64,000 bases of DNA from Betaproteobacteria bacterium HGW-Betaproteobacteria-11 (lineage in GTDB: Bacteria; Pseudomonadota; Gammaproteobacteria; Burkholderiales; Rhodocyclaceae): contig PHCV01000002.1 in the NCBI GenBank assembly GCA_002842395.1, positions 62,001-126,000 on the forward strand, written 5' to 3'. The position numbers and the translations under genes were made by a program. The notes below the pieces were generated by a model. It worked only from the letters and a program-made list of their open reading frames with translations, did not search any database and was not told where the DNA came from. Positions 1 through 64,000 of the stretch are shown piece by piece; the stretch's first letter is position 1; each line of letters opens with the position of its first letter.

Positions 1-197
1 CCTATGCGCGCGAGCACCGGCGCACCACCTTGCCCATCTACCTGGGTACCAACGCCATCGTGCAATTGTTCACCAACGACCACACCCCGGCGCGCCTGCT
101 GCGCGGCGCCGTGCTGCGCGCAGCCAGTCTGTTGCCTCCAGTGCAGGCATTGATTACACGGCAGCTGACCGGCGCCGGGCAACCCGCTCGGCCCTGA
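1..197 (+). CDS. C-terminal end of a UbiH/UbiF/UbiI-family FAD monooxygenase (partial)
   Basis: Only the last 64 residues are inside the window; the reading frame is open from the edge (codons from base 3) to TGA at 195-197. The tail reads through LGTNAIVQLFTNDHTPARL and LPPVQALITRQLTG, which matches the C-terminal helix region of the ubiquinone-biosynthesis FAD hydroxylases (compare the E. coli UbiH tail, recalled from memory). These enzymes hydroxylate the ubiquinone ring. The catalytic and FAD-binding parts lie outside the window, so which family member it is cannot be decided. It converges with mak, leaving 9 bp between the two stop codons. Confidence 0.7.
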   Translation, partial: YAREHRRTTLPIYLGTNAIVQLFTNDHTPARLLRGAVLRAASLLPPVQALITRQLTGAGQPARP

Positions 198-206
198 TCA
201 ACCCCG

Positions 207-1109
207 CTAATCCTGTTGCCCGGCAAGCCAGGCGGCGCCACGCACGCCGGAGGAATCGCCGTGGCGATGCCTGACCAGGCGCGTTTCCACCCGTTCCGAA
301 AACACCGCTGGCGACCACAAACGCGGCACGTTGCAGTAGAGGCGGTCGATGTTCGACAGGCCGCCGCCGAGCACGATGACATCGGGATCGAGCAGGTTGA
401 TGACCTGGGCGAGGGATAGCGCGAGGCGCCGTTCATAACGTTCGAGCGTGGTGGCGGCCCGGGAGTCGCCGGCCGCGGCGGCGGCGGCGATTTGCGGCGC
501 GGACAAAAACTCGGCGCCGGTGACACGTCGATGGTCGGCGGCGAGGCCCGGCCCGGAAAGATAAAGCTCGATGCAATCACGCCGTCCGCACCAGCAGACG
601 AGGCCTTCCGGCTCGCCGGCGGCGGGCAACGGATTGTGGCCCCATTCGCCGGCAATGCGATTGGCGCCGGCGAGCAGGCGGCCATCGACCACCAGGCCGC
701 CGCCGACCCCTGTGCCAAGGATGACGCCGAACACCACCACCGCTCCGGCGGCGGCGCCATCGCGGGCCTCGGAGAGGACGAAGCAGTTGGCATCGTTGGC
801 CAGCGCGACCGGCCGGCCGAGGCGGGTTTCGAGATCACTGCGCAGCGGCCGGCCGTTGATCCAGGTCGAGTTGGCGTTGCGCACCCGGCCATCGGCCGTC
901 TCGCTGCCGGGAATACCGATGCCGATCGGCGCATCATCAACGCCGAGTTTTTCTTGTGCCGCAGCCACCAGGCCGATGATCGCTTCGAGCGTCGCCGGGT
1001 AATCGCCACGCGGCGTGGCGATGCGCTCGCGCAACTGCTCGATCCCCGCGCCATCCATGGCAACGACTTCGATCTTGCCACCGCCGAGGTCGATGCCGAG
1101 ATGGATCAT
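207..1109 (-). CDS. mak: ROK-family fructokinase / sugar kinase
   Basis: A 300-residue ROK kinase that phosphorylates a hexose, probably fructose, with ATP. Visible features are the N-terminal phosphate loop (DLGGGK, residues 7-12; the usual Thr of DLGGTK is Gly here), the catalytic Asp in NDANC (D106), and the ROK zinc site formed by H158 in GEWGHNP with C172, C174 and C179. The tail motif HGDSSGVRGAAW is typical of E. coli Mak, which the whole sequence resembles closely. Its ATG overlaps the stop of the carbonic anhydrase gene by 4 bp, so translation is probably coupled. Substrate preference (fructose versus N-acetylglucosamine) is inferred. A family A motif lies at 505-531, read as RRVTGAEF. 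Confidence 0.88.
   Translation of the reverse strand: MIHLGIDLGGGKIEVVAMDGAGIEQLRERIATPRGDYPATLEAIIGLVAAAQEKLGVDDAPIGIGIPGSETADGRVRNANSTWINGRPLRSDLETRLGRPVALANDANCFVLSEARDGAAAGAVVVFGVILGTGVGGGLVVDGRLLAGANRIAGEWGHNPLPAAGEPEGLVCWCGRRDCIELYLSGPGLAADHRRVTGAEFLSAPQIAAAAAAGDSRAATTLERYERRLALSLAQVINLLDPDVIVLGGGLSNIDRLYCNVPRLWSPAVFSERVETRLVRHRHGDSSGVRGAAWLAGQQD
505..531 (+). repeat. Family A motif, copy 1 (inside mak)
   Basis: Degenerate copy: AAAAACTCGGCGCCGGTGAC followed by ACGTCG. Read antisense by mak as RRVTGAEF. Confidence 0.6.
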
Positions 1110-1759
1110 GTCGAAAAAATCTTTGTCCGCGCCCGTTGCACCACCTGTTCAACTTCCTCGCTGCTCGCCACGGTAAAGCCAAAGTCATGCAGCAGGCCAT
1201 CGGCCAGGCCATAGACCCAGGCGTGCACGCTGAGCGCCTGGCCGCGCGCCCAGGCATCGCGTACCATCGTCGTACTGGCGACGTTGCTGGCCTGCTCCAG
1301 GGCATTGAGTTCGCACAGCCGCCGCCAGCGCGTATCCGGCTCGGCGATGCCGGCGAGAAATCCGGCATGCTTGTCGCGCACGTCCTGCACATGCCGCACC
1401 CAGTTGTCGGCCAGCCCCAGGCGCAGATTGTCCAGCGCCGCGCGCACCCCGCCGCAGCCATGGTGGCCGACCACCATGATGTGGCGCACCTTGAGCACAT
1501 CGACCGCGAACTGGATCACCGACAGGCAGTTGAGATCGGTATGCACGACGACGTTGGCGATATTGCGATGGACGAACACCTCGCCCGGCAGCAGGCCGGC
1601 GATCTCATTGGCCGGCACGCGCGAATCGGAGCAGCCGATCCAGAGAAACCGTGGCGCCTGCAAGTGGGTCAGCCGATCAAAAAATCCCGGGTCTTCGGCA
1701 CGCATGCGCGCCGCCCAATCGCGGTTGTTGACGAACAGCCGTTCGATGTCTTCATTCAT
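1106..1759 (-). CDS. can: Beta-class carbonic anhydrase
   Basis: A 217-residue beta-carbonic anhydrase that interconverts CO2 and bicarbonate in the cytoplasm, supplying bicarbonate for carboxylations and carbamoyl-phosphate synthesis. The zinc ligands C43, H99 and C102 are present, as is the Asp-Arg dyad D45/R47 in the CSDSR motif; VGHHGCGG carries the second half of the zinc site. Length fits the E. coli Can family. The gene is tightly packed: its start overlaps the stop of the AsmA-like gene and its end overlaps the start of mak, suggesting one transcript. Confidence 0.95.
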   Translation of the reverse strand: MNEDIERLFVNNRDWAARMRAEDPGFFDRLTHLQAPRFLWIGCSDSRVPANEIAGLLPGEVFVHRNIANVVVHTDLNCLSVIQFAVDVLKVRHIMVVGHHGCGGVRAALDNLRLGLADNWVRHVQDVRDKHAGFLAGIAEPDTRWRRLCELNALEQASNVASTTMVRDAWARGQALSVHAWVYGLADGLLHDFGFTVASSEEVEQVVQRARTKIFST

Positions 1760-3849
1760 TTGCCGAACAATCCCTTCAGTTTGTCTTTCATCTTGTCGCC
1801 CGCCTTTTGCTGGATTTCCTGCTTTTTCTCGCTCACCTTGGCCTCGATCTTTTCCTTGGCGGCTTCCGTCACCAGATTGCCGAGCTCGATCTTCCAGGCC
1901 GGGTCGGCGAACGGCCCGAAGAGCCGCACCGGGATGGTAATGCCTTTGAGTTGCGCCAGATCCTTGCCCTCCTGCCCGGCGCTGGTCGCCACCACGCTGG
2001 CCTTGGCGAGGTAATCGAGCCGCTCGTGACCGAGGTCGATATCCCCCGCGCCGGTAACGCGCAGGAAGGGCGATTTGAGCATCAGGTCGTCGTTGTGCGC
2101 CACGCCGCCGGCGATGCGGAAGCTGGCGGAGAGTTCGGCGAAATCGGTTTTCTCGCTGCTCCGGGCGGCCTGCGTCACCTCCTGCTTGCTGCCCAGGCCG
2201 GCCTTGATCTCGCGCAGGCGCTGCGCCAGGTTGATGCCCTTCACCGCGCCATCCTTCAGGGCGAGGGCCGCGTTGCCGGCAAGCGTCTGCTTCATCGCCG
2301 CCACCGTCTTGCCGCGTCCATTCACGTCGAGCGTCACGTTGCCGCGGCCTTCGAGCACATCCTTGCCGAGCAGGTCCTTGAGCAGGGGCGCGATGCTGAC
2401 ATTGTTCAGCCTCTGCCGCAGGACGACGCCGTTGTCGTTGGCATCGATGCCGAGGCTGCCGTTCGCCGTCCCCTGATACAGGCTGGCGGAAACAGGCGCG
2501 ATGTCGAGCCGGCCGGCGGCGGCCTTGAGCCGGGCATCGAGCCTGGCCAGTTCGAGCCGCCGCACCTTGAGTGCGCCGATGCGTATCGTGCCCGTAAGGT
2601 CCAGATTTTTCAGGGCGGAGAAGTCGAGCGGCGACGGTGCGTTGGCTTGCGTCGTACCCGCACTCGCGGCGCTGCCCGCGGCCTGTGGCGGGAAGTAGCG
2701 ATCGAGATCGAGGCGGTCGATCGACAGATCGAAATTCATCCCGAGCGGCGTGAACTTCGCCAGTTCCAGCCGGGCATCGATCTTCGACTCATCGAACTGC
2801 GTGCCGAGTTCGAGGGCGGCGGTCTGTTGCTTGAGGTCCAGCCGCGCCTGGCCGCGCAGCGGCAGTTGCAGCTGCTTCATCGGCATGCCCGGACTGACCA
2901 GATCGAGGCGGCCGGCGAGCGGCTCCAGCCGGAAACTCTGCGCCGCGAGATTGGCCGCCAACGACGCGGAAAGCCGCGCCTTGAACTGCGTTGCACCCTG
3001 TTTTCCCTCGGCGTTGAAATCGAGTTTCGCCGCCTCCGGCGCCTCCGGCGAACCCTTGAGCCCGGACAGCGTCAGTTGCGCGGCGAGATTGCGTCCCGCG
3101 CCGGTCAGGGTCGCCGACAGGGCGAGCGACTCGCTGCGGCTTTGTTCGGGTGAGAACGCAAGTTGCGGCACCTCGAGCTTGAGCGTGAAGCGGTCATTGC
3201 CCTGCGGCCCCGGCAAGTCACCCTCCGTCATCAGTCGCAGGGCTTCGACCGACAGTGTCTTGCGTTCGCCGTCTGCCAGGAGGCGGCCGGTGGAAAAATC
3301 CAGATCGGAAATCGTGGTCGTTTTGCCACTCGTCTCATCGCGCCAGACGAGGCGCGCGTGGGCGAGCCGGATGTGGCCGATGTCGAGCTTGAGCGGCGCG
3401 CTCGCCGTCTCGCCAGCGCCGACTTTTTGCCCAGGTGCGCCAGCCGTGAGATCGGCGATGTTGAGCCGGCCGTCCTTGTACCTGATCAGCGTGGCCGCGA
3501 GATTCTCGATCTCGGCGCCATCGACCGACACCTGTTTTTTCAGCAAGGGCAGCACGGCCACCGACAACCGTGCCTGCTCGAAGGCAAGAAACGGCGTGGC
3601 GCTGCCGGATTCGGAAAGCGTCGTCCGGCCGAGGCGAACCGCCACGTTCGGCCATAGCGAAAGCTCGAGCGGGCCGCTGATCACCAGTTGCCGCTGGGTC
3701 TTGGCGAGGACGACCTGCGTCAGTTCCTGCTTGATCTTTTCCTCATCGAACAGCGCGTACAGCACGCCAGCCAGCGCCAGCAGCAAAATGGCGACGCTAC
3801 CGGTGGCGATGCCGGCCCGGCGCAGCAAGTTCATGGAACCATTCTTCAT
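1756..3849 (-). CDS. AsmA-family inner-membrane protein
   Basis: About 697 residues (692 if the second ATG at 3834 is used). One N-terminal membrane segment (IATGSVAILLLALAGVLYAL) is followed by a large periplasmic beta-rich region and a DUF/AsmA C-terminal region with repeated sequences such as GRGNVTLDVNGRG and MKQTLAGNAAL. AsmA-like proteins are anchored in the inner membrane and are thought to move phospholipids towards the outer membrane. The open frame continues upstream, but that extension is low-complexity antisense of the neighbouring gene, so I start at 3849. A Lys/Glu/Gln-rich tail ends the protein. It overlaps can by 4 bp. A family A copy at 3403-3428 is read as [10 protein letters not shown]. 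Confidence 0.85.
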   Translation of the reverse strand: MKNGSMNLLRRAGIATGSVAILLLALAGVLYALFDEEKIKQELTQVVLAKTQRQLVISGPLELSLWPNVAVRLGRTTLSESGSATPFLAFEQARLSVAVLPLLKKQVSVDGAEIENLAATLIRYKDGRLNIADLTAGAPGQKVGAGETASAPLKLDIGHIRLAHARLVWRDETSGKTTTISDLDFSTGRLLADGERKTLSVEALRLMTEGDLPGPQGNDRFTLKLEVPQLAFSPEQSRSESLALSATLTGAGRNLAAQLTLSGLKGSPEAPEAAKLDFNAEGKQGATQFKARLSASLAANLAAQSFRLEPLAGRLDLVSPGMPMKQLQLPLRGQARLDLKQQTAALELGTQFDESKIDARLELAKFTPLGMNFDLSIDRLDLDRYFPPQAAGSAASAGTTQANAPSPLDFSALKNLDLTGTIRIGALKVRRLELARLDARLKAAAGRLDIAPVSASLYQGTANGSLGIDANDNGVVLRQRLNNVSIAPLLKDLLGKDVLEGRGNVTLDVNGRGKTVAAMKQTLAGNAALALKDGAVKGINLAQRLREIKAGLGSKQEVTQAARSSEKTDFAELSASFRIAGGVAHNDDLMLKSPFLRVTGAGDIDLGHERLDYLAKASVVATSAGQEGKDLAQLKGITIPVRLFGPFADPAWKIELGNLVTEAAKEKIEAKVSEKKQEIQQKAGDKMKDKLKGLFGK
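3403..3428 (-). repeat. Family A motif, copy 2 (inside the AsmA-like gene)
   Basis: Contains the exact core TCGGCGCTGGCGA on the minus strand, followed by GACGGCG. Read as KVGAGETA in the AsmA-like protein. Confidence 0.9.
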
Positions 3850-3863
3850 TCCTGGCGGCCTCA

Positions 3864-5729
3864 TCAGCCGAAGCGCAACCATGCCACCAGGGTCACTGCC
3901 GTGACCATGACAAGGGCGTAGAACACCCACGAAACTTCCCGTTCCGCGTAGGGATCGACCAGCGCCCGTTCGCTGCCTGCCGGCAATCGCGCCAGTTGGG
4001 TGAGCGAGGTGCCGAACGGAATGTTGATGCGGGCGCGGGTGTTGATCGCCCAGCCGTTGGCGTCGAGCAGCGGCCCCAGGCTGCGGTGGCGCAGCTTGAA
4101 CCAGGCCAGCACCACCGCCGGCAGCGAGATGGCTAGCATCAGACCGACCAGCGCCAACGGAATCTGCCAGGCCTTGAGACCGAACAGGCCGCTCAGCATG
4201 CTTGCCAGCGCGGTGCCGATCGCCCCCACGGCGAGGCCGATGGCGGCGAAGATGCCGGCGAACTTGCCGACATCGAAGGCCTGCTGCGCCACCGGTTTGG
4301 GCGGCGCAGCCGCGACCTTGCCAACACCGGCGGCTTTCTCGGCGAGACCCGCCTCGGCCGCCCCGGCCTTGCTGGCGGCGACTTTTTGCAATTGCTCGCC
4401 GACCAGCCGCATCATTTTCTTGTACGGCGACCAGAATGCCTGGCGCAGGCTGATCGGGTGATCGACGATGCGCACGATGGTGGCATCCCAATCGCGGCCC
4501 TGGCTGTCGTAGAAGACCCCATTGCGGCCGGCCATCAACTGGTCCGCATCGCCGGCCGTGAACGCCGCGGCGATCGCCAGCTTTTCATCATTGCGCACGC
4601 AGTCGCAATAGACCAGGAACAGGCGCGAAAGCGAAGCCAGCGCCGCATGCTTGCCGGCGTCATTGACGGCGACGACCAGCTCGGCGGCCCGGCCATCGAG
4701 ATACAGCGTGCCAAGCTGGAACATGGCCTTGCCTTGTCGCGTGTAGAAATTGCGGAAAGCGACGAGGTTGTTGGCCAGAGGCAGCAGATCGCGCACGTAG
4801 CGGGCGAGGCGTTCGAGGTCGCGTGCGGCGGCGACGTCCGGCGGCAGTTCGGCGGTCGGGTCGAGGACTTCCGGGTTGGCCGCCTGCCAGGCAAGGAACG
4901 GTGCCAGCCGTTCCTGAATCGTGCGCCAGTCGGCTTCGTCCAAGGTTTCGCGCGCGCCGAGCAGCGGCACGACAACGGCATCGCGCAGCGTCGTCAGCGG
5001 CGCCGCCCAAGCCGGGTTGATCCCGCTGTGCGCCGCTTCGACGGCCAAAGGCACCGTCCCGCCAGCGCCAGTGCCTTGTGTCTCCGTGGGAACTTTTGCC
5101 AGCGGCAGCGACTGCGACGCAGCGGAGGTGAGCAGCATCGCGCCCAGCGTTTTGAGCGCCTCGTCGTTGGCATTCAACAGCCCGCCGGCGCGCGGATCGA
5201 AGGCCGCCAGACGGCAGCGGGCAAAGTAATCATCGACTTTCGCCTGCATCGCAAGAAACGCGGCACAGGCCGTCTCCGTCGCCTCGCCGAGGATGGCAAC
5301 GGCATCCCGCCGAGCCGCCCAGCTCGCCGTCAGATGGATCATGGCCGCGGCTTCGGCTTCGCTCGCCCGTTGGACCGTCAGCACGTCCTCGCCGTCGTGC
5401 AGCAGGGCCTGCGCAGTGCTCGCCAGGGCGGCATCGCCGATCGCCGCCAGCGGCACACCGGCATGCCGTTGCCCGAGCACCTCGGGATCGGCCAGGCGCG
5501 CCGCGGCCCAGTCGACCGCCGCCAGGAGTTCCGGCGCGCGGATGCGGCCATCGTTGTCGGTATCGATCAGCGCCAGCGTGCGCGCATCGAACTCGACCCC
5601 GGTGGTCGGACAGGCCAGCGCGACCCACAGCTTCTGGTCGAGCTCCTTGAGAGCGAGCAGGTCGGCGGCGGTATCGAGGCGGACCTGGTCGAAGCCGCCG
5701 GCGCGAAAGAATTTCCAGACATGACTCAT
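3864..5729 (-). CDS. Conserved membrane protein with a single EF-hand-like loop
   Basis: 621 residues, function unknown. Near the N-terminus, DTDNDGRIRAPEL has the spacing of a calcium-binding EF-hand loop (Asp at 1, 3 and 5, and Glu at 12). The middle is a long soluble alpha-helical domain. The C-terminal quarter holds three hydrophobic segments (IFAAIGLAVGAIGTALAS, LALVGLMLAISLPAVVLAWF, VFYALVMVTAVTLVAWL), so the protein is probably anchored in the inner membrane. It lies 14 bp upstream of the AsmA-like gene and overlaps the hydrolase gene before it by 4 bp, so the three are probably co-transcribed. I do not recognise a named family; calcium binding is an inference from one loop. Confidence 0.75.
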   Translation of the reverse strand: MSHVWKFFRAGGFDQVRLDTAADLLALKELDQKLWVALACPTTGVEFDARTLALIDTDNDGRIRAPELLAAVDWAAARLADPEVLGQRHAGVPLAAIGDAALASTAQALLHDGEDVLTVQRASEAEAAAMIHLTASWAARRDAVAILGEATETACAAFLAMQAKVDDYFARCRLAAFDPRAGGLLNANDEALKTLGAMLLTSAASQSLPLAKVPTETQGTGAGGTVPLAVEAAHSGINPAWAAPLTTLRDAVVVPLLGARETLDEADWRTIQERLAPFLAWQAANPEVLDPTAELPPDVAAARDLERLARYVRDLLPLANNLVAFRNFYTRQGKAMFQLGTLYLDGRAAELVVAVNDAGKHAALASLSRLFLVYCDCVRNDEKLAIAAAFTAGDADQLMAGRNGVFYDSQGRDWDATIVRIVDHPISLRQAFWSPYKKMMRLVGEQLQKVAASKAGAAEAGLAEKAAGVGKVAAAPPKPVAQQAFDVGKFAGIFAAIGLAVGAIGTALASMLSGLFGLKAWQIPLALVGLMLAISLPAVVLAWFKLRHRSLGPLLDANGWAINTRARINIPFGTSLTQLARLPAGSERALVDPYAEREVSWVFYALVMVTAVTLVAWLRFG

Positions 5730-6382
5730 GCATAATCCCCTACGAAAGGATTGTCGCGCCGTTCGGCGCCGAAGGTGGACATCGGGCCGTGCCCCGGTAT
5801 GAAGGCCACATCGTCACCCAGCGGCCACAACTTGTTCCTGATCGAATCGAGCAGCGCCTGGTGATTGCCGCGCGGAAAATCGGTACGCCCGATCGAGCCG
5901 GCGAACAGCACGTCGCCGACGATGGCGAGCCGGCTTCCCGCATGGAAGAACACCACATGGCCCGGCGTATGGCCGGGCGTGTGCAGCACCTGCAGGGTTT
6001 CGTTGCCGATCCGGACGCTGTCGCCCTCCTCCAGCCAGCGGTCGGGCAGCACGGCCTGCGCCGGTGGAAAGCCGAACTGCCGGCTTTGCAGGGCCAGTTG
6101 ATCGAGCCAGAAACTTTCCTCGCGCTGCGGCCCTTCGATCGGCACGCCGAGACGCCGCGCGAGTTCTCCGGCACCGCCGGCGTGATCGATGTGGCCGTGG
6201 GTAAGCAGCAGCTTTTCGATCGTCACCTGCCGCTCGGCCGCCGCGGCCAAAAGGCGCTCCAGGTCGCCGCCCGGATCGACGAAGGCGCCGCGCATGGTTT
6301 CGCCGCACCAGAGCAGCGTGCAGTTCTGTTCGAAGGGCGTGACGGGGATGATGTGGTAGTTGAGCATGACAATTCCATTCAT
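5726..6382 (-). CDS. Metallo-beta-lactamase-fold hydrolase, YcbL/GloC (glyoxalase II-like) type
   Basis: 218 residues (213 from the internal ATG at 6367, which has its own GGA upstream and aligns with E. coli YcbL, MNYRIIPVTAF-type start). The metal-binding signature THGHIDHAGG (H62, H64, D66, H67), HTPGHTPGHV, VGDVLF and the late PGHG histidine are all present, so a binuclear metal site is intact. YcbL-type enzymes hydrolyse thioesters such as S-lactoylglutathione; the substrate here is not known. Translation is probably coupled to comM, whose stop overlaps the 6382 ATG. Confidence 0.85.
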   Translation of the reverse strand: MNGIVMLNYHIIPVTPFEQNCTLLWCGETMRGAFVDPGGDLERLLAAAAERQVTIEKLLLTHGHIDHAGGAGELARRLGVPIEGPQREESFWLDQLALQSRQFGFPPAQAVLPDRWLEEGDSVRIGNETLQVLHTPGHTPGHVVFFHAGSRLAIVGDVLFAGSIGRTDFPRGNHQALLDSIRNKLWPLGDDVAFIPGHGPMSTFGAERRDNPFVGDYA

Positions 6383-7881
6383 TCGGCCAGCCCGCGCCGG
6401 TAGTGGATCGCCTCGGCGACGTGGGCGGCGGTGAGGTGGTCGAGGGCGGCGAGATCGGCAATGGTACGCGCCACCTTGAGGATGCGATGGTACGCCCGCG
6501 CCGAGAGCATCAGGCGCGCCATGGCCTGCTTGAGCAGTTGCGCACCGGCCGCGTCGGGCCGGGCATGCCGCTCTATTTCATCCGGCATCAGCCGGGCATT
6601 GGGCTTGCCCTGGCGCGCCAGTTGCCGCTCGCGCGCCGCCGTGACGCGCGCGCGGACGGCGGTCGAGGTCTCGCCCGCCGTCCGCGAGGTGAGCTCGGCT
6701 TCATCGACGGCAGGGACATCGAGCATCAGGTCGAGGCGATCGAGCAGGGGCCCGGAGAGCTTGCCGCGATAGCGCGCGATCTGGTCGGGCGTGCAGCGAC
6801 ACTTGCCGGCAGGATGGCCGAGCCAGCCGCAGGGACAGGGATTCATTGCCGCGACGAGCTGGAAGCGGGCGGGAAATTCGGCGCGCCGGGCGGCGCGGCT
6901 GATGTGGATCTGCCCGCTCTCCAGCGGCTCGCGCAGGGCTTCGAGCACGCCGCGCTGGAACTCCGGAAGCTCGTCGAGAAACAGCGTGCCGTTATGCGCC
7001 AGCGAGATTTCGCCGGGGCGCGGGCTGCCACCGCCACCGACCAGGGCCGCTGTCGAGGCCGAGTGATGCGGCGCACGGAACGGCCGTTGCGCCCAGTGCT
7101 CCAGTCTGAAACTGCCGGCTAGTGAATGCACGGCGGCGGTCTCCAGCGCCTCGGCGTCGGTCATCGGCGGCAAGAGGCCCGGCAGGCGCTGCGCCAGCAT
7201 CGACTTGCCGGCACCCGGCGGACCGCAGAGGAGCAGGCTGTGGCCGCCGGCGGCGGCGACTTCCAGCGCGCGCTTGGCCGGCGCCTGCCCCCTGACCTCG
7301 GCCAGATCGGGGTAGCGCGAAAAACTCGGCGCTGGCGAGACGGCGAAAGGCTGGAGCAGTTCGCGGCCGGCCAGGTGCGCGCAGACTTCGAGCAGATGCC
7401 GGGCCGGCAGGATGGTCATGCCGTCGATCAGGGCGGCCTCGGGCGCGCTGTCCAGCGGCAGGACGAAGGCTCTCCGCGACTCCACCTCGCGGGCCATCGC
7501 CGCGCACATCGCCAGCGCCCCGCGCACTGTCCGCAGCTCGCCGGAGAGGGCGAGCTCGCCGGCGAATTCGTGCTCGTCGAGGGTCTTCGCCGGCAACTGG
7601 CCGGAGGCGATCAGGATGCCGAGGGCGATCGGCAGGTCGAAGCGGCCGGATTCTTTCGGCAGGTCGGCCGGCGCCAGATTGACGGTGATGCGCCGCTGGG
7701 GAAATTCGAAGCCGCTGTTCTGGATCGCCGCCCGCACGCGGTCGCGCGCCTCCTTGACCTCGGTGTCGGGCAAGCCGACCAGCGCGAACGACGGCAGGCC
7801 GCCGGCCAGATGCACTTCGACTGTAACTTCCGGCGCGGCCAGACCGGCTAGCGCGCGCGAACGGAGTACCGCCAGCGCCAT
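6379..7881 (-). CDS. comM: YifB/ComM-family AAA+ ATPase
   Basis: 500 residues in the usual order: an N-terminal Lon-protease-like/ChlI domain (about 1-190), a Mg-chelatase-type AAA+ domain with Walker A GPPGAGKS (220-227) and Walker B FLDELPEF, a C4-type zinc motif around CPCGWLG, and the C-terminal ChlI domain. ComM is a hexameric branch-migration helicase that promotes integration of taken-up DNA during natural transformation. Together with dprA and pilT/pilU in this window it suggests a functional transformation pathway, though all of these are widely conserved. A family A copy at 7320-7346 encodes AVSPAPSF at the junction of the two domains. Confidence 0.93.
   Translation of the reverse strand: MALAVLRSRALAGLAAPEVTVEVHLAGGLPSFALVGLPDTEVKEARDRVRAAIQNSGFEFPQRRITVNLAPADLPKESGRFDLPIALGILIASGQLPAKTLDEHEFAGELALSGELRTVRGALAMCAAMAREVESRRAFVLPLDSAPEAALIDGMTILPARHLLEVCAHLAGRELLQPFAVSPAPSFSRYPDLAEVRGQAPAKRALEVAAAGGHSLLLCGPPGAGKSMLAQRLPGLLPPMTDAEALETAAVHSLAGSFRLEHWAQRPFRAPHHSASTAALVGGGGSPRPGEISLAHNGTLFLDELPEFQRGVLEALREPLESGQIHISRAARRAEFPARFQLVAAMNPCPCGWLGHPAGKCRCTPDQIARYRGKLSGPLLDRLDLMLDVPAVDEAELTSRTAGETSTAVRARVTAARERQLARQGKPNARLMPDEIERHARPDAAGAQLLKQAMARLMLSARAYHRILKVARTIADLAALDHLTAAHVAEAIHYRRGLAE
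7320..7346 (+). repeat. Family A motif, copy 3 (inside comM)
   Basis: Near-consensus copy: AAAAACTCGGCGCTGGCGA then GACGGCGA. Read antisense in comM as AVSPAPSF. Confidence 0.9.
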
Positions 7882-7897
7882 GCGCTGCGGACGTTAC

Positions 7898-8152
7898 TTA
7901 CTTTTGCCCACCGGAAGCCAAACGCGCCGCTTCCAGTTCGGCGACCCGGGCTTCGAGCGCGGTGAGCTTTTCGCGCGTGCAGGCGAGCACTTCGCGCTGC
8001 ACGTCGAATTCCTCGCGCGTCACCAGATCGAGTTTGGCGAACAGGCCGGCAAGCATGGCGCGCAGGTTTTTTTCAACCTCGGCGGCAGGTGTAGCGGCCA
8101 CCACTTTGGCGATGCGGGCAGACACGTCTTCAAAAAATTGGGGATTGAGCAT
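7898..8152 (-). CDS. ubiK: Ubiquinone biosynthesis accessory factor UbiK (YqiC/BMFP family)
   Basis: 84 residues, almost entirely helical. The start MLNPQFFEDVSARIAK and the C-terminal heptad-like stretch (REKLTALEARVAELEA) are typical of the BMFP/YqiC family, whose coiled coil trimerises. UbiK binds UbiJ and supports the aerobic ubiquinone-biosynthesis complex. It is followed by comM, 16 bp downstream, and preceded by an upstream A/T-rich region facing away from the torF promoter. Confidence 0.85.
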   Translation of the reverse strand: MLNPQFFEDVSARIAKVVAATPAAEVEKNLRAMLAGLFAKLDLVTREEFDVQREVLACTREKLTALEARVAELEAARLASGGQK

Positions 8153-8235
8153 GATCGGTTTCCTTGTTCGAAATCGAGTCTAGCACAGCGTCAACGGCCA
8201 ACCGACAAATGGTTAACTAGGGTTTCAAGGGTCGC

Positions 8236-8252
8236 CGCACCACGCTGGTGCA
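8236..8252 (+). promoter_or_regulatory. Probable NtrC-binding site
   Basis: GCACC-ACGCT-GGTGC is a perfect 5+5+5 dyad matching the NtrC consensus (TGCACC, five bases, GGTGCA). It sits about 110 bp upstream of a sigma-54 type promoter that precedes the porin-glnK-amtB genes, the normal distance for an enhancer site. A half site, GGTGCA, follows at about 8279-8284. Confidence 0.75.
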
Positions 8253-8293
8253 AATCTCCCGTGTGGCAAACACTTTCGGTGCAACAAACCCGG

Positions 8294-8329
8294 ATTGATA
8301 TCGAAAAATACTTTCTATTCATTGATATC
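8294..8329 (+). repeat. Direct repeat ATTGATATC in the torF promoter region
   Basis: ATTGATATC occurs at 8294-8302 and again at 8321-8329, 27 bp apart, between the NtrC site and the sigma-54 promoter. It could be an additional regulator or IHF-bending region; nothing identifies the ligand. Confidence 0.35.
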
Positions 8330-8346
8330 AAAGCTTATTTCTAAAT

Positions 8347-8362
8347 TGGCACGGTCTTCGCA
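8347..8362 (+). promoter_or_regulatory. Sigma-54 promoter of the porin-glnK-amtB operon
   Basis: TGGCACG (GG at 8348-8349), four bases, TCGCA (GC at 8360-8361) matches the -24/-12 consensus TGGCACG-N4-TTGCA with one mismatch. Transcription would start near 8373, about 33 bp before the porin ATG. Paired with the NtrC dyad upstream, this predicts induction under nitrogen limitation. Confidence 0.8.
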
Positions 8363-8405
8363 TAGATCAGGCTGTTTTTAACCACCCCAAAAGGAGTAAC
8401 ACACC

Positions 8406-9583
<1,178 letters not shown>

Positions 9584-9594
9584 GGGAGAACTTC

Positions 9595-11103
9595 ATGAAA
9601 CAACTTCTCGTTACGCTGCTTGCCGCCTGTACGCTGGCTCTCGCCAGCGGGGCGCAGGCCGAAGATGCACCGGCCGCTGCAGCGTCTGCTGCCGCCCCGG
9701 CGGCAGCTCCTGCGGCCGCGGCGCCTGCCGTTGCCGCCCCGGCAGAGGCCCCCGCTGCGGCACCCGCTGCGGCACCGACACCGAACAAGGGCGACACGGC
9801 CTGGATGCTGGTGTCGACCGCGCTGGTGCTCTTGATGTCGATTCCCGGCCTGGCCTTGTTCTATGGCGGCCTGGTGCGCAGCAAGAACATGCTCTCGGTG
9901 CTGATGCAGGTCTTCGTGGTCTTCTCGCTGATTACCGTGTTGTGGTGCATCTATGGCTACAGCCTGGCGTTCACCGAGGGCAACGCCTTCATCGGCGGCT
10001 TCGACCGGCTGTTCCTCAACGGCGTGTTCGACGCGGCGACCGGAACTTTTGCCCTGGGCGCCACGTTCAGCAAGGCCACGCCAATGTATGAACTGGTGTT
10101 CGTCGCCTTTCAGGCGACCTTCGCCGCCATCACCGTCTGCCTGATCTTCGGCTCGCTGGCCGAACGCATCAAGTTTTCCGCGCTGCTGGTGTTCTCGGTG
10201 ATCTGGTTCACCCTCAGCTACCTGCCGATCGCCCACATGGTCTGGTTCTGGCCCGGCCCGGATGCGTACACCGCCGCCGATGTGGTCGATGCTACCAATG
10301 CCAAGGCCGGGTTGCTCTGGCAGTGGGGCGCGCTGGACTTCGCCGGTGGCACGGTGGTGCACATCAACGCCGGGATCGCCGGCCTGGTCGGCGCCTTCAT
10401 GCTCGGCAAACGGATCGGTCTGGGCAAGGAATCGATGTCGCCGCACAGCCTGACGATGACCATGATCGGCGCTTCGCTGCTGTGGTTCGGCTGGTTCGGC
10501 TTCAACGCTGGTTCGGCGCTCGAAGCCAACGGCTCGGCGGCGCTGGCCTTCATGAACACCTACCTGGCCACCGCCTGCGCGGTGCTCACCTGGATGTTCG
10601 CCGAATGGGCGATCAAGGGCAAACCCTCGATGCTGGGTGCCGCTTCCGGCGCCGTGGCCGGCCTGGTGGCGATCACTCCGGCGGCCGGCAACGTCGGCAT
10701 CATCGGCGCCTTCGTGATCGGCGCGCTGGTCGGTCCCCTGTGCTTCTGGGGCGTCACCGGGCTGAAGAAGATGATCGGCGCGGACGATGCGCTCGACGTC
10801 TTCGGCGTGCATGCCCTGGGCGGCATCTTCGGCGCCCTGATGACCGGCATCTTCAACGCTCCCGGCCTCGGCGGCCCGGGCTTCTACAACAACTGGTTCG
10901 AGATGAAACCCGGCTACGGCTCGATTCTCGACCAGTTCATCGTTCAGGCCAAGGCCGTCGGCGTCACCGTGGTCTGGACCGCGGTGGCCGCCTTCATCGC
11001 CTTCAAGATCGCCGACCTCTTCATCGGTCTGCGCGTGCCGGAAGACGAAGAGCGCGAAGGGTTGGACATCAGTTCGCACGGCGAGTCCGCCTACCACGAC
11101 TGA
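9595..11103 (+). CDS. amtB: Ammonium transporter AmtB
   Basis: 502 residues. A signal peptide (about 1-22, ending SGAQA) is followed by an unusually long Ala/Pro linker (about 25-60) and then the 11-helix Amt core. The twin pore histidines are in VVHINAGIAG and VFGVHALGG; the GGLVRSKNMLS stretch near the first helix is typical. AmtB conducts NH3/NH4+ across the inner membrane and is closed by GlnK, its upstream neighbour. A double hairpin terminator follows. Confidence 0.95.
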   Translation: MKQLLVTLLAACTLALASGAQAEDAPAAAASAAAPAAAPAAAAPAVAAPAEAPAAAPAAAPTPNKGDTAWMLVSTALVLLMSIPGLALFYGGLVRSKNMLSVLMQVFVVFSLITVLWCIYGYSLAFTEGNAFIGGFDRLFLNGVFDAATGTFALGATFSKATPMYELVFVAFQATFAAITVCLIFGSLAERIKFSALLVFSVIWFTLSYLPIAHMVWFWPGPDAYTAADVVDATNAKAGLLWQWGALDFAGGTVVHINAGIAGLVGAFMLGKRIGLGKESMSPHSLTMTMIGASLLWFGWFGFNAGSALEANGSAALAFMNTYLATACAVLTWMFAEWAIKGKPSMLGAASGAVAGLVAITPAAGNVGIIGAFVIGALVGPLCFWGVTGLKKMIGADDALDVFGVHALGGIFGALMTGIFNAPGLGGPGFYNNWFEMKPGYGSILDQFIVQAKAVGVTVVWTAVAAFIAFKIADLFIGLRVPEDEEREGLDISSHGESAYHD

Positions 11104-11115
11104 CCGCGACAACAC

Positions 11116-11177
11116 CCCGGCCGCAAGGCCGGGTTTCCCCTTCATGGTTTACGGGCGCCGCAGGGCGCCCGTTTTTT
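11116..11177 (+). terminator. Tandem hairpins ending the amtB transcript
   Basis: First hairpin: CCCGGCC-GCAA-GGCCGGG (11116-11133). Second: an 8-bp stem CGGGCGCC (11152-11159) with GGCGCCCG (11164-11171) followed by six T, a canonical intrinsic terminator. Confidence 0.9.
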
Positions 11178-11244
11178 GCAGCCCCCCTTTCAGCGACATG
11201 GCTATCGTAGGTGCGGCATGACGGATTACAATGGCGACACAGCC

Positions 11245-11817
11245 ATGGAAATCACCTGCCTCACCCACCATTTCCTGATCGCCATGCCGGCCATGGCCGA
11301 CCCGAACTTTTCCCGCACGCTGACCTACATCTGCGAACACAACGCCGAAGGCGCGCTGGGTATCGTGGTCAACCGGCCACTCGAAATGGGCCTCGCCGAG
11401 TTGTTCCAGCGCGTCGACATCCCGCTGGCCGAGGGCACTCCGCAACAGCGTCTGGCCGCGCTGCCGGTACATTCCGGCGGCCCGGTGCAAACCGATCGCG
11501 GTTTTATCCTGCATCGCCCCGTCGGCCGCTGGCAGTCTTCCTTGCGGGTGACGGATGAGATCGCACTGACCAGTTCGCGCGACATCCTGCGCGCCATGGG
11601 CGAGGGCGGCGAGCCGGAGGAGGTGCTGGTCAGCCTCGGCTATGCCGGCTGGAATGCCGGCCAGCTGGAATGGGAACTGGCGCAAAATGCCTGGCTCACC
11701 GTCGAAGCCGATGCCGACATCCTGTTCCGGCTGCCTTCCGAGGAACGGCTGCCCAGTGCCTTGCAGCAGCTTGGGGTCGACTTTGCCAATCTTTCCGGAG
11801 TCGTCGGCCATGCCTGA
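11245..11817 (+). CDS. yqgE: YqgE/AlgH family protein (UPF0301)
   Basis: 190 residues from the ATG at 11245, chosen because the family starts with an [10 protein letters not shown]-type segment; an upstream in-frame ATG at 11218 is possible. Visible family motifs are [32 protein letters not shown] and SLGYAGW. The biochemical function of the family is not settled; it is genetically linked to alginate regulation in Pseudomonas. It heads the conserved run yqgE-ruvX-pyrR-pyrB-pyrC' and overlaps ruvX by 8 bp. Confidence 0.88.
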
Positions 11818-12328
11818 GCACGCGCCCCGCACCGAACGGCACGCGCCAGGACCACAAGCAGGGCGACCGGCTGAAGGGGGTCTGGTCATGGCCTTCGACT
11901 TCGGCACCCGCCGCATCGGCGTCGCCATCGGCGAGACGCGCCTGGGTCTGGCCCGCGCACTCACCACCCTCGATGTCGAGGCCAACGTCGCGCGCTTTGC
12001 GGCGATTGCCCGGTTGATCGCCGAATGGCAACCGGCGCGCCTGCTGGTCGGCCATCCGTTCAACGACGATGGCACGGCACACGAGATGACCGCACGCTGC
12101 GAGCGCTTCGCCAACCAGTTGGGTGGCCGCTTCGTGCTGCCGGTCGAGTTGATCGATGAACGCTTCTCTTCACTCGAAGCCGAATCGGCGTTGCGCCAGC
12201 GCCGAGTTTCCTGGCAAGAACGCAAAACGCGGATCGATGCCGAGGCCGCCCGCATCATCCTGCAAGGCTGGTTCGATGCCCGCGCCGCCCACTCTTCGAC
12301 TCCCCTCGAAATCCATGCCGCTGCCTGA
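11810..12328 (+). CDS. ruvX: Holliday-junction resolvase-like protein RuvX (YqgF)
   Basis: 172 residues. The RNase H-like nuclease core is visible: [13 protein letters not shown] with the catalytic Asp, the [11 protein letters not shown] strand-loop, and [10 protein letters not shown] carrying the acidic pair. YqgF proteins cleave Holliday-junction-like substrates or process the 5' end of 16S rRNA precursor; the essential role is in rRNA processing in E. coli. A roughly 25-residue N-terminal extension precedes the core, so a later start is possible. It overlaps pyrR by 14 bp. A family A copy at 12192-12217 encodes RQRRVSW. Confidence 0.9.
12192..12217 (-). repeat. Family A motif, copy 4 (inside ruvX)
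   Basis: Minus-strand copy with core TCGGCGCTGGCGC (one change from consensus) preceded by an A-rich flank. Read in ruvX as LRQRRVSW, a third reading frame relative to the other copies. Confidence 0.65.
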
Positions 12329-12809
12329 CGCCGAAATCCTCTGCGCCCAGCTCGCCGAACTGATCCGGCCGCGGCTCGCCGCCAATACCGTGCTGGTCGG
12401 CATCCATACCGGCGGCGTCTGGGTCGCCGAACGCCTGCGCGAGCTGCTCGGGCTAACGCAGCCGAGCGGCGCGCTGGATATCTCCTTCTACCGCGACGAT
12501 TACCACCAGCGCGGCCTGCACGCCAGGCCGCAGGCCTCGCAGATGCCGTTCGAGGTCGAAGGCGCGCACATCATCCTGGTCGATGACGTGCTCTATACCG
12601 GGCGCACCATCCGCGCCGCGATGAACGAGATTTTCGACTACGGCCGGCCGGCGCGAATCGACCTGGCCGTGCTGGCCGACCGAGGCGGCCGCGAATTGCC
12701 GATCGCCGCGCGTTTCTGCCCGCACAGCCTGACCCTGCCGGCCGGACAGATGCTGGCGCTGGAGCACAGCGCCGCCGGTCGGCTGGTTTTCCGCCTGACG
12801 GAGGCATGA
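12315..12809 (+). CDS. pyrR: PyrR: pyrimidine operon regulator / uracil phosphoribosyltransferase family
   Basis: 164 residues from the ATG at 12315. The PRPP-binding motif [13 protein letters not shown] (about 87-98) and the flexible-hood region [10 protein letters not shown] are typical of PyrR. In Gram-positives PyrR is an mRNA-binding attenuator and weak UPRTase; in proteobacterial pyrR-pyrB-pyrC' operons its regulatory role is less clear. It overlaps ruvX and lies 7 bp before pyrB. Confidence 0.9.
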
Positions 12810-12816
12810 TTACGGC

Positions 12817-13779
12817 ATGACACGCAACCCACAACTGACCGCCGAAGGCGAGCTCAAGCATCTGCTGACCATCGAAGGCCTCCCGTGCGAGATGATCTTG
12901 CGCATTCTCGACACCGCCGCGCCCTTCGCCAGCGTCGCCGAACGCGAGGTCAAGAAAGTGCCGCTCCTGCGTGGAAAAAGCGTGTTCAACCTGTTCTTCG
13001 AAAACTCGACGCGCACCCGCACCACCTTCGAAATCGCCGCCAAGCGACTCTCCGCCGACGTCATCAACCTCAACATCAACACCTCCTCGGCCAATAAAGG
13101 CGAGCGCCTGCTCGATACGGTCGACAATCTCGCCGCCATGCAGGCCGACATGTTCGTCATCCGCCATGCCTCGAGTGGCGCGCCGCATCTGATTGCACAG
13201 CATCTCGCAGCTACCGGCTGCGACCACATTCATGTCGTCAATGCCGGCGACGGCCGCCATGCGCACCCGACGCAGGGACTGCTCGACATGTATACCATCC
13301 GCCACTACAAGCGCGACTTCAGCCAGCTCACCGTGGCCATCGTCGGCGATGTGCTGCATTCGCGCGTCGCCCGCAGCCAGATTCACGCGCTGACCACGCT
13401 GGGCGTCCCCGAAGTACGCGTCATCGCCCCCAAGACGCTGTTGCCGAGCGGCATCGAACGGCTCGGCGTACGCGTCTTCCACGCCATCGACGACGGCCTG
13501 CGCGGCGTCGATGTGGTGATGACGCTGCGTCTGCAGAACGAACGCATGCAGGGCGCGCTGCTGCCCAGCACCGAGGAATACTTCAAGGCCTACGGCCTGA
13601 CCCAGGAACGGCTCGCCCTGGCCAAGCCCGACGCCATCGTCATGCACCCGGGGCCGATGAATCGCGGCGTCGAGATCGACTCGGCGGTGGCCGATGGCCG
13701 CCAGGCCGTGATCCTGCCGCAAGTCACCTTCGGCATCGCGGTGCGCATGGCGGTGATGGCGATGCTGGGAGGGACGTAA
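12817..13779 (+). CDS. pyrB: Aspartate carbamoyltransferase catalytic subunit
   Basis: 320 residues. The carbamoyl-phosphate site STRTRTTFE (64-72), the loop carrying SSANKGE, the HPTQGLLD motif and the aspartate-binding [10 protein letters not shown] are all intact, so the enzyme should catalyse the first committed step of pyrimidine synthesis. No pyrI regulatory gene is adjacent; instead pyrC' follows 1 bp after the stop, which is the arrangement of the class A aspartate transcarbamoylases of Pseudomonas, where the PyrC' chain is needed for holoenzyme assembly. Confidence 0.96.
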
Positions 13780-13780
13780 G

Positions 13781-15064
13781 GTGAAGATCCACATCAAAAA
13801 CGGCCGCCTGATCGATCCGGCGCATGGCGTCGACAAAACGACCGACGTGTTCATCGCCGCCGGCAGAATAGTCGGCGCTGGCGATACGCCGGCGGGGTTT
13901 ACCGCCAGCTGCGTACTCGATGCCACGGGCTGCATCGTCTGCCCGGGGCTGATCGACCTTTCCGCGCGGCTGCGCGAGCCGGGCTTCGAATACCGCGCGA
14001 CGCTGGAATCGGAGATGGCGGCAGCCGCGGCCGGCGGCATCACCCGGCTGGCCTGCCCGCCGGATACCGACCCGGTGCTGGATGAACCGAGCCTGGTCGA
14101 GATGCTCTCGCATCGGGCTCGGCTGCCCGAGTTCGCCCACATCCATCCGGTGGGCGCCCTGACCACGCAACTGGAAGGCAAGGCGCTGACTGAAATGGCG
14201 GAACTCTTCGAGGCCGGCTGCATCGCCTTCGGCCAGGCCAACCGCGCCATCGTCGATAACCAGGTCATGCTGCGCGCCATGCATTATGCCGCGACCTTCG
14301 GTTTTCCGGTCTGGTTGCAGGCGCAAGACCCGTTCCTGGCGCGCCAGGGCGTCGCCCATGACGGCGAAATCGCTGCCCGCCTGGGGCTGGCCGGCATTCC
14401 GGTGGCGGCCGAAACCATCGCCCTGTCCACGCTCCTCCACCTGGCCCGCGAAACCGGCGTGCGCCTGCACATCACCCGGCTGTCATCGGCCGCCGGCATC
14501 GAGATGATCGTCGCCGCGCGCGCCGCCGGCATCGCCGTGACCTGCGATGTTGCCGTCCATCACCTGCACCTGTGCGATCATGACATCGGTTTTTTCAATC
14601 CGCAGGCCCGGCTCGACCCACCGCTGCGCGCGCAGCGCGACCGCGACGCGCTGCGCGCCAGGCTGGCCGATGGCAGCATCGATGCGCTGTGCTCCGATCA
14701 CACCCCGGTCGATGACGATGGCAAGCAACTGCCGTTCGATGAAGCCGAGGTCGGCGCCACCGGCCTCGAACTGCTGCTGCCGCTGACGCTCAAGTGGGCA
14801 CGGGAAATGAAGCTGCCGCTCGCCACCGCGCTGGCCCGCATCACCGCGGCTCCCGCGCGCGTGCTAGGCATTGACGCCGGCCACCTGGCGCCGGGCGCCG
14901 TGGCCGATCTGTGCATCTTCGACCCGGCGGCCGAATTTCACGTCACCCGCGCCAATCTGAAAAGCCTGGGCAAGAACACGCCGTTTCTCGGCCTATCCCT
15001 CCCCGGCCGGGTGCGCTACACCCTGATCGAGGGCCACCTGGCCTACGACGGCACGCTCGGCTGA
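13781..15064 (+). CDS. pyrX: Non-catalytic dihydroorotase-like subunit PyrC' (PyrX)
   Basis: 427 residues, GTG start preceded by GGGAGGG. It has the amidohydrolase fold of class I dihydroorotase, but the zinc-binding His-x-His is missing: the position usually reading DLHVHLREPG is DLSARLREPG here. SDHTPVDDDGK is retained near the C-terminus. The same loss is found in the inactive PyrC' of Pseudomonas, which forms the dodecamer with PyrB. So this gene most likely has a structural role, and an active pyrC should lie elsewhere. A family A copy at 13868-13892 encodes RIVGAGDTPAG. Its 3' end overlaps the antisense end of the yggU frame. Confidence 0.9.
   Translation: MKIHIKNGRLIDPAHGVDKTTDVFIAAGRIVGAGDTPAGFTASCVLDATGCIVCPGLIDLSARLREPGFEYRATLESEMAAAAAGGITRLACPPDTDPVLDEPSLVEMLSHRARLPEFAHIHPVGALTTQLEGKALTEMAELFEAGCIAFGQANRAIVDNQVMLRAMHYAATFGFPVWLQAQDPFLARQGVAHDGEIAARLGLAGIPVAAETIALSTLLHLARETGVRLHITRLSSAAGIEMIVAARAAGIAVTCDVAVHHLHLCDHDIGFFNPQARLDPPLRAQRDRDALRARLADGSIDALCSDHTPVDDDGKQLPFDEAEVGATGLELLLPLTLKWAREMKLPLATALARITAAPARVLGIDAGHLAPGAVADLCIFDPAAEFHVTRANLKSLGKNTPFLGLSLPGRVRYTLIEGHLAYDGTLG
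13868..13892 (+). repeat. Family A motif, copy 5 (inside pyrX)
   Basis: ATAGTCGGCGCTGGCGA then TACGCCG. Read in frame as IVGAGDTP; from memory the Pseudomonas homologue has the same length here (IVALGAAP), arguing for substitution rather than insertion. Confidence 0.85.
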
Positions 15065-15350
15065 GCGACGCCAACCGCTCCCGCACGGCTGCCGACTCGA
15101 CGCCGGCGACATGAACGCGCTTGGCGCGCGAACTCTCGCCGCTAATCAACCTCACCGCAACCTTCGGCACGGCCAGGCGCGCAGCGAGAAAGGTGAGCAG
15201 GCAGACATTGGCCTTGCCATCGACGGGCGGCGCCCGCAGGCGAATCTTCAACGCCTCGCCGTGCGGGCCAACGATTTCGGTTTTCTTCGCCCCCGGCTGG
15301 ATGTGCAGGGTCAGCATCACGCCATCGGCATCGCCCCGCAGCCAGCTCAT
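14943..15350 (-). CDS. yggU: DUF167 / YggU family protein with extended C-terminus
   Basis: 135 residues from ATG 15350 (or 124 from an internal ATG). The first 90 match the small YggU fold: LTLHIQPGAKKTEIVG, LKIRLRAPPVDGKAN and SGESSRAKRVHV. Family members are usually about 95-100 residues, whereas here the frame runs on for some 40 low-complexity residues and overlaps the 3' end of pyrX on the other strand by 122 bp. The function of the family is unknown. The ATG overlaps the yggT stop by 4 bp, so the two are coupled. Either the overlap is real or the true stop has been lost. Confidence 0.75.
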   Translation of the reverse strand: MSWLRGDADGVMLTLHIQPGAKKTEIVGPHGEALKIRLRAPPVDGKANVCLLTFLAARLAVPKVAVRLISGESSRAKRVHVAGVESAAVRERLASLSRACRRRPGGPRSGCSAPGRGGIGRETACSCPGFSDWRG

Positions 15351-15913
15351 GACATTAGGATTGTCAGGCGCAGCCGTTCGAGCATTCCCAGGCTGACCTG
15401 CAGCAGCAGCAGCAGCGCCAGCGGCGAGAGATCGACGCCGCCGACAGGCGGAATCAGGCGCTGAAACGGGTGCAACAGCGGACGGCTGACCGCATTGATG
15501 ACATCGGCCAGCGGCGCCTGGGGATTGACCCAGGAGAGGATCGCGGAAATCAGCACCACGCCGATGGCCAGGTGGAAGCCGGTTTTTACGGTTTCGATCA
15601 GCGCCAGCAAGGCCACGGAAAAAATCGGCGCTGGCGAGACGGCGAGAATCGCGCCGGAGAGGCCGAGCGCGATGCCAAGATAGGCGGCCTGCCACAGCCA
15701 GGCCAGCAGCAGGCTGGCCAGATCGAGGCCGAACAGCCCCGGAATCAGGCGCCGCAACGGACGCAGCATCCAGTCGGTGACGGCGGCGATGAACTTCCCC
15801 AGCGGGTTGCGGAACGGCGCCCGCGTCCATTGCATGAGAAAGCGGGCCAGCAGCGCCATGCTGAAAAATCCGCACAGCATGTCGAGCAGCCAGAGCAGGG
15901 TCTGCATCAACAT
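15347..15913 (-). CDS. yggT: YggT family integral membrane protein
   Basis: 188 residues with two copies of the YggT repeat, each a pair of transmembrane helices followed by a conserved loop: (I) LLARFLMQWTRAPFRNPLGK...PLRRLIPG and (II) ISAILSWVNPQAPLADVI...PFQRLIPP. YggT proteins are inner-membrane proteins linked to osmotic shock tolerance; mechanism unknown. It overlaps proC by 7 bp. The family A copy at 15620-15645 encodes AVSPAPIF in the loop between the two repeats. Confidence 0.9.
   Translation of the reverse strand: MLMQTLLWLLDMLCGFFSMALLARFLMQWTRAPFRNPLGKFIAAVTDWMLRPLRRLIPGLFGLDLASLLLAWLWQAAYLGIALGLSGAILAVSPAPIFSVALLALIETVKTGFHLAIGVVLISAILSWVNPQAPLADVINAVSRPLLHPFQRLIPPVGGVDLSPLALLLLLQVSLGMLERLRLTILMS
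15620..15645 (+). repeat. Family A motif, copy 6 (inside yggT)
   Basis: AAAAATCGGCGCTGGCGA then GACGGCGA. Read antisense as AVSPAPIF, the same frame as in comM. Confidence 0.9.
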
Positions 15914-16725
15914 GCGTCTTCTCCCAGCCGCCGGCCCAGTTCCTGGCCACGTTCATGTGCAGCGAGCACGCCCTGGCCGATAGCTTCCGCCACGCCACAC
16001 TCGGCGAAGGCACACAACGCCGCCTCGGTGGTGCCGCCTTTCGAAGTGACCCGCTCGCGCAGGGTAGCCACCGGCTCACTGCTCTGCGCCGCCAGTTGCG
16101 CCGCGCCGAGGAAGGTATCGACGGTCAACCGCCGGGCGCTGATGGCATCGAAGCCAAGCCCGCGCGCGGCCGCCTCGATCGCCTCGATGAAATAGAAGAC
16201 ATAGGCCGGGCCACTGCCGGAGACGGCGGTCATCGCGTCGATCCGGGCTTCGTCCTCGACCCACAGCGTGGCGCCGACCGCGCCGAGTATTTTTTCCGCC
16301 TGCGCGCGGCCGGCTGCATCGACCTCGGGTGCCGCATATAGGCCCGTGATGCCGGCGCCGATCAGGGCCGGCATATTCGGCATGGCCCGTACCAGACGGC
16401 GATGACCGCCCAGCCAGCGGGCGATGGCCGCCAGGCGCAGACCGGCCGCGATGCTGAGCACCAGCTGTCCGCCCAAGCGTCCGCCCAGCGGAGCGAGGGC
16501 CTCTCGCATCTGCTGCGGCTTGACCGCCAGGAGCAGGACGTCGCAGGCCAGGGCGACGTCATCGACGGCGGCCGCCGAGCGCACGCCGAAGCTGGCCGTC
16601 AGCCGCTCCCGCGCCTCGGCGAAAGGCTCCACCACCTGCACGCCAGCCATCGAGAAACCCTGTTTCTTCAGCCCGCCGATCAGGGCGATGGCCATGTTGC
16701 CGCCGCCAATGAATGTGATTCTCAT
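15907..16725 (-). CDS. proC: Pyrroline-5-carboxylate reductase
   Basis: 272 residues from the ATG at 16725, which has GGAG seven bases upstream; the longer open frame adds an implausible leader. The Rossmann motif FIGGGNMAIALIGGL, the MPNMPALIGAGITGLYA segment and the C-terminal SGSGPAYVFYFIEA plus VTSKGGTTEAAL signature define ProC, which makes proline from P5C using NAD(P)H. It lies between yggS and yggT in the order also seen in Pseudomonas. Confidence 0.95.
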   Translation of the reverse strand: MRITFIGGGNMAIALIGGLKKQGFSMAGVQVVEPFAEARERLTASFGVRSAAAVDDVALACDVLLLAVKPQQMREALAPLGGRLGGQLVLSIAAGLRLAAIARWLGGHRRLVRAMPNMPALIGAGITGLYAAPEVDAAGRAQAEKILGAVGATLWVEDEARIDAMTAVSGSGPAYVFYFIEAIEAAARGLGFDAISARRLTVDTFLGAAQLAAQSSEPVATLRERVTSKGGTTEAALCAFAECGVAEAIGQGVLAAHERGQELGRRLGEDAC

Positions 16726-16781
16726 GTCATCTCCATGGTTGCATTTAATCTCGTCCAGGCCATCCCGACCCGGCTGCGCCT

Positions 16782-17450
16782 TCATCTGCGCCGGCCGAAA
16801 ACCGCCGTACCGACACGGACCAGGGTCGCACCCTCCATTATCGCCGCTTCCAGGTCATCGCTCATCCCCATCGACAACGTATCGAGCGGCAAATCCTGCG
16901 CTTTGAGCCGCTCGAGCAATCCACGCAGGCGGGCAAATGCCGCATCATCACCCGGTGCCGGGATGGTCATCAGGCCGCGCAGGCGCAGTCCGGGCAGGGC
17001 GGCCACGGCATGCGCCAGGGGTGGCAGTTCCGCTGGGCGGCAACCGCTTTTCGAGGCTTCGCCGGAAACATTGACCTCGATGCAGACCTCCAGTGGCGGC
17101 AGACCGGGCGGTCGCTGCGCCGCCAGCCGCTGGGCGATTTTCAATCGATCGAGCGAATGCACCCAGGTGAACCGCTCCGCCACCACCCGGGTCTTGTTGC
17201 CCTGCAACGGGCCGATGAAATGCCATTCGAGTGGCAGGCCGGGCAGCGCCAGGATTTTCGGCAGCGCCTCCTGCACATAGTTCTCGCCGAAAGCCGTCTG
17301 CCCTGAAGCACACGCTTCACGCACGCACTCGGCCGGCCAGGTTTTGGATACCGCCAGCAGGCGAACCGAAGCGGGCGAGCGGCCGGCGGCGCGACAGGCA
17401 GCCGCGATGCGCGCATGGACGGCTTGCAAGTTGGACTGAATTGTTGTCAT
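16782..17450 (-). CDS. yggS: PLP homeostasis protein (YggS/PLPBP)
   Basis: 222 residues forming a PLP-binding TIM barrel. The Schiff-base lysine is K36 in LLAVSKT; FGENYVQEA, WHFIGPLQGNK and LSMGMSDDLEAAI are the family signatures. The protein binds pyridoxal phosphate and keeps its pool balanced, without known enzyme activity. It is divergent from pilT with 48 bp between the starts. Confidence 0.95.
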   Translation of the reverse strand: MTTIQSNLQAVHARIAAACRAAGRSPASVRLLAVSKTWPAECVREACASGQTAFGENYVQEALPKILALPGLPLEWHFIGPLQGNKTRVVAERFTWVHSLDRLKIAQRLAAQRPPGLPPLEVCIEVNVSGEASKSGCRPAELPPLAHAVAALPGLRLRGLMTIPAPGDDAAFARLRGLLERLKAQDLPLDTLSMGMSDDLEAAIMEGATLVRVGTAVFGRRR

Positions 17451-17498
17451 ATAGCGCCTGCAAACTTCGCAGCCAGATCAAGGGAAACCGGAAGCATC

Positions 17499-18542
17499 AT
17501 GGATATTACCGAACTGCTCACCTTTGTCGTCAAGAACAAGGCCTCCGACCTGCATCTTTCTTCCGGCCTGCCGCCGATGATCCGCGTCAACGGCGACGTA
17601 CGGCGCATCAACCTGCCGCCGATGGAGCACAAGGATGTGCATGGCATGATCTATGACATCATGAACGACGGCCAGCGCAAGACCTACGAGGAAAACCTCG
17701 AATGCGATTTTTCCTTCGCCGTGCCCAACCTGGCGCGCTTCCGGGTCAATGCCTTCGTCCAGCAGCGCGGCGCCGCCGCCGTGATGCGCACCATTCCCTC
17801 GAAAATCCTCTCACTGGACGATCTGAAAGCACCGAAAATCTTCCAGGAACTATCCGATCAGCCGCGCGGCCTGGTGCTGGTCACCGGCCCGACCGGTTCC
17901 GGCAAATCGACCACCCTGGCGGCGATGGTCAACCACAAGAACGAAAACGAATACGGCCACATCCTGACTGTTGAAGATCCAATCGAATTCGTCCATGAAT
18001 CGAAGAAATGCCTGATCAACCAGCGCGAAGTCGGTCCGCATACGCTGTCCTTCAACAACGCCCTGCGTTCGGCGCTGCGCGAAGACCCCGACGTGATCCT
18101 GGTCGGCGAAATGCGCGATCTGGAAACCATCCGCCTGGCGATGACCGGCGCCGAGACCGGGCACCTGGTGTTCGGCACGCTGCACACCTCCTCGGCGGCG
18201 AAGACCATCGACCGGGTCATCGACGTCTTCCCGGCGGCGGAAAAGGAAATGATCCGCGCCATGCTGTCCGAGTCGCTCAAGGCAGTGATCTCGCAGACCC
18301 TGTGCAAGACCATGGACGGCACCGGCCGCGTCGCCGCGCACGAGATCATGGTCGGCACGCCGGCGATCCGCAACCTGATCCGCGAAGCGAAAGTGGCGCA
18401 AATGTATTCGGCGATCCAGACCGGCCAGCAGTTCGGCATGCAGACGCTGGACCAGAACCTGCAGGACCTGGTCAAGCGCAAGGTCATTTCGCCTGCGGAA
18501 GCCCGCAGCAAGGCGGCGAACAAGGATAATTTCCCGGGTTGA
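17499..18542 (+). CDS. pilT: Type IV pilus retraction ATPase PilT
   Basis: 347 residues from the ATG at 17499. Walker A GPTGSGKS (130-137), the Asp box, the Walker B VILVGEMRD, the His box GHLVFGTLHTSS and the PilT-specific AIRNLIRE motif near residue 288 are all present. The hexamer powers pilus retraction for twitching and DNA uptake. It is divergent from yggS and followed by pilU. Its stop codon sits at the tip of a perfect 20-bp inverted repeat. Confidence 0.97.
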   Translation: MDITELLTFVVKNKASDLHLSSGLPPMIRVNGDVRRINLPPMEHKDVHGMIYDIMNDGQRKTYEENLECDFSFAVPNLARFRVNAFVQQRGAAAVMRTIPSKILSLDDLKAPKIFQELSDQPRGLVLVTGPTGSGKSTTLAAMVNHKNENEYGHILTVEDPIEFVHESKKCLINQREVGPHTLSFNNALRSALREDPDVILVGEMRDLETIRLAMTGAETGHLVFGTLHTSSAAKTIDRVIDVFPAAEKEMIRAMLSESLKAVISQTLCKTMDGTGRVAAHEIMVGTPAIRNLIREAKVAQMYSAIQTGQQFGMQTLDQNLQDLVKRKVISPAEARSKAANKDNFPG

Positions 18543-18562
18543 AACCCGGGAAATTATCCTTG
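18521..18562 (+). repeat. Perfect 20-bp inverted repeat with the pilT stop codon at its tip
   Basis: Arms 18521-18540 and 18543-18562 are perfectly complementary (inner part GGATAATTTCCCGGG) with two bases, GA, between them; the TGA stop of pilT spans the centre. No T-run follows, so this is not a classical terminator. It may block exonucleases, attenuate read-through into pilU or act as a DNA site. Confidence 0.9.
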
Positions 18563-18658
18563 TCGAAGGACGCCCGCCCCCTCCCTGCCTCCCCTTCGCG
18601 GGGGAGGTGACCATGTTAGATCGCCGCGTTGCGGCTCATTGTTGATGTCGAGGTAGAA

Positions 18659-19795
18659 ATGGAACGCGACGAAGGACTCAAGTTCATGTATCAGCTTCTG
18701 GCCATGATGGTGCAGAAGAAAGGCTCGGATCTGTTCATCACCGCCAATTTCCCGCCGGCCATCAAGGTGGACGGGAAAATGACCCCGGTCACCACCCAGG
18801 CGCTGACGGCGCAGCATACCCAGGAACTGGCGCGGGCCATCATGAACGACAAGCAGGCGGCGGAATTCGAGGCCAGCAAGGAATGCAATTTCGCCATTTC
18901 GCCGTCCGGCATCGGCCGCTTCCGCGTCAATGCCTTCATCCAGCAGGGACGGGTTGGCATCGTGTTGCGTACCATCAATGTCCAGATTCCGAATTTCGAA
19001 GACCTGAACCTGCCGCCGGTACTCAAGGACGTGGCGATGACCAAGCGCGGCCTGGTGCTTTTCGTCGGCGGCACCGGTTCGGGCAAATCCACCTCGCTGG
19101 CCGCGATGATCGGCTACCGCAACGAAAATTCCTACGGCCACATCATCACCATCGAAGACCCGGTGGAATACGTGCATGAACACAAGAACTGCATCATCAC
19201 CCAGCGCGAGGTCGGCGTCGATACCGATTCCTGGGAAGTGGCGCTGAAGAACACCCTGCGGCAGGCGCCGGACGTGATCCTGATCGGCGAAATCCGCGAG
19301 CGGGAAGTCATGGAACATGCCATCGCCTTTGCCGAAACCGGCCACCTGGCCCTGGGCACGCTACACGCCAACAACTCCAACCAGGCCCTCGACCGCATCA
19401 TCAACTTCTTCCCCGAGGAACGCCGGCCGCAACTGCTGATGGATCTCTCGCTCAATCTCAAGGCGGTGGTCTCGCAGCGTCTGATTCCGCTCAAGGATGG
19501 CAAAGGGCGCGTGGCCGCGGTCGAAGTGCTGCTCAATTCGCCGCTGATCTCCGACCTGATCGGCAAGGGCGAGGTGCATGAGATCAAGGAGATCATGAAG
19601 AAATCGCGCGAGCTGGGGATGCAGACCTTCGATCAGGCGCTGTTCGATCTGTTCGAGGCCGGCCGTATCAGCTATGAGGATGCGCTGCGCTTCGCCGATT
19701 CAATGAACGAGGTGCGGCTGATGATCAAGCTCTACAGCAAGGACGCGCAGGCCAAAGACCTGTCTTCCGGGATCCAGCACCTGGACATCGTTTGA
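18659..19795 (+). CDS. pilU: PilT-like accessory retraction ATPase PilU
   Basis: 378 residues from the ATG at 18659, which follows CGAGGTAG. Walker A is GGTGSGKS (137-144); VILIGEIRE and GHLALGTLHANN follow. The AIRNLIRE motif of PilT is replaced (SPLISDLIGKGE), the usual distinction of PilU. PilU works with PilT and increases retraction force. The 96 bp before it holds a hairpin (CCTCCCC-TTCG-CGGGGGAGG, about 18587-18607). Confidence 0.95.
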   Translation: MERDEGLKFMYQLLAMMVQKKGSDLFITANFPPAIKVDGKMTPVTTQALTAQHTQELARAIMNDKQAAEFEASKECNFAISPSGIGRFRVNAFIQQGRVGIVLRTINVQIPNFEDLNLPPVLKDVAMTKRGLVLFVGGTGSGKSTSLAAMIGYRNENSYGHIITIEDPVEYVHEHKNCIITQREVGVDTDSWEVALKNTLRQAPDVILIGEIREREVMEHAIAFAETGHLALGTLHANNSNQALDRIINFFPEERRPQLLMDLSLNLKAVVSQRLIPLKDGKGRVAAVEVLLNSPLISDLIGKGEVHEIKEIMKKSRELGMQTFDQALFDLFEAGRISYEDALRFADSMNEVRLMIKLYSKDAQAKDLSSGIQHLDIV

Positions 19796-19914
19796 ACAGC
19801 CGATTGCATTCGTCTCGCCCCGCTGCCGGATGCGGCAGGGCGACTTCCGGGTTCCGGCGCAGGCCGCGCTGATCCTGGGTCTCCGCCCGGTCTGCTCCTC
19901 GTTGCGGGTATTCG

Positions 19915-21084
19915 TCAGCGCGCCGCAACGGCATGCCGCCGGGCGCTGCCGCTGACGATCTCGAAACCATACAGGCGGCATTCGAGCGCACCGTTGTAAA
20001 GCGGAATCTTGCGTGAGGTCTGCAGGCGGATCAGTTTTGGCAACCGGGTATCGGCGGAAAGAAACCAGCAGCGCCAACCGGGAAAATTCTTCTTCAGCGC
20101 ATCGCCCAGCCGCGGATAAAAGACGGCCAGCTCTTCGCTGCTGCCGAGCCGCTCGCCATAGGGCGGATTGGCCACCAGCACGCCGCTCTCGGCCGGAGCC
20201 GAGCGCGTCAGCAGATCGGCCTGTTCCAGCACCACCAGATCGTCCAGCCCGGCATGCGCCAGGTTCTGCCGCGTGCGCGCCAGCGCATCGGCGTCAAGAT
20301 CCGAACCATAGATCGGCAGCGTTCCGCTGCTGGCGCGCCGGCGCGATGCGGCCTCGCGCTGCAGGCGCTGCCACAGCGCCTGGTCGAACGAACGCAGATG
20401 TTCGAAGCCAAAGTCGCCGGCTTGCCGCGACAGTCCGGGCGCGTCGTCCAGCGCCATCTGCGCGGCTTCGAGCAGGAAGGTGCCGGAACCGCACATCGGA
20501 TCGAGCAGCGGTATCCCGGGCTGCCAGCCGGTCAGGCGCAGGATGCCGGCGGCCAGGTTTTCCTTGAGCGGCGCGCCGACCTTGGCCTGCTTGTGGCCGC
20601 GCAGGTAAAGCGGCTCGCCCGAGGTATCGAGATAAAGCATTGCCGCATGCTCGGTGAGGAACAGGTGGATGCGCACCTCGGGATGCCGGGTATTGACGCT
20701 GGGCCGGCGGCCGGTGTCGTCGCGAAAGCGGTCGCACACCGCATCCTTGACCTTGAGCGTGATGAATTCGAGGCTCTTCAGCGGCGAGCGGATTGCCGTC
20801 ACATAGACGCGGATCGAGCGGTCGACCGAGAACAGGCGCGCCCAGTCGACGTCATGGGCGAGCCGATAGATGTCGTTCTCGTTGCGATAGTCGGCGCTGG
20901 CGACACGCCCAAGGAGCCGCGTGGCGATGCGCGATTCGAGATTCACCCGGTAGGCGAACTCGAGCGAACCGCGGGCAGCCACGCCGCCGGGCGCCGGCCT
21001 GACATCCTGTCCACCGGCGGCAACGAGGTCTTCGGCGAGCAGGGCCTCGAGGCCGCGCGGGCAGGTGGCGAAATAATCGTTCAT
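19915..21084 (-). CDS. rlmL: 23S rRNA m2G2445-type methyltransferase (THUMP domain, RlmL)
   Basis: 389 residues: an N-terminal ferredoxin-like/THUMP RNA-binding part (about 1-165) and a Rossmann methyltransferase with LLDPMCGSGTFLLEAA and the catalytic NPPYGERLG. It corresponds to the N-terminal half of the E. coli RlmKL fusion; the m7G (RlmK) half is not present, which is common outside enterics. hemJ lies 10 bp upstream on the same strand. A family A copy at 20888-20909 encodes GRVASADY. Confidence 0.92.
   Translation of the reverse strand: MNDYFATCPRGLEALLAEDLVAAGGQDVRPAPGGVAARGSLEFAYRVNLESRIATRLLGRVASADYRNENDIYRLAHDVDWARLFSVDRSIRVYVTAIRSPLKSLEFITLKVKDAVCDRFRDDTGRRPSVNTRHPEVRIHLFLTEHAAMLYLDTSGEPLYLRGHKQAKVGAPLKENLAAGILRLTGWQPGIPLLDPMCGSGTFLLEAAQMALDDAPGLSRQAGDFGFEHLRSFDQALWQRLQREAASRRRASSGTLPIYGSDLDADALARTRQNLAHAGLDDLVVLEQADLLTRSAPAESGVLVANPPYGERLGSSEELAVFYPRLGDALKKNFPGWRCWFLSADTRLPKLIRLQTSRKIPLYNGALECRLYGFEIVSGSARRHAVAAR
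20888..20909 (+). repeat. Family A motif, copy 7 (inside rlmL)
   Basis: TAGTCGGCGCTGGCGA then CACGCC. Read antisense as GRVASADY, the same frame as in lgt. Confidence 0.85.
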
Positions 21085-21094
21085 GGCTGGATTC

Positions 21095-21511
21095 TCAGAA
21101 AGGCTTGACCACCGCCAGGATGCAAATGGCGATCAGCAGAAGCACCGGAATCTCGTTGAAGACGCGAAACCAGACATGACCGCGGGCGGGCTTGCCGCGC
21201 ACGAACCCGGCGAGCAGCCGGCCGCACCAGAAATGATAAGCGGCGAGGATGGCGACCAGCAGGGTCTTGGCATGCAACCAGCCGCCGGAAAAACCGAAGC
21301 CGAGCCACAGCCAGAAGCCGAGGCCGATGGCCAGCACGGCAAGCGGCGTGACGAAGCGATACAGCTTTTGCGCCATCAGGATCAACCGCGCCCGCTCGGC
21401 ATCGCTATCTTCCGCCACCAGCGCGAGGTTGACGAAAATGCGCGGCAGATAGAACAGGCCGGCGAACCAGCTGACCACGAACACGATGTGAAAGGCTTTC
21501 AGCCAGAGCAT
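21095..21511 (-). CDS. hemJ: CopD/HemJ-family membrane protein, probable protoporphyrinogen IX oxidase
   Basis: 138 residues, four predicted transmembrane helices. The start MLWLKAFHIVFVVSWFAGLFYLPR contains the conserved His of the HemJ family, and the length matches. HemJ oxidises protoporphyrinogen IX in haem synthesis and binds haem b through that His. A generic CopD-like function cannot be excluded. Its ATG overlaps the end of the SDR gene by 13 bp. Confidence 0.8.
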   Translation of the reverse strand: MLWLKAFHIVFVVSWFAGLFYLPRIFVNLALVAEDSDAERARLILMAQKLYRFVTPLAVLAIGLGFWLWLGFGFSGGWLHAKTLLVAILAAYHFWCGRLLAGFVRGKPARGHVWFRVFNEIPVLLLIAICILAVVKPF

Positions 21512-22389
21512 GACATCTCCATCCTGATTTCCTCGAGGCCGCGGCCGACCGTCGGATAACGCAGGCCGAATTTCAACTCATCCTTCAGCCGCGCATTGAC
21601 CAGTCGCCGCGACTCGCGCATGAACGACCAGGTCAGTGGCGACACCCGCGCGGCTACTTCAGCGCGTGGCAGGCGTGGAGGACGCGGCAGGCCGCAGCGA
21701 TCGGCGAGCAGGTCGAACCACTCGCCCATTTTCATCAGCGAATCGTCAGCCACGTTATAGGCCCGGTTGGGCCGGCCGCGAAGCAAGGTGGCCAGGCAGG
21801 CGCGGCCGAGGTCGAAGGCATGGATGTGGTTGCTGAAACCGTCTTCCTCCGCCGTAACCGAAGGCAGCCCCGAGCGCAGGCGTTCGAGCGGCAGCCGGTC
21901 GGCGGCGTAGATGCCCGGCGCGCGCAGCAGGCTGACGCAGCAGCCATGATGTCCCAGGCGACGCAACTGCCGTTCGGCATCGAGCCGCCGCAACGCCCGC
22001 GCCGACTTTGCCGCCAGCGGCCGCGTTTCCGCCGTCCAGGCTCCGCCGCAATCGCCATACACTCCGCTGGTACCGATATACACCAGACGCCGTGGTAGAC
22101 TTTTGCCCCGCCGCAGGCTGGCCAGCAGGTGACGGGTGCGCGCATCACCTGGCATCCCATCTGCATCACCCGGTGGCGCGCTGTGCAGTACCGCATCGGC
22201 GATGCCGGAGAGGCGATGCAGACTGGCGGGCCGGTCGAGATCGCCGACGATCTGACGCACGCCGAGGTGCGTCAGCACCGCATCGCGCCGGCGCACCAGC
22301 GCCAGCACCCGCCAGCGCAAGACCAATTCGGGCAACACGCGGCGCACGACATCACCGCAACCCACGATCAACAACCGTCTCTTTTTCAC
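21499..22389 (-). CDS. NAD-dependent epimerase/dehydratase (SDR) family protein
   Basis: 296 residues. The N-terminal LLIVGCGDVVRRVLP is an atypical SDR dinucleotide loop (GCGDV), followed by the strand LVYIGTSGVYGD with the active-site Ser/Tyr region and NHIHAFDLGRACLA and YNVADDS. The YxxxK lysine is not evident: after GVYGDCGG the sequence becomes Arg-rich, so it belongs to the atypical extended SDRs whose substrates are unknown. It is upstream of hemJ and rlmL and divergent, by 14 bp, from the flavin reductase. Confidence 0.8.
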   Translation of the reverse strand: MKKRRLLIVGCGDVVRRVLPELVLRWRVLALVRRRDAVLTHLGVRQIVGDLDRPASLHRLSGIADAVLHSAPPGDADGMPGDARTRHLLASLRRGKSLPRRLVYIGTSGVYGDCGGAWTAETRPLAAKSARALRRLDAERQLRRLGHHGCCVSLLRAPGIYAADRLPLERLRSGLPSVTAEEDGFSNHIHAFDLGRACLATLLRGRPNRAYNVADDSLMKMGEWFDLLADRCGLPRPPRLPRAEVAARVSPLTWSFMRESRRLVNARLKDELKFGLRYPTVGRGLEEIRMEMSCSG

Positions 22390-22403
22390 CGGATCATTAT
22401 CGC

Positions 22404-23435
22404 ATGGCCCCTTCCGACACTTTCCGCATCAACCTCGTTCCCAGCGGCCACCAGTTCACCAGTGACCAGGAAACACCGCTGCTCGAAGCCGCGCTGGCCG
22501 CCGGCCTGGTACTGCCCTACGGCTGCCGCAATGGCGCCTGCGGCAGTTGCAGGGCCAGGGTGGTGAGCGGGCTGGTCGATCACGGCGCCGCCGCGGAAAC
22601 GGCGCTGACCCTGGCCGACCGCGCCGCCGGGATGACGCTGCCCTGCTGCGCGCGGGCACTCTCCGATCTCACCCTCGAATGTCGCGAAGTCCGCGGCATC
22701 AATGACATCCAGGTGAAGACCCTGCCCTGCCGGGTCCAGCAGATCGAACGTACCGCCACGGACGTCATCGTTCTCACGCTGAAGCTGCCGGTCAATGAAC
22801 GGCTGCAATTCCTTCCCGGCCAGTACATCGAATTCCTGCTCAAGGATGGCAAGGCGCGCGCCTTCTCGATCGCCAATGCGCCGGAGGACGACGGCTGCAT
22901 CGAACTGCACATCCGCCGGGTGGCGGACGGCGCATTCACTTCGCATGTTTTCGAACACATGCAGGCAAGGGACATCCTGCGCCTGCGCGGCCCGCTCGGC
23001 ACCTTCTTTCTGCGCGAGGAGCCGGCCAAACCGGTGATCTTCGTCGCCGGCGGCACGGGTTTTGCGCCGATCAAGGCGATCATCGAACACGCGATTCGCA
23101 ACGGTCTCTCCCGCCCCATGACGCTGTACTGGGGCGCGCGCACGCGCGGCGGACTGTATCGCCATGAACTGCCGGCACGCTGGGCCACGGAACATCCGTC
23201 GTTCCGCTACGTCCCGGTACTCTCCATGGCGACGGCCGAGGATGCCTGGCCGGGCCGTAGCGGGCTCGTGCATCGCGCCGTGCTGGAAGACCATCCCGAC
23301 CTGTCGGCCGTCCAGGTCTATGCCTGTGGCGCACCGGCGATGATCGAGGCCGCGCGCCGCGACTTTCTTGCCGCGGGCCTGCCGGAAACCGAGTTTTTCG
23401 CCGATGCCTTCACCTTCGCCTCGGCCACCGGCTGA
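22404..23435 (+). CDS. Ferredoxin-domain NAD(P)H-flavin reductase (AscD / CDP-6-deoxy-delta-3,4-glucoseen reductase-like)
   Basis: 343 residues. An N-terminal plant-type 2Fe-2S domain has ligands C41, C46, C49 and C81 or C82 (CRNGACGSC). A FAD domain follows with RAFSIANAPEDDG, then an NAD domain with VAGGTGFAPIKAI and the terminal EFFADAF. Electrons would pass from NADH via FAD to the iron-sulfur centre. No sugar-dehydratase partner is adjacent, so it is more likely a general one-electron reductase than a sugar-pathway enzyme. Confidence 0.85.
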   Translation: MAPSDTFRINLVPSGHQFTSDQETPLLEAALAAGLVLPYGCRNGACGSCRARVVSGLVDHGAAAETALTLADRAAGMTLPCCARALSDLTLECREVRGINDIQVKTLPCRVQQIERTATDVIVLTLKLPVNERLQFLPGQYIEFLLKDGKARAFSIANAPEDDGCIELHIRRVADGAFTSHVFEHMQARDILRLRGPLGTFFLREEPAKPVIFVAGGTGFAPIKAIIEHAIRNGLSRPMTLYWGARTRGGLYRHELPARWATEHPSFRYVPVLSMATAEDAWPGRSGLVHRAVLEDHPDLSAVQVYACGAPAMIEAARRDFLAAGLPETEFFADAFTFASATG

Positions 23436-23437
23436 AT

Positions 23438-23640
23438 ACCGTCATTCCGGAGCTGAATAGCGGAACCCGGAATCCGTCCCGCATCGTCATTCCGGCCCCG
23501 GATCGAGTCCGGGGTGACGGACCCGGAATCCAGGGGTGACCCTCGGTGCTTCGTGGTTACCACCGTCTGGATTCCGGATCGCCGCGTTGCGGCGTCCGGA
23601 ATGACGCAAGTGAAGGATCATCATTCCGAGGCCACGAAGC
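23438..23640. repeat. Family B repeat cluster 1
   Basis: Begins after the reductase stop with GTCATTCC and runs through several inverted units bounded by GTCATTCC and GGAATGAC, including the CCTCGGTGCTTCGTGG spacer. The whole gap between the reductase gene and the cytochrome terminator is repeat; no gene is seen in it. Confidence 0.9.
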
Positions 23641-23679
23641 GGCGCCCCGAATGTGCCGAGACCGCTGGAAAACGGGCAC

Positions 23680-23710
23680 AAAAAAAGCCAGCCTTTGCAG
23701 GCTGGCTTTT
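23680..23710 (-). terminator. Terminator of the cytochrome c gene
   Basis: Stem AAAAGCCAGCC with GGCTGGCTTTT around a 6-base loop; on the minus strand it is followed by a run of T, giving a good intrinsic terminator 20 bp after the cytochrome stop. Confidence 0.85.
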
Positions 23711-23729
23711 CACGGATACTGCGACGATC

Positions 23730-24044
23730 TTACTTGGCGCCGGCGAGAACCCACTTGACCAGGGTCTTGACATCCTCATCCTTGACCGCGACGTTCGGCG
23801 GCATCGGGATCGTGCCCCAGGCGCCGGAGCCGCCCTTCTTGACCCTCTCGATCAGCTTGGCTTCGGCGGTCTTGTCGCCGGCATATTTCTTGGCCACATC
23901 CTGGAACGCCGGGCCGACCAGTTTTTTGTCCACGGCATGACAGGCGAAACAGGAACTCTTGGTGGCAAGTTCCTTGCTGGCGAAAGCTGGAGCGGAGACG
24001 AGTACGCCGGTGGCAAGGAGGGCGGAAAAGACGACGGATTTCAT
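23730..24044 (-). CDS. Small periplasmic class I cytochrome c (c551/c5 type)
   Basis: 104 residues from the ATG at 24044. A signal peptide ends at APAFA|SKE (about residue 22). One haem site CFACH (C32, C35, H36) and the axial Met in IPMPPN (M81) are visible, with the final EDVKTLVKWVLA helix of the c551 fold. It should shuttle electrons between periplasmic partners. It is monocistronic, with its own terminator, 77 bp downstream of the DUF255 gene on the same strand. Confidence 0.92.
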   Translation of the reverse strand: MKSVVFSALLATGVLVSAPAFASKELATKSSCFACHAVDKKLVGPAFQDVAKKYAGDKTAEAKLIERVKKGGSGAWGTIPMPPNVAVKDEDVKTLVKWVLAGAK

Positions 24045-24121
24045 GATGGCTTCCTTTCGGTGGTCGGTAAGAATTAAAATTTCCGGCGGCATGTTACCTG
24101 ATTTGTGCGCTACATTCGCTC

Positions 24122-26170
24122 TCATCCTACGCCAGCCTCATGACGAGCAGGCGGCGAGTGTGTAACTTCGAGTAACGGCAAGACATCGTCGAAACGGGTT
24201 ACCGCGGCATGGCAAGTAACGCCGCGACACACCCAGGCGTTGGCCGCAGCGCTTTCCGGTTTGTTCAAGGCCGCCGGCAAATCCCGGGTGCCATTGGGTA
24301 AGGCAAGGATCGTGCAGTGCGCATCGGCTACCCGTATCAACTCCCGCTGCCATCTGTGAACTTCACCCTCCGGCCCCCTCAGGATAACGCTATTCGGCGG
24401 AGTGAGCGCTTCTTCCAGCGTCAGCAGCAGGCTGGAAAATCCGGCCGCCGAACGGTTGATCTGCGGCCAGAAAAGGCGCAGCGTGCGTTCGGCGGCAGCG
24501 AGGTAGCGCGGGTCGCCGAGAATGTGTCCGAGACGTTGCAGGGCCAGTGCAGCGATACCGTTGCCGGCCGGCGTGGCATTGTCGTGACCGCTCTTGGGGC
24601 GCTGAATCAGCGCCTCATGGTCGTGCGCGGTGAAGAAAAAGCCGCCGGCGGAATCCTCGAAACGGGCCAGCAGGGTATCGGCCAGGGTGGTGGCAAAAAC
24701 CAGATCCTGCGCCTGGAATTCGGCCTGCATCATTTCCAGCAGGGCGGCCAGCAAAAAGGCGTGGTCATCCAGATAGGCCGGGTGCTGTACCCGGCCGTCA
24801 CGGGAAGTGGCGAACAGCCGGCCATCGCGCCAGTGCCGATCGCGCAGGAAGGCAAGCGCCGCGCGCGCCCGGGCCAGCCAGTCCGGACGCCCGAAGAGGC
24901 GGGCGGCACGCGCCAGGCCCTCGATTGCCAACGCATTCCAGCTGGTCAGGATCTTGTCGTCGCAACCTGGGCGGACCCGCTGCTGGCGGGCTGCGTAAAG
25001 CGTCTGTCGCGCGGCATCGAGCAACGGCCGCTCGCTCTCGACCAGGGGCCGGGCAAGCTTCAGGTGCCAGCGGCCTTCGAAATTCGGCGGCTGATCGAGC
25101 CCCCAGTGCGGCGCGGCAACCCGCCATTCTTCGTCGGTGAGCAGGGCGCGCAGCTCGTCGCGGCGCCAGACGTAATACCTGCCTTCCTCGCCCTCCGCAT
25201 CGGCATCGAGCGCCGAGTAAAAGCCGCCGCTGGCGGCCTGCATCTCGTTCCCCAGCCAGCTCGCGGTTTCCGCCACTACCCGGGCATACAGTGCATCGCC
25301 GGTCAGGCGCCAGGCTTCGGCATACAGGCCGAGCAGCAGGCCGTTGTCGTAGAGCATTTTCTCGAAGTGCGGAATCTCCCAGCGCTGATCGACGCTGTAG
25401 CGGCAAAAGCCGCCGCCGACCTGGTCATAGAGGCCGGCCTCGGCCATCTGCGTCAGCGTGGTCAACGCCATCGCCCGCACTGAATCATCCTCGCTGGCGA
25501 GCAGGAAGCGCAGGTCGGGCGCATGAGGAAATTTTGGCGCACCACCGAAGCCGCCGAATTGCGCGTCAAAGCTGTGCGCGAACGCGGCGACCGCCTGCGC
25601 CAGCGGCTGCCGGTCGAACTCGCCCCTGGCCGGCAGGCCGGGCAAGGTCGCCGCCAGGGCGCGACGCAGTTCGTTGTTCTGGCTCTCGACCTCGGCCCGC
25701 CGCGCATGGAAGGCCGCCGCCAGGCTCTCGCACAGATCGGCGAAGGCCGGCAAGCCATGGCGCGGCGTTTTCGGGAAATAGGTACCGGCAAAAAAAGGCA
25801 TCCCGTCCGGCGTCAGGCACAGGGTCAGCGGCCAGCCGCCGGGCCGCCCGGTCAGCAACTGGTGCGCGGTCTGGTAAATCTGGTCGAGATCGGGACGTTC
25901 CTCGCGGTCAACCTTGATATTGATGAACAGCCGGTTCATCACCGTCGCGACGCCTTCGTCCTCGAACGACTCGTGGGCCATCACATGGCACCAGTGGCAA
26001 GCCGAATAACCGATGGAAAGCAGGATCGGCCGGTTCTCGCGGCGTGCCGCTGCGAGCGCCTCGGCATCCCACGGCTGCCAGGCCACCGGATTTCCGGCGT
26101 GTTGCAGAAGATAGGGCGAGGTCGACTGGGCGAGCCGATTGGAATGGAGTGCAGCGGGAACAGTAGGCAT
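24122..26170 (-). CDS. Thioredoxin-domain protein of the DUF255/YyaL (spermatogenesis-associated 20) family
   Basis: 682 residues. The N-terminal thioredoxin-like DUF255 domain has the conserved [14 protein letters not shown] with C58 and C61, then [14 protein letters not shown] and [13 protein letters not shown]. The rest is an alpha/alpha-barrel of the six-hairpin glycosidase type ([37 protein letters not shown]). The molecular function of the family is not established. It is flanked by family B cluster 2 upstream. Confidence 0.88.
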
Positions 26171-26245
26171 GGCAGTCCTCGGATCAGGACTGGAATAATA
26201 CCCGATAAAACTACTCGACTATCGACCGGATTGCCGCGCCTTCCT

Positions 26246-26452
26246 TCGTCATTCCGGACGGGCCGTCAGGCCCGATCCGGAATCCAGGCGGTGGTTCCAC
26301 GAAGCACCGAGGGATGCTTCTGGATTCCGGGTCCGTCACCCCGGACTTGATCCGGGGCCGGAATGACGGGGATAGGGGCGGATCAAGCCCGGAATGACGA
26401 GGTGGGATTCCGGGTCCGTTACCCCGGGCTCGATCCGGGGCCGGAATGACGC
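26246..26452. repeat. Family B repeat cluster 2
   Basis: Occupies most of the 318-bp gap between the DUF255 gene and the CheY-like gene. Contains at least three hairpin units and one spacer in reverse orientation (CCACGAAGCACCGAGG). No gene is seen in this gap. Confidence 0.9.
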
Positions 26453-26488
26453 AGCGCTAGCGCAACCTAGTTTCAGCTCACGGCCGTG

Positions 26489-26893
26489 CTAGATGCCCAT
26501 CTTTTCGAACACCGTATTGAGCTTTTCCTGCAAGGCATCGGCGGTAAATGGCTTGGCGATGCAGCCCGAGGCGCCTGCCTGGGTGGCGGCGGCGAGGCTT
26601 TCCTTCTTTTTGTCGGCGATGATCATCAGGAAGGGCACCTCCTTCAGCGCCGGATCGGAACGGACGCTGCGCAGCAGGGTGAAGCCGTCCATCTCGGGCA
26701 TGGCCGAGTCGGAGACGATGAACTGGAAATCGCCCGTGCGCAGCTTGTCCAGCGCCTCGACGCCGTCGGCAGCCTCCTCGACGCGGGTGAAGCCGAGCTC
26801 CTTGAGCAAATTGCGCACGATGCGGCGCATGGTCGCAAAATCATCGACCACGAGGAATCTGAGTGCAGTGCGATCAACGCCAGTGCTGTCCAT
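26489..26893 (-). CDS. CheY-like single-domain response regulator with altered switch residues
   Basis: 134 residues, very close to E. coli CheY ([23 protein letters not shown]). The acidic pocket D17/D18, phospho-acceptor D62 and K114 are intact. However, the two switch positions are changed: the Thr equivalent to T87 is Ile (I92, in MIIADKKK) and the Tyr equivalent to Y106 is Cys (C111, in [10 protein letters not shown]). No chemotaxis genes are nearby. It may be phosphorylated yet unable to make the classical CheY conformational change, or serve as a phosphate sink or a regulator of another pathway. Confidence 0.88.
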
Positions 26894-27009
26894 GAGTAAG
26901 CAGGGGTGCAGTGAATGGTGCCCACTATGCCCGATTCCCGGCCGCGCCAAAACCCGGAATACCACCGCAAGCCGTGCGTTATCCTCGCCGCCAAACCTGG
27001 CGGCTGCGC

Positions 27010-28857
27010 TCACTCGATCTGGCCGACGTCGCGCACCGCGCCGCGGTCGGCCGAGGTGGCCAGCGCGGCATAGGCGCGCAGCGCCTGACTGACCTGCCGC
27101 TGCCGCGAGAGCGGCTTCCAGGCTGCCTTGCCGCGCGCCTCCATGGCCTGCCGGCGTGCCGCCAGCGCCGACTTTTCCACCGCCAGGTGAATCGTCCGCC
27201 CGGGAATGTCGATCTCGATCGTATCGCCCTCTTCCACCAGCGCAATGGTGCCGCCGGCCGCCGCCTCGGGCGAGGCATGGCCGATCGACAGCCCCGAGGT
27301 GCCACCGGAAAACCGTCCGTCGGTGAGCAGCGCACAGGCCTTGCCCAGCCCCTTGGATTTCAGATAGGAGGTCGGATAGAGCATCTCCTGCATGCCGGGG
27401 CCGCCCTTGGGGCCCTCGTAGCGGATCACCACCACGTCGCCGGCGACGACCCGGTCGGCAAGGATCGCCTCGACGGCGGCTTCCTGCGACTCGAAGACGC
27501 GCGCGCGGCCGGTGAATTTAAGGATCGAATCATCGACCCCGGCGGTCTTCACGATGCAGCCCCGCTCGGCGATGTTGCCGTGGAGGACGGCCAGCCCGCC
27601 GTCCTGCGAATAGGCATTGGCCCGGTCGCGGATGCAGCCGTTGCTGCGGTCGAGATCGAGCTCGGGGTAGCGGCGATCCTGCGAAAACGCGGTCTGCGTC
27701 GGAATGCCGCCGGGCGCGGCGCGATAGAAATCGAACACCGCCACGTCGTGCGCCTGCATCACGTCCCAGGTGGCGATGGCCTCGCCCATCGTTGCGGCAT
27801 GCACCGTCGGCAGCTCGCGGTGGATCAGTCCGGCGCGGTCGAGCTCGCCGAGAATGGCCATGATGCCGCCGGCGCGATGCACGTCTTCCATGTGATATTT
27901 CTGCGTCGCCGGCGCCACCTTGGCCAGGCACGGCACGCGCCGCGAGAGGCGGTCGATGTCGCCCATGGTGAAGGGCACGCCGGCCTCGTGCGCTGCGGCC
28001 AGCAGATGCAGCACGGTATTGGTCGAACCGCCCATGCTGATATCCAGCGCAATCGCATTCTCGAAGGCGCCGAAGGCGGCGATGCTGCGCGGCAGGGCGC
28101 GGGCATCGTCCGCTTCATACCAGCGGCGGGCCAGTTCGACGATCAGCCGTCCGGCGCGCAGGAACAACTGCTTGCGGTCGGCGTGCGTCGCCAGCAGCGA
28201 ACCGTTGCCGGGCAGCGCTAGCCCCAGCGCCTCGGTCAGGCAGTTCATCGAATTGGCGGTGAACATCCCCGAGCACGAGCCGCAGGTCGGACAGGCCGAG
28301 CGTTCCATGGCGGCCACCTCGGCGTCGCTGTTGCGGGCATCGGCGGCCTCGACCATGGCGTCGACCAGATCGACCTTGCGGAACTGCCCATGCCATTCGA
28401 CTTTCCCCGCCTCCATCGGCCCGCCGGAGACGAAGACGGTCGGGATGTTCAGCCGCAGCGATGCCATCAGCATTCCCGGCGTGATCTTGTCGCAGTTGGA
28501 GATGCAGACCATCGCGTCGGCGCAATGGGCATTGACCATGTATTCCACCGAATCGGCGATCAGCTCGCGCGAAGGCAGGCTGTAGAGCATCCCGCCGTGG
28601 CCCATGGCGATGCCGTCGTCGACCGCGATGGTGTTGAATTCCTTGGCCACGCCGCCGGCCGCCTCGATTTCGCGGGCAACCAATTGGCCGAGGTCTTTCA
28701 GATGCACATGCCCCGGCACGAACTGGGTGAACGAATTGACCACGGCGATGATCGGCTTGCCGAAATCGCCCTCCTGCATGCCGGTGGCGCGCCACAGGGC
28801 GCGGGCGCCGGCCATGTTGCGGCCGTGGGTGGAGGTGCGGGAACGGTAGGCGGGCAT
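27010..28857 (-). CDS. ilvD: Dihydroxy-acid dehydratase
   Basis: 615 residues from the ATG at 28857, matching E. coli IlvD (616). Iron-sulfur ligands are in VCISNCDK (C122) and [22 protein letters not shown] near the end carries the catalytic Ser. It makes the 2-keto acids of valine, isoleucine and pantothenate synthesis. The C-terminal [26 protein letters not shown] is canonical but slightly divergent from the motif copy just before it (27154-27178, read EKSALAARR). Confidence 0.97.
27154..27178 (-). repeat. Family A motif, copy 8 (inside ilvD)
   Basis: On the minus strand GGAAAAGTCGGCGCTGGCGG then CACG. Read as [10 protein letters not shown]; from memory the E. coli protein has the same length at this position (SDAELAARR), so no insertion is implied. 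Confidence 0.75.
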
Positions 28858-28942
28858 CGGGGTCTCCAAAACGTCGGCAACGGGCAACTCGGGCTGCCGG
28901 ACAAGGCGGCCTCTGGCGTGACTCAGGGAAACGCTGAATAAG

Positions 28943-29013
28943 CCGTCACGCCCGCGCACGCGGGCATCCATCACGTGATTTTCATGGATTCCCGCTTTCG
29001 CGGGAATGACGAA
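28943..29013. repeat. Family B repeat cluster 3
   Basis: Short cluster between the divergent ilvD and lgt: two hairpins of the CCCGC...GCGGG type, the second CATGGATTCCCGC-TTTC-GCGGGAATGACG. It falls in the shared promoter region. Confidence 0.8.
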
Positions 29014-29071
29014 AGCGGACTTGCCCAGTATTTCCTTAGAATACCGATTCTACCCGCTCTCTTCCCTACAC

Positions 29072-29851
29072 ATGCTGATCCATCCCCAGTTCGATCCCGT
29101 CGCCCTGCATCTTGGCCCGCTCGCCGTGCGCTGGTACGGATTGATGTATCTGGCCGGCTTCATTGCCTTCCTCGTCCTCGGCAAACGCCGCGCTCAAGCG
29201 CAGCCCTGGCACGGCATGACGGAGGCGGCGGTGGACGATCTGCTGTTCTACGGCGCGCTCGGCGTGGTGCTCGGCGGCCGGCTGGGGCAGGTGCTGTTTT
29301 ACGAACCGGGGTATTACCTCAGCCACCCCGGCGAGATTCTCGCCGTATGGAAAGGCGGCATGAGCTTTCACGGCGGGCTGCTCGGCGTGCTGCTGGCGAT
29401 GGCGCTGTGGGCGCGGAAAAACGGCAAGACGTTTTTTCAGGTCACCGACTTCATCGCCCCGCTGGTGCCGCTCGGCCTGATGGCCGGGCGCATCGGCAAC
29501 TTCATCAACGGCGAGCTGTGGGGGCGTGTCGCCAGCGCCGACTTTCCGCTGGCGATGATCTTCCCGCAGGTCGATGCCCTGCCGCGTCACCCTTCATCCT
29601 TGTATCAGGCGCTGGGCGAGGGGCTGCTGCTGTTTGTCATTCTCTGGTTGTATTCCGCCAGACAACGACCGCGCGGCGCGGTCTCGGGCGCCTTCCTGAT
29701 CGGCTACGGAATCTTCCGTTCGCTCGCCGAATTCTTCCGCGAACCCGACGCCGGCATCTTCGGCCAGTCCCACGTCATCAGCATGGGCCAGTGGCTCTCG
29801 CTGCCGATGATCGCCCTCGGGCTGTGGCTGCTGCTGCGCAGAAAAGAGTGA
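29072..29851 (+). CDS. lgt: Prolipoprotein diacylglyceryl transferase
   Basis: 259 residues, seven predicted transmembrane helices, start at the ATG at 29072. The Lgt signature is [15 protein letters not shown] (about 139-153), with essential Arg and Glu residues; [10 protein letters not shown] and SFHGGLLG are the other family motifs. It transfers diacylglycerol to lipoprotein lipobox cysteines. The family A copy at 29524-29548 begins inside the signature and encodes WGRVASADF. Confidence 0.97.
29524..29548 (-). repeat. Family A motif, copy 9 (inside lgt)
   Basis: On the minus strand GAAAGTCGGCGCTGGCGA then CACGC. Read by lgt as GRVASADF. From memory the E. coli protein reads WGRVDPNF here, one residue shorter. 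Confidence 0.85.
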
Positions 29852-29875
29852 CCTGAAACGACAGTGGTGCAGCTC

Positions 29876-30236
29876 CGTCATGCCGCACGCCGCGCCTTCC
29901 TCCGTCATGCCGGATGCCACCCCCTCCCTCGTCATTCCGGATGCCACCCTTTCCTTCGTCATTCCGGACGGGCCGTCAGGCCCGATCCGGAATCCAGTCG
30001 GTGGTTCCACGAAGCACCGAGGGACACTCCTGGGTTCCGGGGCACGCCCGGAATGACGGTGCGACTTCGTCATTCCCGCCCCCCCTTCGTCATTCCCGCG
30101 TACGCGGGAATCCAGGCGGTGGCTCCAAGGAGCACCGAGGTTCACTCTGGATTCCGGGTCCGTCACCCCGGACTCGATCCGGGGCCGGAATGACGGCCGC
30201 CTCCGTCATTCCCGCGCACGCGGGAATCCAGTAGGC
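29876..30236. repeat. Family B repeat cluster 4
   Basis: Fills the 392-bp gap between lgt and the GIY-YIG gene. At least six units with the outer GTCATTCC/GGAATGAC words and two spacers in reverse orientation. Several ORFs through it are repeat-coded and not credible. Confidence 0.92.
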
Positions 30237-30243
30237 TCACGGC

Positions 30244-30531
30244 ATGAAGCAGCCCTGTGTCTACATCCTTGCCAGTCGCAAAAATGGCACGCTCTACGTC
30301 GGCGTGACCTCGAATCTGGTGCAGCGCATCTGGCAGCACCAGAACGATTTGGCCGATGGTTTTACGAAAAAATACGGCGTGCATACGCTGGTCTGGTACG
30401 AAATCCACGAAACCATGGCATCGGCCATCAGTCGCGAGAAAACCATCAAAGGCTGGCGACGGGCCTGGAAGATAGAACTCATCGAAGCCGTCAATCCAGC
30501 CTGGCGGGATTTGTACGCGGAAATCATCTGA
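30244..30531 (+). CDS. GIY-YIG nuclease superfamily protein (UPF0213-like)
   Basis: 95 residues. The GIY-YIG core VYILASRKNGTLYVGVT (residues 6-22) and the following Arg in NLVQRIWQHQ are intact, as is the EKTIKGWRR segment of the UPF0213/YhbQ-like group. These are single-domain endonuclease-like proteins with unproven roles, possibly in DNA repair. It stands alone, with repeat clusters starting 6-8 bp from either end, so it may have moved together with, or act on, these repeats; that is speculation. Confidence 0.85.
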   Translation: MKQPCVYILASRKNGTLYVGVTSNLVQRIWQHQNDLADGFTKKYGVHTLVWYEIHETMASAISREKTIKGWRRAWKIELIEAVNPAWRDLYAEII

Positions 30532-30537
30532 AATTAC

Positions 30538-30785
30538 GCGGGATGCCAGGTCCGGAATGACAACCCCCTCCGTCATTCCCGCCTCCTCGTCATTCCCTCC
30601 CCCTCCGTCATTCCCGCGGCCTCGACACGCCCGGGACTCCGCTTCGCGGCGGGCGACGCGGGAATCCAGGCGGTGGTTGAGGCGGAGCACCGAGGTTCAC
30701 CCTGGATTCCGGGTCAAGCCCGGAATGACGGGAGGGGGGGGTTCCGGGTACGTCACCCCGGACTTGATCCGGGGCCGGAATGGCG
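30538..30785. repeat. Family B repeat cluster 5
   Basis: Between the GIY-YIG gene and purU. Includes units with the longer inverted element TCGACACGCCCGGGACTCCG with its partner CGGCGGGCG region, followed by a reverse spacer and two CCGG-rich hairpins. Confidence 0.9.
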
Positions 30786-30807
30786 GCGCGATGGACCTGG
30801 GCCGCCC

Positions 30808-31667
<860 letters not shown>

Positions 31668-31668
<1 letters not shown>

Positions 31669-32276
31669 CAGAGCGTAGCCGCGGCGGCGTCGATCGCGGC
31701 GCGCAATTCGACGTAGTTCATGGTCACCGGAAACTGCGGAAACTCGTCGATCACGTTCTGTGGCGGATGGAACAGGATGCCGGCGTGCGCCTCGCCCAGC
31801 ATCGCCGTGTCGTTGTAGGAATCACCGGCGGCGATGACCTTGAACTCGAGTTCCTTGAAGCGCCGCACCGATTCCTGCTTCTGGTTCGGCATGCGCAACC
31901 GGTAATTGACCAGAAAGCCCGCGGCATCGGCCTCCAGTTTGTGGCAGAACAGCGTCGGAAAACCCAGTTGCGCCATCAGCGGCATGGCGAATTCATAGAA
32001 GGTATCGGACAGGATAATGACCTGGAAATCGCGGCGCAAGGCATCGAGAAACGCCTTCGCCCCGCTCATCGGCCCCATCTCCGCAATCACTTTCTGGATA
32101 TCGGGCAAACCCAGCTTGTGCCGTTTCAGCAAATCGAGCCGATAACTCATCAACTTGTCATAATCCGGCTCGTCGCGGGTGGTGCGGCGCAACTCCGGAA
32201 TGCCGGTGCGGTTGGCGAACTCGATCCAGATTTCCGGGACCAGCACGCCTTCGAGATCGAGACAGACGAGTTGCAC
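31668..32276 (-). CDS. thrH: Phosphoserine phosphatase / homoserine phosphotransferase ThrH
   Basis: 202 residues from the GTG at 32276, which has GGAGG eight bases upstream; the longer open frame runs into family A and family B sequence and is rejected. HAD motif I is CLDLEGVL (nucleophile D6 after the GTG), with ILSDTFYEF, and AAGDSYND as motif IV. ThrH uses phosphoserine as donor to phosphorylate homoserine, or acts as a serine phosphatase (shown in Pseudomonas). Operon with purU. Confidence 0.92.
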
Positions 32277-32303
32277 GAAAAAACCTCCAACGTTGGCCAG
32301 CAC

Positions 32304-32331
32304 GAAAAGTCGGCGCTGGCGAAACGGCGAA
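32304..32331 (+). repeat. Family A motif, copy 10 (intergenic, upstream of thrH)
   Basis: GAAAAGTCGGCGCTGGCGA then AACGGCGA: the closest to consensus with an A-rich 5' end. It lies 28 bp before the thrH GTG, outside any gene, showing the motif is not tied to protein coding. Confidence 0.9.
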
Positions 32332-32343
32332 TTGTACCTGCCC

Positions 32344-32594
32344 CCGTCATTCCGGCCCCGGATCGAGTCCGGGGTGACGAAGGTTTTTACCGTCGTTCCG
32401 GGCTTGACCCGGCGCACCGTCATTCCGGCCCCGGATCAAGTCCGGGGTGACGGCCCCGGAATCCCCCCCGTCATTCCGGGCTTGACCCGGAATCCAGGGG
32501 TGGCCCTCGGTGCTCCGCCTCGACCACCGACTGGATTCCCGCGTCGCCCGCCGCGAAGCGGAGTCCCGGGCGTGTCGAGGCCGCGGGAATGACG
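32344..32594. repeat. Family B repeat cluster 6
   Basis: Fills the rest of the 339-bp gap between thrH and the pirin gene. Several CCCCGGATC(G/A)AGTCCGGGG hairpins, one forward spacer CCTCGGTGCTCCGCCTCG, and the GTCGCCCGCCGCGAAGCGGA variant hairpin. Confidence 0.92.
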
Positions 32595-32615
32595 CGGAGG
32601 GGCGGAAATGGCGTT

Positions 32616-33506
32616 TTAGGGCAAATGCCCCATCTTGCCGCTGCGGTAATCGGCCATCGCCTGGCGGATTTCCTCTTCGCTGTTCATGACGAACGGCCCG
32701 CTGCCGACGATCGGCTCGTCGAGCGGCGCACCGCTCAGCGCCAGTACCGTGGCCTGTTCGGCGCCATCGACGCGGATGCGTCGTCCCTCCCGGCCGAACA
32801 CGCCGACCTCGGCCGCGCCGAGGGTCGCCACGCCATTCACACGCACGGTGCCGGCGAGCACCACCAGCGCCGCCGTGTGCCCCTCGGCAAAGGCGAGATC
32901 GAGCGGCGCGGCGCCGTGCAGCCGCAGATCCCAGACCTGCAGCGGGGTGAAGGTTCGGGCCGGCCCCCGCACTCCGGCAAGCGCGCCGGCAATGACCCGC
33001 GCGCTGCCCTGCCCGTGCGGCAGCGGGACGACGGGAATCTGGCGGTTGAGGATGTTCTGGTACTGCGGCGGCGCCCCCTTGTCCCTGGCCGGCAGATTGA
33101 CCCAGAGCTGCACCATCTCGAAGCGGCCGCCCTGCCGCGCGAAATCGCGGCCATGAAACTCCTCATGCACCACGCCGGATCCCGCCGTCATCCACTGCAC
33201 GTCGCCCGGCCCGATCCGCCCGCCGCCGCCGGACGAATCCCGATGTTCGACCTCCCCCGCGTAAACGATGGTCACCGTCTCGAAGCCGCGATGCGGGTGC
33301 TCGCCGACGCCGAGCCGTTCAGCGGTCGGCGCAAACTCCACCGGCCCCGCGTAATCGAGGAGCAGGAACGGGCTGAGCGCCGTCCCCAGTTCGGGATAGG
33401 CGAACAGCGTCCGCACCGGAAATCCGTTGCCCACCCAGTGGCTGCCCGCGCTGCGCTGGATGCCGCGCAGCGCCTTGAGCGGCGGTTCCTCCCGGTCTTG
33501 CGGCAT
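32616..33506 (-). CDS. Pirin family protein
   Basis: 296 residues from the ATG at 33506, preceded by GGAGGAAAA. Bicupin fold: the N-terminal cupin carries HPHRGFETVTIVYAGEVEHRDS and the metal ligands His-His-His-Glu, and DVQWMTAGSGVVHEE is the pirin signature. Some pirins are quercetin dioxygenases and others regulators; the role here is not known. It is followed by the VOC gene across 97 bp. Confidence 0.9.
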   Translation of the reverse strand: MPQDREEPPLKALRGIQRSAGSHWVGNGFPVRTLFAYPELGTALSPFLLLDYAGPVEFAPTAERLGVGEHPHRGFETVTIVYAGEVEHRDSSGGGGRIGPGDVQWMTAGSGVVHEEFHGRDFARQGGRFEMVQLWVNLPARDKGAPPQYQNILNRQIPVVPLPHGQGSARVIAGALAGVRGPARTFTPLQVWDLRLHGAAPLDLAFAEGHTAALVVLAGTVRVNGVATLGAAEVGVFGREGRRIRVDGAEQATVLALSGAPLDEPIVGSGPFVMNSEEEIRQAMADYRSGKMGHLP

Positions 33507-33603
33507 GGATTTTCCTCCCTCGATGACGCCGATCCTACACCCGGCCGACAGCGCCGGCCACCACGGACTGCCCGCCGCCGGGCGCGCAAGCGGACGGCGA
33601 AGG

Positions 33604-34008
33604 CTATGACGGCGGGCCCTTGAGCTCGACCACATTGCCCTCCGGATCGGTGACATAGATCGACGGGCCGACGCCCTCCGCGCCGTAACGCGAAGCGAGC
33701 GGCCCGGCCGCGATGCCGTGCGCCGCCAGCTGGCGGCGAATCTCGTCCGCGTCGAACGGCTCCAGCCGCAAGCAGAAATGATCCAGGTTGCGCCCCTCCT
33801 TGCCCGGCGCCGCGCCACCGGCGCGGCCGATCCTGCCGGCGACCGATACCAGGTCGATCAGGGAACGGCCGGCACGCAACTGCACCAGACCACTGTCATC
33901 CACGCGACGCTCCACGCTGCATCCCAGTACGTCGCAGTAGAAGCGCAGCATGCGTTCGAGGTCGATCACACGGAGCACAAGATGATCGATTTCGCGGATC
34001 TGGATCAT
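33604..34008 (-). CDS. VOC (glyoxalase/dioxygenase fold) family protein
   Basis: 134 residues from the ATG at 34008, with GGGAG upstream. Two beta-alpha-beta-beta-beta modules; metal-type ligands are His in EIDHLVLRV and LDHFCLRL and Glu in GNVVELKG. It resembles the small STM3117-like lactoylglutathione-lyase-type proteins. Substrate unknown. Confidence 0.85.
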   Translation of the reverse strand: MIQIREIDHLVLRVIDLERMLRFYCDVLGCSVERRVDDSGLVQLRAGRSLIDLVSVAGRIGRAGGAAPGKEGRNLDHFCLRLEPFDADEIRRQLAAHGIAAGPLASRYGAEGVGPSIYVTDPEGNVVELKGPPS

Positions 34009-34097
34009 GGTCACTCCCGTGAAAAATTGTCCCGCAGACCCCGGTTGGACGCACCCGCCGGCGAAAGGTTCGGCGCTAAAGTCGGTGCTCGTGCGGC

Positions 34098-34419
34098 GCA
34101 CCGTCTGGATTCCGGATCGTCCCCGGATCAAGTCCGGGGCCGTCCGGAATGACGAGGGTGACACCATCATTCCGGGCTTGACCCCTTCTCGCCGTCATTC
34201 CGGGCTTGACCCGGAATCCAGGAATGGCCCTCGGTGCTCCGCCTCGACCACCGACTGGATTCCCGCGTTCGCGGGAATGACGAGGGGGAAGGCGGGAATG
34301 ACGGAGGCGGCCGTCGTTCCGGCCCCGGATCGAGTCCGGGGTGACGGACCCGGAATCCCCCCCCGTCATTCCGGGCTTGACCCGGAATCCAGAAGCGAAC
34401 CTCGGTGCTCCGCCTCTCG
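34098..34419. repeat. Family B repeat cluster 7
   Basis: Between the VOC gene and the first toxin-antitoxin module. Six or more hairpin units, two forward spacers. A degenerate family A-like stretch (AAAGTCGGTGCTC) lies just before it at 34078. The rest of this 482-bp gap is the promoter region of the antitoxin gene. Confidence 0.92.
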
Positions 34420-34425
34420 ATAGAG

Positions 34426-34454
34426 GTGACAAAATGACGCCGCCAATCTATACT
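34426..34454 (+). promoter_or_regulatory. Promoter of the DUF1778-GNAT module
   Basis: -35 GTGACA (34426-34431), 17 bp, -10 TATACT (34449-34454). A dyad CCTCT-CGAT-AGAGG (34413-34426) touches the -35 and could be an operator. Confidence 0.65.
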
Positions 34455-34490
34455 CGGCACATTGAAAAATTGCTTGACACGGAGGTTGCC

Positions 34491-34793
34491 ATGCTTGCTC
34501 AAACCGGAAAGCGAATCACAACCAGGATCACTAGTCACGTGCAGGATAAGCTGCAAATGGCGGCCGACCTTGTGGGTGCCACGATGAATCAGTTTGTCGT
34601 GCAGGCCGCCCTGGAAAAAGCGGAAAAGATCATCGAGAGCGAATCCACGATTGTCCTGACACGCAAGGAATCGTTGAGACTGCTCGAACTGATCGAAAAT
34701 CCGCCGCCCAGAAACGAAAAATTCATTCAGGCAATGACTCGATACCAGGAAATAAAGAACAATGGTCTTCCTGCCGCTAAACAGCCAGCATGA
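34491..34793 (+). CDS. DUF1778 ribbon-helix-helix antitoxin
   Basis: 100 residues from the ATG at 34491, which has a strong GGAGG; the frame upstream is repeat. KRITTRITSHVQDKLQMAADLVGATMNQFVVQAAL is the RHH/DUF1778 core (TacA/AtaR type), and the C-terminal tail after residue 60 would wrap the toxin. It should repress its own promoter and neutralise the acetyltransferase toxin that follows with a 32-bp overlap. Codon use and base composition are more AT-rich than neighbouring housekeeping genes, suggesting transfer. Confidence 0.9.
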   Translation: MLAQTGKRITTRITSHVQDKLQMAADLVGATMNQFVVQAALEKAEKIIESESTIVLTRKESLRLLELIENPPPRNEKFIQAMTRYQEIKNNGLPAAKQPA

Positions 34794-35229
34794 CCGGAAG
34801 GGCTTTGATTGCGGTGATGCCGATCTGAACCAGTGGTTCTCGCAAATAGCCAGGCAGCACAAGGACAGAAGAATATCCTCGACCTTTGTGGTCGTGACGG
34901 ACAACGCGAGCGCGGAAGTGCTTGGGTATTACGCGATCACGATTGCCGAACTGATAAGCGCCGATCTCCCCGTGCACTATCGAAAGCGGTTGCCTGAAAC
35001 GGTGCCCGCATTTCGGTTGGGACGATTGGCGGTTTCAGTCAACCATAAAGGACGGAGAATTGGCGAATCATTGCTGTTCGACGCCATGGATCGAATAGCG
35101 CGTATTTCACGGGAGGTTGGCGGAGTCGGCATCGTGGTCAACGCAAAACCGGCAGCCATCGACTTTTACAAGCAGTACGGCTTCGAGCAAATGCTGGATC
35201 ATCCGCTCAATCTGTTCTTGCCGGTTTAA
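34762..35229 (+). CDS. GNAT acetyltransferase toxin (TacT/AtaT-like)
   Basis: 155 residues. GNAT motif A is LGRLAVSVNHKGRRIGESLLFDA, with the acetyl-CoA pyrophosphate loop HKGRRIGE; the C-terminal FYKQYGFEQM holds the conserved Tyr. The N-terminal FDCGDADLNQWFSQIARQHKDRR segment is characteristic of TacT-type toxins, which acetylate aminoacyl-tRNA and stop translation. The paired antitoxin gene overlaps its start. AT-richer than the chromosome. Confidence 0.92.
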   Translation: MVFLPLNSQHDRKGFDCGDADLNQWFSQIARQHKDRRISSTFVVVTDNASAEVLGYYAITIAELISADLPVHYRKRLPETVPAFRLGRLAVSVNHKGRRIGESLLFDAMDRIARISREVGGVGIVVNAKPAAIDFYKQYGFEQMLDHPLNLFLPV

Positions 35230-35665
35230 CACCCCGGCCCCGGATCGCGTCCGGGGTGACGGACCCGGAATCCCCCCCCGTCATTCCGGGCTTGACCCGG
35301 AATCCAGGGATGGCCCTCGGCACTCCGCCTCGACCACCGACTGGATTCCCGCGTCGCCCGCCGCGAAGCGGAGTCCCGGGCGTGTCGAGGCCGCGGGAAT
35401 GACGAAGGGGAGGGCGGGAATGACGAGGGAGGCGCATCGTCATTCCGGCCCTGGCCCTGCGCATCCGTCATTCCGGCCCCGGATCGAGTCCGGGGTGACG
35501 GACCCGGAATCCCCCCCGTCATTCCGGGCTTGACCCGGAATCCAGGGGTGAACCTCGGTGCTCCGCCTCGACCACCGACTGGATTCCCGCGTCGCCCGCC
35601 GCGAAGCGGAGTCCCGGGCGTGTCGAGGCCGCGGGAATGACGAAGGGGAGGGTGGGAATGAGACT
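35228..35665. repeat. Family B repeat cluster 8
   Basis: The longest cluster, filling the gap from the GNAT stop to the PemK-like gene. Two nearly identical tandem blocks (spacers at about 35312 and 35554), each followed by the GTCGCCCGCCGCGAAGCGGA hairpin; recent duplication is likely. Confidence 0.93.
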
Positions 35666-35684
35666 CCGGGGACTGCCGATTCGC

Positions 35685-36011
35685 CTACCTGGGCATCCCC
35701 AAATGGACCAGAATGGCCTCTTCGACCGCCCGCATGTCCGCCTTGGACAAGGTTCCAAGCAGGCCCTTCAACCGTGCCTTATCCGCCGCCATGAGCTGAT
35801 CGGCCATCGCCTTCCCCGGTTTGCCGGCGACCGTCACCCGCGCCTCGCCCGGATACTGGCAGTCTGTATTGCCGGTGAGAGGCACCACGACAACCCGCGC
35901 AAGGTTCCGGTTCGCCGCGTCGTTGCTGACGATGACCGCCGGCCGGGTCTTGCGAATCTCGCTACCGATCGCGGGGTCGAACTCCACCCACCAGATTTCA
36001 GCGCGCTTCAT
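35685..36011 (-). CDS. MazF/PemK-family endoribonuclease toxin
   Basis: 108 residues from the ATG at 36011. KRAEIWWVEFDPAIGSEIRKTRPAVIVSND is the classical MazF opening, with the catalytic Arg and the later Thr/Ser of VVPLTGN. It should cleave mRNA at short motifs. It overlaps the upstream antitoxin gene by 14 bp. The stop is 20 bp from repeat cluster 8. Confidence 0.92.
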   Translation of the reverse strand: MKRAEIWWVEFDPAIGSEIRKTRPAVIVSNDAANRNLARVVVVPLTGNTDCQYPGEARVTVAGKPGKAMADQLMAADKARLKGLLGTLSKADMRAVEEAILVHLGMPR

Positions 36012-36228
36012 CGGCCATGTCTTTTGCCAGCGCGTTGCACCAGGCCATGGCTTCGGCCTCGCGCTCCTTGTCGGCAGCCATGGCCCGGTAGCCTTCATCC
36101 AGCGCGGCGCCCAGAACATGCGGCCTGAGCAGATCCTCGATGAACTGGCTCATGCGCCGCTTGCCAATCGTCCGATACAACCCTTCGTACACTGCCTCAT
36201 CGAGCGAGATGGTCATTTTCTTGTGCAT
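35998..36228 (-). CDS. Antitoxin of the MazF-like module (ribbon-helix-helix type)
   Basis: 76 residues. KMTISLDEAVYEGLYRTIGKRRMSQFIEDLLRPH has the strand-helix-helix pattern of an RHH repressor, and the Glu/Ala-rich tail would bind the toxin. A strong ribosome site AAAGGAG precedes the ATG. It is cognate to the PemK-like toxin gene whose start it overlaps. Confidence 0.88.
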   Translation of the reverse strand: MHKKMTISLDEAVYEGLYRTIGKRRMSQFIEDLLRPHVLGAALDEGYRAMAADKEREAEAMAWCNALAKDMADEAR

Positions 36229-36305
36229 GGCAATCTCCTTTAGACTTCTTACGTATTACAACTGTATCACGAGATCATTGCGACACGCGCGCCCCGAACT
36301 CACGC

Positions 36306-36655
36306 CCTCCGTCATTCCGGGCTTGACCCCGCGCACCGTCATTCCGGGCTTGACCCGGAATCCAGGGGTGGCCCTCGGTGCCTCGTGGAGCCACCGACTG
36401 GATTCCCGCGTGCGCGGGAATGACGAAGGGAAGGGCGGGAATGACGAAGGCGCACCGTCATTCCGGGCTTGACCCGGAATCCAGGGGTGACCCTCGGTGC
36501 TCCGCCTCGACCCCCGACTGGATTCCCGCCTCGCCCGCCGCGAAGCGGAGCCCCGGGCGTGTCGAGACCGCCGGAATGACGACCCTATCCTCGTCACCCC
36601 GGACTTGATCCGGGGCCGGAATGACGAGGAGGGGGCGGGATTGACGAGGGAAGGC
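36306..36655. repeat. Family B repeat cluster 9
   Basis: Between two toxin-antitoxin modules. Two forward spacers, the GCGTGCGC variant hairpin and the CGCCCGCCGCGAAGCGGA variant. Its right end (36594-36655) is translated as the tail of the HigA-like antitoxin. Confidence 0.92.
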
Positions 36656-36950
36656 TTGATTTTGCGGACGTGGCGTGCAGCTCGATGCCAAGGGCGCGGA
36701 TAACCTTCAGCACGGTCGACAGCTCGGGATTGCCCGTGGCCGAGAGCGCGCGATAAAGACCCTCGCGCGTGAGGCCGGTATCGCGGGCAAGCTGCGTCAT
36801 GCCACGAGCCCTGGCGATGTCATTCAGCGCGGCGCGGAGCAGGCTGCCGTCGCCCGGGTCTTCTTCCAGGCAGGCGTCGAGGTAAAGCGCGACGTCTTCT
36901 TCGCTTTCGAGGTAGTCCGCTGCATCCCAACGGGTAAATTTCTTTGTCAT
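36594..36950 (-). CDS. HigA/COG3636-type addiction-module antidote with a repeat-encoded tail
   Basis: 118 residues from the ATG at 36950. The first 97 match the COG3636 antidotes: RWDAADYLESEEDVALYLDACLEE, then a Xre-type helix-turn-helix (MTQLARDTGLTREGLYRALS) and NPELSTVLKVIRALGIEL. The last 21 residues, from SSLPSSIPPPPRH on, are read from family B sequence, so a repeat has replaced the native end and supplies the stop. The toxin gene lies 2 bp upstream, the toxin-first order of HigBA. Confidence 0.88.
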   Translation of the reverse strand: MTKKFTRWDAADYLESEEDVALYLDACLEEDPGDGSLLRAALNDIARARGMTQLARDTGLTREGLYRALSATGNPELSTVLKVIRALGIELHATSAKSSLPSSIPPPPRHSGPGSSPG

Positions 36951-36952
36951 AT

Positions 36953-37252
36953 TCAGTCCTTCCATTCCTTGGCGATCTCGATCGCCGCTCTGATGTCAGC
37001 TTGTTGCGTACTTTTGTCGCCGCCCGCCAGCAACAGCACCCAAACCGAACCGCGCTGCATGAAGTAGAGGCGATAGCCCGGGCCGTAGTCGATACGCATC
37101 TCGCTTACCCCATCGCGCACCGGCTTCGCATCACCGAAGTTGCCGGATTCCTCGATGCGACGGATTCTGGCATTGATGCGAGCCTGAGCCTGCCGGTCTT
37201 TCAGTTTGCGAAACCATCGCTCATAGGAGGCGCTCTTGTAGATTTCACGCAT
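36953..37252 (-). CDS. RelE/ParE (HigB, COG3657) addiction-module toxin
   Basis: 99 residues from the ATG at 37252 (an in-frame ATG at 37270 would add six). YERWFRKLKDRQAQARINARIRRIEESGNFGDAKPVRDGVSEMR and YGPGYRLYFMQRGS are the COG3657 signature. It is expected to be a ribosome-dependent mRNA interferase. A promoter whose -10 ends seven bases before the 37252 ATG suggests a leaderless or very short leader message. Confidence 0.9.
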   Translation of the reverse strand: MREIYKSASYERWFRKLKDRQAQARINARIRRIEESGNFGDAKPVRDGVSEMRIDYGPGYRLYFMQRGSVWVLLLAGGDKSTQQADIRAAIEIAKEWKD

Positions 37253-37258
37253 GGGTAA

Positions 37259-37287
37259 ATTGTAATTCATGGATTACAGTAATTCAA
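37259..37287 (-). promoter_or_regulatory. Promoter and operator of the HigBA-like module
   Basis: Minus strand: -35 TTGAAT (37282-37287), 17 bp, -10 TACAAT (37259-37264). A dyad GTAAT-TCATGG-ATTAC (37262-37277) and a second GTAATTC overlap both elements, fitting autorepression. Confidence 0.7.
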
Positions 37288-37338
37288 GGGCCGTCAGGCG
37301 TCATGCGCTGCGGCCTGGCTGCCCTCGGGCGAAGGAGC

Positions 37339-37630
37339 CGTCATTCCGACCCCGGATCGAGTCCGGGGTGACGGGGTTTCAGCGTCGTTCCGGCGAAAGC
37401 CGGAATCCAGGGATGGCCCTCGGTGCTTCGCCTCAACCACCGTCTGGATTCCCGCTTTCGCGGGAATGACGAAGGGGAGGGCGGGAATGGCGAAGGGGAG
37501 GGAGGGAATGACGAAGGGGGGCGTCATTCCGGGCTTGACCCGGAATCCAGAGTGAACCTCGGTGCCCCGCCTCGACCACCGACTGGATTCCCGCTTTCGC
37601 GGGAATGACGGGGAGGCGGCGGTCATTCGG
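37339..37630. repeat. Family B repeat cluster 10
   Basis: Fills the gap between the HigBA-like promoter and the porin terminator; uses the variant hairpins CCGGCGAAAGCCGG and CCCGCTTTCGCGGG, and two forward spacers. Confidence 0.92.
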
Positions 37631-37643
37631 ACGGTGAACGAAA

Positions 37644-37674
37644 AACGGGCGCCCCCTTGTGAGGGGCGCCCGTT
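37644..37674 (-). terminator. Terminator of the porin gene
   Basis: Stem GGGCGCCCC with GGGGCGCCC-type partner around a 6-base loop, followed on the minus strand by five T. Confidence 0.9.
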
Positions 37675-37703
37675 CTAACTTCGGACTCTGGAGTTACGCC
37701 AGA

Positions 37704-38945
37704 TCAGAAGGAGTGACGCATGCCGAAGGTCAGGGCGGACAGCTTGACGTCGGCGCCGGCGAGGCCGGTGGAGTTGTTGCCGAAGTCATAGCCGATGGCG
37801 TTCTGGTCGTTCTTCAGGTAGGCATAGTTGGCGACCAGCATGGTGCGCTTCGACAGGCTGTGCTCGTAGCCCAGGGTGTAGAACTTGGCACCGGTATCAC
37901 TAACTCCCACATTGCCGGTAACGTCCTTGGCCTTGTAGTACTGGGCGGTAAGCTTGCCGTTGGCGGTGACGTTGTAGGTGCCGCCGATGCCCCAGGTGGT
38001 CTGCTTCCAGTCCACGCCGAGGGCGGAGGCGTTCGAGCCGGCCTCGACCTTGTTGCGCGACCACATCAGGCGCACGGTGGCGTTGCCGAAGTCGTACTTG
38101 CCGCCGAGACGGGTTTCCTTGGTGCGGACATTGTCACCCATGAGAAAAGTCAGGCCAGAAGCCAGGGTACCTGCGCCACCCGCCGGCACATCCTGGTTAC
38201 GCACCTGAATGTCGCCATGCGTCAGGCCGGCCCAGATCGGTCCGTTGCTGTAGGTCACGCCCAGATCGAGGGCCGAGGTGCGCACCTTGGTCGCGGCGAC
38301 ATCCGACTTGTTCTCGTCGGCGACATAACCGATGGTACCCTGGAAGCCGTTGAAGTTCGGCGTCACGTAGGCGATCACGTTGGGCAGGTACTGGTCGAAA
38401 ATCGACGCGCCGTTGCTGGAACGGGCCTGGCCCGCAAACGGGTTGCTGCCGGTAACTGCCAGGTTGGCGCCGCCGAGGTTGGTCACGTTGAGGCCGGCGA
38501 GGAGGCCGCTCATCTTGCCGAGGATCGCCTTGTTGCTGGCGATGCCGTCCTTGTTGCTGTTGACGTCCATGGCCTGGCCAAGGGCGCGGGTCGGGCCGCT
38601 GGCCGAACCCAGGATCACGGTACCGAAGCCACCGGCGAGGCCGATGTAGCTGTCGCGCGAGCTGCCGAGCAGGCTATTGCCGGCGCCGGCATCGAGATTG
38701 ACGGCGGTTTCGTACTGGAACACGGCGACCATGCCGTTGCCCAGCGATTCCATGCCCTTGAAGCCGATGTGCGAGCCGTTGCTGGAGACGCGGCCGTAGT
38801 TCGGGGTGTCGGCACCGGGCATGCCGCCGCTGACATTGATGAAGTCGTACGAGGCGTCGGCGGCACCGTAGACGGTGACGTTCGATTGCGCGAAGGCGGC
38901 GCCGGAGATGCCGGCAATGGCCAGGGCGATGAGTTTCTTTTGCAT
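37704..38945 (-). CDS. Gram-negative general porin (betaproteobacterial OmpC-like trimer)
   Basis: 413 residues: signal peptide MQKKLIALAIAGISGAAFA, mature start QSNVTVYGAADASYDF, and C-terminal FGMRHSF with terminal Phe, all standard for 16-strand neisserial/betaproteobacterial porins. The early strands (YGRVSSNGSHIGFKGMESLGNGM) are typical. It admits small hydrophilic solutes through the outer membrane. AGGAG precedes the ATG. The gene sits inside the toxin-antitoxin and repeat region but has the composition of the host. Confidence 0.95.
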   Translation of the reverse strand: MQKKLIALAIAGISGAAFAQSNVTVYGAADASYDFINVSGGMPGADTPNYGRVSSNGSHIGFKGMESLGNGMVAVFQYETAVNLDAGAGNSLLGSSRDSYIGLAGGFGTVILGSASGPTRALGQAMDVNSNKDGIASNKAILGKMSGLLAGLNVTNLGGANLAVTGSNPFAGQARSSNGASIFDQYLPNVIAYVTPNFNGFQGTIGYVADENKSDVAATKVRTSALDLGVTYSNGPIWAGLTHGDIQVRNQDVPAGGAGTLASGLTFLMGDNVRTKETRLGGKYDFGNATVRLMWSRNKVEAGSNASALGVDWKQTTWGIGGTYNVTANGKLTAQYYKAKDVTGNVGVSDTGAKFYTLGYEHSLSKRTMLVANYAYLKNDQNAIGYDFGNNSTGLAGADVKLSALTFGMRHSF

Positions 38946-38979
38946 GGAGTGCTCCTGTAAAAGTTATTGAAAGGTTGAA

Positions 38980-38994
38980 AAGTACAGCGTACTT
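38980..38994. promoter_or_regulatory. 15-bp palindrome upstream of the porin
   Basis: AAGTACAGCGTACTT, 35 bp upstream of the porin ATG; possible operator or mRNA leader hairpin. Confidence 0.4.
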
Positions 38995-39158
38995 CGGTGT
39001 GACAGACAATGATTCCACGTGGTTGGTCACTGCCTGCCAACCCTTCGTTGCCGAAGAGTGGGGCGATTGTGCGGGCGGGGTGCGGTGGAGGGCAAGCAAA
39101 AATTCGCCTGCCCTGGCCCGGAGCGGCGAATCTGTGGTTTTTTTGCAACAGGACGTCA

Positions 39159-39508
39159 TGGCGATGGCCCCGGTATTGACGCGCTTGACAACGGGACAAA
39201 GTGTTGGCACACTAGCCAACATCAAGGCAGCCCTACTCTATCGGCAGCGACTGGACTTTGATGACGGCGCAATCCTCGAAATCGTGGTCTGGCGGCTCTC
39301 CAAACCGGTTGAGGGGTGCGCTCACCCCTTCAAGTATCGGCTCTACTACGGGCTCTCCGGGCAACGCCTGGTCGGCTACGACAATGAGCGTCCAAAGGGC
39401 GATCACCGCCACCGGGACAACCTCGAGGAGGCCTACGCCTTCGAGAACCCGGAAAAGCTGATTGACGATTTTTTCCGCGACGTTGATGACAGGAGGGCAA
39501 GACGATGA
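39159..39508 (+). CDS. TumE-family (DUF6516) toxin
   Basis: About 116 residues if started at the ATG at 39159. The conserved part begins at IKAALLYRQRLDFDDGAILEIVVWRL and continues with PVEGCAHPFKYRLYYG and GYDNERPKGDHRH, the DUF6516/TumE signature. A promoter-like element lies inside the first 20 codons (39185-39213), so the real start may be later; no standard start codon is available between it and the conserved region, and ATC at 39221 would be exceptional. Overlaps the partner gene by 4 bp. Confidence 0.75.
39185..39220 (+). promoter_or_regulatory. Promoter-like element and dyad at the TumE start
   Basis: TTGACA (39185-39190) and, 17-18 bp on, CACACT/ACACTA; a perfect dyad GTTGGC-ACACTA-GCCAAC (39203-39220) covers the would-be -10. 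Looks like an autoregulated promoter. Confidence 0.55.
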
Positions 39509-39864
39509 GAACCGCGACGATCCAAATCCGCAAGGCAAACGAGGCCCTGGAAGCTGCGCGAGCCGGTTTCCTCTCGGCTTGGGAGAGCGGGGAATACGCG
39601 GGCGAGCACTTCAGTTTCGAGAGCCCTGCCGCCCTGTTTCGCGTGCTCACGCCCAAACGCTGGGAGCTGATCGAGTGTCTGCAAAAAATCGGCCCCACGG
39701 GCGTGCGTGCCCTGGCCCGCGCCTTGGGCCGCGACGTGAAGCGGGTGCATGCAGACGCCTCGGCCATGATCGGGATCGGCATGATCGAGAAGACGCCGGA
39801 AGGCAAACTGATGGTGCCTTTCGCCGAGATTCGCGCAGATTTCGTGATGCGGCCAGCCGCTTGA
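39505..39864 (+). CDS. TumA-type winged-helix antitoxin / regulator
   Basis: 119 residues with a MarR/HVO_A0114-like winged helix: LTPKRWELIECLQKIGPTGVRALARALGRDVKRVHADASAMIGIGMIEKT. This family accompanies DUF6516 toxins. It should neutralise TumE and repress the promoter, probably by way of the GTTGGC dyad. The start ATGA overlaps the toxin stop. Repeat cluster 11 follows 65 bp downstream. Confidence 0.85.
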   Translation: MRTATIQIRKANEALEAARAGFLSAWESGEYAGEHFSFESPAALFRVLTPKRWELIECLQKIGPTGVRALARALGRDVKRVHADASAMIGIGMIEKTPEGKLMVPFAEIRADFVMRPAA

Positions 39865-39929
39865 GCAAGCGCCGGACAAGCCCGTCACAGCGGCGAAAGA
39901 ATGCCGTTCCGGATGAGCGCGGCGGCGCA

Positions 39930-40055
39930 TCCGTCATTCCGGCCCCGGATCAAGTCCGGGGCCGGAATGACGAAGGAGGGAGCGCCATGGGAACTGCGGT
40001 CTGGATTCCCGCGTTCGCGGGATGACGAGGGGGCGGCCGTCCGGAATGACGGAGT
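39930..40055. repeat. Family B repeat cluster 11
   Basis: Between the TumE/TumA module and the frameshifted RelE; a CCGG-rich hairpin, a GCGTTCGCGGG unit and a shortened CCGTCCGGAATGACGG end. Confidence 0.85.
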
Positions 40056-40077
40056 GGGCTTTTTCGGCGCCACCACC

Positions 40078-40349
40078 TTAGCGGTATACCTCGCGGCGGT
40101 TGCCCAGCTTGACCACGAGGATGCGCAAGGCATTGTCCTCGATGTGGGTGACGATCCGGTAATCGCCCACGCGATACTTCCAGAATTCGCCCAGGCGCGA
40201 ACCTTTGAGGGCTTCCCCGATGCTGCGGGGGTTGTCAAGCACGGCCACCCGGCCATGCAAAAAAATCAGAATGCGTCTCGCGCTGCCTGGGGGTCTAGCT
40301 TGTTCAATTCCCGCTCTGCGGCGGGGTCGAACTCAACCTTCCATACCAT
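40078..40349 (-). pseudogene. RelE-family toxin gene inactivated by a frameshift
   Basis: From the ATG at 40349 the frame reads MVWKVEFDPAAERELNKLDPQAAR and then meets TGA at 40266-40268. The rest of a normal RelE continues in another frame: RRILIFLHGRVAVLDNPRS, GEFWKYRVGDYRI, LRILVVKLGNRREVYR, ending at 40078. The break lies at about 40273-40283, where GCGCGAGACGC is two bases longer than an in-frame version (equivalent to -1). The antitoxin gene upstream is intact and overlaps the start by 17 bp. A sequencing error cannot be excluded. Confidence 0.85.
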
Positions 40350-40563
40350 GGCGCTTCATCACTTCTTCCAGCGGTATGGCTTGGGTCTTGCCGGCGCGAA
40401 GGTCGGTCAATCGCTGTTCGGCCAGGTACAGGTCTTCAAGGTCGTCGAGGTGTTCGCGGATGGCTTCAAGCATGTAATAGGTTTTGCTACGCCCGGTGAG
40501 TTCGGCCAGATGCTCAAGGCGGCGCGAGACTTCTTCGGGTAGGCGCAGGGATACAGAGGCCAT
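40333..40563 (-). CDS. RHH antitoxin (RelB/CopG type) of the RelE module
   Basis: 76 residues from the ATG at 40563, with GGAGA upstream. ASVSLRLPEEVSRRLEHLAELTGRSKTYYMLEAIREHLDDLEDLY is a classic RHH repressor domain; the tail LRAGKTQAIPLEEVMKRHGM binds the toxin in this family. Its partner toxin is frameshifted, so it may now be an orphan antitoxin able to cross-neutralise related toxins. Confidence 0.9.
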   Translation of the reverse strand: MASVSLRLPEEVSRRLEHLAELTGRSKTYYMLEAIREHLDDLEDLYLAEQRLTDLRAGKTQAIPLEEVMKRHGMEG

Positions 40564-40679
40564 GATTTCTCCAAAATTCAAACGGTGAGCTACAAGTATT
40601 TCACTGGGTTGGAAGGCATGCAAGCCATCGGTCTGTGAAACTGGCGTTTTCAGACAACCAGGCAACGGCGCAACAGCGA

Positions 40680-40800
40680 GCGGAATCCCAGGAATGGCCC
40701 TCGGCGCTTCGTGGAACCACCGACTGGATTCCCGCGTTCGCGGGAATGACGAAGGGGAGGCGGGAATGACGAGAAGGCGGCCGTCCGGAATGACGGGGAA
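40680..40800. repeat. Family B repeat cluster 12
   Basis: Between the RelB-type and MazE-type modules; one forward spacer (CCTCGGCGCTTCGTGG), a GCGTTCGCGGG unit and the shortened GTCCGGAATGACGG end. Confidence 0.9.
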
Positions 40801-40817
40801 GGGGTCTTTGAATATTT

Positions 40818-40862
40818 GTTGCATGTAACTTGTTTGTTCCGTATTGTGTTGCATGTAACTTG
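40818..40862 (+). promoter_or_regulatory. Promoter with twin operators of the MazEF module
   Basis: GTTGCATGTAACTTG occurs at 40818-40832 and 40848-40862, exactly 30 bp apart; each holds the near-palindrome GTTGCATGTAAC. The -35 TTGCAT (40819-40824) and -10 TATTGT (40842-40847) are 17 bp apart, between and within the operators. Confidence 0.75.
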
Positions 40863-40877
40863 ATGAAGGAGTTTTAA

Positions 40878-41102
40878 ATGGCAACGACACACGTTAATGC
40901 ACGAGTTCAGAAGCACCGCAACGCGCTGCGGATGGCGGGGCTTCGCCTGGTGCAAATTTGGGTGCCGGATACGCGACGGCCTGATTTTGCAGAGGAATGC
41001 CGCCGCCAGTCCCGCCTTGCCGCTCAGGCGGACATGGCGGACACGGGCATGCAGCACTTCATGGATGAAGCGTTGGCGGACGTGGACGGCTGGACGGAAT
41101 GA
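40878..41102 (+). CDS. MazE-family (DUF3018) antitoxin
   Basis: 74 residues. VQKHRNALRMAGLRLVQIWVPDTRRPDFAEECRRQSRLAA is the DUF3018 signature of antitoxins paired with MazF toxins. A clear AAGGAG precedes the ATG. It should bind the twin operators upstream. It overlaps the toxin gene by 4 bp. Confidence 0.9.
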   Translation: MATTHVNARVQKHRNALRMAGLRLVQIWVPDTRRPDFAEECRRQSRLAAQADMADTGMQHFMDEALADVDGWTE

Positions 41103-41425
41103 TCCGGGGCGACTTCGTGACCATCGCCATGCAAGGCGATTTTGGTAAACCAAGGCCCGCCCTGGTGATTCAGGCTGACCCATTCGACGAGCACGCCACC
41201 GTTACGGTGCTGCCGGTGACAAGCACGCTTGTTGCGGCACCCCTGTTGCGCATCACCGTTCAGCCGAGCGCTGAAAACGGCTTGCAGAAGCCTTCACAAG
41301 TGATGGTGGACAAAGCCATGACCGTGAAGCGCGGCCGGGTAGGACAAGCCTTCGGACGCATTGATGCGAATGCGATGGTCGAGGTTGAGCGTTGCCTGGC
41401 CGTGTTCCTGGGGATTGCAAAATAA
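41099..41425 (+). CDS. MazF/PemK endoribonuclease toxin
   Basis: 108 residues. MIRGDFVTIAMQGDFGKPRPALVIQ is the MazF opening; LPVTSTL carries the catalytic Thr/Ser, and PSQVMVDKAMTVKRGRVG is conserved. It is the second MazF-like toxin in the region and only distantly similar to the one at 35685, so they are separate acquisitions. Confidence 0.93.
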   Translation: MIRGDFVTIAMQGDFGKPRPALVIQADPFDEHATVTVLPVTSTLVAAPLLRITVQPSAENGLQKPSQVMVDKAMTVKRGRVGQAFGRIDANAMVEVERCLAVFLGIAK

Positions 41426-41456
41426 GCGACACCGGCAAGTAGCTTGGCCCGACGCA

Positions 41457-41818
41457 CCGTCATTCCGGGCTTGACCCGGAATCCAGGGGTGACCCTCGGC
41501 GCTTCGTGGAACCACCGACTGGATTCCCGCGTTCGCGGGAATGACGAGGGAGGGGACGGCATTCCGGCCCCGGATCGAGTCCGGGGTGACGAAGGCTTTT
41601 ACCGTCATTCCGGGCTTGACCCCGCGCACCGTCATTCCGGGCTTGACCCGGAATCCAGGGATGGCCCTCGGCGCTTCGTGGAACCACCGACTGGATTCCC
41701 GCGTTCGCGGGAATGACGAAGGGGGGGGGCGGGAATGACGAAGGGGAGAGCGGGAATGACGAAGTCGGCCGTCATTCCGGCGAAAGCCGGAATCCAGGAG
41801 CGAGCCTCGGTGCCCCTT
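41457..41818. repeat. Family B repeat cluster 13
   Basis: From the MazF stop into the fmt coding end. Three forward spacers and many hairpins; 41772-41818 is translated as the C-terminus of Fmt. Confidence 0.93.
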
Positions 41819-42740
41819 GGAGCCGCGGCTGGCCACGCAGAAAGTCGGCGCTGGTAATACGCCGGCCGCCGGGGTGTTGCAGTTCGATCAGGCGCAGGGC
41901 GCCGGGGGCGGCGGCAACGATGAGGCCGTGCCCGGCATCGGCGGCGAGGATTTGCCCCGGCGCGGGGGCGCGGAGGGGGTCAGGGGCCGGGTCGACCACT
42001 TCGGCGCGCCAGATTTTGACCGCTTCGCCGGCCAGCGGCAGGGTGGCGCCGGGGAAAGGGTTGAAGGCGCGGATTTTGCGCGCGAGCACTTCGGCCGGGG
42101 CGTTCCAGTCGAGCCGGGCCTCCAGCTTGTCGATTTTTTTGGCGTAGGTGACGCCGTGCTCGAGTTGCGGCTGCGGCGTCAGGGATGCGTAGCGCGCCAG
42201 GGCATCGACGATCAGCGTCGCGCCGAGATCGGCGAGACGGTCGTGGAGTTCGCCCGCCGTCTCGCCAGCGCCGACTTTTATGGGTTGGGCGAGCAGCATC
42301 GGTCCGCTGTCGAGCCCGGCCTCCATCTGCATGATCGTGATGCCGGTTTCCGCGTCCCCCGCTTCGATGGCGCGCTGGATCGGCGCGGCGCCACGCCAGC
42401 GCGGCAGCAGCGAGGCGTGGATGTTCACGCCGCCGTGGCGCGGGAGGTCGAGCACGACTTGCGGCAGGATCAGGCCGTAGGCGGCGACCACTATGAAGTC
42501 GGCGGCCGCTTCGCGCAGCGGGGCATGGGTCGCCGGGTCGGCCAGGCGCGCGGGCTGGAACACGGGCAGGCCGTGGGCGAGGGCGACCTGCTTCACTGCC
42601 GAGGGTTGCAGGCGCAGGCCGCGTCCGGCGGGCCGGTCGGGCTGGGTGAGCACCAGGGCGATCCGGTGGCCGGCGGCGAGCAGCGCTTCGAGCGCGCGGG
42701 CGGCGAATTCGGGGGTGCCGGCGAAGATCAGACGGTTCAT
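41772..42740 (-). CDS. fmt: Methionyl-tRNA formyltransferase, C-terminus read from repeats
   Basis: 322 residues. The N-terminal formyltransferase fold has [13 protein letters not shown], the catalytic AYGLILPQ and [20 protein letters not shown]; the C-terminal OB-like domain begins near residue 205. It formylates initiator Met-tRNA. The last residues (about [16 protein letters not shown]) and the stop come from family B repeat. Two family A copies lie inside: 42256-42280 ([10 protein letters not shown]) and 41839-41865 (RRITSADF). def is upstream on the same strand, separated by repeat cluster 14. Confidence 0.95.
41839..41865 (+). repeat. Family A motif, copy 11 (near the fmt end)
   Basis: AGAAAGTCGGCGCTGGTAA then TACGCCGG. 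Read antisense as RRITSADF, 21 bp before the repeat-coded tail. Confidence 0.7.
42256..42280 (-). repeat. Family A motif, copy 12 (inside fmt)
   Basis: Minus strand TAAAAGTCGGCGCTGGCGA then GACGGC. Read in frame as IKVGAGETA, identical in frame to the AsmA-like copy. Confidence 0.9.
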
Positions 42741-42756
42741 GCGCGACCTCGGTGCG

Positions 42757-43166
42757 TCAACTGGATTCCCGCGTGCGCGGGAATGACGGGGAGGTGGCTG
42801 TCGTTCCGGCCCCGGATCGAGTCCGGGGTGACGAAGGCTTTTACCGTCATTCCGGGCTTGACCCGGCGCGCTGTCATTCCGGGCTTGACCCGGAATCCAG
42901 GGATGGCCCTCGGTGCGCCATGGGGACTGCGGTCTGGATTCCCGCGTACGCGGGAATGACGGGGAGGCGGCTGTCGTTCCGGCCCCGGATCAAGTCCGGG
43001 GTGACGAAGGCTTTTACCGTCATTCCGGGCTTGACCCGGCGCACCGTCATTCCGGGCTTGACCCGGAATCCAGGGATGAATCTCGGTGCTTCGCGGAGCC
43101 ACCGTCTGGGTTCCGGATCGGGCCTGACGGCCCGTCCGGAATGACGGAGGAAAAGCCGGAATGACG
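42757..43166. repeat. Family B repeat cluster 14
   Basis: Separates def from fmt, genes normally adjacent. Two near-identical blocks each with a GCGTGCGCGGG or GCGTACGCGGG hairpin and a CCCCGGATC(G/A)AGTCCGGGG hairpin; spacers at about 42909 and 43085. Confidence 0.93.
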
Positions 43167-43197
43167 GACTCGGGAGTGTTCGCGCTTTTCAGTGCCA

Positions 43198-43698
43198 TCA
43201 CATGGCCCGCGCCTGTTTGGCGAGCCTGGCCTTGATCCGCGTCTGTTTGAGGCGGGAGAGGTATTCGACGAAGACCTTGCCTTCGAGGTGATCCATTTCG
43301 TGCTGGATGCAGACGGCAAGCAGGCCTTCGGCGGCGAGCTCGAAGGGCTGTCCGGCGAGGTTGAGGGCGCGCACCTTGATCCGCTCGGCGCGTTTGACGG
43401 TCTCGTAGATGCCGGGCACCGAGAGACAGCCCTCGGCGCCTTCGCATTCGCCGGATTTTTCGAGCAGCTCGGGGTTGATGAAGACCATCAGGCCCGATTG
43501 ATCCTCGCTGCTGTCGAGCACGATCAGCCGGATGTGCCGGTCGACCTGGGTCGCGGCGAGGCCGATGCCGGGGGCGTTGTACATGGTCTCGGCCATGTCG
43601 GCGGCAAGCTGGCGGATGCGGGCGTCGACAGCGGCGACCGGCGCCGCCTTTTTGTGCAGGCGCGGGTCGGGATAGCGCAAAATCGGCAATAGGGCCAT
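43198..43698 (-). CDS. def: Peptide deformylase
   Basis: 166 residues from the ATG at 43698. All three Def motifs are present: GIGLAATQV (44-52), EGCLSVP with metal ligand C91, and HEMDHLEG with H133, E134 and H137. It removes the formyl group from new proteins; fmt lies downstream. The longer open frame upstream is antisense to the LysM gene and rejected. Divergent from the LysM gene with 123 bp between starts. Confidence 0.97.
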
Positions 43699-43821
43699 GA
43701 AAACTCTCGTGTACGAATTGATGCCGGGGGAATTGTCGGGCAAAATCGGCAGGGCCATCCGGGTGGCGGGGTTCTTTCCGCCGTCCATTCCATCACCGGC
43801 CCGACGGCCAGGAGACCTGCC

Positions 43822-44844
43822 ATGCGCCATAGTATATCCGCCCTTTTTTGCGCCTTCCTGCTCAGCATCACCCTTCCGCTGGCGCAGGCCGCGCCGCCGC
43901 TCGAACTGGCCGACGGCGCGCCGGCGCGGCACATCGTGGTGCCCGGCGATACGCTGTGGGGACTGGCGGCGAAATACCTCAAGGATCCCTACCGCTGGGG
44001 CGAGCTGTGGCGGCTGAACAAACAGGAGATCAAGAAGCCGCACTGGATCTATCCCGGCCAGGTGCTGCTGCTGGACAAAAGCGGCACGGAACCGCAGTTG
44101 CACCTGGAAACGGTGAAGGAACACCCGCGCGAGTACGTCGAGCCCTGGCGCAAGGCGATTCCGACGATCGCGCCGCGCGACATCGAGCCTTTCCTGTCGC
44201 GGCCGCTGGTGCTCGAACAAGACGGACTGGATGCCGCGCCGCGCGTCGTTGCCCTGCAAAATGACCGGGTCATCGCCGGCGCCGGCGACGAGGTATATAC
44301 GACGCAGGTGGCCACGCCGGGAAAATCCTGGCAGATTTTCCGTCCGGGCAAGCCGCTGATCGATCCGGAAACCAAGGAAACCCTCGGCTGGGAAGCCAAG
44401 TTTCTCGGCACCGCGCAGATGACGGCCGACGGCGTGCCGGCGACCTTCAAGTTGCTCACCACCAGCGAGGAAGTGGTGGCCGGCGACCGGCTCTTGCCGA
44501 CGCCGCGCTCCGATGTGGTGAACTATCTCCCCCATGCGCCGGAAAAGGCGATCGACGGCCGCATCCTGGCGATTTATGGCGGCGTCCAGTACGGCGGCCC
44601 GCAAACGATGGTGGTGCTCAACCGCGGCGGCCGCGACGGGCTGGAGCCGGGCCATGTGCTGGCGATCGACCAGGCCGGAGCCAAGGTCGATGACCGCTTC
44701 CAGGGCGAGAAAACCACCTACACCCTGCCCAACACACGCAACGGCCTGCTGTTCGTGTTCCGCGTCTACGACAAGGTGGCCTATGCGCTGGTCATGGGGG
44801 CGAGCCAGCCGGTGGTGGTCGGCGACCGGGTACGCACGCCCTAA
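43822..44844 (+). CDS. LysM-domain periplasmic protein
   Basis: 340 residues: signal peptide (about 1-23, ending PLAQA), one LysM domain (about 36-86: [38 protein letters not shown]) and a large domain of unknown function seen in LysM proteins next to dprA. LysM binds peptidoglycan. The position before dprA-smg-topB is conserved in betaproteobacteria, but the function is not known. Confidence 0.9.
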
Positions 44845-44863
44845 GGCCGCGCACGATCCCCGC

Positions 44864-45997
44864 ATGCCTGAAACGAATGCCGAGCTGACCGCCAACCTGG
44901 CTTTCTGGTTGCGGCTGACGCAGATACCAGGGCTGGGCGGCGCGGCGCAACGGGCGTTGCTCAAGGCTTTCGGCTTGCCGCAGGCGATTTTTGCGGCCAG
45001 CCGCGCGGCGCTCGCGGCAGTGGTCGGCGAGCGGCTGGCCGCTGCCCTTTGCGCCACGCCGGTCGATGAGGCGGTGCTCGAGACCACGCTGGCCTGGGCG
45101 GCGCAGCCCGGTCACCACCTGCTGACCCTGGCCGACGCCGCCTATCCGCAGGCGCTGCTCGGCCTCCCCGATCCGCCCTTGCTGCTCTATGTGCAGGGCC
45201 GCGCCGCGCTGCTGGCGCAGCCGATGCTGGCGGTGGTCGGCAGCCGCAATGCCACCGCGCAGGGTGTGCGCGATGCGCAGGCCTTTGCCGAAGCCCTCGG
45301 CGCGGCCGGGCTGACCGTCGTCAGCGGCCTGGCGCTGGGCATCGATGCGGCGGCGCATCGCGGCGGCCTGGCCACCCCGGCGGGCACGGTAGCGGTGATC
45401 GGCACCGGCGCCGACCGTATCTACCCGGCGCGCAACCAGGCGCTGGCGCACGAGATCGCCGAGCGCGGCGCGATCGTCAGCGAGTTTGCGCTGGGCACCC
45501 CGGCGCTGGCGGCCAATTTCCCGCGCCGCAACCGGCTGATCGCGGGGTTCGCGCTGGGCACACTGGTGGTCGAGGCGGCGCCCCGCAGCGGCTCGCTGAT
45601 CACCGCACGGCTGGCGGCCGAGGCCGGGCGCGAGGTGTTTGCCATTCCCGGCTCGATCCATTCGCCATTGGCCAGGGGCTGCCACCAGTTGATCCGCGAG
45701 GGCGCGAAACTGGTCGAGTCGGCGCAGGATATTCTCGAAGAGTTGCGCTTGAATCCGCCGCCGATTAAAAAAATCGGCGCTGATGAGACGCCGGATCCGT
45801 CTGGCTCTTGCCCGATTCAGCAAGATGAAACGGAAGAGCAGGTACTCACCTCGCTGGGGCGTGCGCCCTGCACCGTGGACGCCCTGGCGGCACGCAGCGG
45901 GTTGACGGCGGAGCAGCTTCTTGCCATCCTGCTGCCACTCGAGCTCGGCGGCCGCATCGCCCAACTGCCGGGCGGGCTGTATCAGCGACTGGATTGA
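44864..45997 (+). CDS. dprA: DNA-processing protein DprA
   Basis: 377 residues from the ATG at 44864. A SAM-like N-terminal part, the Rossmann core ([39 protein letters not shown]) and a C-terminal winged helix ([26 protein letters not shown]) are present. DprA binds incoming single-stranded DNA and loads RecA during transformation. The family A copy at 45767-45793 lies in the linker before the winged helix, read as [11 protein letters not shown]. Confidence 0.96.
45767..45793 (+). repeat. Family A motif, copy 13 (inside dprA)
   Basis: AAAAAAATCGGCGCTGATGA then GACGCCG, two changes from the core. Located in the interdomain linker. Confidence 0.75.
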
Positions 45998-46010
45998 ATC
46001 TGGACTCAAC

Positions 46011-46496
46011 ATGATCGACATACTGGTTTACCTCTTCGAAAACTACCTGCCCGATGCCTGTCCGCCGAGCGGCGTGCTGGCGAAAAAACTATCGGCCGTC
46101 GGCTTCGAGTCCGACGAGATCGATGCCGCGCTGACCTGGCTCGACGGCCTGGCGGGCGAGCGCGCGGCGCTGTGCAAGGTGGCCGAGACCGACGCCATGC
46201 GCATCTTCGATGCCAGCGAGGAGCGCCGCCTGCCCGCCGAATGTCGTGGTTTCCTGGCTTTCCTCGACCAGGCCGAGGCGCTCGACCTGCCGCTGCGCGA
46301 GGCGATCATCGAACGCGCGCTGGCGCTGCCCGATCCGGTGATCGGCCTCGACCGGCTGAAGGTGATCGTGCTGGCGGTGATCTGGCGCTACCGCCACGAA
46401 GTCGATGCCCTGATCCTCGAAGAACTCCTCAGCGACGAGGACGAAGGGGATGAAGGGGATGACGGAGCGGCGGCCCTGGACCCGCGCCTGCACTGA
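46011..46496 (+). CDS. smg: Smg family protein (DUF494)
   Basis: 161 residues. MIDILVYLFENY and the central AECRGFLAFLDQAEALDLPLREAIIERA are the DUF494 signature, with an acidic C-terminal tail (SDEDEGDEGDD). The function is unknown; the gene nearly always lies between dprA and a type IA topoisomerase gene, as here. Confidence 0.92.
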   Translation: MIDILVYLFENYLPDACPPSGVLAKKLSAVGFESDEIDAALTWLDGLAGERAALCKVAETDAMRIFDASEERRLPAECRGFLAFLDQAEALDLPLREAIIERALALPDPVIGLDRLKVIVLAVIWRYRHEVDALILEELLSDEDEGDEGDDGAAALDPRLH

Positions 46497-46565
46497 TTCC
46501 GGCTTGCCTAATCCCGACGGGCGCGCTTATGATGCGCCGCTCCCGACCCTGTTCCGCCATAAACA

Positions 46566-49190
46566 ATGACCAAGCAACTGATCATCGCCGAGAAACCTTC
46601 CGTCGCCCAGGACATCGCCAAGGCGTTGTTTGGCGCGGGAGAAAAGTTCGAGCGCACGGGCGATTACTTCGAGAGCGAGAACTATGTGCTGTCCTCGGCC
46701 ATCGGGCATCTGCTCGAGCTGGCGGTGCCCGAGGAATACGATGTCAAGCGCGGCAAGTGGAGCTTTACCCACCTGCCGGCGATTCCGCCGCATTTCGCGC
46801 TGAACCCGATCGAGCGCACCCAGGAGCGGCTCAAGCTGCTCACCCGGCTGATCAAGCGCAAGGATGTGGTGGCGCTGATCAACGCCTGCGATGCGGGGCG
46901 CGAGGGCGAGCTGATTTTCCGCTACGTCGCCCAGCACGCGCTGGGTGAAAAACAGAAACCGGTACGCCGCCTGTGGTTGCAATCGATGACGGCCAGCGCG
47001 ATCCGCGAGGGCTTCGCCCATCTGCGCACGGACGAGGAGATGCGCCCGCTGGCCGATGCCGCGCGCTGCCGCTCGGAAGCCGACTGGCTGATCGGCATCA
47101 ACGGCACGCGGGCGATGACCGCGTTCAATTCGAAGGAAGGCGGCTTCTACAAGACGCCGGTCGGCCGCGTGCAGACGCCGACGCTAGCGATCCTGGTCGA
47201 GCGCGAGCGGCGCATCAAGAACTTCGTTTCCCGCGCTTACTGGGAGGTCGAGGGTGAATTCCAGTGCCTGGCCGGCACCTATCACGGCCGCTGGTTCGAC
47301 GAGAAATTCAGGAAGAACGACGACGAGCATGCCCGTGCCGAGCGCCTGTGGGCGCAGGCCCGCGCCGATGCCATCCGCGCCAGCTGCCTCGGCCAGCACG
47401 GCACGGTGGAAGAGGAAAGCAAGCCGAAGACCGAAGCCTGCCCGATGCTCTACGACCTCACCAGCCTGCAGCGCGAAGCCAACGGCCGCTTCGGCTTCTC
47501 GGCCAAGAACACGCTGGGACTGGCCCAGGCGCTGTACGAAAAGCACAAGGCGCTGACCTACCCGCGTACCGACAGCCGTCACCTGCCGGAGGATTATCTG
47601 GGCACGGTCAAGGAGACGCTCGCGGCGATGGCCGGCACGCCTTACGCCAGCTTTGCCGGCGCGATCCTGAAAAACGGCTGGGTACATCCGAACAAGCGCA
47701 TTTTCAACAGCGCCAAGGTAAGCGACCACTTCGCCATCATTCCCACCGGCACCGTGCCGAAGAGCCTTTCGGAAGCGGAACAGAAAATTTACGACCTGGT
47801 GACCAAACGCTTCCTCGCCATCTTCTATCCGGCGGCCGAATACCACATCACCACCCGCATCACCCGCGTTGCCGGCGAGCCGTTCAAGACCGAGGGCAAG
47901 GTGCTGGTCACGCCGGGCTGGCTGGCGGTGTATGGCAAAGAAAGTGACGGCCTGCCCCCCGGCCCCCTTCCCGCGGAAGGAGGAACGGGCGAAGCCCGCT
48001 CCCCGAACCTGCCGCCGTTGGAGAAGGACGAGCGGGTATGGACCAGGGATGTCGAGGTCAAGGCCAAGGCCACCCAGCCACCGCCGCGCTTCTCCGAAGC
48101 CACGCTGCTCACCGCCATGGAAGGCGCCGGCAAGCTGATCGAGGACGAGGAACTGCGCGAGGCGATGGCCGAACGCGGCCTGGGCACGCCGGCGACGCGC
48201 GCGGCGACCATCGAGGGCCTGCTGGCCGAGGAATACCTGCATCGCAACGGCCGCGAACTGCAACCGACGGCGAAGGCTTTCTCGCTCTTGTTCGCGCTGG
48301 AAAACCTCGGCGTCGATGAAATCCGCTCGCCGGAGCTGACCGGCGAATGGGAACACAAGTTGCGCGAGATGGAACACGGACGGCTCAAGCGCGGCGAGTT
48401 CATGACCCACATCATGGACAAGACGCGCGAACTGGTCGAGCGGATCAAGACCGGCGAGCTGCCCGAGGCGGCCTTTTCGACGCTGAAGGCGCCCTGCCCC
48501 CAATGCGGCGGCGTGATCCAGGAGAACTACAAGAAATTCCAGTGCAAGTCCTGCGACTACAGCCTGTGGAAGGTGGTCGCCAGCCGGCAGTGGGAGCCGG
48601 AGGAAATGGACGAGCTGCTCACCCGGCGCGTGATCGGCCCCGTGCAGGGCTTTCGCAGCAAGATGGGACGTCCTTTTGCGGCGATGGTCAAGCTCAAGGA
48701 AGACCACACGCCGGAGTTCGATTTCGGCCAGTCGGACGCCGACGCCGATGCCGAGGCAGTGGATTTCTCGGCCCAGGAAACACTGGGCGCCTGTCCCAAA
48801 TGCGCTGCCCGGGTGTTCGAGCACGGCATGGCCTATGTCTGCGAAAAGGCCGTGGGCGCGGCGAAAACCTGCGACTTCCGCTCCGGCAAGGTGATCCTGC
48901 AGCAGGAAATCAGCCGCGAGGAGATGCAGAAGCTGCTCGCAACCGGCCGCAGCAGCCTGCTCAAGGGCTTCGTTTCCAATCGCACGCGACGCAAGTTCTC
49001 CGCCTTCCTGGTGCGCGATGCCGCCAGCGGCAAGGTGAGTTTCGAGTTCGAGCCGAGGGCGCCCAAGGCCGGCGCAAAACCTGTCGCCAAGGCGGCCGCA
49101 GCCGTGAAGCCGGCCAACGATGCGAAAGTCGGCGCTGGCGATACGGCGAAGAAGGCTGCTGCAAAGAAGCCGGCCACAAAGAAAGCCTGA
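46566..49190 (+). CDS. topB: Type IA DNA topoisomerase (topoisomerase III)
   Basis: 874 residues. The TOPRIM domain is LIIAEKPSVAQDIA and NACDAGREGELIFR (D109 begins the DxDxE-like set); the active-site tyrosine is Y332 in ALTYPRTDSRHLPEDY. Zinc-finger-like Cys pairs follow (CPQCGG/CKSC and CPKCAAR/CDFRS), and a Lys/Ala-rich tail ends the protein. It relaxes or decatenates DNA by single-strand passage. The tail contains family A copy 14 (KVGAGDTAKKA). The next gene starts on its stop codon. Confidence 0.94.
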   Translation: MTKQLIIAEKPSVAQDIAKALFGAGEKFERTGDYFESENYVLSSAIGHLLELAVPEEYDVKRGKWSFTHLPAIPPHFALNPIERTQERLKLLTRLIKRKDVVALINACDAGREGELIFRYVAQHALGEKQKPVRRLWLQSMTASAIREGFAHLRTDEEMRPLADAARCRSEADWLIGINGTRAMTAFNSKEGGFYKTPVGRVQTPTLAILVERERRIKNFVSRAYWEVEGEFQCLAGTYHGRWFDEKFRKNDDEHARAERLWAQARADAIRASCLGQHGTVEEESKPKTEACPMLYDLTSLQREANGRFGFSAKNTLGLAQALYEKHKALTYPRTDSRHLPEDYLGTVKETLAAMAGTPYASFAGAILKNGWVHPNKRIFNSAKVSDHFAIIPTGTVPKSLSEAEQKIYDLVTKRFLAIFYPAAEYHITTRITRVAGEPFKTEGKVLVTPGWLAVYGKESDGLPPGPLPAEGGTGEARSPNLPPLEKDERVWTRDVEVKAKATQPPPRFSEATLLTAMEGAGKLIEDEELREAMAERGLGTPATRAATIEGLLAEEYLHRNGRELQPTAKAFSLLFALENLGVDEIRSPELTGEWEHKLREMEHGRLKRGEFMTHIMDKTRELVERIKTGELPEAAFSTLKAPCPQCGGVIQENYKKFQCKSCDYSLWKVVASRQWEPEEMDELLTRRVIGPVQGFRSKMGRPFAAMVKLKEDHTPEFDFGQSDADADAEAVDFSAQETLGACPKCAARVFEHGMAYVCEKAVGAAKTCDFRSGKVILQQEISREEMQKLLATGRSSLLKGFVSNRTRRKFSAFLVRDAASGKVSFEFEPRAPKAGAKPVAKAAAAVKPANDAKVGAGDTAKKAAAKKPATKKA
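49124..49150 (+). repeat. Family A motif, copy 14 (inside the topB tail)
   Basis: GAAAGTCGGCGCTGGCGA then TACGGCGAA. Sits in the disordered C-terminal tail. Confidence 0.9.
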
Positions 49191-49780
49191 TGGGCGGGGC
49201 AGCATCCTTGCCCCGCGCAGTCATCGACTTCTGGTTCCTGCCGGCGGAACACCCCGGCCATGGCGCCTATCGCGCCGAATGGTTCCGCAAGGACGAAGCC
49301 TTCGATGCGGCGATCCGCCAAGGCTTCGGCGCCGCGGTCGAAGCCGCGCTGAACAGTCCGCCCGGCGCAGGCGCCGACGAAGAACTGCTGGCGCGCATCC
49401 TCCTGCTCGACCAGTTCACCCGCAACATTTACCGCAACACGCCGCGCGCCTTCGCCGGCGACGCGCAGGCGCTGCAAATTGCGGAATCACTCGTCGCCGC
49501 CGGCCGCGACAAGAACCTCACTCCCTGGCAACGCTGGTTCGTCTATCTGCCCTTCGAGCACGGCGAATCCCTGCTCGACCAAGAACGTTCGGTCGCGCTG
49601 TTCGCCGGACTGCGCCGCGAAATGCGGCACAAGGCATTCGACAGTGCCTACGACTACGCCCTGCGGCATCGTGTAGTCATCGAACGCTTCGGCCGCTTTC
49701 CCCATCGCAATGCGATCCTCGGCCGCACTTCGACAGGGGATGAGATCGAATTTCTGAAGCAGCCCGGTTCGTCGTTCTGA
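49190..49780 (+). CDS. DUF924 family protein
   Basis: 196 residues from the ATG that shares its A with the topB stop (TGATG), so it is translationally coupled. VIDFWFLPAEHPGHGAYRAEWFRKDEAFDAAIRQGFG and LLLDQFTRNIYRNTPRAF are the DUF924 signature; the fold is TPR-like helical. Function unknown. It is the last gene before the atypical stretch. Confidence 0.9.
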   Translation: MGGAASLPRAVIDFWFLPAEHPGHGAYRAEWFRKDEAFDAAIRQGFGAAVEAALNSPPGAGADEELLARILLLDQFTRNIYRNTPRAFAGDAQALQIAESLVAAGRDKNLTPWQRWFVYLPFEHGESLLDQERSVALFAGLRREMRHKAFDSAYDYALRHRVVIERFGRFPHRNAILGRTSTGDEIEFLKQPGSSF

Positions 49781-50316
49781 TAACGCCCCTGCGTAGCAAG
49801 TGGGCCAGCCCGCTGACCTCGCCGCTACGGATGAGTCGGGCAAGAAGCGACGGTCGCGACGCAGGGCGAGCCGAATTGGGTGTCTCAGTTCGGCCAGAAG
49901 CCGACCAATGATCCGGGCCAGATTGTCGCCGCTGAACTTCCGCAATGCAGCTAAAGCGAACATCCGACTGTTTTAGTCAGGTGATCACACCGTGCCAAGA
50001 AGGGGCGTTGGGGGCGTCAAAGATTCGAATAGTGTGAATGCCCGTTTAATGATCAGAAAGCCGACGTTCGACTCCTCAGTTTGTCGGTCCATTGCTCGGC
50101 CTTTGCTTCTGGTGGAATTCCGTACCGTCCAGCTCCGCTATACGGTGGTTACCTGCCACACACCGGGAAAGCTAGCCGAACGGTAGCCATTTATTTTTCG
50201 CTACTGCTGGATTCGACCCCGAAGAGACGCTCAGCGCTTTGGTCCGGAACCGCAGCTCAGCACGCTTGACGGCAATTGAGAATAAGGCGCCCTCCTTCGC
50301 GATCTTGTGTCCCGTT
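49781..50316. other. 536-bp stretch without a supportable gene
   Basis: No open frame here shows family resemblance or a ribosome site. Complementary arms AACGCCCCT (about 49782) and AGGGGCGTT (about 49999) bracket the first 220 bp, which might mark an excised or decayed element. Composition falls from the GC-rich host level towards that of the following island. Confidence 0.4.
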
Positions 50317-50928
50317 TCAAGATGTATAGGAAACCACCTTCCTGAGGGTAAGTACCAAAAGCAATCCCATGCCGATTCTTGCAACAATGGTTTCCAGTCG
50401 GAGGCGTTCCGAAGGCTGATTGTCTAGCAGCGCTGTAACGCCGCATTGACCGGCAATGTTTCGCACCACAAATGCTGATGTCGCCCCCTTGTCGAATCGA
50501 TTTGTACTTTTTAGCGAATCCCAACCAATATCATTTAGCTCTTGAGCAAGGGACGCGGCGTAGTCGGAAAAAAGACCATAGAGCGAACGCACGTTATTTT
50601 CGTTTGCGAGCTTGCTCTCTTTCCCGCCAAGGATAGCGACAAAGCCATCAAGAATCCCCACGGTCATTTCATCCAGGGCTTGGTCGCCATCAGCGCAGAC
50701 CTGACGGCCGCACGTATAAAGCACTGCTGTCTTCAAGGCCAACAAATGCAGCTGAATTGGTCCGGCAAAATCTGCAAGTCTCCGTTGCATTTCTGACTCG
50801 CTGTTGCCGAGCAGTTCCAACGTGGCATTTCGAGAATCTTCCATCGCATTCTTGACGCAAAACAAGCCAAAATGCTGATGTGGCATTGGTTCGCCACCGT
50901 CCACTCTAAATAGCTTCACAGTTTTCAT
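50317..50928 (-). CDS. Hypothetical protein of the low-GC island
   Basis: 203 residues, not recognised. The start at 50928 has AAAGGGA upstream. The protein is soluble and mostly helical up to a final hydrophobic segment (IVARIGMGLLLVLTL) that may anchor it. Codon use is AT-richer than the topB operon. The region 50964-50980 upstream holds a palindrome that could control it. Confidence 0.6.
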   Translation of the reverse strand: MKTVKLFRVDGGEPMPHQHFGLFCVKNAMEDSRNATLELLGNSESEMQRRLADFAGPIQLHLLALKTAVLYTCGRQVCADGDQALDEMTVGILDGFVAILGGKESKLANENNVRSLYGLFSDYAASLAQELNDIGWDSLKSTNRFDKGATSAFVVRNIAGQCGVTALLDNQPSERLRLETIVARIGMGLLLVLTLRKVVSYTS

Positions 50929-50961
50929 ATGAAACCAATCCCTTTCCGGTCAAAAAGGTAA

Positions 50962-50980
50962 GACCTACTTCAAGTAGGTC
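50962..50980. promoter_or_regulatory. Perfect 19-bp palindrome GACCTACTT-C-AAGTAGGTC
   Basis: Nine-base perfect arms around one base, lying between the divergent starts of the hypothetical gene (50928) and a small ORF (50996). Either an operator or a hairpin in a leader. Confidence 0.55.
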
Positions 50981-50995
50981 GTGGAATTACTAACA

Positions 50996-51151
50996 ATGAA
51001 TATCATCAAGCTATCGCGAGATGTTCGAGACGCCATGCTCAAAAATTGTAGTCCTCGCGCGATTCGCAAACTCGCAGAGTATCTAGTGTCTGAAGATCAC
51101 GATGGGCTTTGCATGATCCGTTTTGCCTCAGCCATATCAAAGGTAGGTTGA
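50996..51151 (+). CDS. Possible small protein of 51 residues
   Basis: ATG at 50996 to TGA at 51149-51151, beginning MNIIKLSRDVRDAMLKN. It is charged and helical with no known family. Support is weak: it lies 16 bp after the palindrome and uses AT-rich codons like its neighbours. The rest of the gap to 51378 shows no gene. Confidence 0.3.
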   Translation: MNIIKLSRDVRDAMLKNCSPRAIRKLAEYLVSEDHDGLCMIRFASAISKVG

Positions 51152-51378
51152 TTGGAGCATTACTTCACAATTGATGCGATGACGACAATAGCAATCCTTG
51201 GTATCGCTATAAATGCCTTTGTCTTCTCGTGAGACTCAGCGTAGGCTGGGGCGCCGGAAATCATCGGCGAATGTTCCTGCAAACAGTCGATTGAGCTACA
51301 GATTTCCCCGAGCTAATTTTCAAACATCGAAGGGCCTAAACACCAAATGGCGACAAGGGATTTGCATCTACTCAATAT

Positions 51379-52140
51379 CTAGCTTCGGGAACAGCTAACT
51401 CCGTGTGACGCAAGCTCGTAATTAAGAAGATATTTCTTCTTCGCGACGGCCTCTGGTGTCCCATTCAGCCGTTCCCAGAAATATTCCCACCAACAGCTTC
51501 TGGCAATCATCGTAGGGATCATTACCTGACCCGTTCCCCGATAACGTCCGTTTTGGTAGTCATATGTATTTTGGTAGGTATCTCCGGAACGATAGTAAGT
51601 AGTGATGCGGTAGAAATCATCTTGGTACTTGATCAGATCATTCCGAATCGAAAGCACAAATCCCCCCTGAAACTCGCCGATGAGCTTCCATCTTTTTTCA
51701 ATCTTCCGCAACACAAAATATGCCTGTCCGCCACTTCCACTGGCAGATGGATCGGAAACGATAATTTCTTTAATTCCGTCCCAATTCAAATCAACGAATA
51801 CAAATTGAAATGATTGTTTTGACGTTTCCTGCAAGTATTGTTGAGCGTCTTTGGGGAATGCCCGAAACGCCGAAGTAGGAAATTCTGTATTGGATGTGGA
51901 TAGCCATTCCTTCTCGAAATCAATCGATGTCAGTTCTGTGGGGCGCGGGGGAAGCATGACTGACGCCGCATGGCTCGCTTGACCGAAGCCTGCAAGGATA
52001 AGAAAGCAAATCCATTTCTTAGCAGTGCGAAGCAACGCGAGCGCAATCTCAGTTGGATGAACTTTCTGTGGTCGTGTTTTGTTATGCCGAAAGCTCATCG
52101 AAGAAGTCATGCCGCCGGGGTTTCTGTCTGCGATTTGCAT
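51379..52140 (-). CDS. Hypothetical secreted protein with an FG-GAP-like motif
   Basis: Up to 253 residues. A hydrophobic stretch WICFLILAGFGQASHA (residues about 43-58 of the long frame) looks like a signal peptide, so the true start is probably an internal non-ATG or a later codon near residue 30. The mature part has VFVDLNWDGIKEIIVSDPSASGSGGQAYFVL, a single Asp-rich repeat of the FG-GAP/VCBS kind seen in extracellular calcium-binding proteins. AT-rich codon use. Confidence 0.6.
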   Translation of the reverse strand: MQIADRNPGGMTSSMSFRHNKTRPQKVHPTEIALALLRTAKKWICFLILAGFGQASHAASVMLPPRPTELTSIDFEKEWLSTSNTEFPTSAFRAFPKDAQQYLQETSKQSFQFVFVDLNWDGIKEIIVSDPSASGSGGQAYFVLRKIEKRWKLIGEFQGGFVLSIRNDLIKYQDDFYRITTYYRSGDTYQNTYDYQNGRYRGTGQVMIPTMIARSCWWEYFWERLNGTPEAVAKKKYLLNYELASHGVSCSRS

Positions 52141-52146
52141 TCGGCA

Positions 52147-52374
52147 TCAAACCTGTTTTGCCGCGATAGACCCAGCCTTTGCTTTCGCGATGATTTCCGC
52201 GAGCGTCGGCCTATTCGATGTCACAAATTCAAGTCGGTCTTCAGTCGCGCGAAGCTCTTTCTTTAGCAGCGAAATGACTAAATCGTTTTCACTTTGGGAA
52301 AGCAAAGGAAGCAGGCGTGTGATTTGATCGCAGAGCTTCAGCCGTTTGTTGTCTTCTAACGTGTTGTCCATCAC
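52147..52374 (-). CDS. Small hypothetical protein, possible antitoxin
   Basis: 75 residues, charged and helical (TLEDNKRLKLCDQITRLLPLLSQSENDLVISLLKKELRATEDRLEF). It overlaps the DUF4258-like gene by 4 bp. The pair has the size and coupling of a toxin-antitoxin module, but neither member is proven. Confidence 0.6.
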   Translation of the reverse strand: MMDNTLEDNKRLKLCDQITRLLPLLSQSENDLVISLLKKELRATEDRLEFVTSNRPTLAEIIAKAKAGSIAAKQV

Positions 52375-52649
52375 GCTCTCCTTATCCGTGTCGTCCTAAA
52401 CCCCGTAGTAATCGTTCGATCATCGGAGCTGCTTACGACCTTGTATGCGTTCCGCCACTCTGGAATGAGCTTTCGAACGGGAGATCGCCCCATGTCTCGC
52501 TCCATTTGCCGTACAGATTGTTTATCGAAGTAACGTACTACACCACCATGACCGTCATATTGCTCACGGCCGTAGGTATCCAGGAGGGTGATGATCAATG
52601 GCGGGATGCCCCGTTGTTGGACTCGAATATGTGCATGTGTTGTCAGCAT
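52371..52649 (-). CDS. DUF4258-like small protein, possible toxin
   Basis: 92 residues from the ATG at 52649, with GGAGA five bases upstream (an earlier ATG at 52661 lacks a ribosome site). THAHIRVQQRGIPPLIITLLDTYG resembles the DUF4258 opening; YFDKQSVRQMERDMG and a basic tail follow. DUF4258 proteins are suspected nucleases or toxins. Coupled to the 75-residue gene downstream. Confidence 0.6.
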   Translation of the reverse strand: MLTTHAHIRVQQRGIPPLIITLLDTYGREQYDGHGGVVRYFDKQSVRQMERDMGRSPVRKLIPEWRNAYKVVSSSDDRTITTGFRTTRIRRA

Positions 52650-52661
52650 GAAAGTCTCCAT

Positions 52662-53402
52662 TCACGGAAGCGATAGCAGTTCCCATTCGCCATCGAGCTC
52701 TTTCTGTGCCAACGTACCGGGAACGTTGTAGTCAGCGAGATAGGTATTGAGGCCCCAGAGGTTTATGTCCTTGAGTATGGAAGCGTTGAATGTGCTCATG
52801 TAGAAGTTTGGCAACGACCCAGTACCTTCTGAATTCTCACTACCAGTAGGATTCCGATCAAATGGTTCTGCACGACTAATCGACAGCTTGCCATCCCGCT
52901 GCAACTGAAAATAGTCATGTGTCGCACCGAGTGGATCAATAAGCGCTTCTATGAGCGAAACATCAAGCGGATAGAGCGTGTCTGGATCAACGAGGTTTGC
53001 ATTTAGCCTCGCCCGTCGGACTTCATCATCCCAACCAACGCCCAAGATCCGATCTACGACTTTCCCACTCGCGACGAGCCAAAATATCAGGCGGCATATA
53101 AATGCGTCGCGGACGATACGTTTGGCTGCGCAAACTTCGTTTAGTCGTTCAGCAACCGCCGAATCCAAAGTGAGCGTAACAAGCTTGCGATCAAGTACGT
53201 CTAGTTGCCCAGAAATGAACCTAGATGCCTCTTCCGAATTGGCTACACAGACATCCTTGTTAAGCCTTTCCACCTCAATCGCGATGATCTTCGACAGCCA
53301 AGAATCTCGCCTGAGGCAAGCAGCTTCAACTTTTTGATCGAGCTTAAAGATGAGGTCGCGCCACAGTTTCGCCGAGACCTTCTGCGTAGCTTTGTCACTC
53401 AT
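52662..53402 (-). CDS. Hypothetical protein with tandem ribbon-helix-helix-like segments
   Basis: 246 residues from the ATG at 53402. Two stretches have the strand-helix-helix pattern of RHH repressors: KLWRDLIFKLDQKVEAACLRRDSWLSKIIAIEVERL and KLVTLTLDSAVAERLNEVCAAKRIVRDAFICRLIFWLVA. A single chain with two such domains would act as a pseudodimer. It has its own strong promoter with a palindromic operator, fitting autoregulation. The C-terminal 100 residues are unrecognised. It lies 12 bp upstream of the DUF4258-like gene and likely shares its transcript. Confidence 0.65.
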   Translation of the reverse strand: MSDKATQKVSAKLWRDLIFKLDQKVEAACLRRDSWLSKIIAIEVERLNKDVCVANSEEASRFISGQLDVLDRKLVTLTLDSAVAERLNEVCAAKRIVRDAFICRLIFWLVASGKVVDRILGVGWDDEVRRARLNANLVDPDTLYPLDVSLIEALIDPLGATHDYFQLQRDGKLSISRAEPFDRNPTGSENSEGTGSLPNFYMSTFNASILKDINLWGLNTYLADYNVPGTLAQKELDGEWELLSLP

Positions 53403-53430
53403 GTCAGCGCTCCACGTACATCGAAATTGA

Positions 53431-53463
53431 AGGATAGCAACTAATATGGCTATTGTCAATAGC
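53431..53463 (-). promoter_or_regulatory. Promoter and operator of the tandem-RHH gene
   Basis: Minus strand -35 TTGACA (53454-53459), 17 bp, -10 TATCCT (53431-53436). A perfect palindrome GCTATTG-T-CAATAGC (53449-53463) covers the -35. Confidence 0.8.
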
Positions 53464-53817
53464 AATCGCTGTATGGTGTATGGCGCACCTCATTCAGGTG
53501 CCAAAAATGTACATGTTTTGAATTGACAGTTCAGCCCAAAGGATTCGGCAGCGCAGGTCAGATGCGCCAATTCGGAATTTTGGTGTGCAGCCGTTCTGAA
53601 CGATTTCAGCGCTTGGCGCTTGGCGTTGCCATGGTCCGGTGCACTCACAAAGCTGCTGTTGGCAAAAAAATGGGGTCAGCGGTAGCCGGCGGACCGGATG
53701 ACGCGTTGAATCCGAAAACCCGAGCGTCCGGTGACAATCTGTTGCCGCCACATGACAACGGCGATCCGACGGGCGGCTCAGGGTCGTTCTGAGACCTTGC
53801 CCGTCCCGCAATTAATC
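53464..53817. other. Gap without a supportable gene
   Basis: A hairpin GCACCT-CATTC-AGGTGC lies at 53485-53501. Reading frames on both strands are open by chance but show no ribosome site or known family; the stretch may be relic DNA marking the edge of the island. Confidence 0.35.
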
Positions 53818-54843
53818 TCAACCATCCAAACATTCGCGCAGCACTTCTTCGAGCGCCGGATGTTTGCGTAGTGACCCGTACAGCGTTTTCAACAGCGGCT
53901 TGATCGGCGCGACCATCGGGGCAGGCGCCGCCTTGAAGGCATGCCTGATCGCGGGAGCATCGGTATCGGCGAGTACGGCGCCAAGCAGCAGGGCCTGCTG
54001 CCGGTCTTTCGCGGCCTTTTCCGGCGCGCCGCGCCTTTGCGTGCTCGAATACAGCTTGTGCCAGACGAAGCGCGCGGCCTGCGGCAGGCGCAGCGGAATG
54101 CAGTGGGCGCCGGCCAGCATCGCGCCCGCCTCGGCGCCGTCGAGCAGGTAATCGTAGTGGGGCACGGCTTGCGCCGACCATTGCAGTTCGGGAATGTTCA
54201 CCGTGGCGCCAAGTTTCCTGCCGGGGGCCAGCACATCGACGCGAAGGCCCTGAACTCCCGGCAGCTTGACCGAGGTCGATGGCAAGGTCGAGGGCAAGCC
54301 CGGAACCGCGACGAAGGGCAGGCCGGTCGCCTGCATCGTGGTCAGGAACGGCAGCGGTGCGCCCAGTTTCAGTAGCTGCCGACGCGCCAGGTCGATGTCG
54401 AGTGTTCGCGCCGTCACCGCGATGGCGCCAAGCTCGTTGAGCCAGGCCATGCAGGCCAGCGTGCCGGTAAGGACCAGGCCTGCCTCGAAGGCCTGCCGAT
54501 TGTGCAGTTCGACGAGAACGCGGGCCGTGGCCTTGTCGGCCACCTGAAAGCCGAGTTTGCGCAGGGCCGACACCTGGGCCGAGACCCACTCGCCGAAGGC
54601 CATGCGGCTGCGCATGACTTCCAGCGCGGCGGCATCGCCTTCCTTGCACACCAGTTCTTCCGCGGGTTTGCCGGGCACCGGGTAGAAGACGCGATACCAG
54701 TAGCCGTAACCGGTTCCGCTGCGCAGGGCCAGCGAGCCGGGCGTGCCCGGCAGCAGCGCGCCGGCGGCCCGGCTTCGTTCCTTCAGTTCCGCGTACTGCG
54801 TGCGGAACGCAAGTTCGTGTTCGCGATACGAGAGGGCTTCCAT
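53818..54843 (-). CDS. GSU2403-family nucleotidyltransferase-fold protein
   Basis: 341 residues. RVLVELHNRQAFEAGLVLTGTLACMAWLNELG and TARTLDIDLARR (D149, D151) resemble the GSU2403 group of nucleotidyltransferase-fold proteins, where the Asp pair would bind metal. The family is distantly like the AbiEii/toxin nucleotidyltransferases; activity is unproven. The gene is GC-rich like the host and has an elaborate twin-palindrome promoter suggesting tight regulation. No obvious partner gene is adjacent. Confidence 0.72.
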   Translation of the reverse strand: MEALSYREHELAFRTQYAELKERSRAAGALLPGTPGSLALRSGTGYGYWYRVFYPVPGKPAEELVCKEGDAAALEVMRSRMAFGEWVSAQVSALRKLGFQVADKATARVLVELHNRQAFEAGLVLTGTLACMAWLNELGAIAVTARTLDIDLARRQLLKLGAPLPFLTTMQATGLPFVAVPGLPSTLPSTSVKLPGVQGLRVDVLAPGRKLGATVNIPELQWSAQAVPHYDYLLDGAEAGAMLAGAHCIPLRLPQAARFVWHKLYSSTQRRGAPEKAAKDRQQALLLGAVLADTDAPAIRHAFKAAPAPMVAPIKPLLKTLYGSLRKHPALEEVLRECLDG

Positions 54844-54845
54844 GA

Positions 54846-54926
54846 CTTACCCCATAATTTCAAAATTCATGGGGTAAGTCTAGCGCATCCCGATTTACCC
54901 CGCAATGCTAATTTTCATGGGGTAAA
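54846..54926 (-). promoter_or_regulatory. Twin TTACCCC...GGGGTAA operators with promoter
   Basis: Two spaced dyads: CTTACCCCAT (54846-54855) with ATGGGGTAAG (54869-54878), and TTTACCCC (54894-54901) with GGGGTAAA (54919-54926), 48 bp apart. On the minus strand -35 TTGCGG (54900-54905), 17 bp, -10 TAGACT (54877-54882) lie between and over them. Each dyad also reads as a seven-codon ORF, MKISIAG and MNFEIMG. Confidence 0.7.
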
Positions 54927-54955
54927 TACCGGCACGCGGTTCGCATGGAAGCGCG

Positions 54956-56281
54956 TCAGCGATGCCGTTGGCCGCTGTGATGAGCGACCGGCTTGCCGCC
55001 ACCGGCGCCGGCACGCGATGAACGGCCGGCGCCGTTGCGCCCGCCGGCCGGGGCCGAAGGGCGTGGCGCATGACGCACCGGCGGGCGACCGGCGGGTGGC
55101 CGTGGCGAGGCGTGTTTCTGCTGCGGCTCGAAGCCGGGCAGGATGCTGGACTCCAGCTCGCGCTTGAGCAGGCGCTCGATGTCGCGCAGTTGAATGCGTT
55201 CGTCGATGCTGACCAGCGAGATGGCCTGGCCGCTGGCGCCGGCGCGGCCGGTGCGGCCGATGCGGTGGATGTAGTCTTCCGGCACGTGCGGCAGTTCGAA
55301 ATTGACCACATGCGGCAGGCTGTCGATGTCGATGCCGCGGGCGGCGATGTCGGTCGCCACCAGCACGGCCAGCTTGCCGGATTTGAAATCGGCCAGCGCA
55401 CGGGTGCGCGCATTCTGCGATTTGTTGCCGTGCAGGGCGGCGGAGCGGACGCCCGACTGGTCGAGCCGCTTGGCCAGCGCGTCGGCGCCGTGCTTGGTGC
55501 GGCAGAAGACCAGCACCTGGTGCCAGCCATGGGCTTCGAGCAGATGCAGCAGCACCTCCTTTTTCTGCGCCTGATCGACGCGAATCACCGACTGGGCGAC
55601 CAGTTCGGCCGGCGCGTTGCGGCGGGCGACTTCGACCAGCGCCGGATTCTTGAGGATGCCGTGGGCCAGTTCGCGCACTTCGGGGGCGAAGGTGGCGGAA
55701 AAGAGCAGGTTCTGCCGCTGTTTCGGCAGCTTGGCGATGATCTTGCGGATGTCGTTGATGAAGCCCATGTCGAACATGCGGTCGGCTTCGTCGAGCACCA
55801 GGGTCTGGATTTTCGACAGGTCGACGGTGCGCTGTTCGAGGTGGTCGAGCAGGCGGCCGGGGGTGGCGACGAGGATATCGATGCCACGGCGCAGGGTCTG
55901 GATTTGCGGATTGATGCCGACGCCGCCGAACACCGCCAGGCTGCGAATGCCGGTGTGCTTGCCGTAGGTGCGCACGCTTTCCTGGACTTGCGCGGCGAGT
56001 TCGCGCGTCGGCACCAGCACCAGCACGCGCGGCGCGGTGTGGGTGAGGCGGGCGAGCGGCGTCGCCGGATCGCTCGCAGTGGCGGGCTGGGTCAGGCGTT
56101 GCAGGATCGGCAGAACGAAAGCGGCGGTCTTGCCGGTGCCGGTTTGCGCCAACGCTTCGAGGTCACGACCGGCGAGGACGTGGGGGATGGCCTGCGCCTG
56201 GATCGGCGTCGGCGTGGTGTAGCCTTGCTCGCCAATGGCGCGCAAAAGCTCGGGGCTGAGCCCAAGTTGGGTAAATTGCAT
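54956..56281 (-). CDS. rhlE: DEAD-box RNA helicase RhlE
   Basis: 441 residues. Q-motif [14 protein letters not shown], Walker [26 protein letters not shown], and [10 protein letters not shown] are all present; the basic, Pro/Gly/Arg-rich tail after residue 385 is typical of RhlE. It unwinds structured RNA, probably in ribosome assembly or RNA decay. Family B cluster 15 is upstream. Confidence 0.95.
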
Positions 56282-56511
56282 GGTGTACCTCTGAAGCCGA
56301 CCGGCCGCGCTGAAATTCAGAGCAACTCAGTCCGGACGGAAACTTCGTGGGGGATGAAACCGGAGAAGCGCGCGAAGCTTGTCGCGCGGCTTTCGTCAGG
56401 CACGGCCGGGGACTGAATCGCGGCCGTTGGGAAAGTGAAGCGGGGCGGACTTTAACACACTGCGGAGCCGACAGGGTGGCCTCCGGCGAAAAGCCCGAGT
56501 CCCCTTCGCTT

Positions 56512-56717
56512 CGTCATTCCGACCCCGGATCGCGTCCGGGGTGACGAAGGCTTTTACCGTCGTTCCGGGCTTGACCCCTGCGCTCCGTCGTTCCGGGCTT
56601 GACCCGGAATCCAGGGATGGCCCTCGGTACTCCGCCTCGATCACCGCCTGGATTCCGGCTCGGGCTACGCCCGTCCGGAATGACGGAGCGCAGGGGTCAA
56701 GCCCGGAATGACGGGGA
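56512..56717. repeat. Family B repeat cluster 15
   Basis: The only cluster outside 23.4-43.2 kb, between rhlE and dps. One forward spacer (CCTCGGTACTCCGCCTCG), CCCCGGATCGCGTCCGGGG and a CGGGCTACGCCCG hairpin. The rest of the 489-bp gap upstream of rhlE shows no gene. Confidence 0.9.
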
Positions 56718-56770
56718 AGGGGCCGGAATGACGGTCCGTGGAGCGCGGGCCGGGGTGACGGCTGCGCGAC

Positions 56771-57235
56771 TCACTCTTCGAGCAGGCTGCGCAGCATCCA
56801 CGCGGTTTTTTCGTGCACTTCCAGGCGCTGGGTGATCAGGTCGAGCGTGGGCTGGTCGTTGGCCTTGTCGAGCAGCGGGATGAGGCCGCGCGCGGTGCGG
56901 GCGACGGCTTCCTGGGCGGTGACCAGATGGCGCACCATGTCCAGCGCCCTGGGTTGGCCCTCGACTTCCTTGATCGAGGCCAGGCGGACGAATTCCTTGT
57001 AGGTGCCGGGCGCGGGACAGCCGAGGGCGCGAATGCGTTCGGCGATCAGGTCGAGCGCGGTCCATTGCTCGGTGTACTGGCCCATGAACATCAGGTGCAG
57101 GGTGTTGAACATCGGCCCGGTGACGTTCCAGTGGAAGTTATGCGTCATCAGGTAGAGCGTGTAACTGTCGGCGAGCAGATGCGAGAGCCCGGCGGCGATT
57201 TTTTCGCGGTCTTTCTTGGCGATTCCGATATCCAT
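56771..57235 (-). CDS. dps: Dps-family ferritin-like protein
   Basis: 154 residues. [46 protein letters not shown] carries the Dps ferroxidase ligands at the subunit interface. The 12-mer stores iron using H2O2 and shields DNA. It is encoded next to the DUF3501/Fe-S/rubrerythrin genes on the same strand, so oxidative-stress functions are grouped here. Confidence 0.93.
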
Positions 57236-57277
57236 GATCTTCTCCTCGAATGAAGATGCAGCGAAAGTCTTCGCCCG

Positions 57278-57859
57278 CTACTCGAAATCGGCGACGAGCG
57301 AAGCGTGTACCGGATCGGCGAGCGGTCCGGTTTGTGCCTGGTACTGCGGGTGGTCGACGCCGGCGACAAGGGCGGCGCCCCGTTTTGCGGCGGCAATCAT
57401 TTCGGGCGTGAATTCAAAACGCAGGAAATGCACGGCGGCGGTCTTTTCCTCGTTTTCGCGCTCCAGATCCTCGTCGGCGATCGGCCGCACCGGCGGGAAG
57501 CCCTCGATCTGGAGCCAGACCGCATCCTCGATCCCCTTGAGCTTGGCCAGCATCTGTCGGCGCTGGTTTTCGTCGGAATATTCGATCTGCATCGTGGCCT
57601 TCAGGTTGTGGCCGTCGGGAACCAGCGGTGCGTAGCTTTCGAGTTCGTGCCGGATGCCATCTTCCTCGAAGATTTTTTCCACGCGCAGCATCTCCTGCAC
57701 CTGGTAGCGGATCGAGGGTTCGTTTTCGAAAATCAGCACGATGTGCTCACCGAGAAAAACCCGGCGCAGCTTTTTTTCTTCCATGACCTGCGCGCGCAGC
57801 GCCGGACGCTGGCGGGCGTAGGCTTCGAGGGTGAGCAGGGAGTCGCGGGTGAGGGCCAT
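57278..57859 (-). CDS. DUF3501 family protein
   Basis: 193 residues. RRVFLGEHIVLIFENEPSIRYQVQEMLRVEKIFEEDGIRHELESYAPLVPDG is the DUF3501 signature. Function unknown; the family consistently follows the Fe-S protein and rubrerythrin genes. It starts 3 bp after the Fe-S gene stop, so they are co-transcribed. Confidence 0.9.
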   Translation of the reverse strand: MALTRDSLLTLEAYARQRPALRAQVMEEKKLRRVFLGEHIVLIFENEPSIRYQVQEMLRVEKIFEEDGIRHELESYAPLVPDGHNLKATMQIEYSDENQRRQMLAKLKGIEDAVWLQIEGFPPVRPIADEDLERENEEKTAAVHFLRFEFTPEMIAAAKRGAALVAGVDHPQYQAQTGPLADPVHASLVADFE

Positions 57860-57862
57860 GAT

Positions 57863-59197
57863 TCACTCCAGTCCGTAGGCGATGCGTAACAGGGTCAGGG
57901 GATGCCGCTTTTCGGCATGGCCGGCGGAGCCGGCTTCGCGCATGCCTTGCTGGATGTGGCGGCCGGCGATGGCGCAATCCGAGCTGATGTAATCCGGCGC
58001 GGCCTGCGCCATGGCGCGAAACACCGGGCGGCCGATTTTCATCGACAGGTCGAAGTATTCCTTCTTCACGCCCCAGGTGCCGTCATGCCCCGAGCAGCGC
58101 TCGACGGTAGTCACTTCGGCACCGGTGAGCTTGAGCATTTCCTCGGTCTTGCGGCCGATGTTCTGCACCCGCGAATGACAGGGGATGTGATACGCCACCT
58201 TGCCCAGCGGATGCTTGAAATCGGTGTTGAGCAGGCCGTCCTTGTGGCGCTGGACGAAATACTCGAAGGGCTCGAACATCGCTTCGGCCACCGCCTTGCA
58301 GCGCGGATCGGCGGCGAACAGCAGCGGCAGTTCGCTCTTGAACATCAGGGTGCAGGACGGCACCGGGGTGAGAATCGCATACCCCTGTTGCGCGAGGTCA
58401 TGCAGTAGCGGGATGTTTTGCTCTTTTTGCTTTTCCACCGTGTCGAGGTCGCCGAGTTCGAGCTTGGGCATGCCGCAGCAGGTCTCGCCCTTGACGATGA
58501 CATAGGGCACCTCGTTGTGATCGAGCAGCTTGAGCAGGTCGTGACCGATCCCCGGTTCGTTGTAATTGACGTAGCAGGTGGAAAACACGGCCACCTTGCC
58601 CGGCGTGCGCTGGCCATCCCTGACCGGATGATTGCTGCTGGGCACGGCGTGGGCGCGGAAATGGGCACTGTCATAGTCGGGCAGTTCGCGTTCCTTTTTG
58701 ACGCCGAGCGCCTTTTCCAGTCCGGCGCGAAACGCGGGGTTCTTGTTGGCGGCATTGACGGCCTTGACCACCACCGGAATCGAGGCCAGGGTGCCGACCA
58801 GTTCGGTCGAGGTGAGCAGTTTGTCGCGAAACGTCGTTCTGCCCTGCTTGTACTGGATCGCCTTGGCGCGCAGCATGGTGTGCGGGAAGTCCACGTTCCA
58901 CGGATGCGGCGGCACATAGGGACACTTGGTCATGTAGCAGACGTCGCACAGGTAGCACTGGTCGACGACCTTGTGATAATCGGCCCTGGCCACGCCGGCC
59001 ACTTCGGCGTCGCCGGCGGCATCGATCAGGTCGAACAGGGTCGGAAAGGCGTTGCACAGCGAGACACAGCGGCGGCAGCCATGGCAGATGTCGAAAATCC
59101 GCTCCAGCTCGCGCTCGCAGGCCTGCGCATCATGGAACGACGGATTCTTCCAGTCGATCGGATGGCGGGTCGGGGCTTCGAGATTGCCTTCGCGCAT
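57863..59197 (-). CDS. Fe-S oxidoreductase of the heterodisulfide-reductase/GlpC-like family
   Basis: 444 residues from the ATG at 59197, preceded by GGAATTCC. The N-terminal ferredoxin part has [15 protein letters not shown] and [14 protein letters not shown], two 4Fe-4S motifs; the C-terminal CCG-type domain has [25 protein letters not shown] and [11 protein letters not shown]. It passes electrons to or from an unknown partner, probably rubrerythrin. An upstream extension would run over the family A copy and is rejected. Confidence 0.9.
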
Positions 59198-59215
59198 GGG
59201 AATTCCTTTGCTTCG

Positions 59216-59245
59216 AAAAAGTCGGCGCTGGCGGAACGGCGATTT
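59216..59245 (+). repeat. Family A motif, copy 15 (intergenic)
   Basis: AAAAAGTCGGCGCTGGCGG then AACGGCGA, between the rubrerythrin stop and the Fe-S start. Like copy 10 it is non-coding and has a long A run at its 5' end. Confidence 0.88.
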
Positions 59246-59276
59246 TGCGTCGCCGTTCGCCTGCCGCGGCGTGCGC

Positions 59277-59696
59277 TTACGCGCCGAGCGAGTCCAGCGT
59301 GCGCTGGAACTTGTTGGCGTGCGAACGTTCCGCCTTGGCCAGGGTTTCGAACCAGTCGGCGATTTCGTCGAAGCCTTCGTCGCGCGCGGTCTTGGCCATG
59401 CCCGGGTACATGTCGGTGTACTCATGGGTTTCGCCGGCCACCGCGGTCTTCAGGTTGGCCGCGGTGGGGCCGAAGGGCAGGCCGGTGGCCGGATCGCCGC
59501 AGGTTTCGAGATAGTCGAGATGGCCGTGGGCGTGCCCGGTCTCGCCTTCGGCGGTGGAACGGAACACGGCGGAGACGTCGTTGTAGCCTTCGATGTCGGC
59601 CTTGTTCGCGAAGTAGAGATAACGGCGGTTGGCCTGCGATTCGCCGGCGAAGGCGGCTTTCAGGTTGTCCTCGGTTTTCGAGCCTTTGAGTTGCAT
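59277..59696 (-). CDS. Rubrerythrin-type ferritin-like protein without a rubredoxin domain
   Basis: 139 residues from the ATG at 59696, with GGAG upstream. The paired diiron ligands are in [35 protein letters not shown] and [10 protein letters not shown]. The C-terminal rubredoxin (CxxC) domain is absent, so it needs an external electron donor, plausibly the Fe-S protein 80 bp downstream. It reduces peroxide to water. OxyR-type site and promoter lie upstream, with oxyR behind it. Confidence 0.93.
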
Positions 59697-59785
59697 GATG
59701 GTTCTCCTTTGCAAAGAATGGGTGAGGGGCGCCTCACGGAGCGCCCAAGTCGCACCACCGGCAGGCGATGAGTCGACTTGGACCT

Positions 59786-59815
59786 ACTTTAGCAGTCTGT
59801 CGTTACAAGTTCTAA
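59786..59815 (-). promoter_or_regulatory. Promoter of the rubrerythrin operon
   Basis: Minus strand -35 TTAGAA (59810-59815), 18 bp, extended -10 TGC-TAAAGT (59786-59791). Confidence 0.6.
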
Positions 59816-59836
59816 TTGATTTTCTTTGGCGTTGCG

Positions 59837-59851
59837 ATAGGCAATCGCTAT
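59837..59851. promoter_or_regulatory. Possible OxyR-binding half site
   Basis: ATAG-GCAATCG-CTAT matches the ATAG-N7-CTAT unit of the OxyR motif; the second unit is not conserved. It is centred about 65 bp before the predicted start point, a normal activator position. Confidence 0.55.
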
Positions 59852-59867
59852 CGAGCCGGAAGTGCGA

Positions 59868-60779
59868 CTAGCCGACCCGTTGCGTGCCGGGCAACTGGCA
59901 GTCGAGCAGCGCCTGGCGCAGCACCTCGACCGCCTGTTGCCGCGGGAAGCTGGCACGCCAGACGAGGCCGACGCGGCGGGTCGGCGCCGGCCTGGCGAAA
60001 GGGCGCACGCGCAGCAGCGGATCGGCGGCGGCGATCCCGTCGACGCTGCTCGAGGGCATCACCGTCACGCCGACCCCCGAGGCCACCATGTGGCGGATGG
60101 TTTCCAGCGAGGAGGATTCGAGCACCTGCGGCGACTGGCCGTGGCTGGCGCGGGCGCACAGATCGAGCACCTGATCGCGGAAACAGTTGCCGGGGCCGAG
60201 CATCAACAGCGGCTCGTCGAGCAGTTGCGCGGCCTGGATGGTTTTGAGCCTGACCCAGGGATGCGTTGCCGGCAGCAACAGACGGAAGGGCTCGTCATAC
60301 ACCGGCTGCACGCGGAGACCGGGCTCGGCGACCGGCAAGGCCAGCACCAGGGCATCGAGCTCGAAGGCGTGAAGCTTTTCCAGCAGCACTTCGGTATAAC
60401 CCTCGGCGAGGATCAGCGGCATGTTCGGCGCGCGCGCCTTGAGCCGCGGCACCAGCGCCGGCAGCAGCCAGGGGCCGATGGTATAGATCACCCCGAGGCG
60501 CAGCGGGCCGGCCAGCGGATCGCGCCCGGCGGTGGCGATTTCGGCGACGCGGGCCGCTTCGGCAAGCACCTTCGCCGCCTGCGCGATGATCTGCGCGCCG
60601 ATGACGGTCGGCCGCACCTCGCCGCCGCCACGTTCGAAGATCGCCACGCCGAGCGAATCCTCGAGTTTCCTGACGGCGACGGAGAGGGTCGGCTGGGCGA
60701 CATGGCACTTCTCCGCGGCGCGGCCGAAATGCTGTTCGCGGGCCAGGGTGACGATGTAGCGCAACTCGGTGAGGGTCAT
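59868..60779 (-). CDS. oxyR: Peroxide-sensing LysR-family regulator OxyR
   Basis: 303 residues. The N-terminal LysR helix-turn-helix is FGRAAEKCHVAQPTLSVAVRKLEDSLG; the redox pair falls exactly at the E. coli positions, C199 and C208 (GNCFRDQVLDLC). It is activated by disulfide formation with H2O2. It is upstream of and on the same strand as the rubrerythrin operon and divergent from the ferredoxin reductase. Confidence 0.94.
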   Translation of the reverse strand: MTLTELRYIVTLAREQHFGRAAEKCHVAQPTLSVAVRKLEDSLGVAIFERGGGEVRPTVIGAQIIAQAAKVLAEAARVAEIATAGRDPLAGPLRLGVIYTIGPWLLPALVPRLKARAPNMPLILAEGYTEVLLEKLHAFELDALVLALPVAEPGLRVQPVYDEPFRLLLPATHPWVRLKTIQAAQLLDEPLLMLGPGNCFRDQVLDLCARASHGQSPQVLESSSLETIRHMVASGVGVTVMPSSSVDGIAAADPLLRVRPFARPAPTRRVGLVWRASFPRQQAVEVLRQALLDCQLPGTQRVG

Positions 60780-60905
60780 GTTTCCGAATTCCGGAGTCCG
60801 GGCGGGAAATTTCCCGGAATAGGCTTAGTGCCGAAGAATATAACCCGATCATCGCCAGTTTCGTAAAATGGCCCGCTCACAATCGATGCGAACAAGGAAA
60901 TTTTC

Positions 60906-61682
60906 ATGACCGGCATTGCAACCGAGCGGGTGATCAGCGTTCATCACTGGAACGACACCCTGTTCAGTTTTCGGACCACCCGCGATCGCGGCCTGCGTTT
61001 CGAAAGCGGACATTTCGTGATGATCGGGCTGGAGGTGGATGGCCGCCGCCTGATGCGGGCGTACAGCATCGCCAGCCCGAATTACGAGGAATATCTGGAA
61101 TTTTTCAGCATCAAGGTGGCCAATGGCCCGCTCACCTCGCGGCTGCAGAACATCGAGGTCGGCAGCGAAATCCTGGTCAGCCGCAAGCCGACCGGCACCC
61201 TGGTGCTGCGTGACCTGAAACCGGGGAAACACCTTTACCTGTTTTCCACCGGCACGGGGCTGGCGCCTTTTCTCAGCATCGTCCAGGATCCGGAAACCTA
61301 TGAGCGGTTCGACAAGGTGATCCTGATGCACGGCGTGCGCTATGTGAGTGAATTGGCTTATCAAGAGCTGTTCACGCAGCACCTGGCGGAGCACGAGTTC
61401 CTTGGCGAAATGGTCAAGGGCAAACTGATCTACTACCCGATGGTGACCCGCGAGCCATTTCACACCCAGGGCCGGATCACCACCCTGATCGAATCGGGCA
61501 AGCTGTTCGCGGACATCGGCCTGCCACCGCTCGATCCGGCGCATGATCGGGTGATGATCTGCGGCAGCCCGCACATGCTGGCCGACTGCTCGGCGCTGCT
61601 CAATGCGCGCGGCTTCACCATTTCGCCGCACACCGGCGTGGCCGGCGATTACGTCATCGAGCGGGCCTTCGTCGAGCGTTGA
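60906..61682 (+). CDS. fpr: Ferredoxin/flavodoxin-NADP+ reductase
   Basis: 258 residues. FAD domain motif RAYSIASPNYEE and NADP domain STGTGLAPFLSIVQDP, with MICGSPHML and C-terminal ERAFVER as in the bacterial subclass (Azotobacter-type FprA). It exchanges electrons between NADPH and ferredoxin or flavodoxin. The upstream gap to oxyR contains the palindrome GGGAAATTTCCC (60803-60814). Confidence 0.94.
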   Translation: MTGIATERVISVHHWNDTLFSFRTTRDRGLRFESGHFVMIGLEVDGRRLMRAYSIASPNYEEYLEFFSIKVANGPLTSRLQNIEVGSEILVSRKPTGTLVLRDLKPGKHLYLFSTGTGLAPFLSIVQDPETYERFDKVILMHGVRYVSELAYQELFTQHLAEHEFLGEMVKGKLIYYPMVTREPFHTQGRITTLIESGKLFADIGLPPLDPAHDRVMICGSPHMLADCSALLNARGFTISPHTGVAGDYVIERAFVER

Positions 61683-61693
61683 ACCGGCACGCT

Positions 61694-62926
61694 TCAAACG
61701 CGGTAGAACACCTCACCTTGCGCTGCCAGCGCACGCAATTGCCGCGTGGGGGCAAACCGTGCGCCATGCGCCGCGGCGAGGCGCTCCAGCGTGGTAACGG
61801 CCTGGTCGAGTCCCAGCGTTTGCAGCCCGCCGATCGGTCCGCCGCGAGCCGCCGGGTAGCCCCAGCCAAGCCGGGCGCCGACGTCGGCATCGGCGACCGC
61901 CCGCAACACGCCTTCTTCCAGGCAGCGCATGGCCTCGGCCGACTGGATCAGCAGCAGGCGTTCCTCGGCGCCGACCTGCGCCGTCTCATTCGCCGTCCCA
62001 CCAACGCCGAGTTTCCGGGCAAGTTCGGGCCAGAGCCGTTTCCTGCCATCGGCCGGATAGTCGTAGAAGCCGGCACCGGCTTTTCTCCCGGCACGGCCGT
62101 GGACATCGACCATCGTCTGCATGACGGCGGTTGCGCCCGGAAAAGGATTGCCCCGCGCGACCTGATTCTGGCGGGCGATTTGCTGGATCAGCGCGATCGA
62201 GACTTCGTCGGCCAGCGCCAGCGGGCCGACCGGCATGCCGATCGCCAGTCCGGCCGCCTCGATCAGCGTCGCCGGACAACCTTCGGCGAGCAGTTCCATG
62301 CCTTCGCCGACGTAGCTCATGAATACCCGCGTGGTGTAAAAGCCGGGTGAATCATTGACCACGATCGGCGTCTTGCCCAGCCGGCGGACGAATTCCAGCG
62401 CCCGCGCCAGCGTGGCCTCGCTCGTCGCCTGGCCGACGATGACCTCGACCAGCGGCATTTTTTCCACCGGCGAGAAAAAGTGCAGGCCGATGAAATTCGC
62501 CGGACGGGCACTCGCCGCAGCCAGACGGCTGATCGGCAGGGTCGAGGTGTTGGAGGCGAACAGCGCATCGGGCGCAATCACCGCTTCGGCCTGGCGCGTC
62601 ACTTCGGCCTTGACGGCATGATCCTCGAACACCGCCTCGATCACCCAGGCGCAGCCGGCCAGCTCGGGATACGCGGTAACCGGCCGGATGCGCGCCAGGC
62701 GCACAGCCTTCTCCGCGGCCGCGAGCTGCCCGCGCTCGCACTGTTTCTGCCACCGCGAACCGGCGTAGTCCTTGCCTTTTTCAGCCGCCGCCTGCGTCGT
62801 ATCGAGCAACGCCACCACCAGGCCGACCTCCGCGGCGGCCATGGCGATGCCGGAGCCCATCAGGCCGGCGCCGAGCACCCCGAGTTCAGGCCGCGGGGAC
62901 GTGGATTGTAATGCGTATGTCATCAT
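61694..62926 (-). CDS. 3-hydroxyacyl-CoA dehydrogenase, stand-alone
   Basis: 410 residues. NAD-binding VLGAGLMGSGIAMAAAEVG, FASNTSTLPISRLA and HFFSPVEKMPLVEVI with the catalytic His-Glu pair, then VVNDSPGFYTTRV and a C-terminal dimerisation half. It corresponds to the dehydrogenase portion of FadB/FadJ without the enoyl-CoA hydratase domain. The family A copy at 61991-62016 encodes KLGVGGTANETA. Confidence 0.9.
   Translation of the reverse strand: MMTYALQSTSPRPELGVLGAGLMGSGIAMAAAEVGLVVALLDTTQAAAEKGKDYAGSRWQKQCERGQLAAAEKAVRLARIRPVTAYPELAGCAWVIEAVFEDHAVKAEVTRQAEAVIAPDALFASNTSTLPISRLAAASARPANFIGLHFFSPVEKMPLVEVIVGQATSEATLARALEFVRRLGKTPIVVNDSPGFYTTRVFMSYVGEGMELLAEGCPATLIEAAGLAIGMPVGPLALADEVSIALIQQIARQNQVARGNPFPGATAVMQTMVDVHGRAGRKAGAGFYDYPADGRKRLWPELARKLGVGGTANETAQVGAEERLLLIQSAEAMRCLEEGVLRAVADADVGARLGWGYPAARGGPIGGLQTLGLDQAVTTLERLAAAHGARFAPTRQLRALAAQGEVFYRV
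61991..62016 (-). repeat. Family A motif, copy 16 (inside the HAD gene)
   Basis: Degenerate: minus strand GAAACTCGGCGTTGGTGG then GACGGCGAA. Read as KLGVGGTA, the same frame as KVGAGETA. Confidence 0.6.
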
Positions 62927-62937
62927 ATCGCCTCAAT

Positions 62938-63456
62938 TCATTCGAAATAGGTTCGCGCCGCTTCGAAGCGGCTGGCATACCAGCCCTGCTGCAGGCTGTC
63001 GATGCGCACTTTCCCGCGACTGCTCGGCGCATGCACGAAACGGCCGTCGCCGATGTAGATGCCAACGTGCGAGAAGGGTCGCTCGAGCGTATTGAAAAAC
63101 ACCAGGTCGCCCGGCCGCAGCTGTGCCGGCGCCACCGGCCGGCCCTGGTGGACCATCTCGGCCGCCGAACCTTGCAACCTGAAACTGGCCGCCTGCCCAA
63201 AAACATAATTCACCATGCCGCTGCAATCGAGTCCGGCTTCCGGGTTCTTGCCGCCAAAGCGGTAGCCGGTCTCGATCAGGCCAAGGGCGAAAATCACCAC
63301 ATCGAGCGCCTTGTCGCTGACCGGCAGTGCGCTTGCCACCGACCCGGCGCCACGGTTGTCCCGCGCCGCATCCGTCGCCGGCAGCAGGCCGCAAGCAGCC
63401 GGCGCCAGCAAGGCGCTGGCGAGCAGGGCGGCACGGGCAGAACGCAGAAGGGTCAT
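62938..63456 (-). CDS. NlpC/P60 (C40) peptidoglycan hydrolase, probable lipoprotein
   Basis: 172 residues. The N-terminus has LLAPAACG with C22, an imperfect lipobox. Catalytic residues are C78 (GLDCSG), H130 (FSHVGIY) and H142 (FVHAPSS). It should cut peptide bonds in peptidoglycan at the cell envelope. It lies 11 bp upstream of the HAD gene on the same strand. Confidence 0.92.
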   Translation of the reverse strand: MTLLRSARAALLASALLAPAACGLLPATDAARDNRGAGSVASALPVSDKALDVVIFALGLIETGYRFGGKNPEAGLDCSGMVNYVFGQAASFRLQGSAAEMVHQGRPVAPAQLRPGDLVFFNTLERPFSHVGIYIGDGRFVHAPSSRGKVRIDSLQQGWYASRFEAARTYFE

Positions 63457-63529
63457 GCCGATAATTTAACCGTTCGACGTCTTTCGGGATGAACCGAAAA
63501 ATGCCGCAAACCCGGAGCAGTTCCGCACC

Positions 63530-64000
63530 TCAACCGGTATAGCGCGCGCCATGGCCGCTGAGGCCAAGCGCCAGGCGCACCAATGCATAAGCCGCCCGAT
63601 TGCGCAGCCGCAGCAGCCAGGAACGCCGCGCCTGGGTTGCCGGGGAGATCGTTGTGCAGTCGCGCGCCATGGCATCGACAAGACTGCCGCGCAGCGCCTC
63701 GGCGAACGTCGGGTCGCGCAACACGACATTGGCCTCGCGGGCCAGCAGCAGGCTGAACGGGTCGATGTTGGATGAACCGACGGTGGCCCAGAGGCTGTCG
63801 ATCACCGCCACCTTGGCGTGCAGAAAGGCCGGGCGATATTCGTGGATGGTGATGCCGGCGGCGAGGAAATCCGCGTACAGCGCTTGCGTGGCGTAATACA
63901 TCAGCTTGTATTCGGCGAGCCCCTGGAAGACCAGGCTCACCCTGACGCCACGCCGCGCGGTCGCCAGCAGGGCTTCGCGAAAGCGCCGGCCGGGGAGGAA
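63530..64000 (-). CDS. clsB: Cardiolipin synthase B-like / phospholipase D protein (partial, N-terminus outside)
   Basis: The last 156 residues are in the window; the frame is open to the edge. The second HKD motif HAKVAVIDSLWATVGSSNIDP, followed by LLAREANVV, defines the PLD superfamily as in ClsB. It would join phosphatidylglycerol-type lipids in the inner membrane. The first HKD motif is beyond the window. The NlpC/P60 gene lies downstream on the same strand, with 73 bp between the two. Confidence 0.88.
   Translation of the reverse strand, partial: FLPGRRFREALLATARRGVRVSLVFQGLAEYKLMYYATQALYADFLAAGITIHEYRPAFLHAKVAVIDSLWATVGSSNIDPFSLLLAREANVVLRDPTFAEALRGSLVDAMARDCTTISPATQARRSWLLRLRNRAAYALVRLALGLSGHGARYTG

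What the first reader, a model, noticed from the sequence alone, without database searches (positions are those of the whole stretch)
54846..54926. Twin TTACCCC...GGGGTAA dyads that double as seven-codon mini-ORFs before a nucleotidyltransferase-fold gene
Two spaced palindromes 48 bp apart bracket a good -35/-10. On the sense strand each contains ATG...GGGTAA encoding MKISIAG and MNFEIMG, both seven residues, both ending G-stop because the GGGGTAA arm is the end of the ORF. Two such coincidences suggest either a dimeric repressor with rigid spacing or leader peptides. AbiEi-type antitoxins are known to bind paired inverted repeats; I see no such gene here.
Basis: partly seen in the sequence, partly recalled or inferred. 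Interest (0 to 1): 0.55.

Follow-up and report, generated by a model that had tools for sequence, protein, structure and literature searches.

The report
Self-operator array of a solitary nucleotidyltransferase
Two matching mirror-image DNA sites sit in front of a poorly studied enzyme gene, and relatives of that gene in other bacteria carry sites of the same layout with different letters, which suggests that each enzyme switches off its own gene by binding its private DNA address.

Summary
The two dyads are real: 31-bp TTACCCC-N17-GGGGTAA at 54847-54877 and 54895-54925, centres 48 bp apart, the only exact sites of this kind in the 2.34-Mb genome. They lie just upstream of a minus-strand PF12281 (GSU2403-type) nucleotidyltransferase gene, 53818-54843.

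Homologues show what they are. Of 79 PF12281 loci, 71 have a perfect 8-bp-arm inverted repeat in the 150 bp upstream, against 23 of 316 random windows and 12 of 102 upstream regions of other long ORFs. Two copies are common. Geometry is kept within clades, but the letters change with the protein. No neighbouring gene is conserved (44 loci), and DNA similarity to 29 clade loci spans only dyads plus gene. One genome with two paralogues has its GTTATAC-type dyads at those two genes only.

Best reading: a private operator array bound by the gene's own product (autoregulation, inferred). The model has an alpha-beta3-alpha N-terminal domain, weakly like integrase arm-binding domains, on a MenT-toxin-like nucleotidyltransferase.

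The seven-codon mini-ORFs are not conserved (6 of 47 dyads); their equal length follows from the fixed 31-bp dyad. Spacing is not rigid (39-54 bp). The enzyme's substrate is unknown. No paper found in my searches describes this operator system.

The parts
54895..54925 (-). dyad 1 (distal operator), 31 bp, TTACCCCATGAAAATTAGCATTGCGGGGTAA on the gene strand; holds the proposed -35 and the unconserved mini-ORF MKISIAG
54847..54877 (-). dyad 2 (proximal operator), 31 bp, TTACCCCATGAATTTTGAAATTATGGGGTAA on the gene strand; shares a base with the proposed -10 and covers the expected +1; holds the unconserved mini-ORF MNFEIMG
54900..54905 (-). proposed -35, TTGCGG (weak, 3 of 6; by eye)
   Evidence: sequence; not found by the promoter scan
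54877..54882 (-). proposed -10, TAGACT (by eye); its last base is dyad 2's first base, a placement of TANNNT shared by 17 of 29 clade loci
   Evidence: not found by the promoter scan
53818..54843 (-). PF12281 (NTP_transf_8, GSU2403-type) nucleotidyltransferase, 341 aa; residues 1-97 alpha-beta3-alpha domain, about 99-341 nucleotidyltransferase domain

Best explanation
The twin dyads are a private operator array for autogenous control of the PF12281 nucleotidyltransferase gene. The protein's N-terminal alpha-beta3-alpha domain is proposed to bind each 31-bp dyad as a dimer. Dyad 2 covers the -10/+1 region and dyad 1 the -35 region or just upstream, so occupancy of both shuts off transcription and keeps the enzyme scarce. 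Shown: the dyads, conservation of the architecture in the family members examined, clade-specific sequence, absence of a conserved neighbour, absence of other such sites in the two genomes searched for them. Inferred: that the protein is the binder, that it represses, that it dimerises, and that the enzyme is active and growth-inhibitory (MenT-like fold).
For: 71 of 79 upstream regions have a perfect 8-bp-arm inverted repeat (20-44 bp total) against 23 of 316 random windows of the same loci and 12 of 102 upstream regions of other ORFs of 200 aa or more. Window clade: 18 of 30 loci with two 31-bp dyads, 11 with one, 1 below the cut; Paraburkholderia-type clade 13 of 13 with two. Length is fixed: with free length, 48 of 52 TTACCC/GGGTAA arm pairs are 31 bp end to end, and 26 of 26 CAGTA/TACTG pairs are 23 bp. 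Best arms share on average 6.9 of 9 bases at 60% or more protein identity, 5.4 at 45-60%, 4.1 (below the shuffled 4.6) under 45%, in 76 loci. No neighbour family occurs in more than 3 of 44 loci, and blastn of a 7-kb window stretch against 29 clade loci gives 34 HSPs, none outside the stretch from dyad 1 to the gene's end. One 4.0-Mb genome with two paralogues has three GTTATAC-N(10-26)-GTATAAC dyads in all: two at one paralogue (GTTATACTAG arms), one at the other (GTTATACAAC arms), reversed control 0. TANNNT ends exactly on the proximal dyad's first base in 17 of 29 clade loci; next-best offset 4. The N-terminal model (pLDDT 93.8) has as top VIA-align row the arm-type DNA-binding domain of HPI integrase: Z 4.6, 2.4 A, 52 of 77 residues. 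Among 1609 residue tests the one best associated with operator base 7 (C or A) is Thr at residue 37, in strand 1 (1 of 11 against 16 of 17); Gln60, in strand 3, is the third column (3 of 11 against 16 of 17).
Against: No binding or expression data. Z 4.6 is weak and nearly tied with unrelated rows (4.4), and Foldseek gave nothing at E 0.001 for either model. The residue-operator association is not significant once relatedness is controlled (2 well-supported independent pairs); column 288, outside the domain, also associates, and by plain mutual information only 3 of the top 20 columns lie in residues 36-90. The window's -35 is poor and the promoter scan finds nothing. In the Paraburkholderia-type clade TANNNT at that offset is only 3 of 13. 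11 of 30 clade loci show one dyad only; 8 of 79 loci fail the perfect-arm test, and in a few that pass (e.g. L007) the best repeat found is not the operator-like one. Loci are not independent (near-duplicates in Paraburkholderia and elsewhere). Clade dyads were picked partly by motif.
Confidence: 0.78

Rival explanations
1. The dyads are operators, but for a separate trans-acting regulator encoded elsewhere in the genome.
For: No direct proof that the PF12281 protein binds DNA; its DNA-binding-fold match is weak.
Against: In the two genomes searched for them the sites occur only at the PF12281 gene(s); they change with that protein's similarity and accompany it on plasmids and in many contigs without any constant neighbour.
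Confidence: 0.12
2. Leader peptides: MKISIAG and MNFEIMG are translated and couple to expression of the gene.
For: Both ORFs are open in the window; complete mini-ORFs are 6 on the sense strand and 1 on the antisense strand in 47 clade dyads.
Against: Absent from 41 of 47 dyads; in-dyad ATG is as common on the antisense strand (10) as on the sense (8), and 7 of those 10 are in dyads that begin ATACCC and so lack the antisense TAA (my reading of the sequences). With the proposed promoter, mini-ORF 1 is upstream of +1 and mini-ORF 2 begins at about +1. Equal length is forced by the 31-bp dyad.
Confidence: 0.03
3. RNA hairpins (attenuator or substrate of the nucleotidyltransferase) rather than DNA operators.
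For: Each dyad could fold as a hairpin in RNA.
Against: No wobble bias in arm positions 1-12: sense G-T mismatches 26 against A-C 37 (window clade), 7 against 10 (Paraburkholderia-type clade). Total length is fixed. The -10 placement puts +1 inside the proximal dyad. Rfam gave two matches at E under 1 in 53500-57000, both far below their gathering scores.
Confidence: 0.04
4. Dispersed REP/BIME-like repeats, recombination ends or chance palindromes.
For: The window does hold other repeats.
Against: Exactly two copies in the genome and none at the gene's 3' end; in homologues they stand at the same place relative to the gene; shuffles of the window give none.
Confidence: 0.02

Closest known systems
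AbiE type IV toxin-antitoxin (AbiEi/AbiEii) and the related Rv2827c promoter
   Same: A nucleotidyltransferase gene under inverted repeats overlapping its promoter, two or more repeats, negative autoregulation (PMC7319586, outline with abstract and section 14 read).
   Different: There a separate antitoxin binds 23-bp repeats 3 bp apart (13 bp within pairs in Rv2827c). Here there is no conserved partner gene, dyads are 31 bp with 8-23 bp between them in the window's clade, and the candidate DNA-binding domain lies in the nucleotidyltransferase chain.
MenT nucleotidyltransferase toxins (MenT1, MenT3/TglT)
   Same: Nucleotidyltransferase fold: Z 11.1 (8an5_A, 4.2 A, 178 aligned) and 10.1 (6j7o, 5.3 A, 217 aligned); G127 invariant, D149 and D151 at 90% or more in 48 sequences.
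   Different: 14% identity; extra N-terminal domain; MenT toxins have MenA antitoxins, and MenAT1 does not seem to autoregulate (PMC11375011, abstract start and passages). An aminoglycoside nucleotidyltransferase, ANT(2''), scores Z 9.0, so the fold does not fix the substrate.
Arm-type DNA-binding domain of HPI/P4-like integrases
   Same: Three-stranded sheet plus helix, residues 36-88, Z 4.6 and 4.4.
   Different: No recombinase domain; similarity weak and possibly only topological.
PF12281 NTP_transf_8 / GSU2403 family
   Same: The gene is a member (78.4 bits against cut-off 26.3).
   Different: Nothing on its regulation was found: PF12281 and NTP_transf_8 gave 0 papers, GSU2403 one, a line in an RNA-seq table.

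Membership tests
PF12281 (NTP_transf_8) | Pfam profile match over the curated cut-off | tested here: met
   1e-21, 78.4 bits against 26.3, residues 105-304
PF12281 (NTP_transf_8) | nucleotidyltransferase G...DxD active site (motif recalled) | tested here: met
   G127 invariant, D149 and D151 at 90% or more in 48 sequences
AbiE / MenAT toxin-antitoxin systems | adjacent AbiEi/MenA-type antitoxin gene | tested here: not met
   no neighbour ORF of 80 aa or more recurs in more than 3 of 44 loci, flanks of about 3-4 kb where held; smaller ORFs not tested
AbiE / MenAT toxin-antitoxin systems | AbiEii/DUF1814 Pfam assignment of the nucleotidyltransferase | tested here: not met
   only PF12281 matched at E 0.01; fold similarity only
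AbiE / MenAT toxin-antitoxin systems | winged-helix DNA-binding domain (in the antitoxin) | tested here: not met
   model residues 1-97 are H-E-E-E-H
AbiE / MenAT toxin-antitoxin systems | toxicity neutralised by a partner | not testable with these tools
   needs expression experiments
autogenously regulated operator | repeated dyad sites at the gene's own promoter region, conserved in homologues | tested here: met
   promoter position itself only inferred
autogenously regulated operator | binding and repression by the gene product | not testable with these tools
   inferred only
integrase arm-type DNA-binding domain | three-stranded beta-sheet fold | tested here: inconclusive
   top VIA-align row, but Z only 4.6, 2.4 A, 52 aligned; Foldseek not significant
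leader-peptide attenuator | conserved upstream ORF | tested here: not met
   6 of 47 dyads

The most novel reading that the evidence does not exclude
PF12281 proteins are one-gene, antitoxin-less modules: a MenT-like nucleotidyltransferase toxin or defence enzyme carrying its own beta-sheet DNA-binding domain, which reads a private palindromic address that has been rewritten again and again as the family diverged. DNA binding may serve at once as repression and as sequestration of the enzyme.
Probability: 0.3. Interest if true: 0.72.

Novelty: new variant of a known kind. Interest (0 to 1): 0.52.

Why it matters
It gives a little-studied enzyme family, present in 53 of 398 sampled genomes of the phylum, a regulatory logic and a testable hypothesis: nucleotidyltransferases that carry their own repressor domain and do without an antitoxin gene. 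With over 70 naturally diverged protein-operator pairs in hand it would also be a good natural data set for reading a DNA-recognition code.

Tried and rejected
Leader peptides, RNA hairpins, rigid spacing, dispersed repeats and a conserved antitoxin neighbour were tested and found unsupported. No relative was found in phage records or viral contigs at the thresholds used. PDB sequence search gave nothing at E 1; NCBIfam (E 0.01) and PADLOC (E 1) gave no match to the gene. Searching the class with the bare pattern gave matches in 37 of 274 genomes, while the reversed-pattern control matched in more genomes than that (over 50 by my count of the listing, 39 times in one), so the pattern alone is uninformative away from the gene. 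The search for specificity residues pointed to residues 37 and 60, but tree-controlled pairs are too few to prove it. Foldseek gave no significant match for the N-terminal model; the AbiEi row (6y8q, Z 6.9, 6.1 A) was judged too poor to use. Same-genus genomes: the gene was not found in 8 of 8 others (several incomplete); an rhlE of 83-89% identity was found in 5 of them, and next to the nearest (L126) similarity stops at 54960, beside the rhlE stop.

Rows dropped before counts: L008 (fragment), L042 (wrong automatic start; its dyads are seen) and L111 (short flank); L063, L064 and L089 (partial matches) and L065 (no start found by the script) are not among the 79, L065 being in the clade counts. 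L038 and L039 are the same loci as L046 and L088 and were counted once. Clade dyads were picked by at least 9 of 12 identity to TTACCC/GGGTAA (Paraburkholderia-type ones by CAGTA or TACTG), so the invariance of those letters is partly by selection. In one search L005 and L006 were read on the wrong strand and so count as noise there; 13 of 30 loci were, and they were redone.

Full report
WHAT IS THERE. They are the only exact matches in the 2.34-Mb genome; with up to three mismatches there are 40 places, these two included, against 52 for the reversed control, so no further site stands out. They lie on the upstream side of a minus-strand ORF, 54843-53818, 341 aa, whose only Pfam match at E 0.01 is PF12281 NTP_transf_8, and downstream of an rhlE-type helicase gene that ends at 54956 on the same strand. 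In gene orientation the order is dyad 1 (54925-54895), a weak promoter read by eye, dyad 2 (54877-54847), ATG at 54843.

WHAT HOMOLOGUES SHOW. A relative with 76% identity (L038/L046) has twin TACCCCAT...ATGGGGTA dyads; relatives with 32-35% identity have twin dyads of other sequence (GTTGTGTAAT...ATTACACAAC in L039; TTGCAGTA...TACTGCAA in L043; TCAGTA...TACTGA in L044). A genome-contig scan gave 44 loci, and a PF12281 search over the phylum gave matches in 53 of 398 genomes, 30 loci of which were taken. Scoring 11 outer pairs of a 31-bp dyad, 66 of 16,640 upstream centres score 9 or more against 273 of 646,704 elsewhere in the same loci. With free spacer length, 71 of 79 upstream regions have a perfect 8-bp-arm repeat, against 23 of 316 random windows and 12 of 102 upstream regions of other long ORFs. 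The best repeat is not always the operator itself: in L007, for instance, it is a terminator-like one. Four or more copies of one 8-mer (either strand, up to one mismatch) are present in 48 of 79 against 47 of 316.

ANATOMY. In the window's clade (30 loci) 18 have two dyads and 11 one; the remaining one, L070, has a single degenerate pair of the same length (sequence). The 47 dyads have the consensus TTACCC(A/C)ATAAA.... Length is fixed: with free length and one mismatch per arm, 48 of 52 arm pairs are 31 bp end to end, the other four being 32, 35, 40 and 44. Centre spacing is 39, 39, 40, 44, 46, 47, 48, 50, 50, 50, 51, 51, 51, 51, 52, 53, 53 and 54: clustered, not rigid. In the Paraburkholderia-type clade 13 of 13 loci have two dyads, spaced 43-81 bp, and all 26 CAGTA/TACTG pairs have one length. 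A TANNNT hexamer ends exactly on the first base of the proximal dyad in 17 of 29 clade loci, the next-best offset having 4. In the window this hexamer is TAGACT; the matching -35 is poor, and the generic promoter scan finds nothing. In the Paraburkholderia-type clade the hexamer is at that place in only 3 of 13.

WHY AN OPERATOR, AND WHY ITS OWN. No neighbouring ORF family (80 aa or more) recurs in more than 3 of 44 loci. DNA similarity between a 7-kb window stretch and 29 clade loci runs at most from dyad 1 to the stop codon (34 HSPs, none outside). Arm similarity tracks protein similarity: mean 6.9, 5.4, 4.1 and 4.1 of 9 shared bases at protein identities of 60 or more, 45-60, 30-45 and under 30%, shuffled arms giving 4.6 (76 loci). 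In genome G330, GTTATAC-N(10-26)-GTATAAC dyads exist at exactly three places, two before one PF12281 paralogue (arms GTTATACTAG) and one before the other (GTTATACAAC). A solitary gene whose private sites move and change with it is best explained by the product binding them.

THE PROTEIN. The full model is confident (pLDDT 95.8). Foldseek gives nothing at E 0.001 (best 5uvd, 6e-3). By VIA-align residues about 99-341 match 5uvd (Z 11.5, 4.1 A, 198 aligned) and MenT-type nucleotidyltransferase toxins (8an5_A Z 11.1, 4.2 A, 178 aligned; 6j7o Z 10.1, 5.3 A, 217 aligned); ANT(2'') aminoglycoside nucleotidyltransferase follows at Z 9.0 (4xje, 3.9 A, 160 aligned), so the fold does not fix the substrate. 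Residues 1-97 modelled alone (pLDDT 93.8) are helix, three strands, helix; the top VIA-align row is the arm-type binding domain of HPI integrase (Z 4.6, 2.4 A, 52 aligned), with a P4-like integrase entry at 4.4, but unrelated rows also reach 4.4, so this is a lead. Within the clade, operator base 7 (C or A) goes with residue 37 (Thr in 1 of 11 C-type, 16 of 17 A-type proteins; p 8.8e-6, best of 1609 tests) and with Gln60 (3 of 11, 16 of 17), both in the sheet; column 288 in the C-terminal part associates too, and by plain mutual information only 3 of the top 20 columns lie in residues 36-90. On a tree built without the N-terminal columns there are only two well-supported independent pairs, so this is suggestive, not shown.

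THE MINI-ORFS. An intact seven-codon ORF is in 6 of 47 dyads (window twice, L050, L058, L076 twice); ATG at positions 8-10 occurs 8 times on the sense and 10 times on the antisense strand, complete mini-ORFs 6 to 1. The 6-to-1 ratio is the one result that leans towards translation; by my reading of the sequences it comes mostly from ATACCC-type dyads, which hold 7 of the 10 antisense ATGs and lack the antisense TAA. The common length is set by dyad geometry. By the proposed promoter the first mini-ORF is not transcribed and the second would start at about +1.

RNA OR DNA. Arm mismatches show no wobble bias (26 G-T against 37 A-C; 7 against 10), Rfam gave only two matches, far below their gathering scores, and total length is fixed within each clade: a DNA dimer site fits better than a hairpin.

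COMPARISON. The nearest described arrangement is AbiE: a nucleotidyltransferase toxin with an antitoxin repressor that binds 23-bp inverted repeats (3 bp apart in abiE; two pairs with 13-bp gaps in Rv2827c) overlapping the promoter (PMC7319586, outline with abstract and section 14). This locus works like that in outline but is not a member: no conserved antitoxin gene, different Pfam family, no winged helix. Paper searches for NTP_transf_8, PF12281, GSU2403 and combinations of MenT3, nucleotidyltransferase toxin, arm-type, autorepression, palindrome and operator found no description of PF12281 regulation (listings only, except one GSU2403 table passage in PMC7962754, and passages of PMC11375011). 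Papers outside that open library are not covered.

VERDICT. Real, conserved and functionally interpretable; the operator reading is about 0.78 likely, and the toxin/one-gene-module reading is more speculative (0.3).

Noticed in passing
window, exact copies at 3413, 27162, 29532, 32307, 41842, 42265, 49126, 59219: The 13-mer AAGTCGGCGCTGG occurs 14 times with up to one mismatch (8 exact) against 0.3 expected; similar words can be seen in flanks of L064, L127, L128, L129 and L130, so it looks like a dispersed REP-like repeat of these bacteria.
   Followed up: partly
56557-56714: Long inverted repeat with 40-nt arms, 95% complementary, 78 nt apart, rich in GTCATTCCGG-type words, between the rhlE-type gene and the next gene.
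   Followed up: no
52147-52661, minus strand: Two small overlapping ORFs (96 and 75 aa) in a toxin-antitoxin-like layout, without any Pfam match.
   Followed up: no
L110 and L105 upstream regions: Some PF12281 relatives carry arrays of about four (L110) or three (L105) dyads rather than two.
   Followed up: no
54956 and same-genus genomes: The gene was not found in the 8 other same-genus genomes searched, some incomplete; an rhlE of 83-89% identity is in 5 of them, and next to the nearest one similarity ends at the rhlE stop, as a single-gene gain or loss would leave it.
   Followed up: partly
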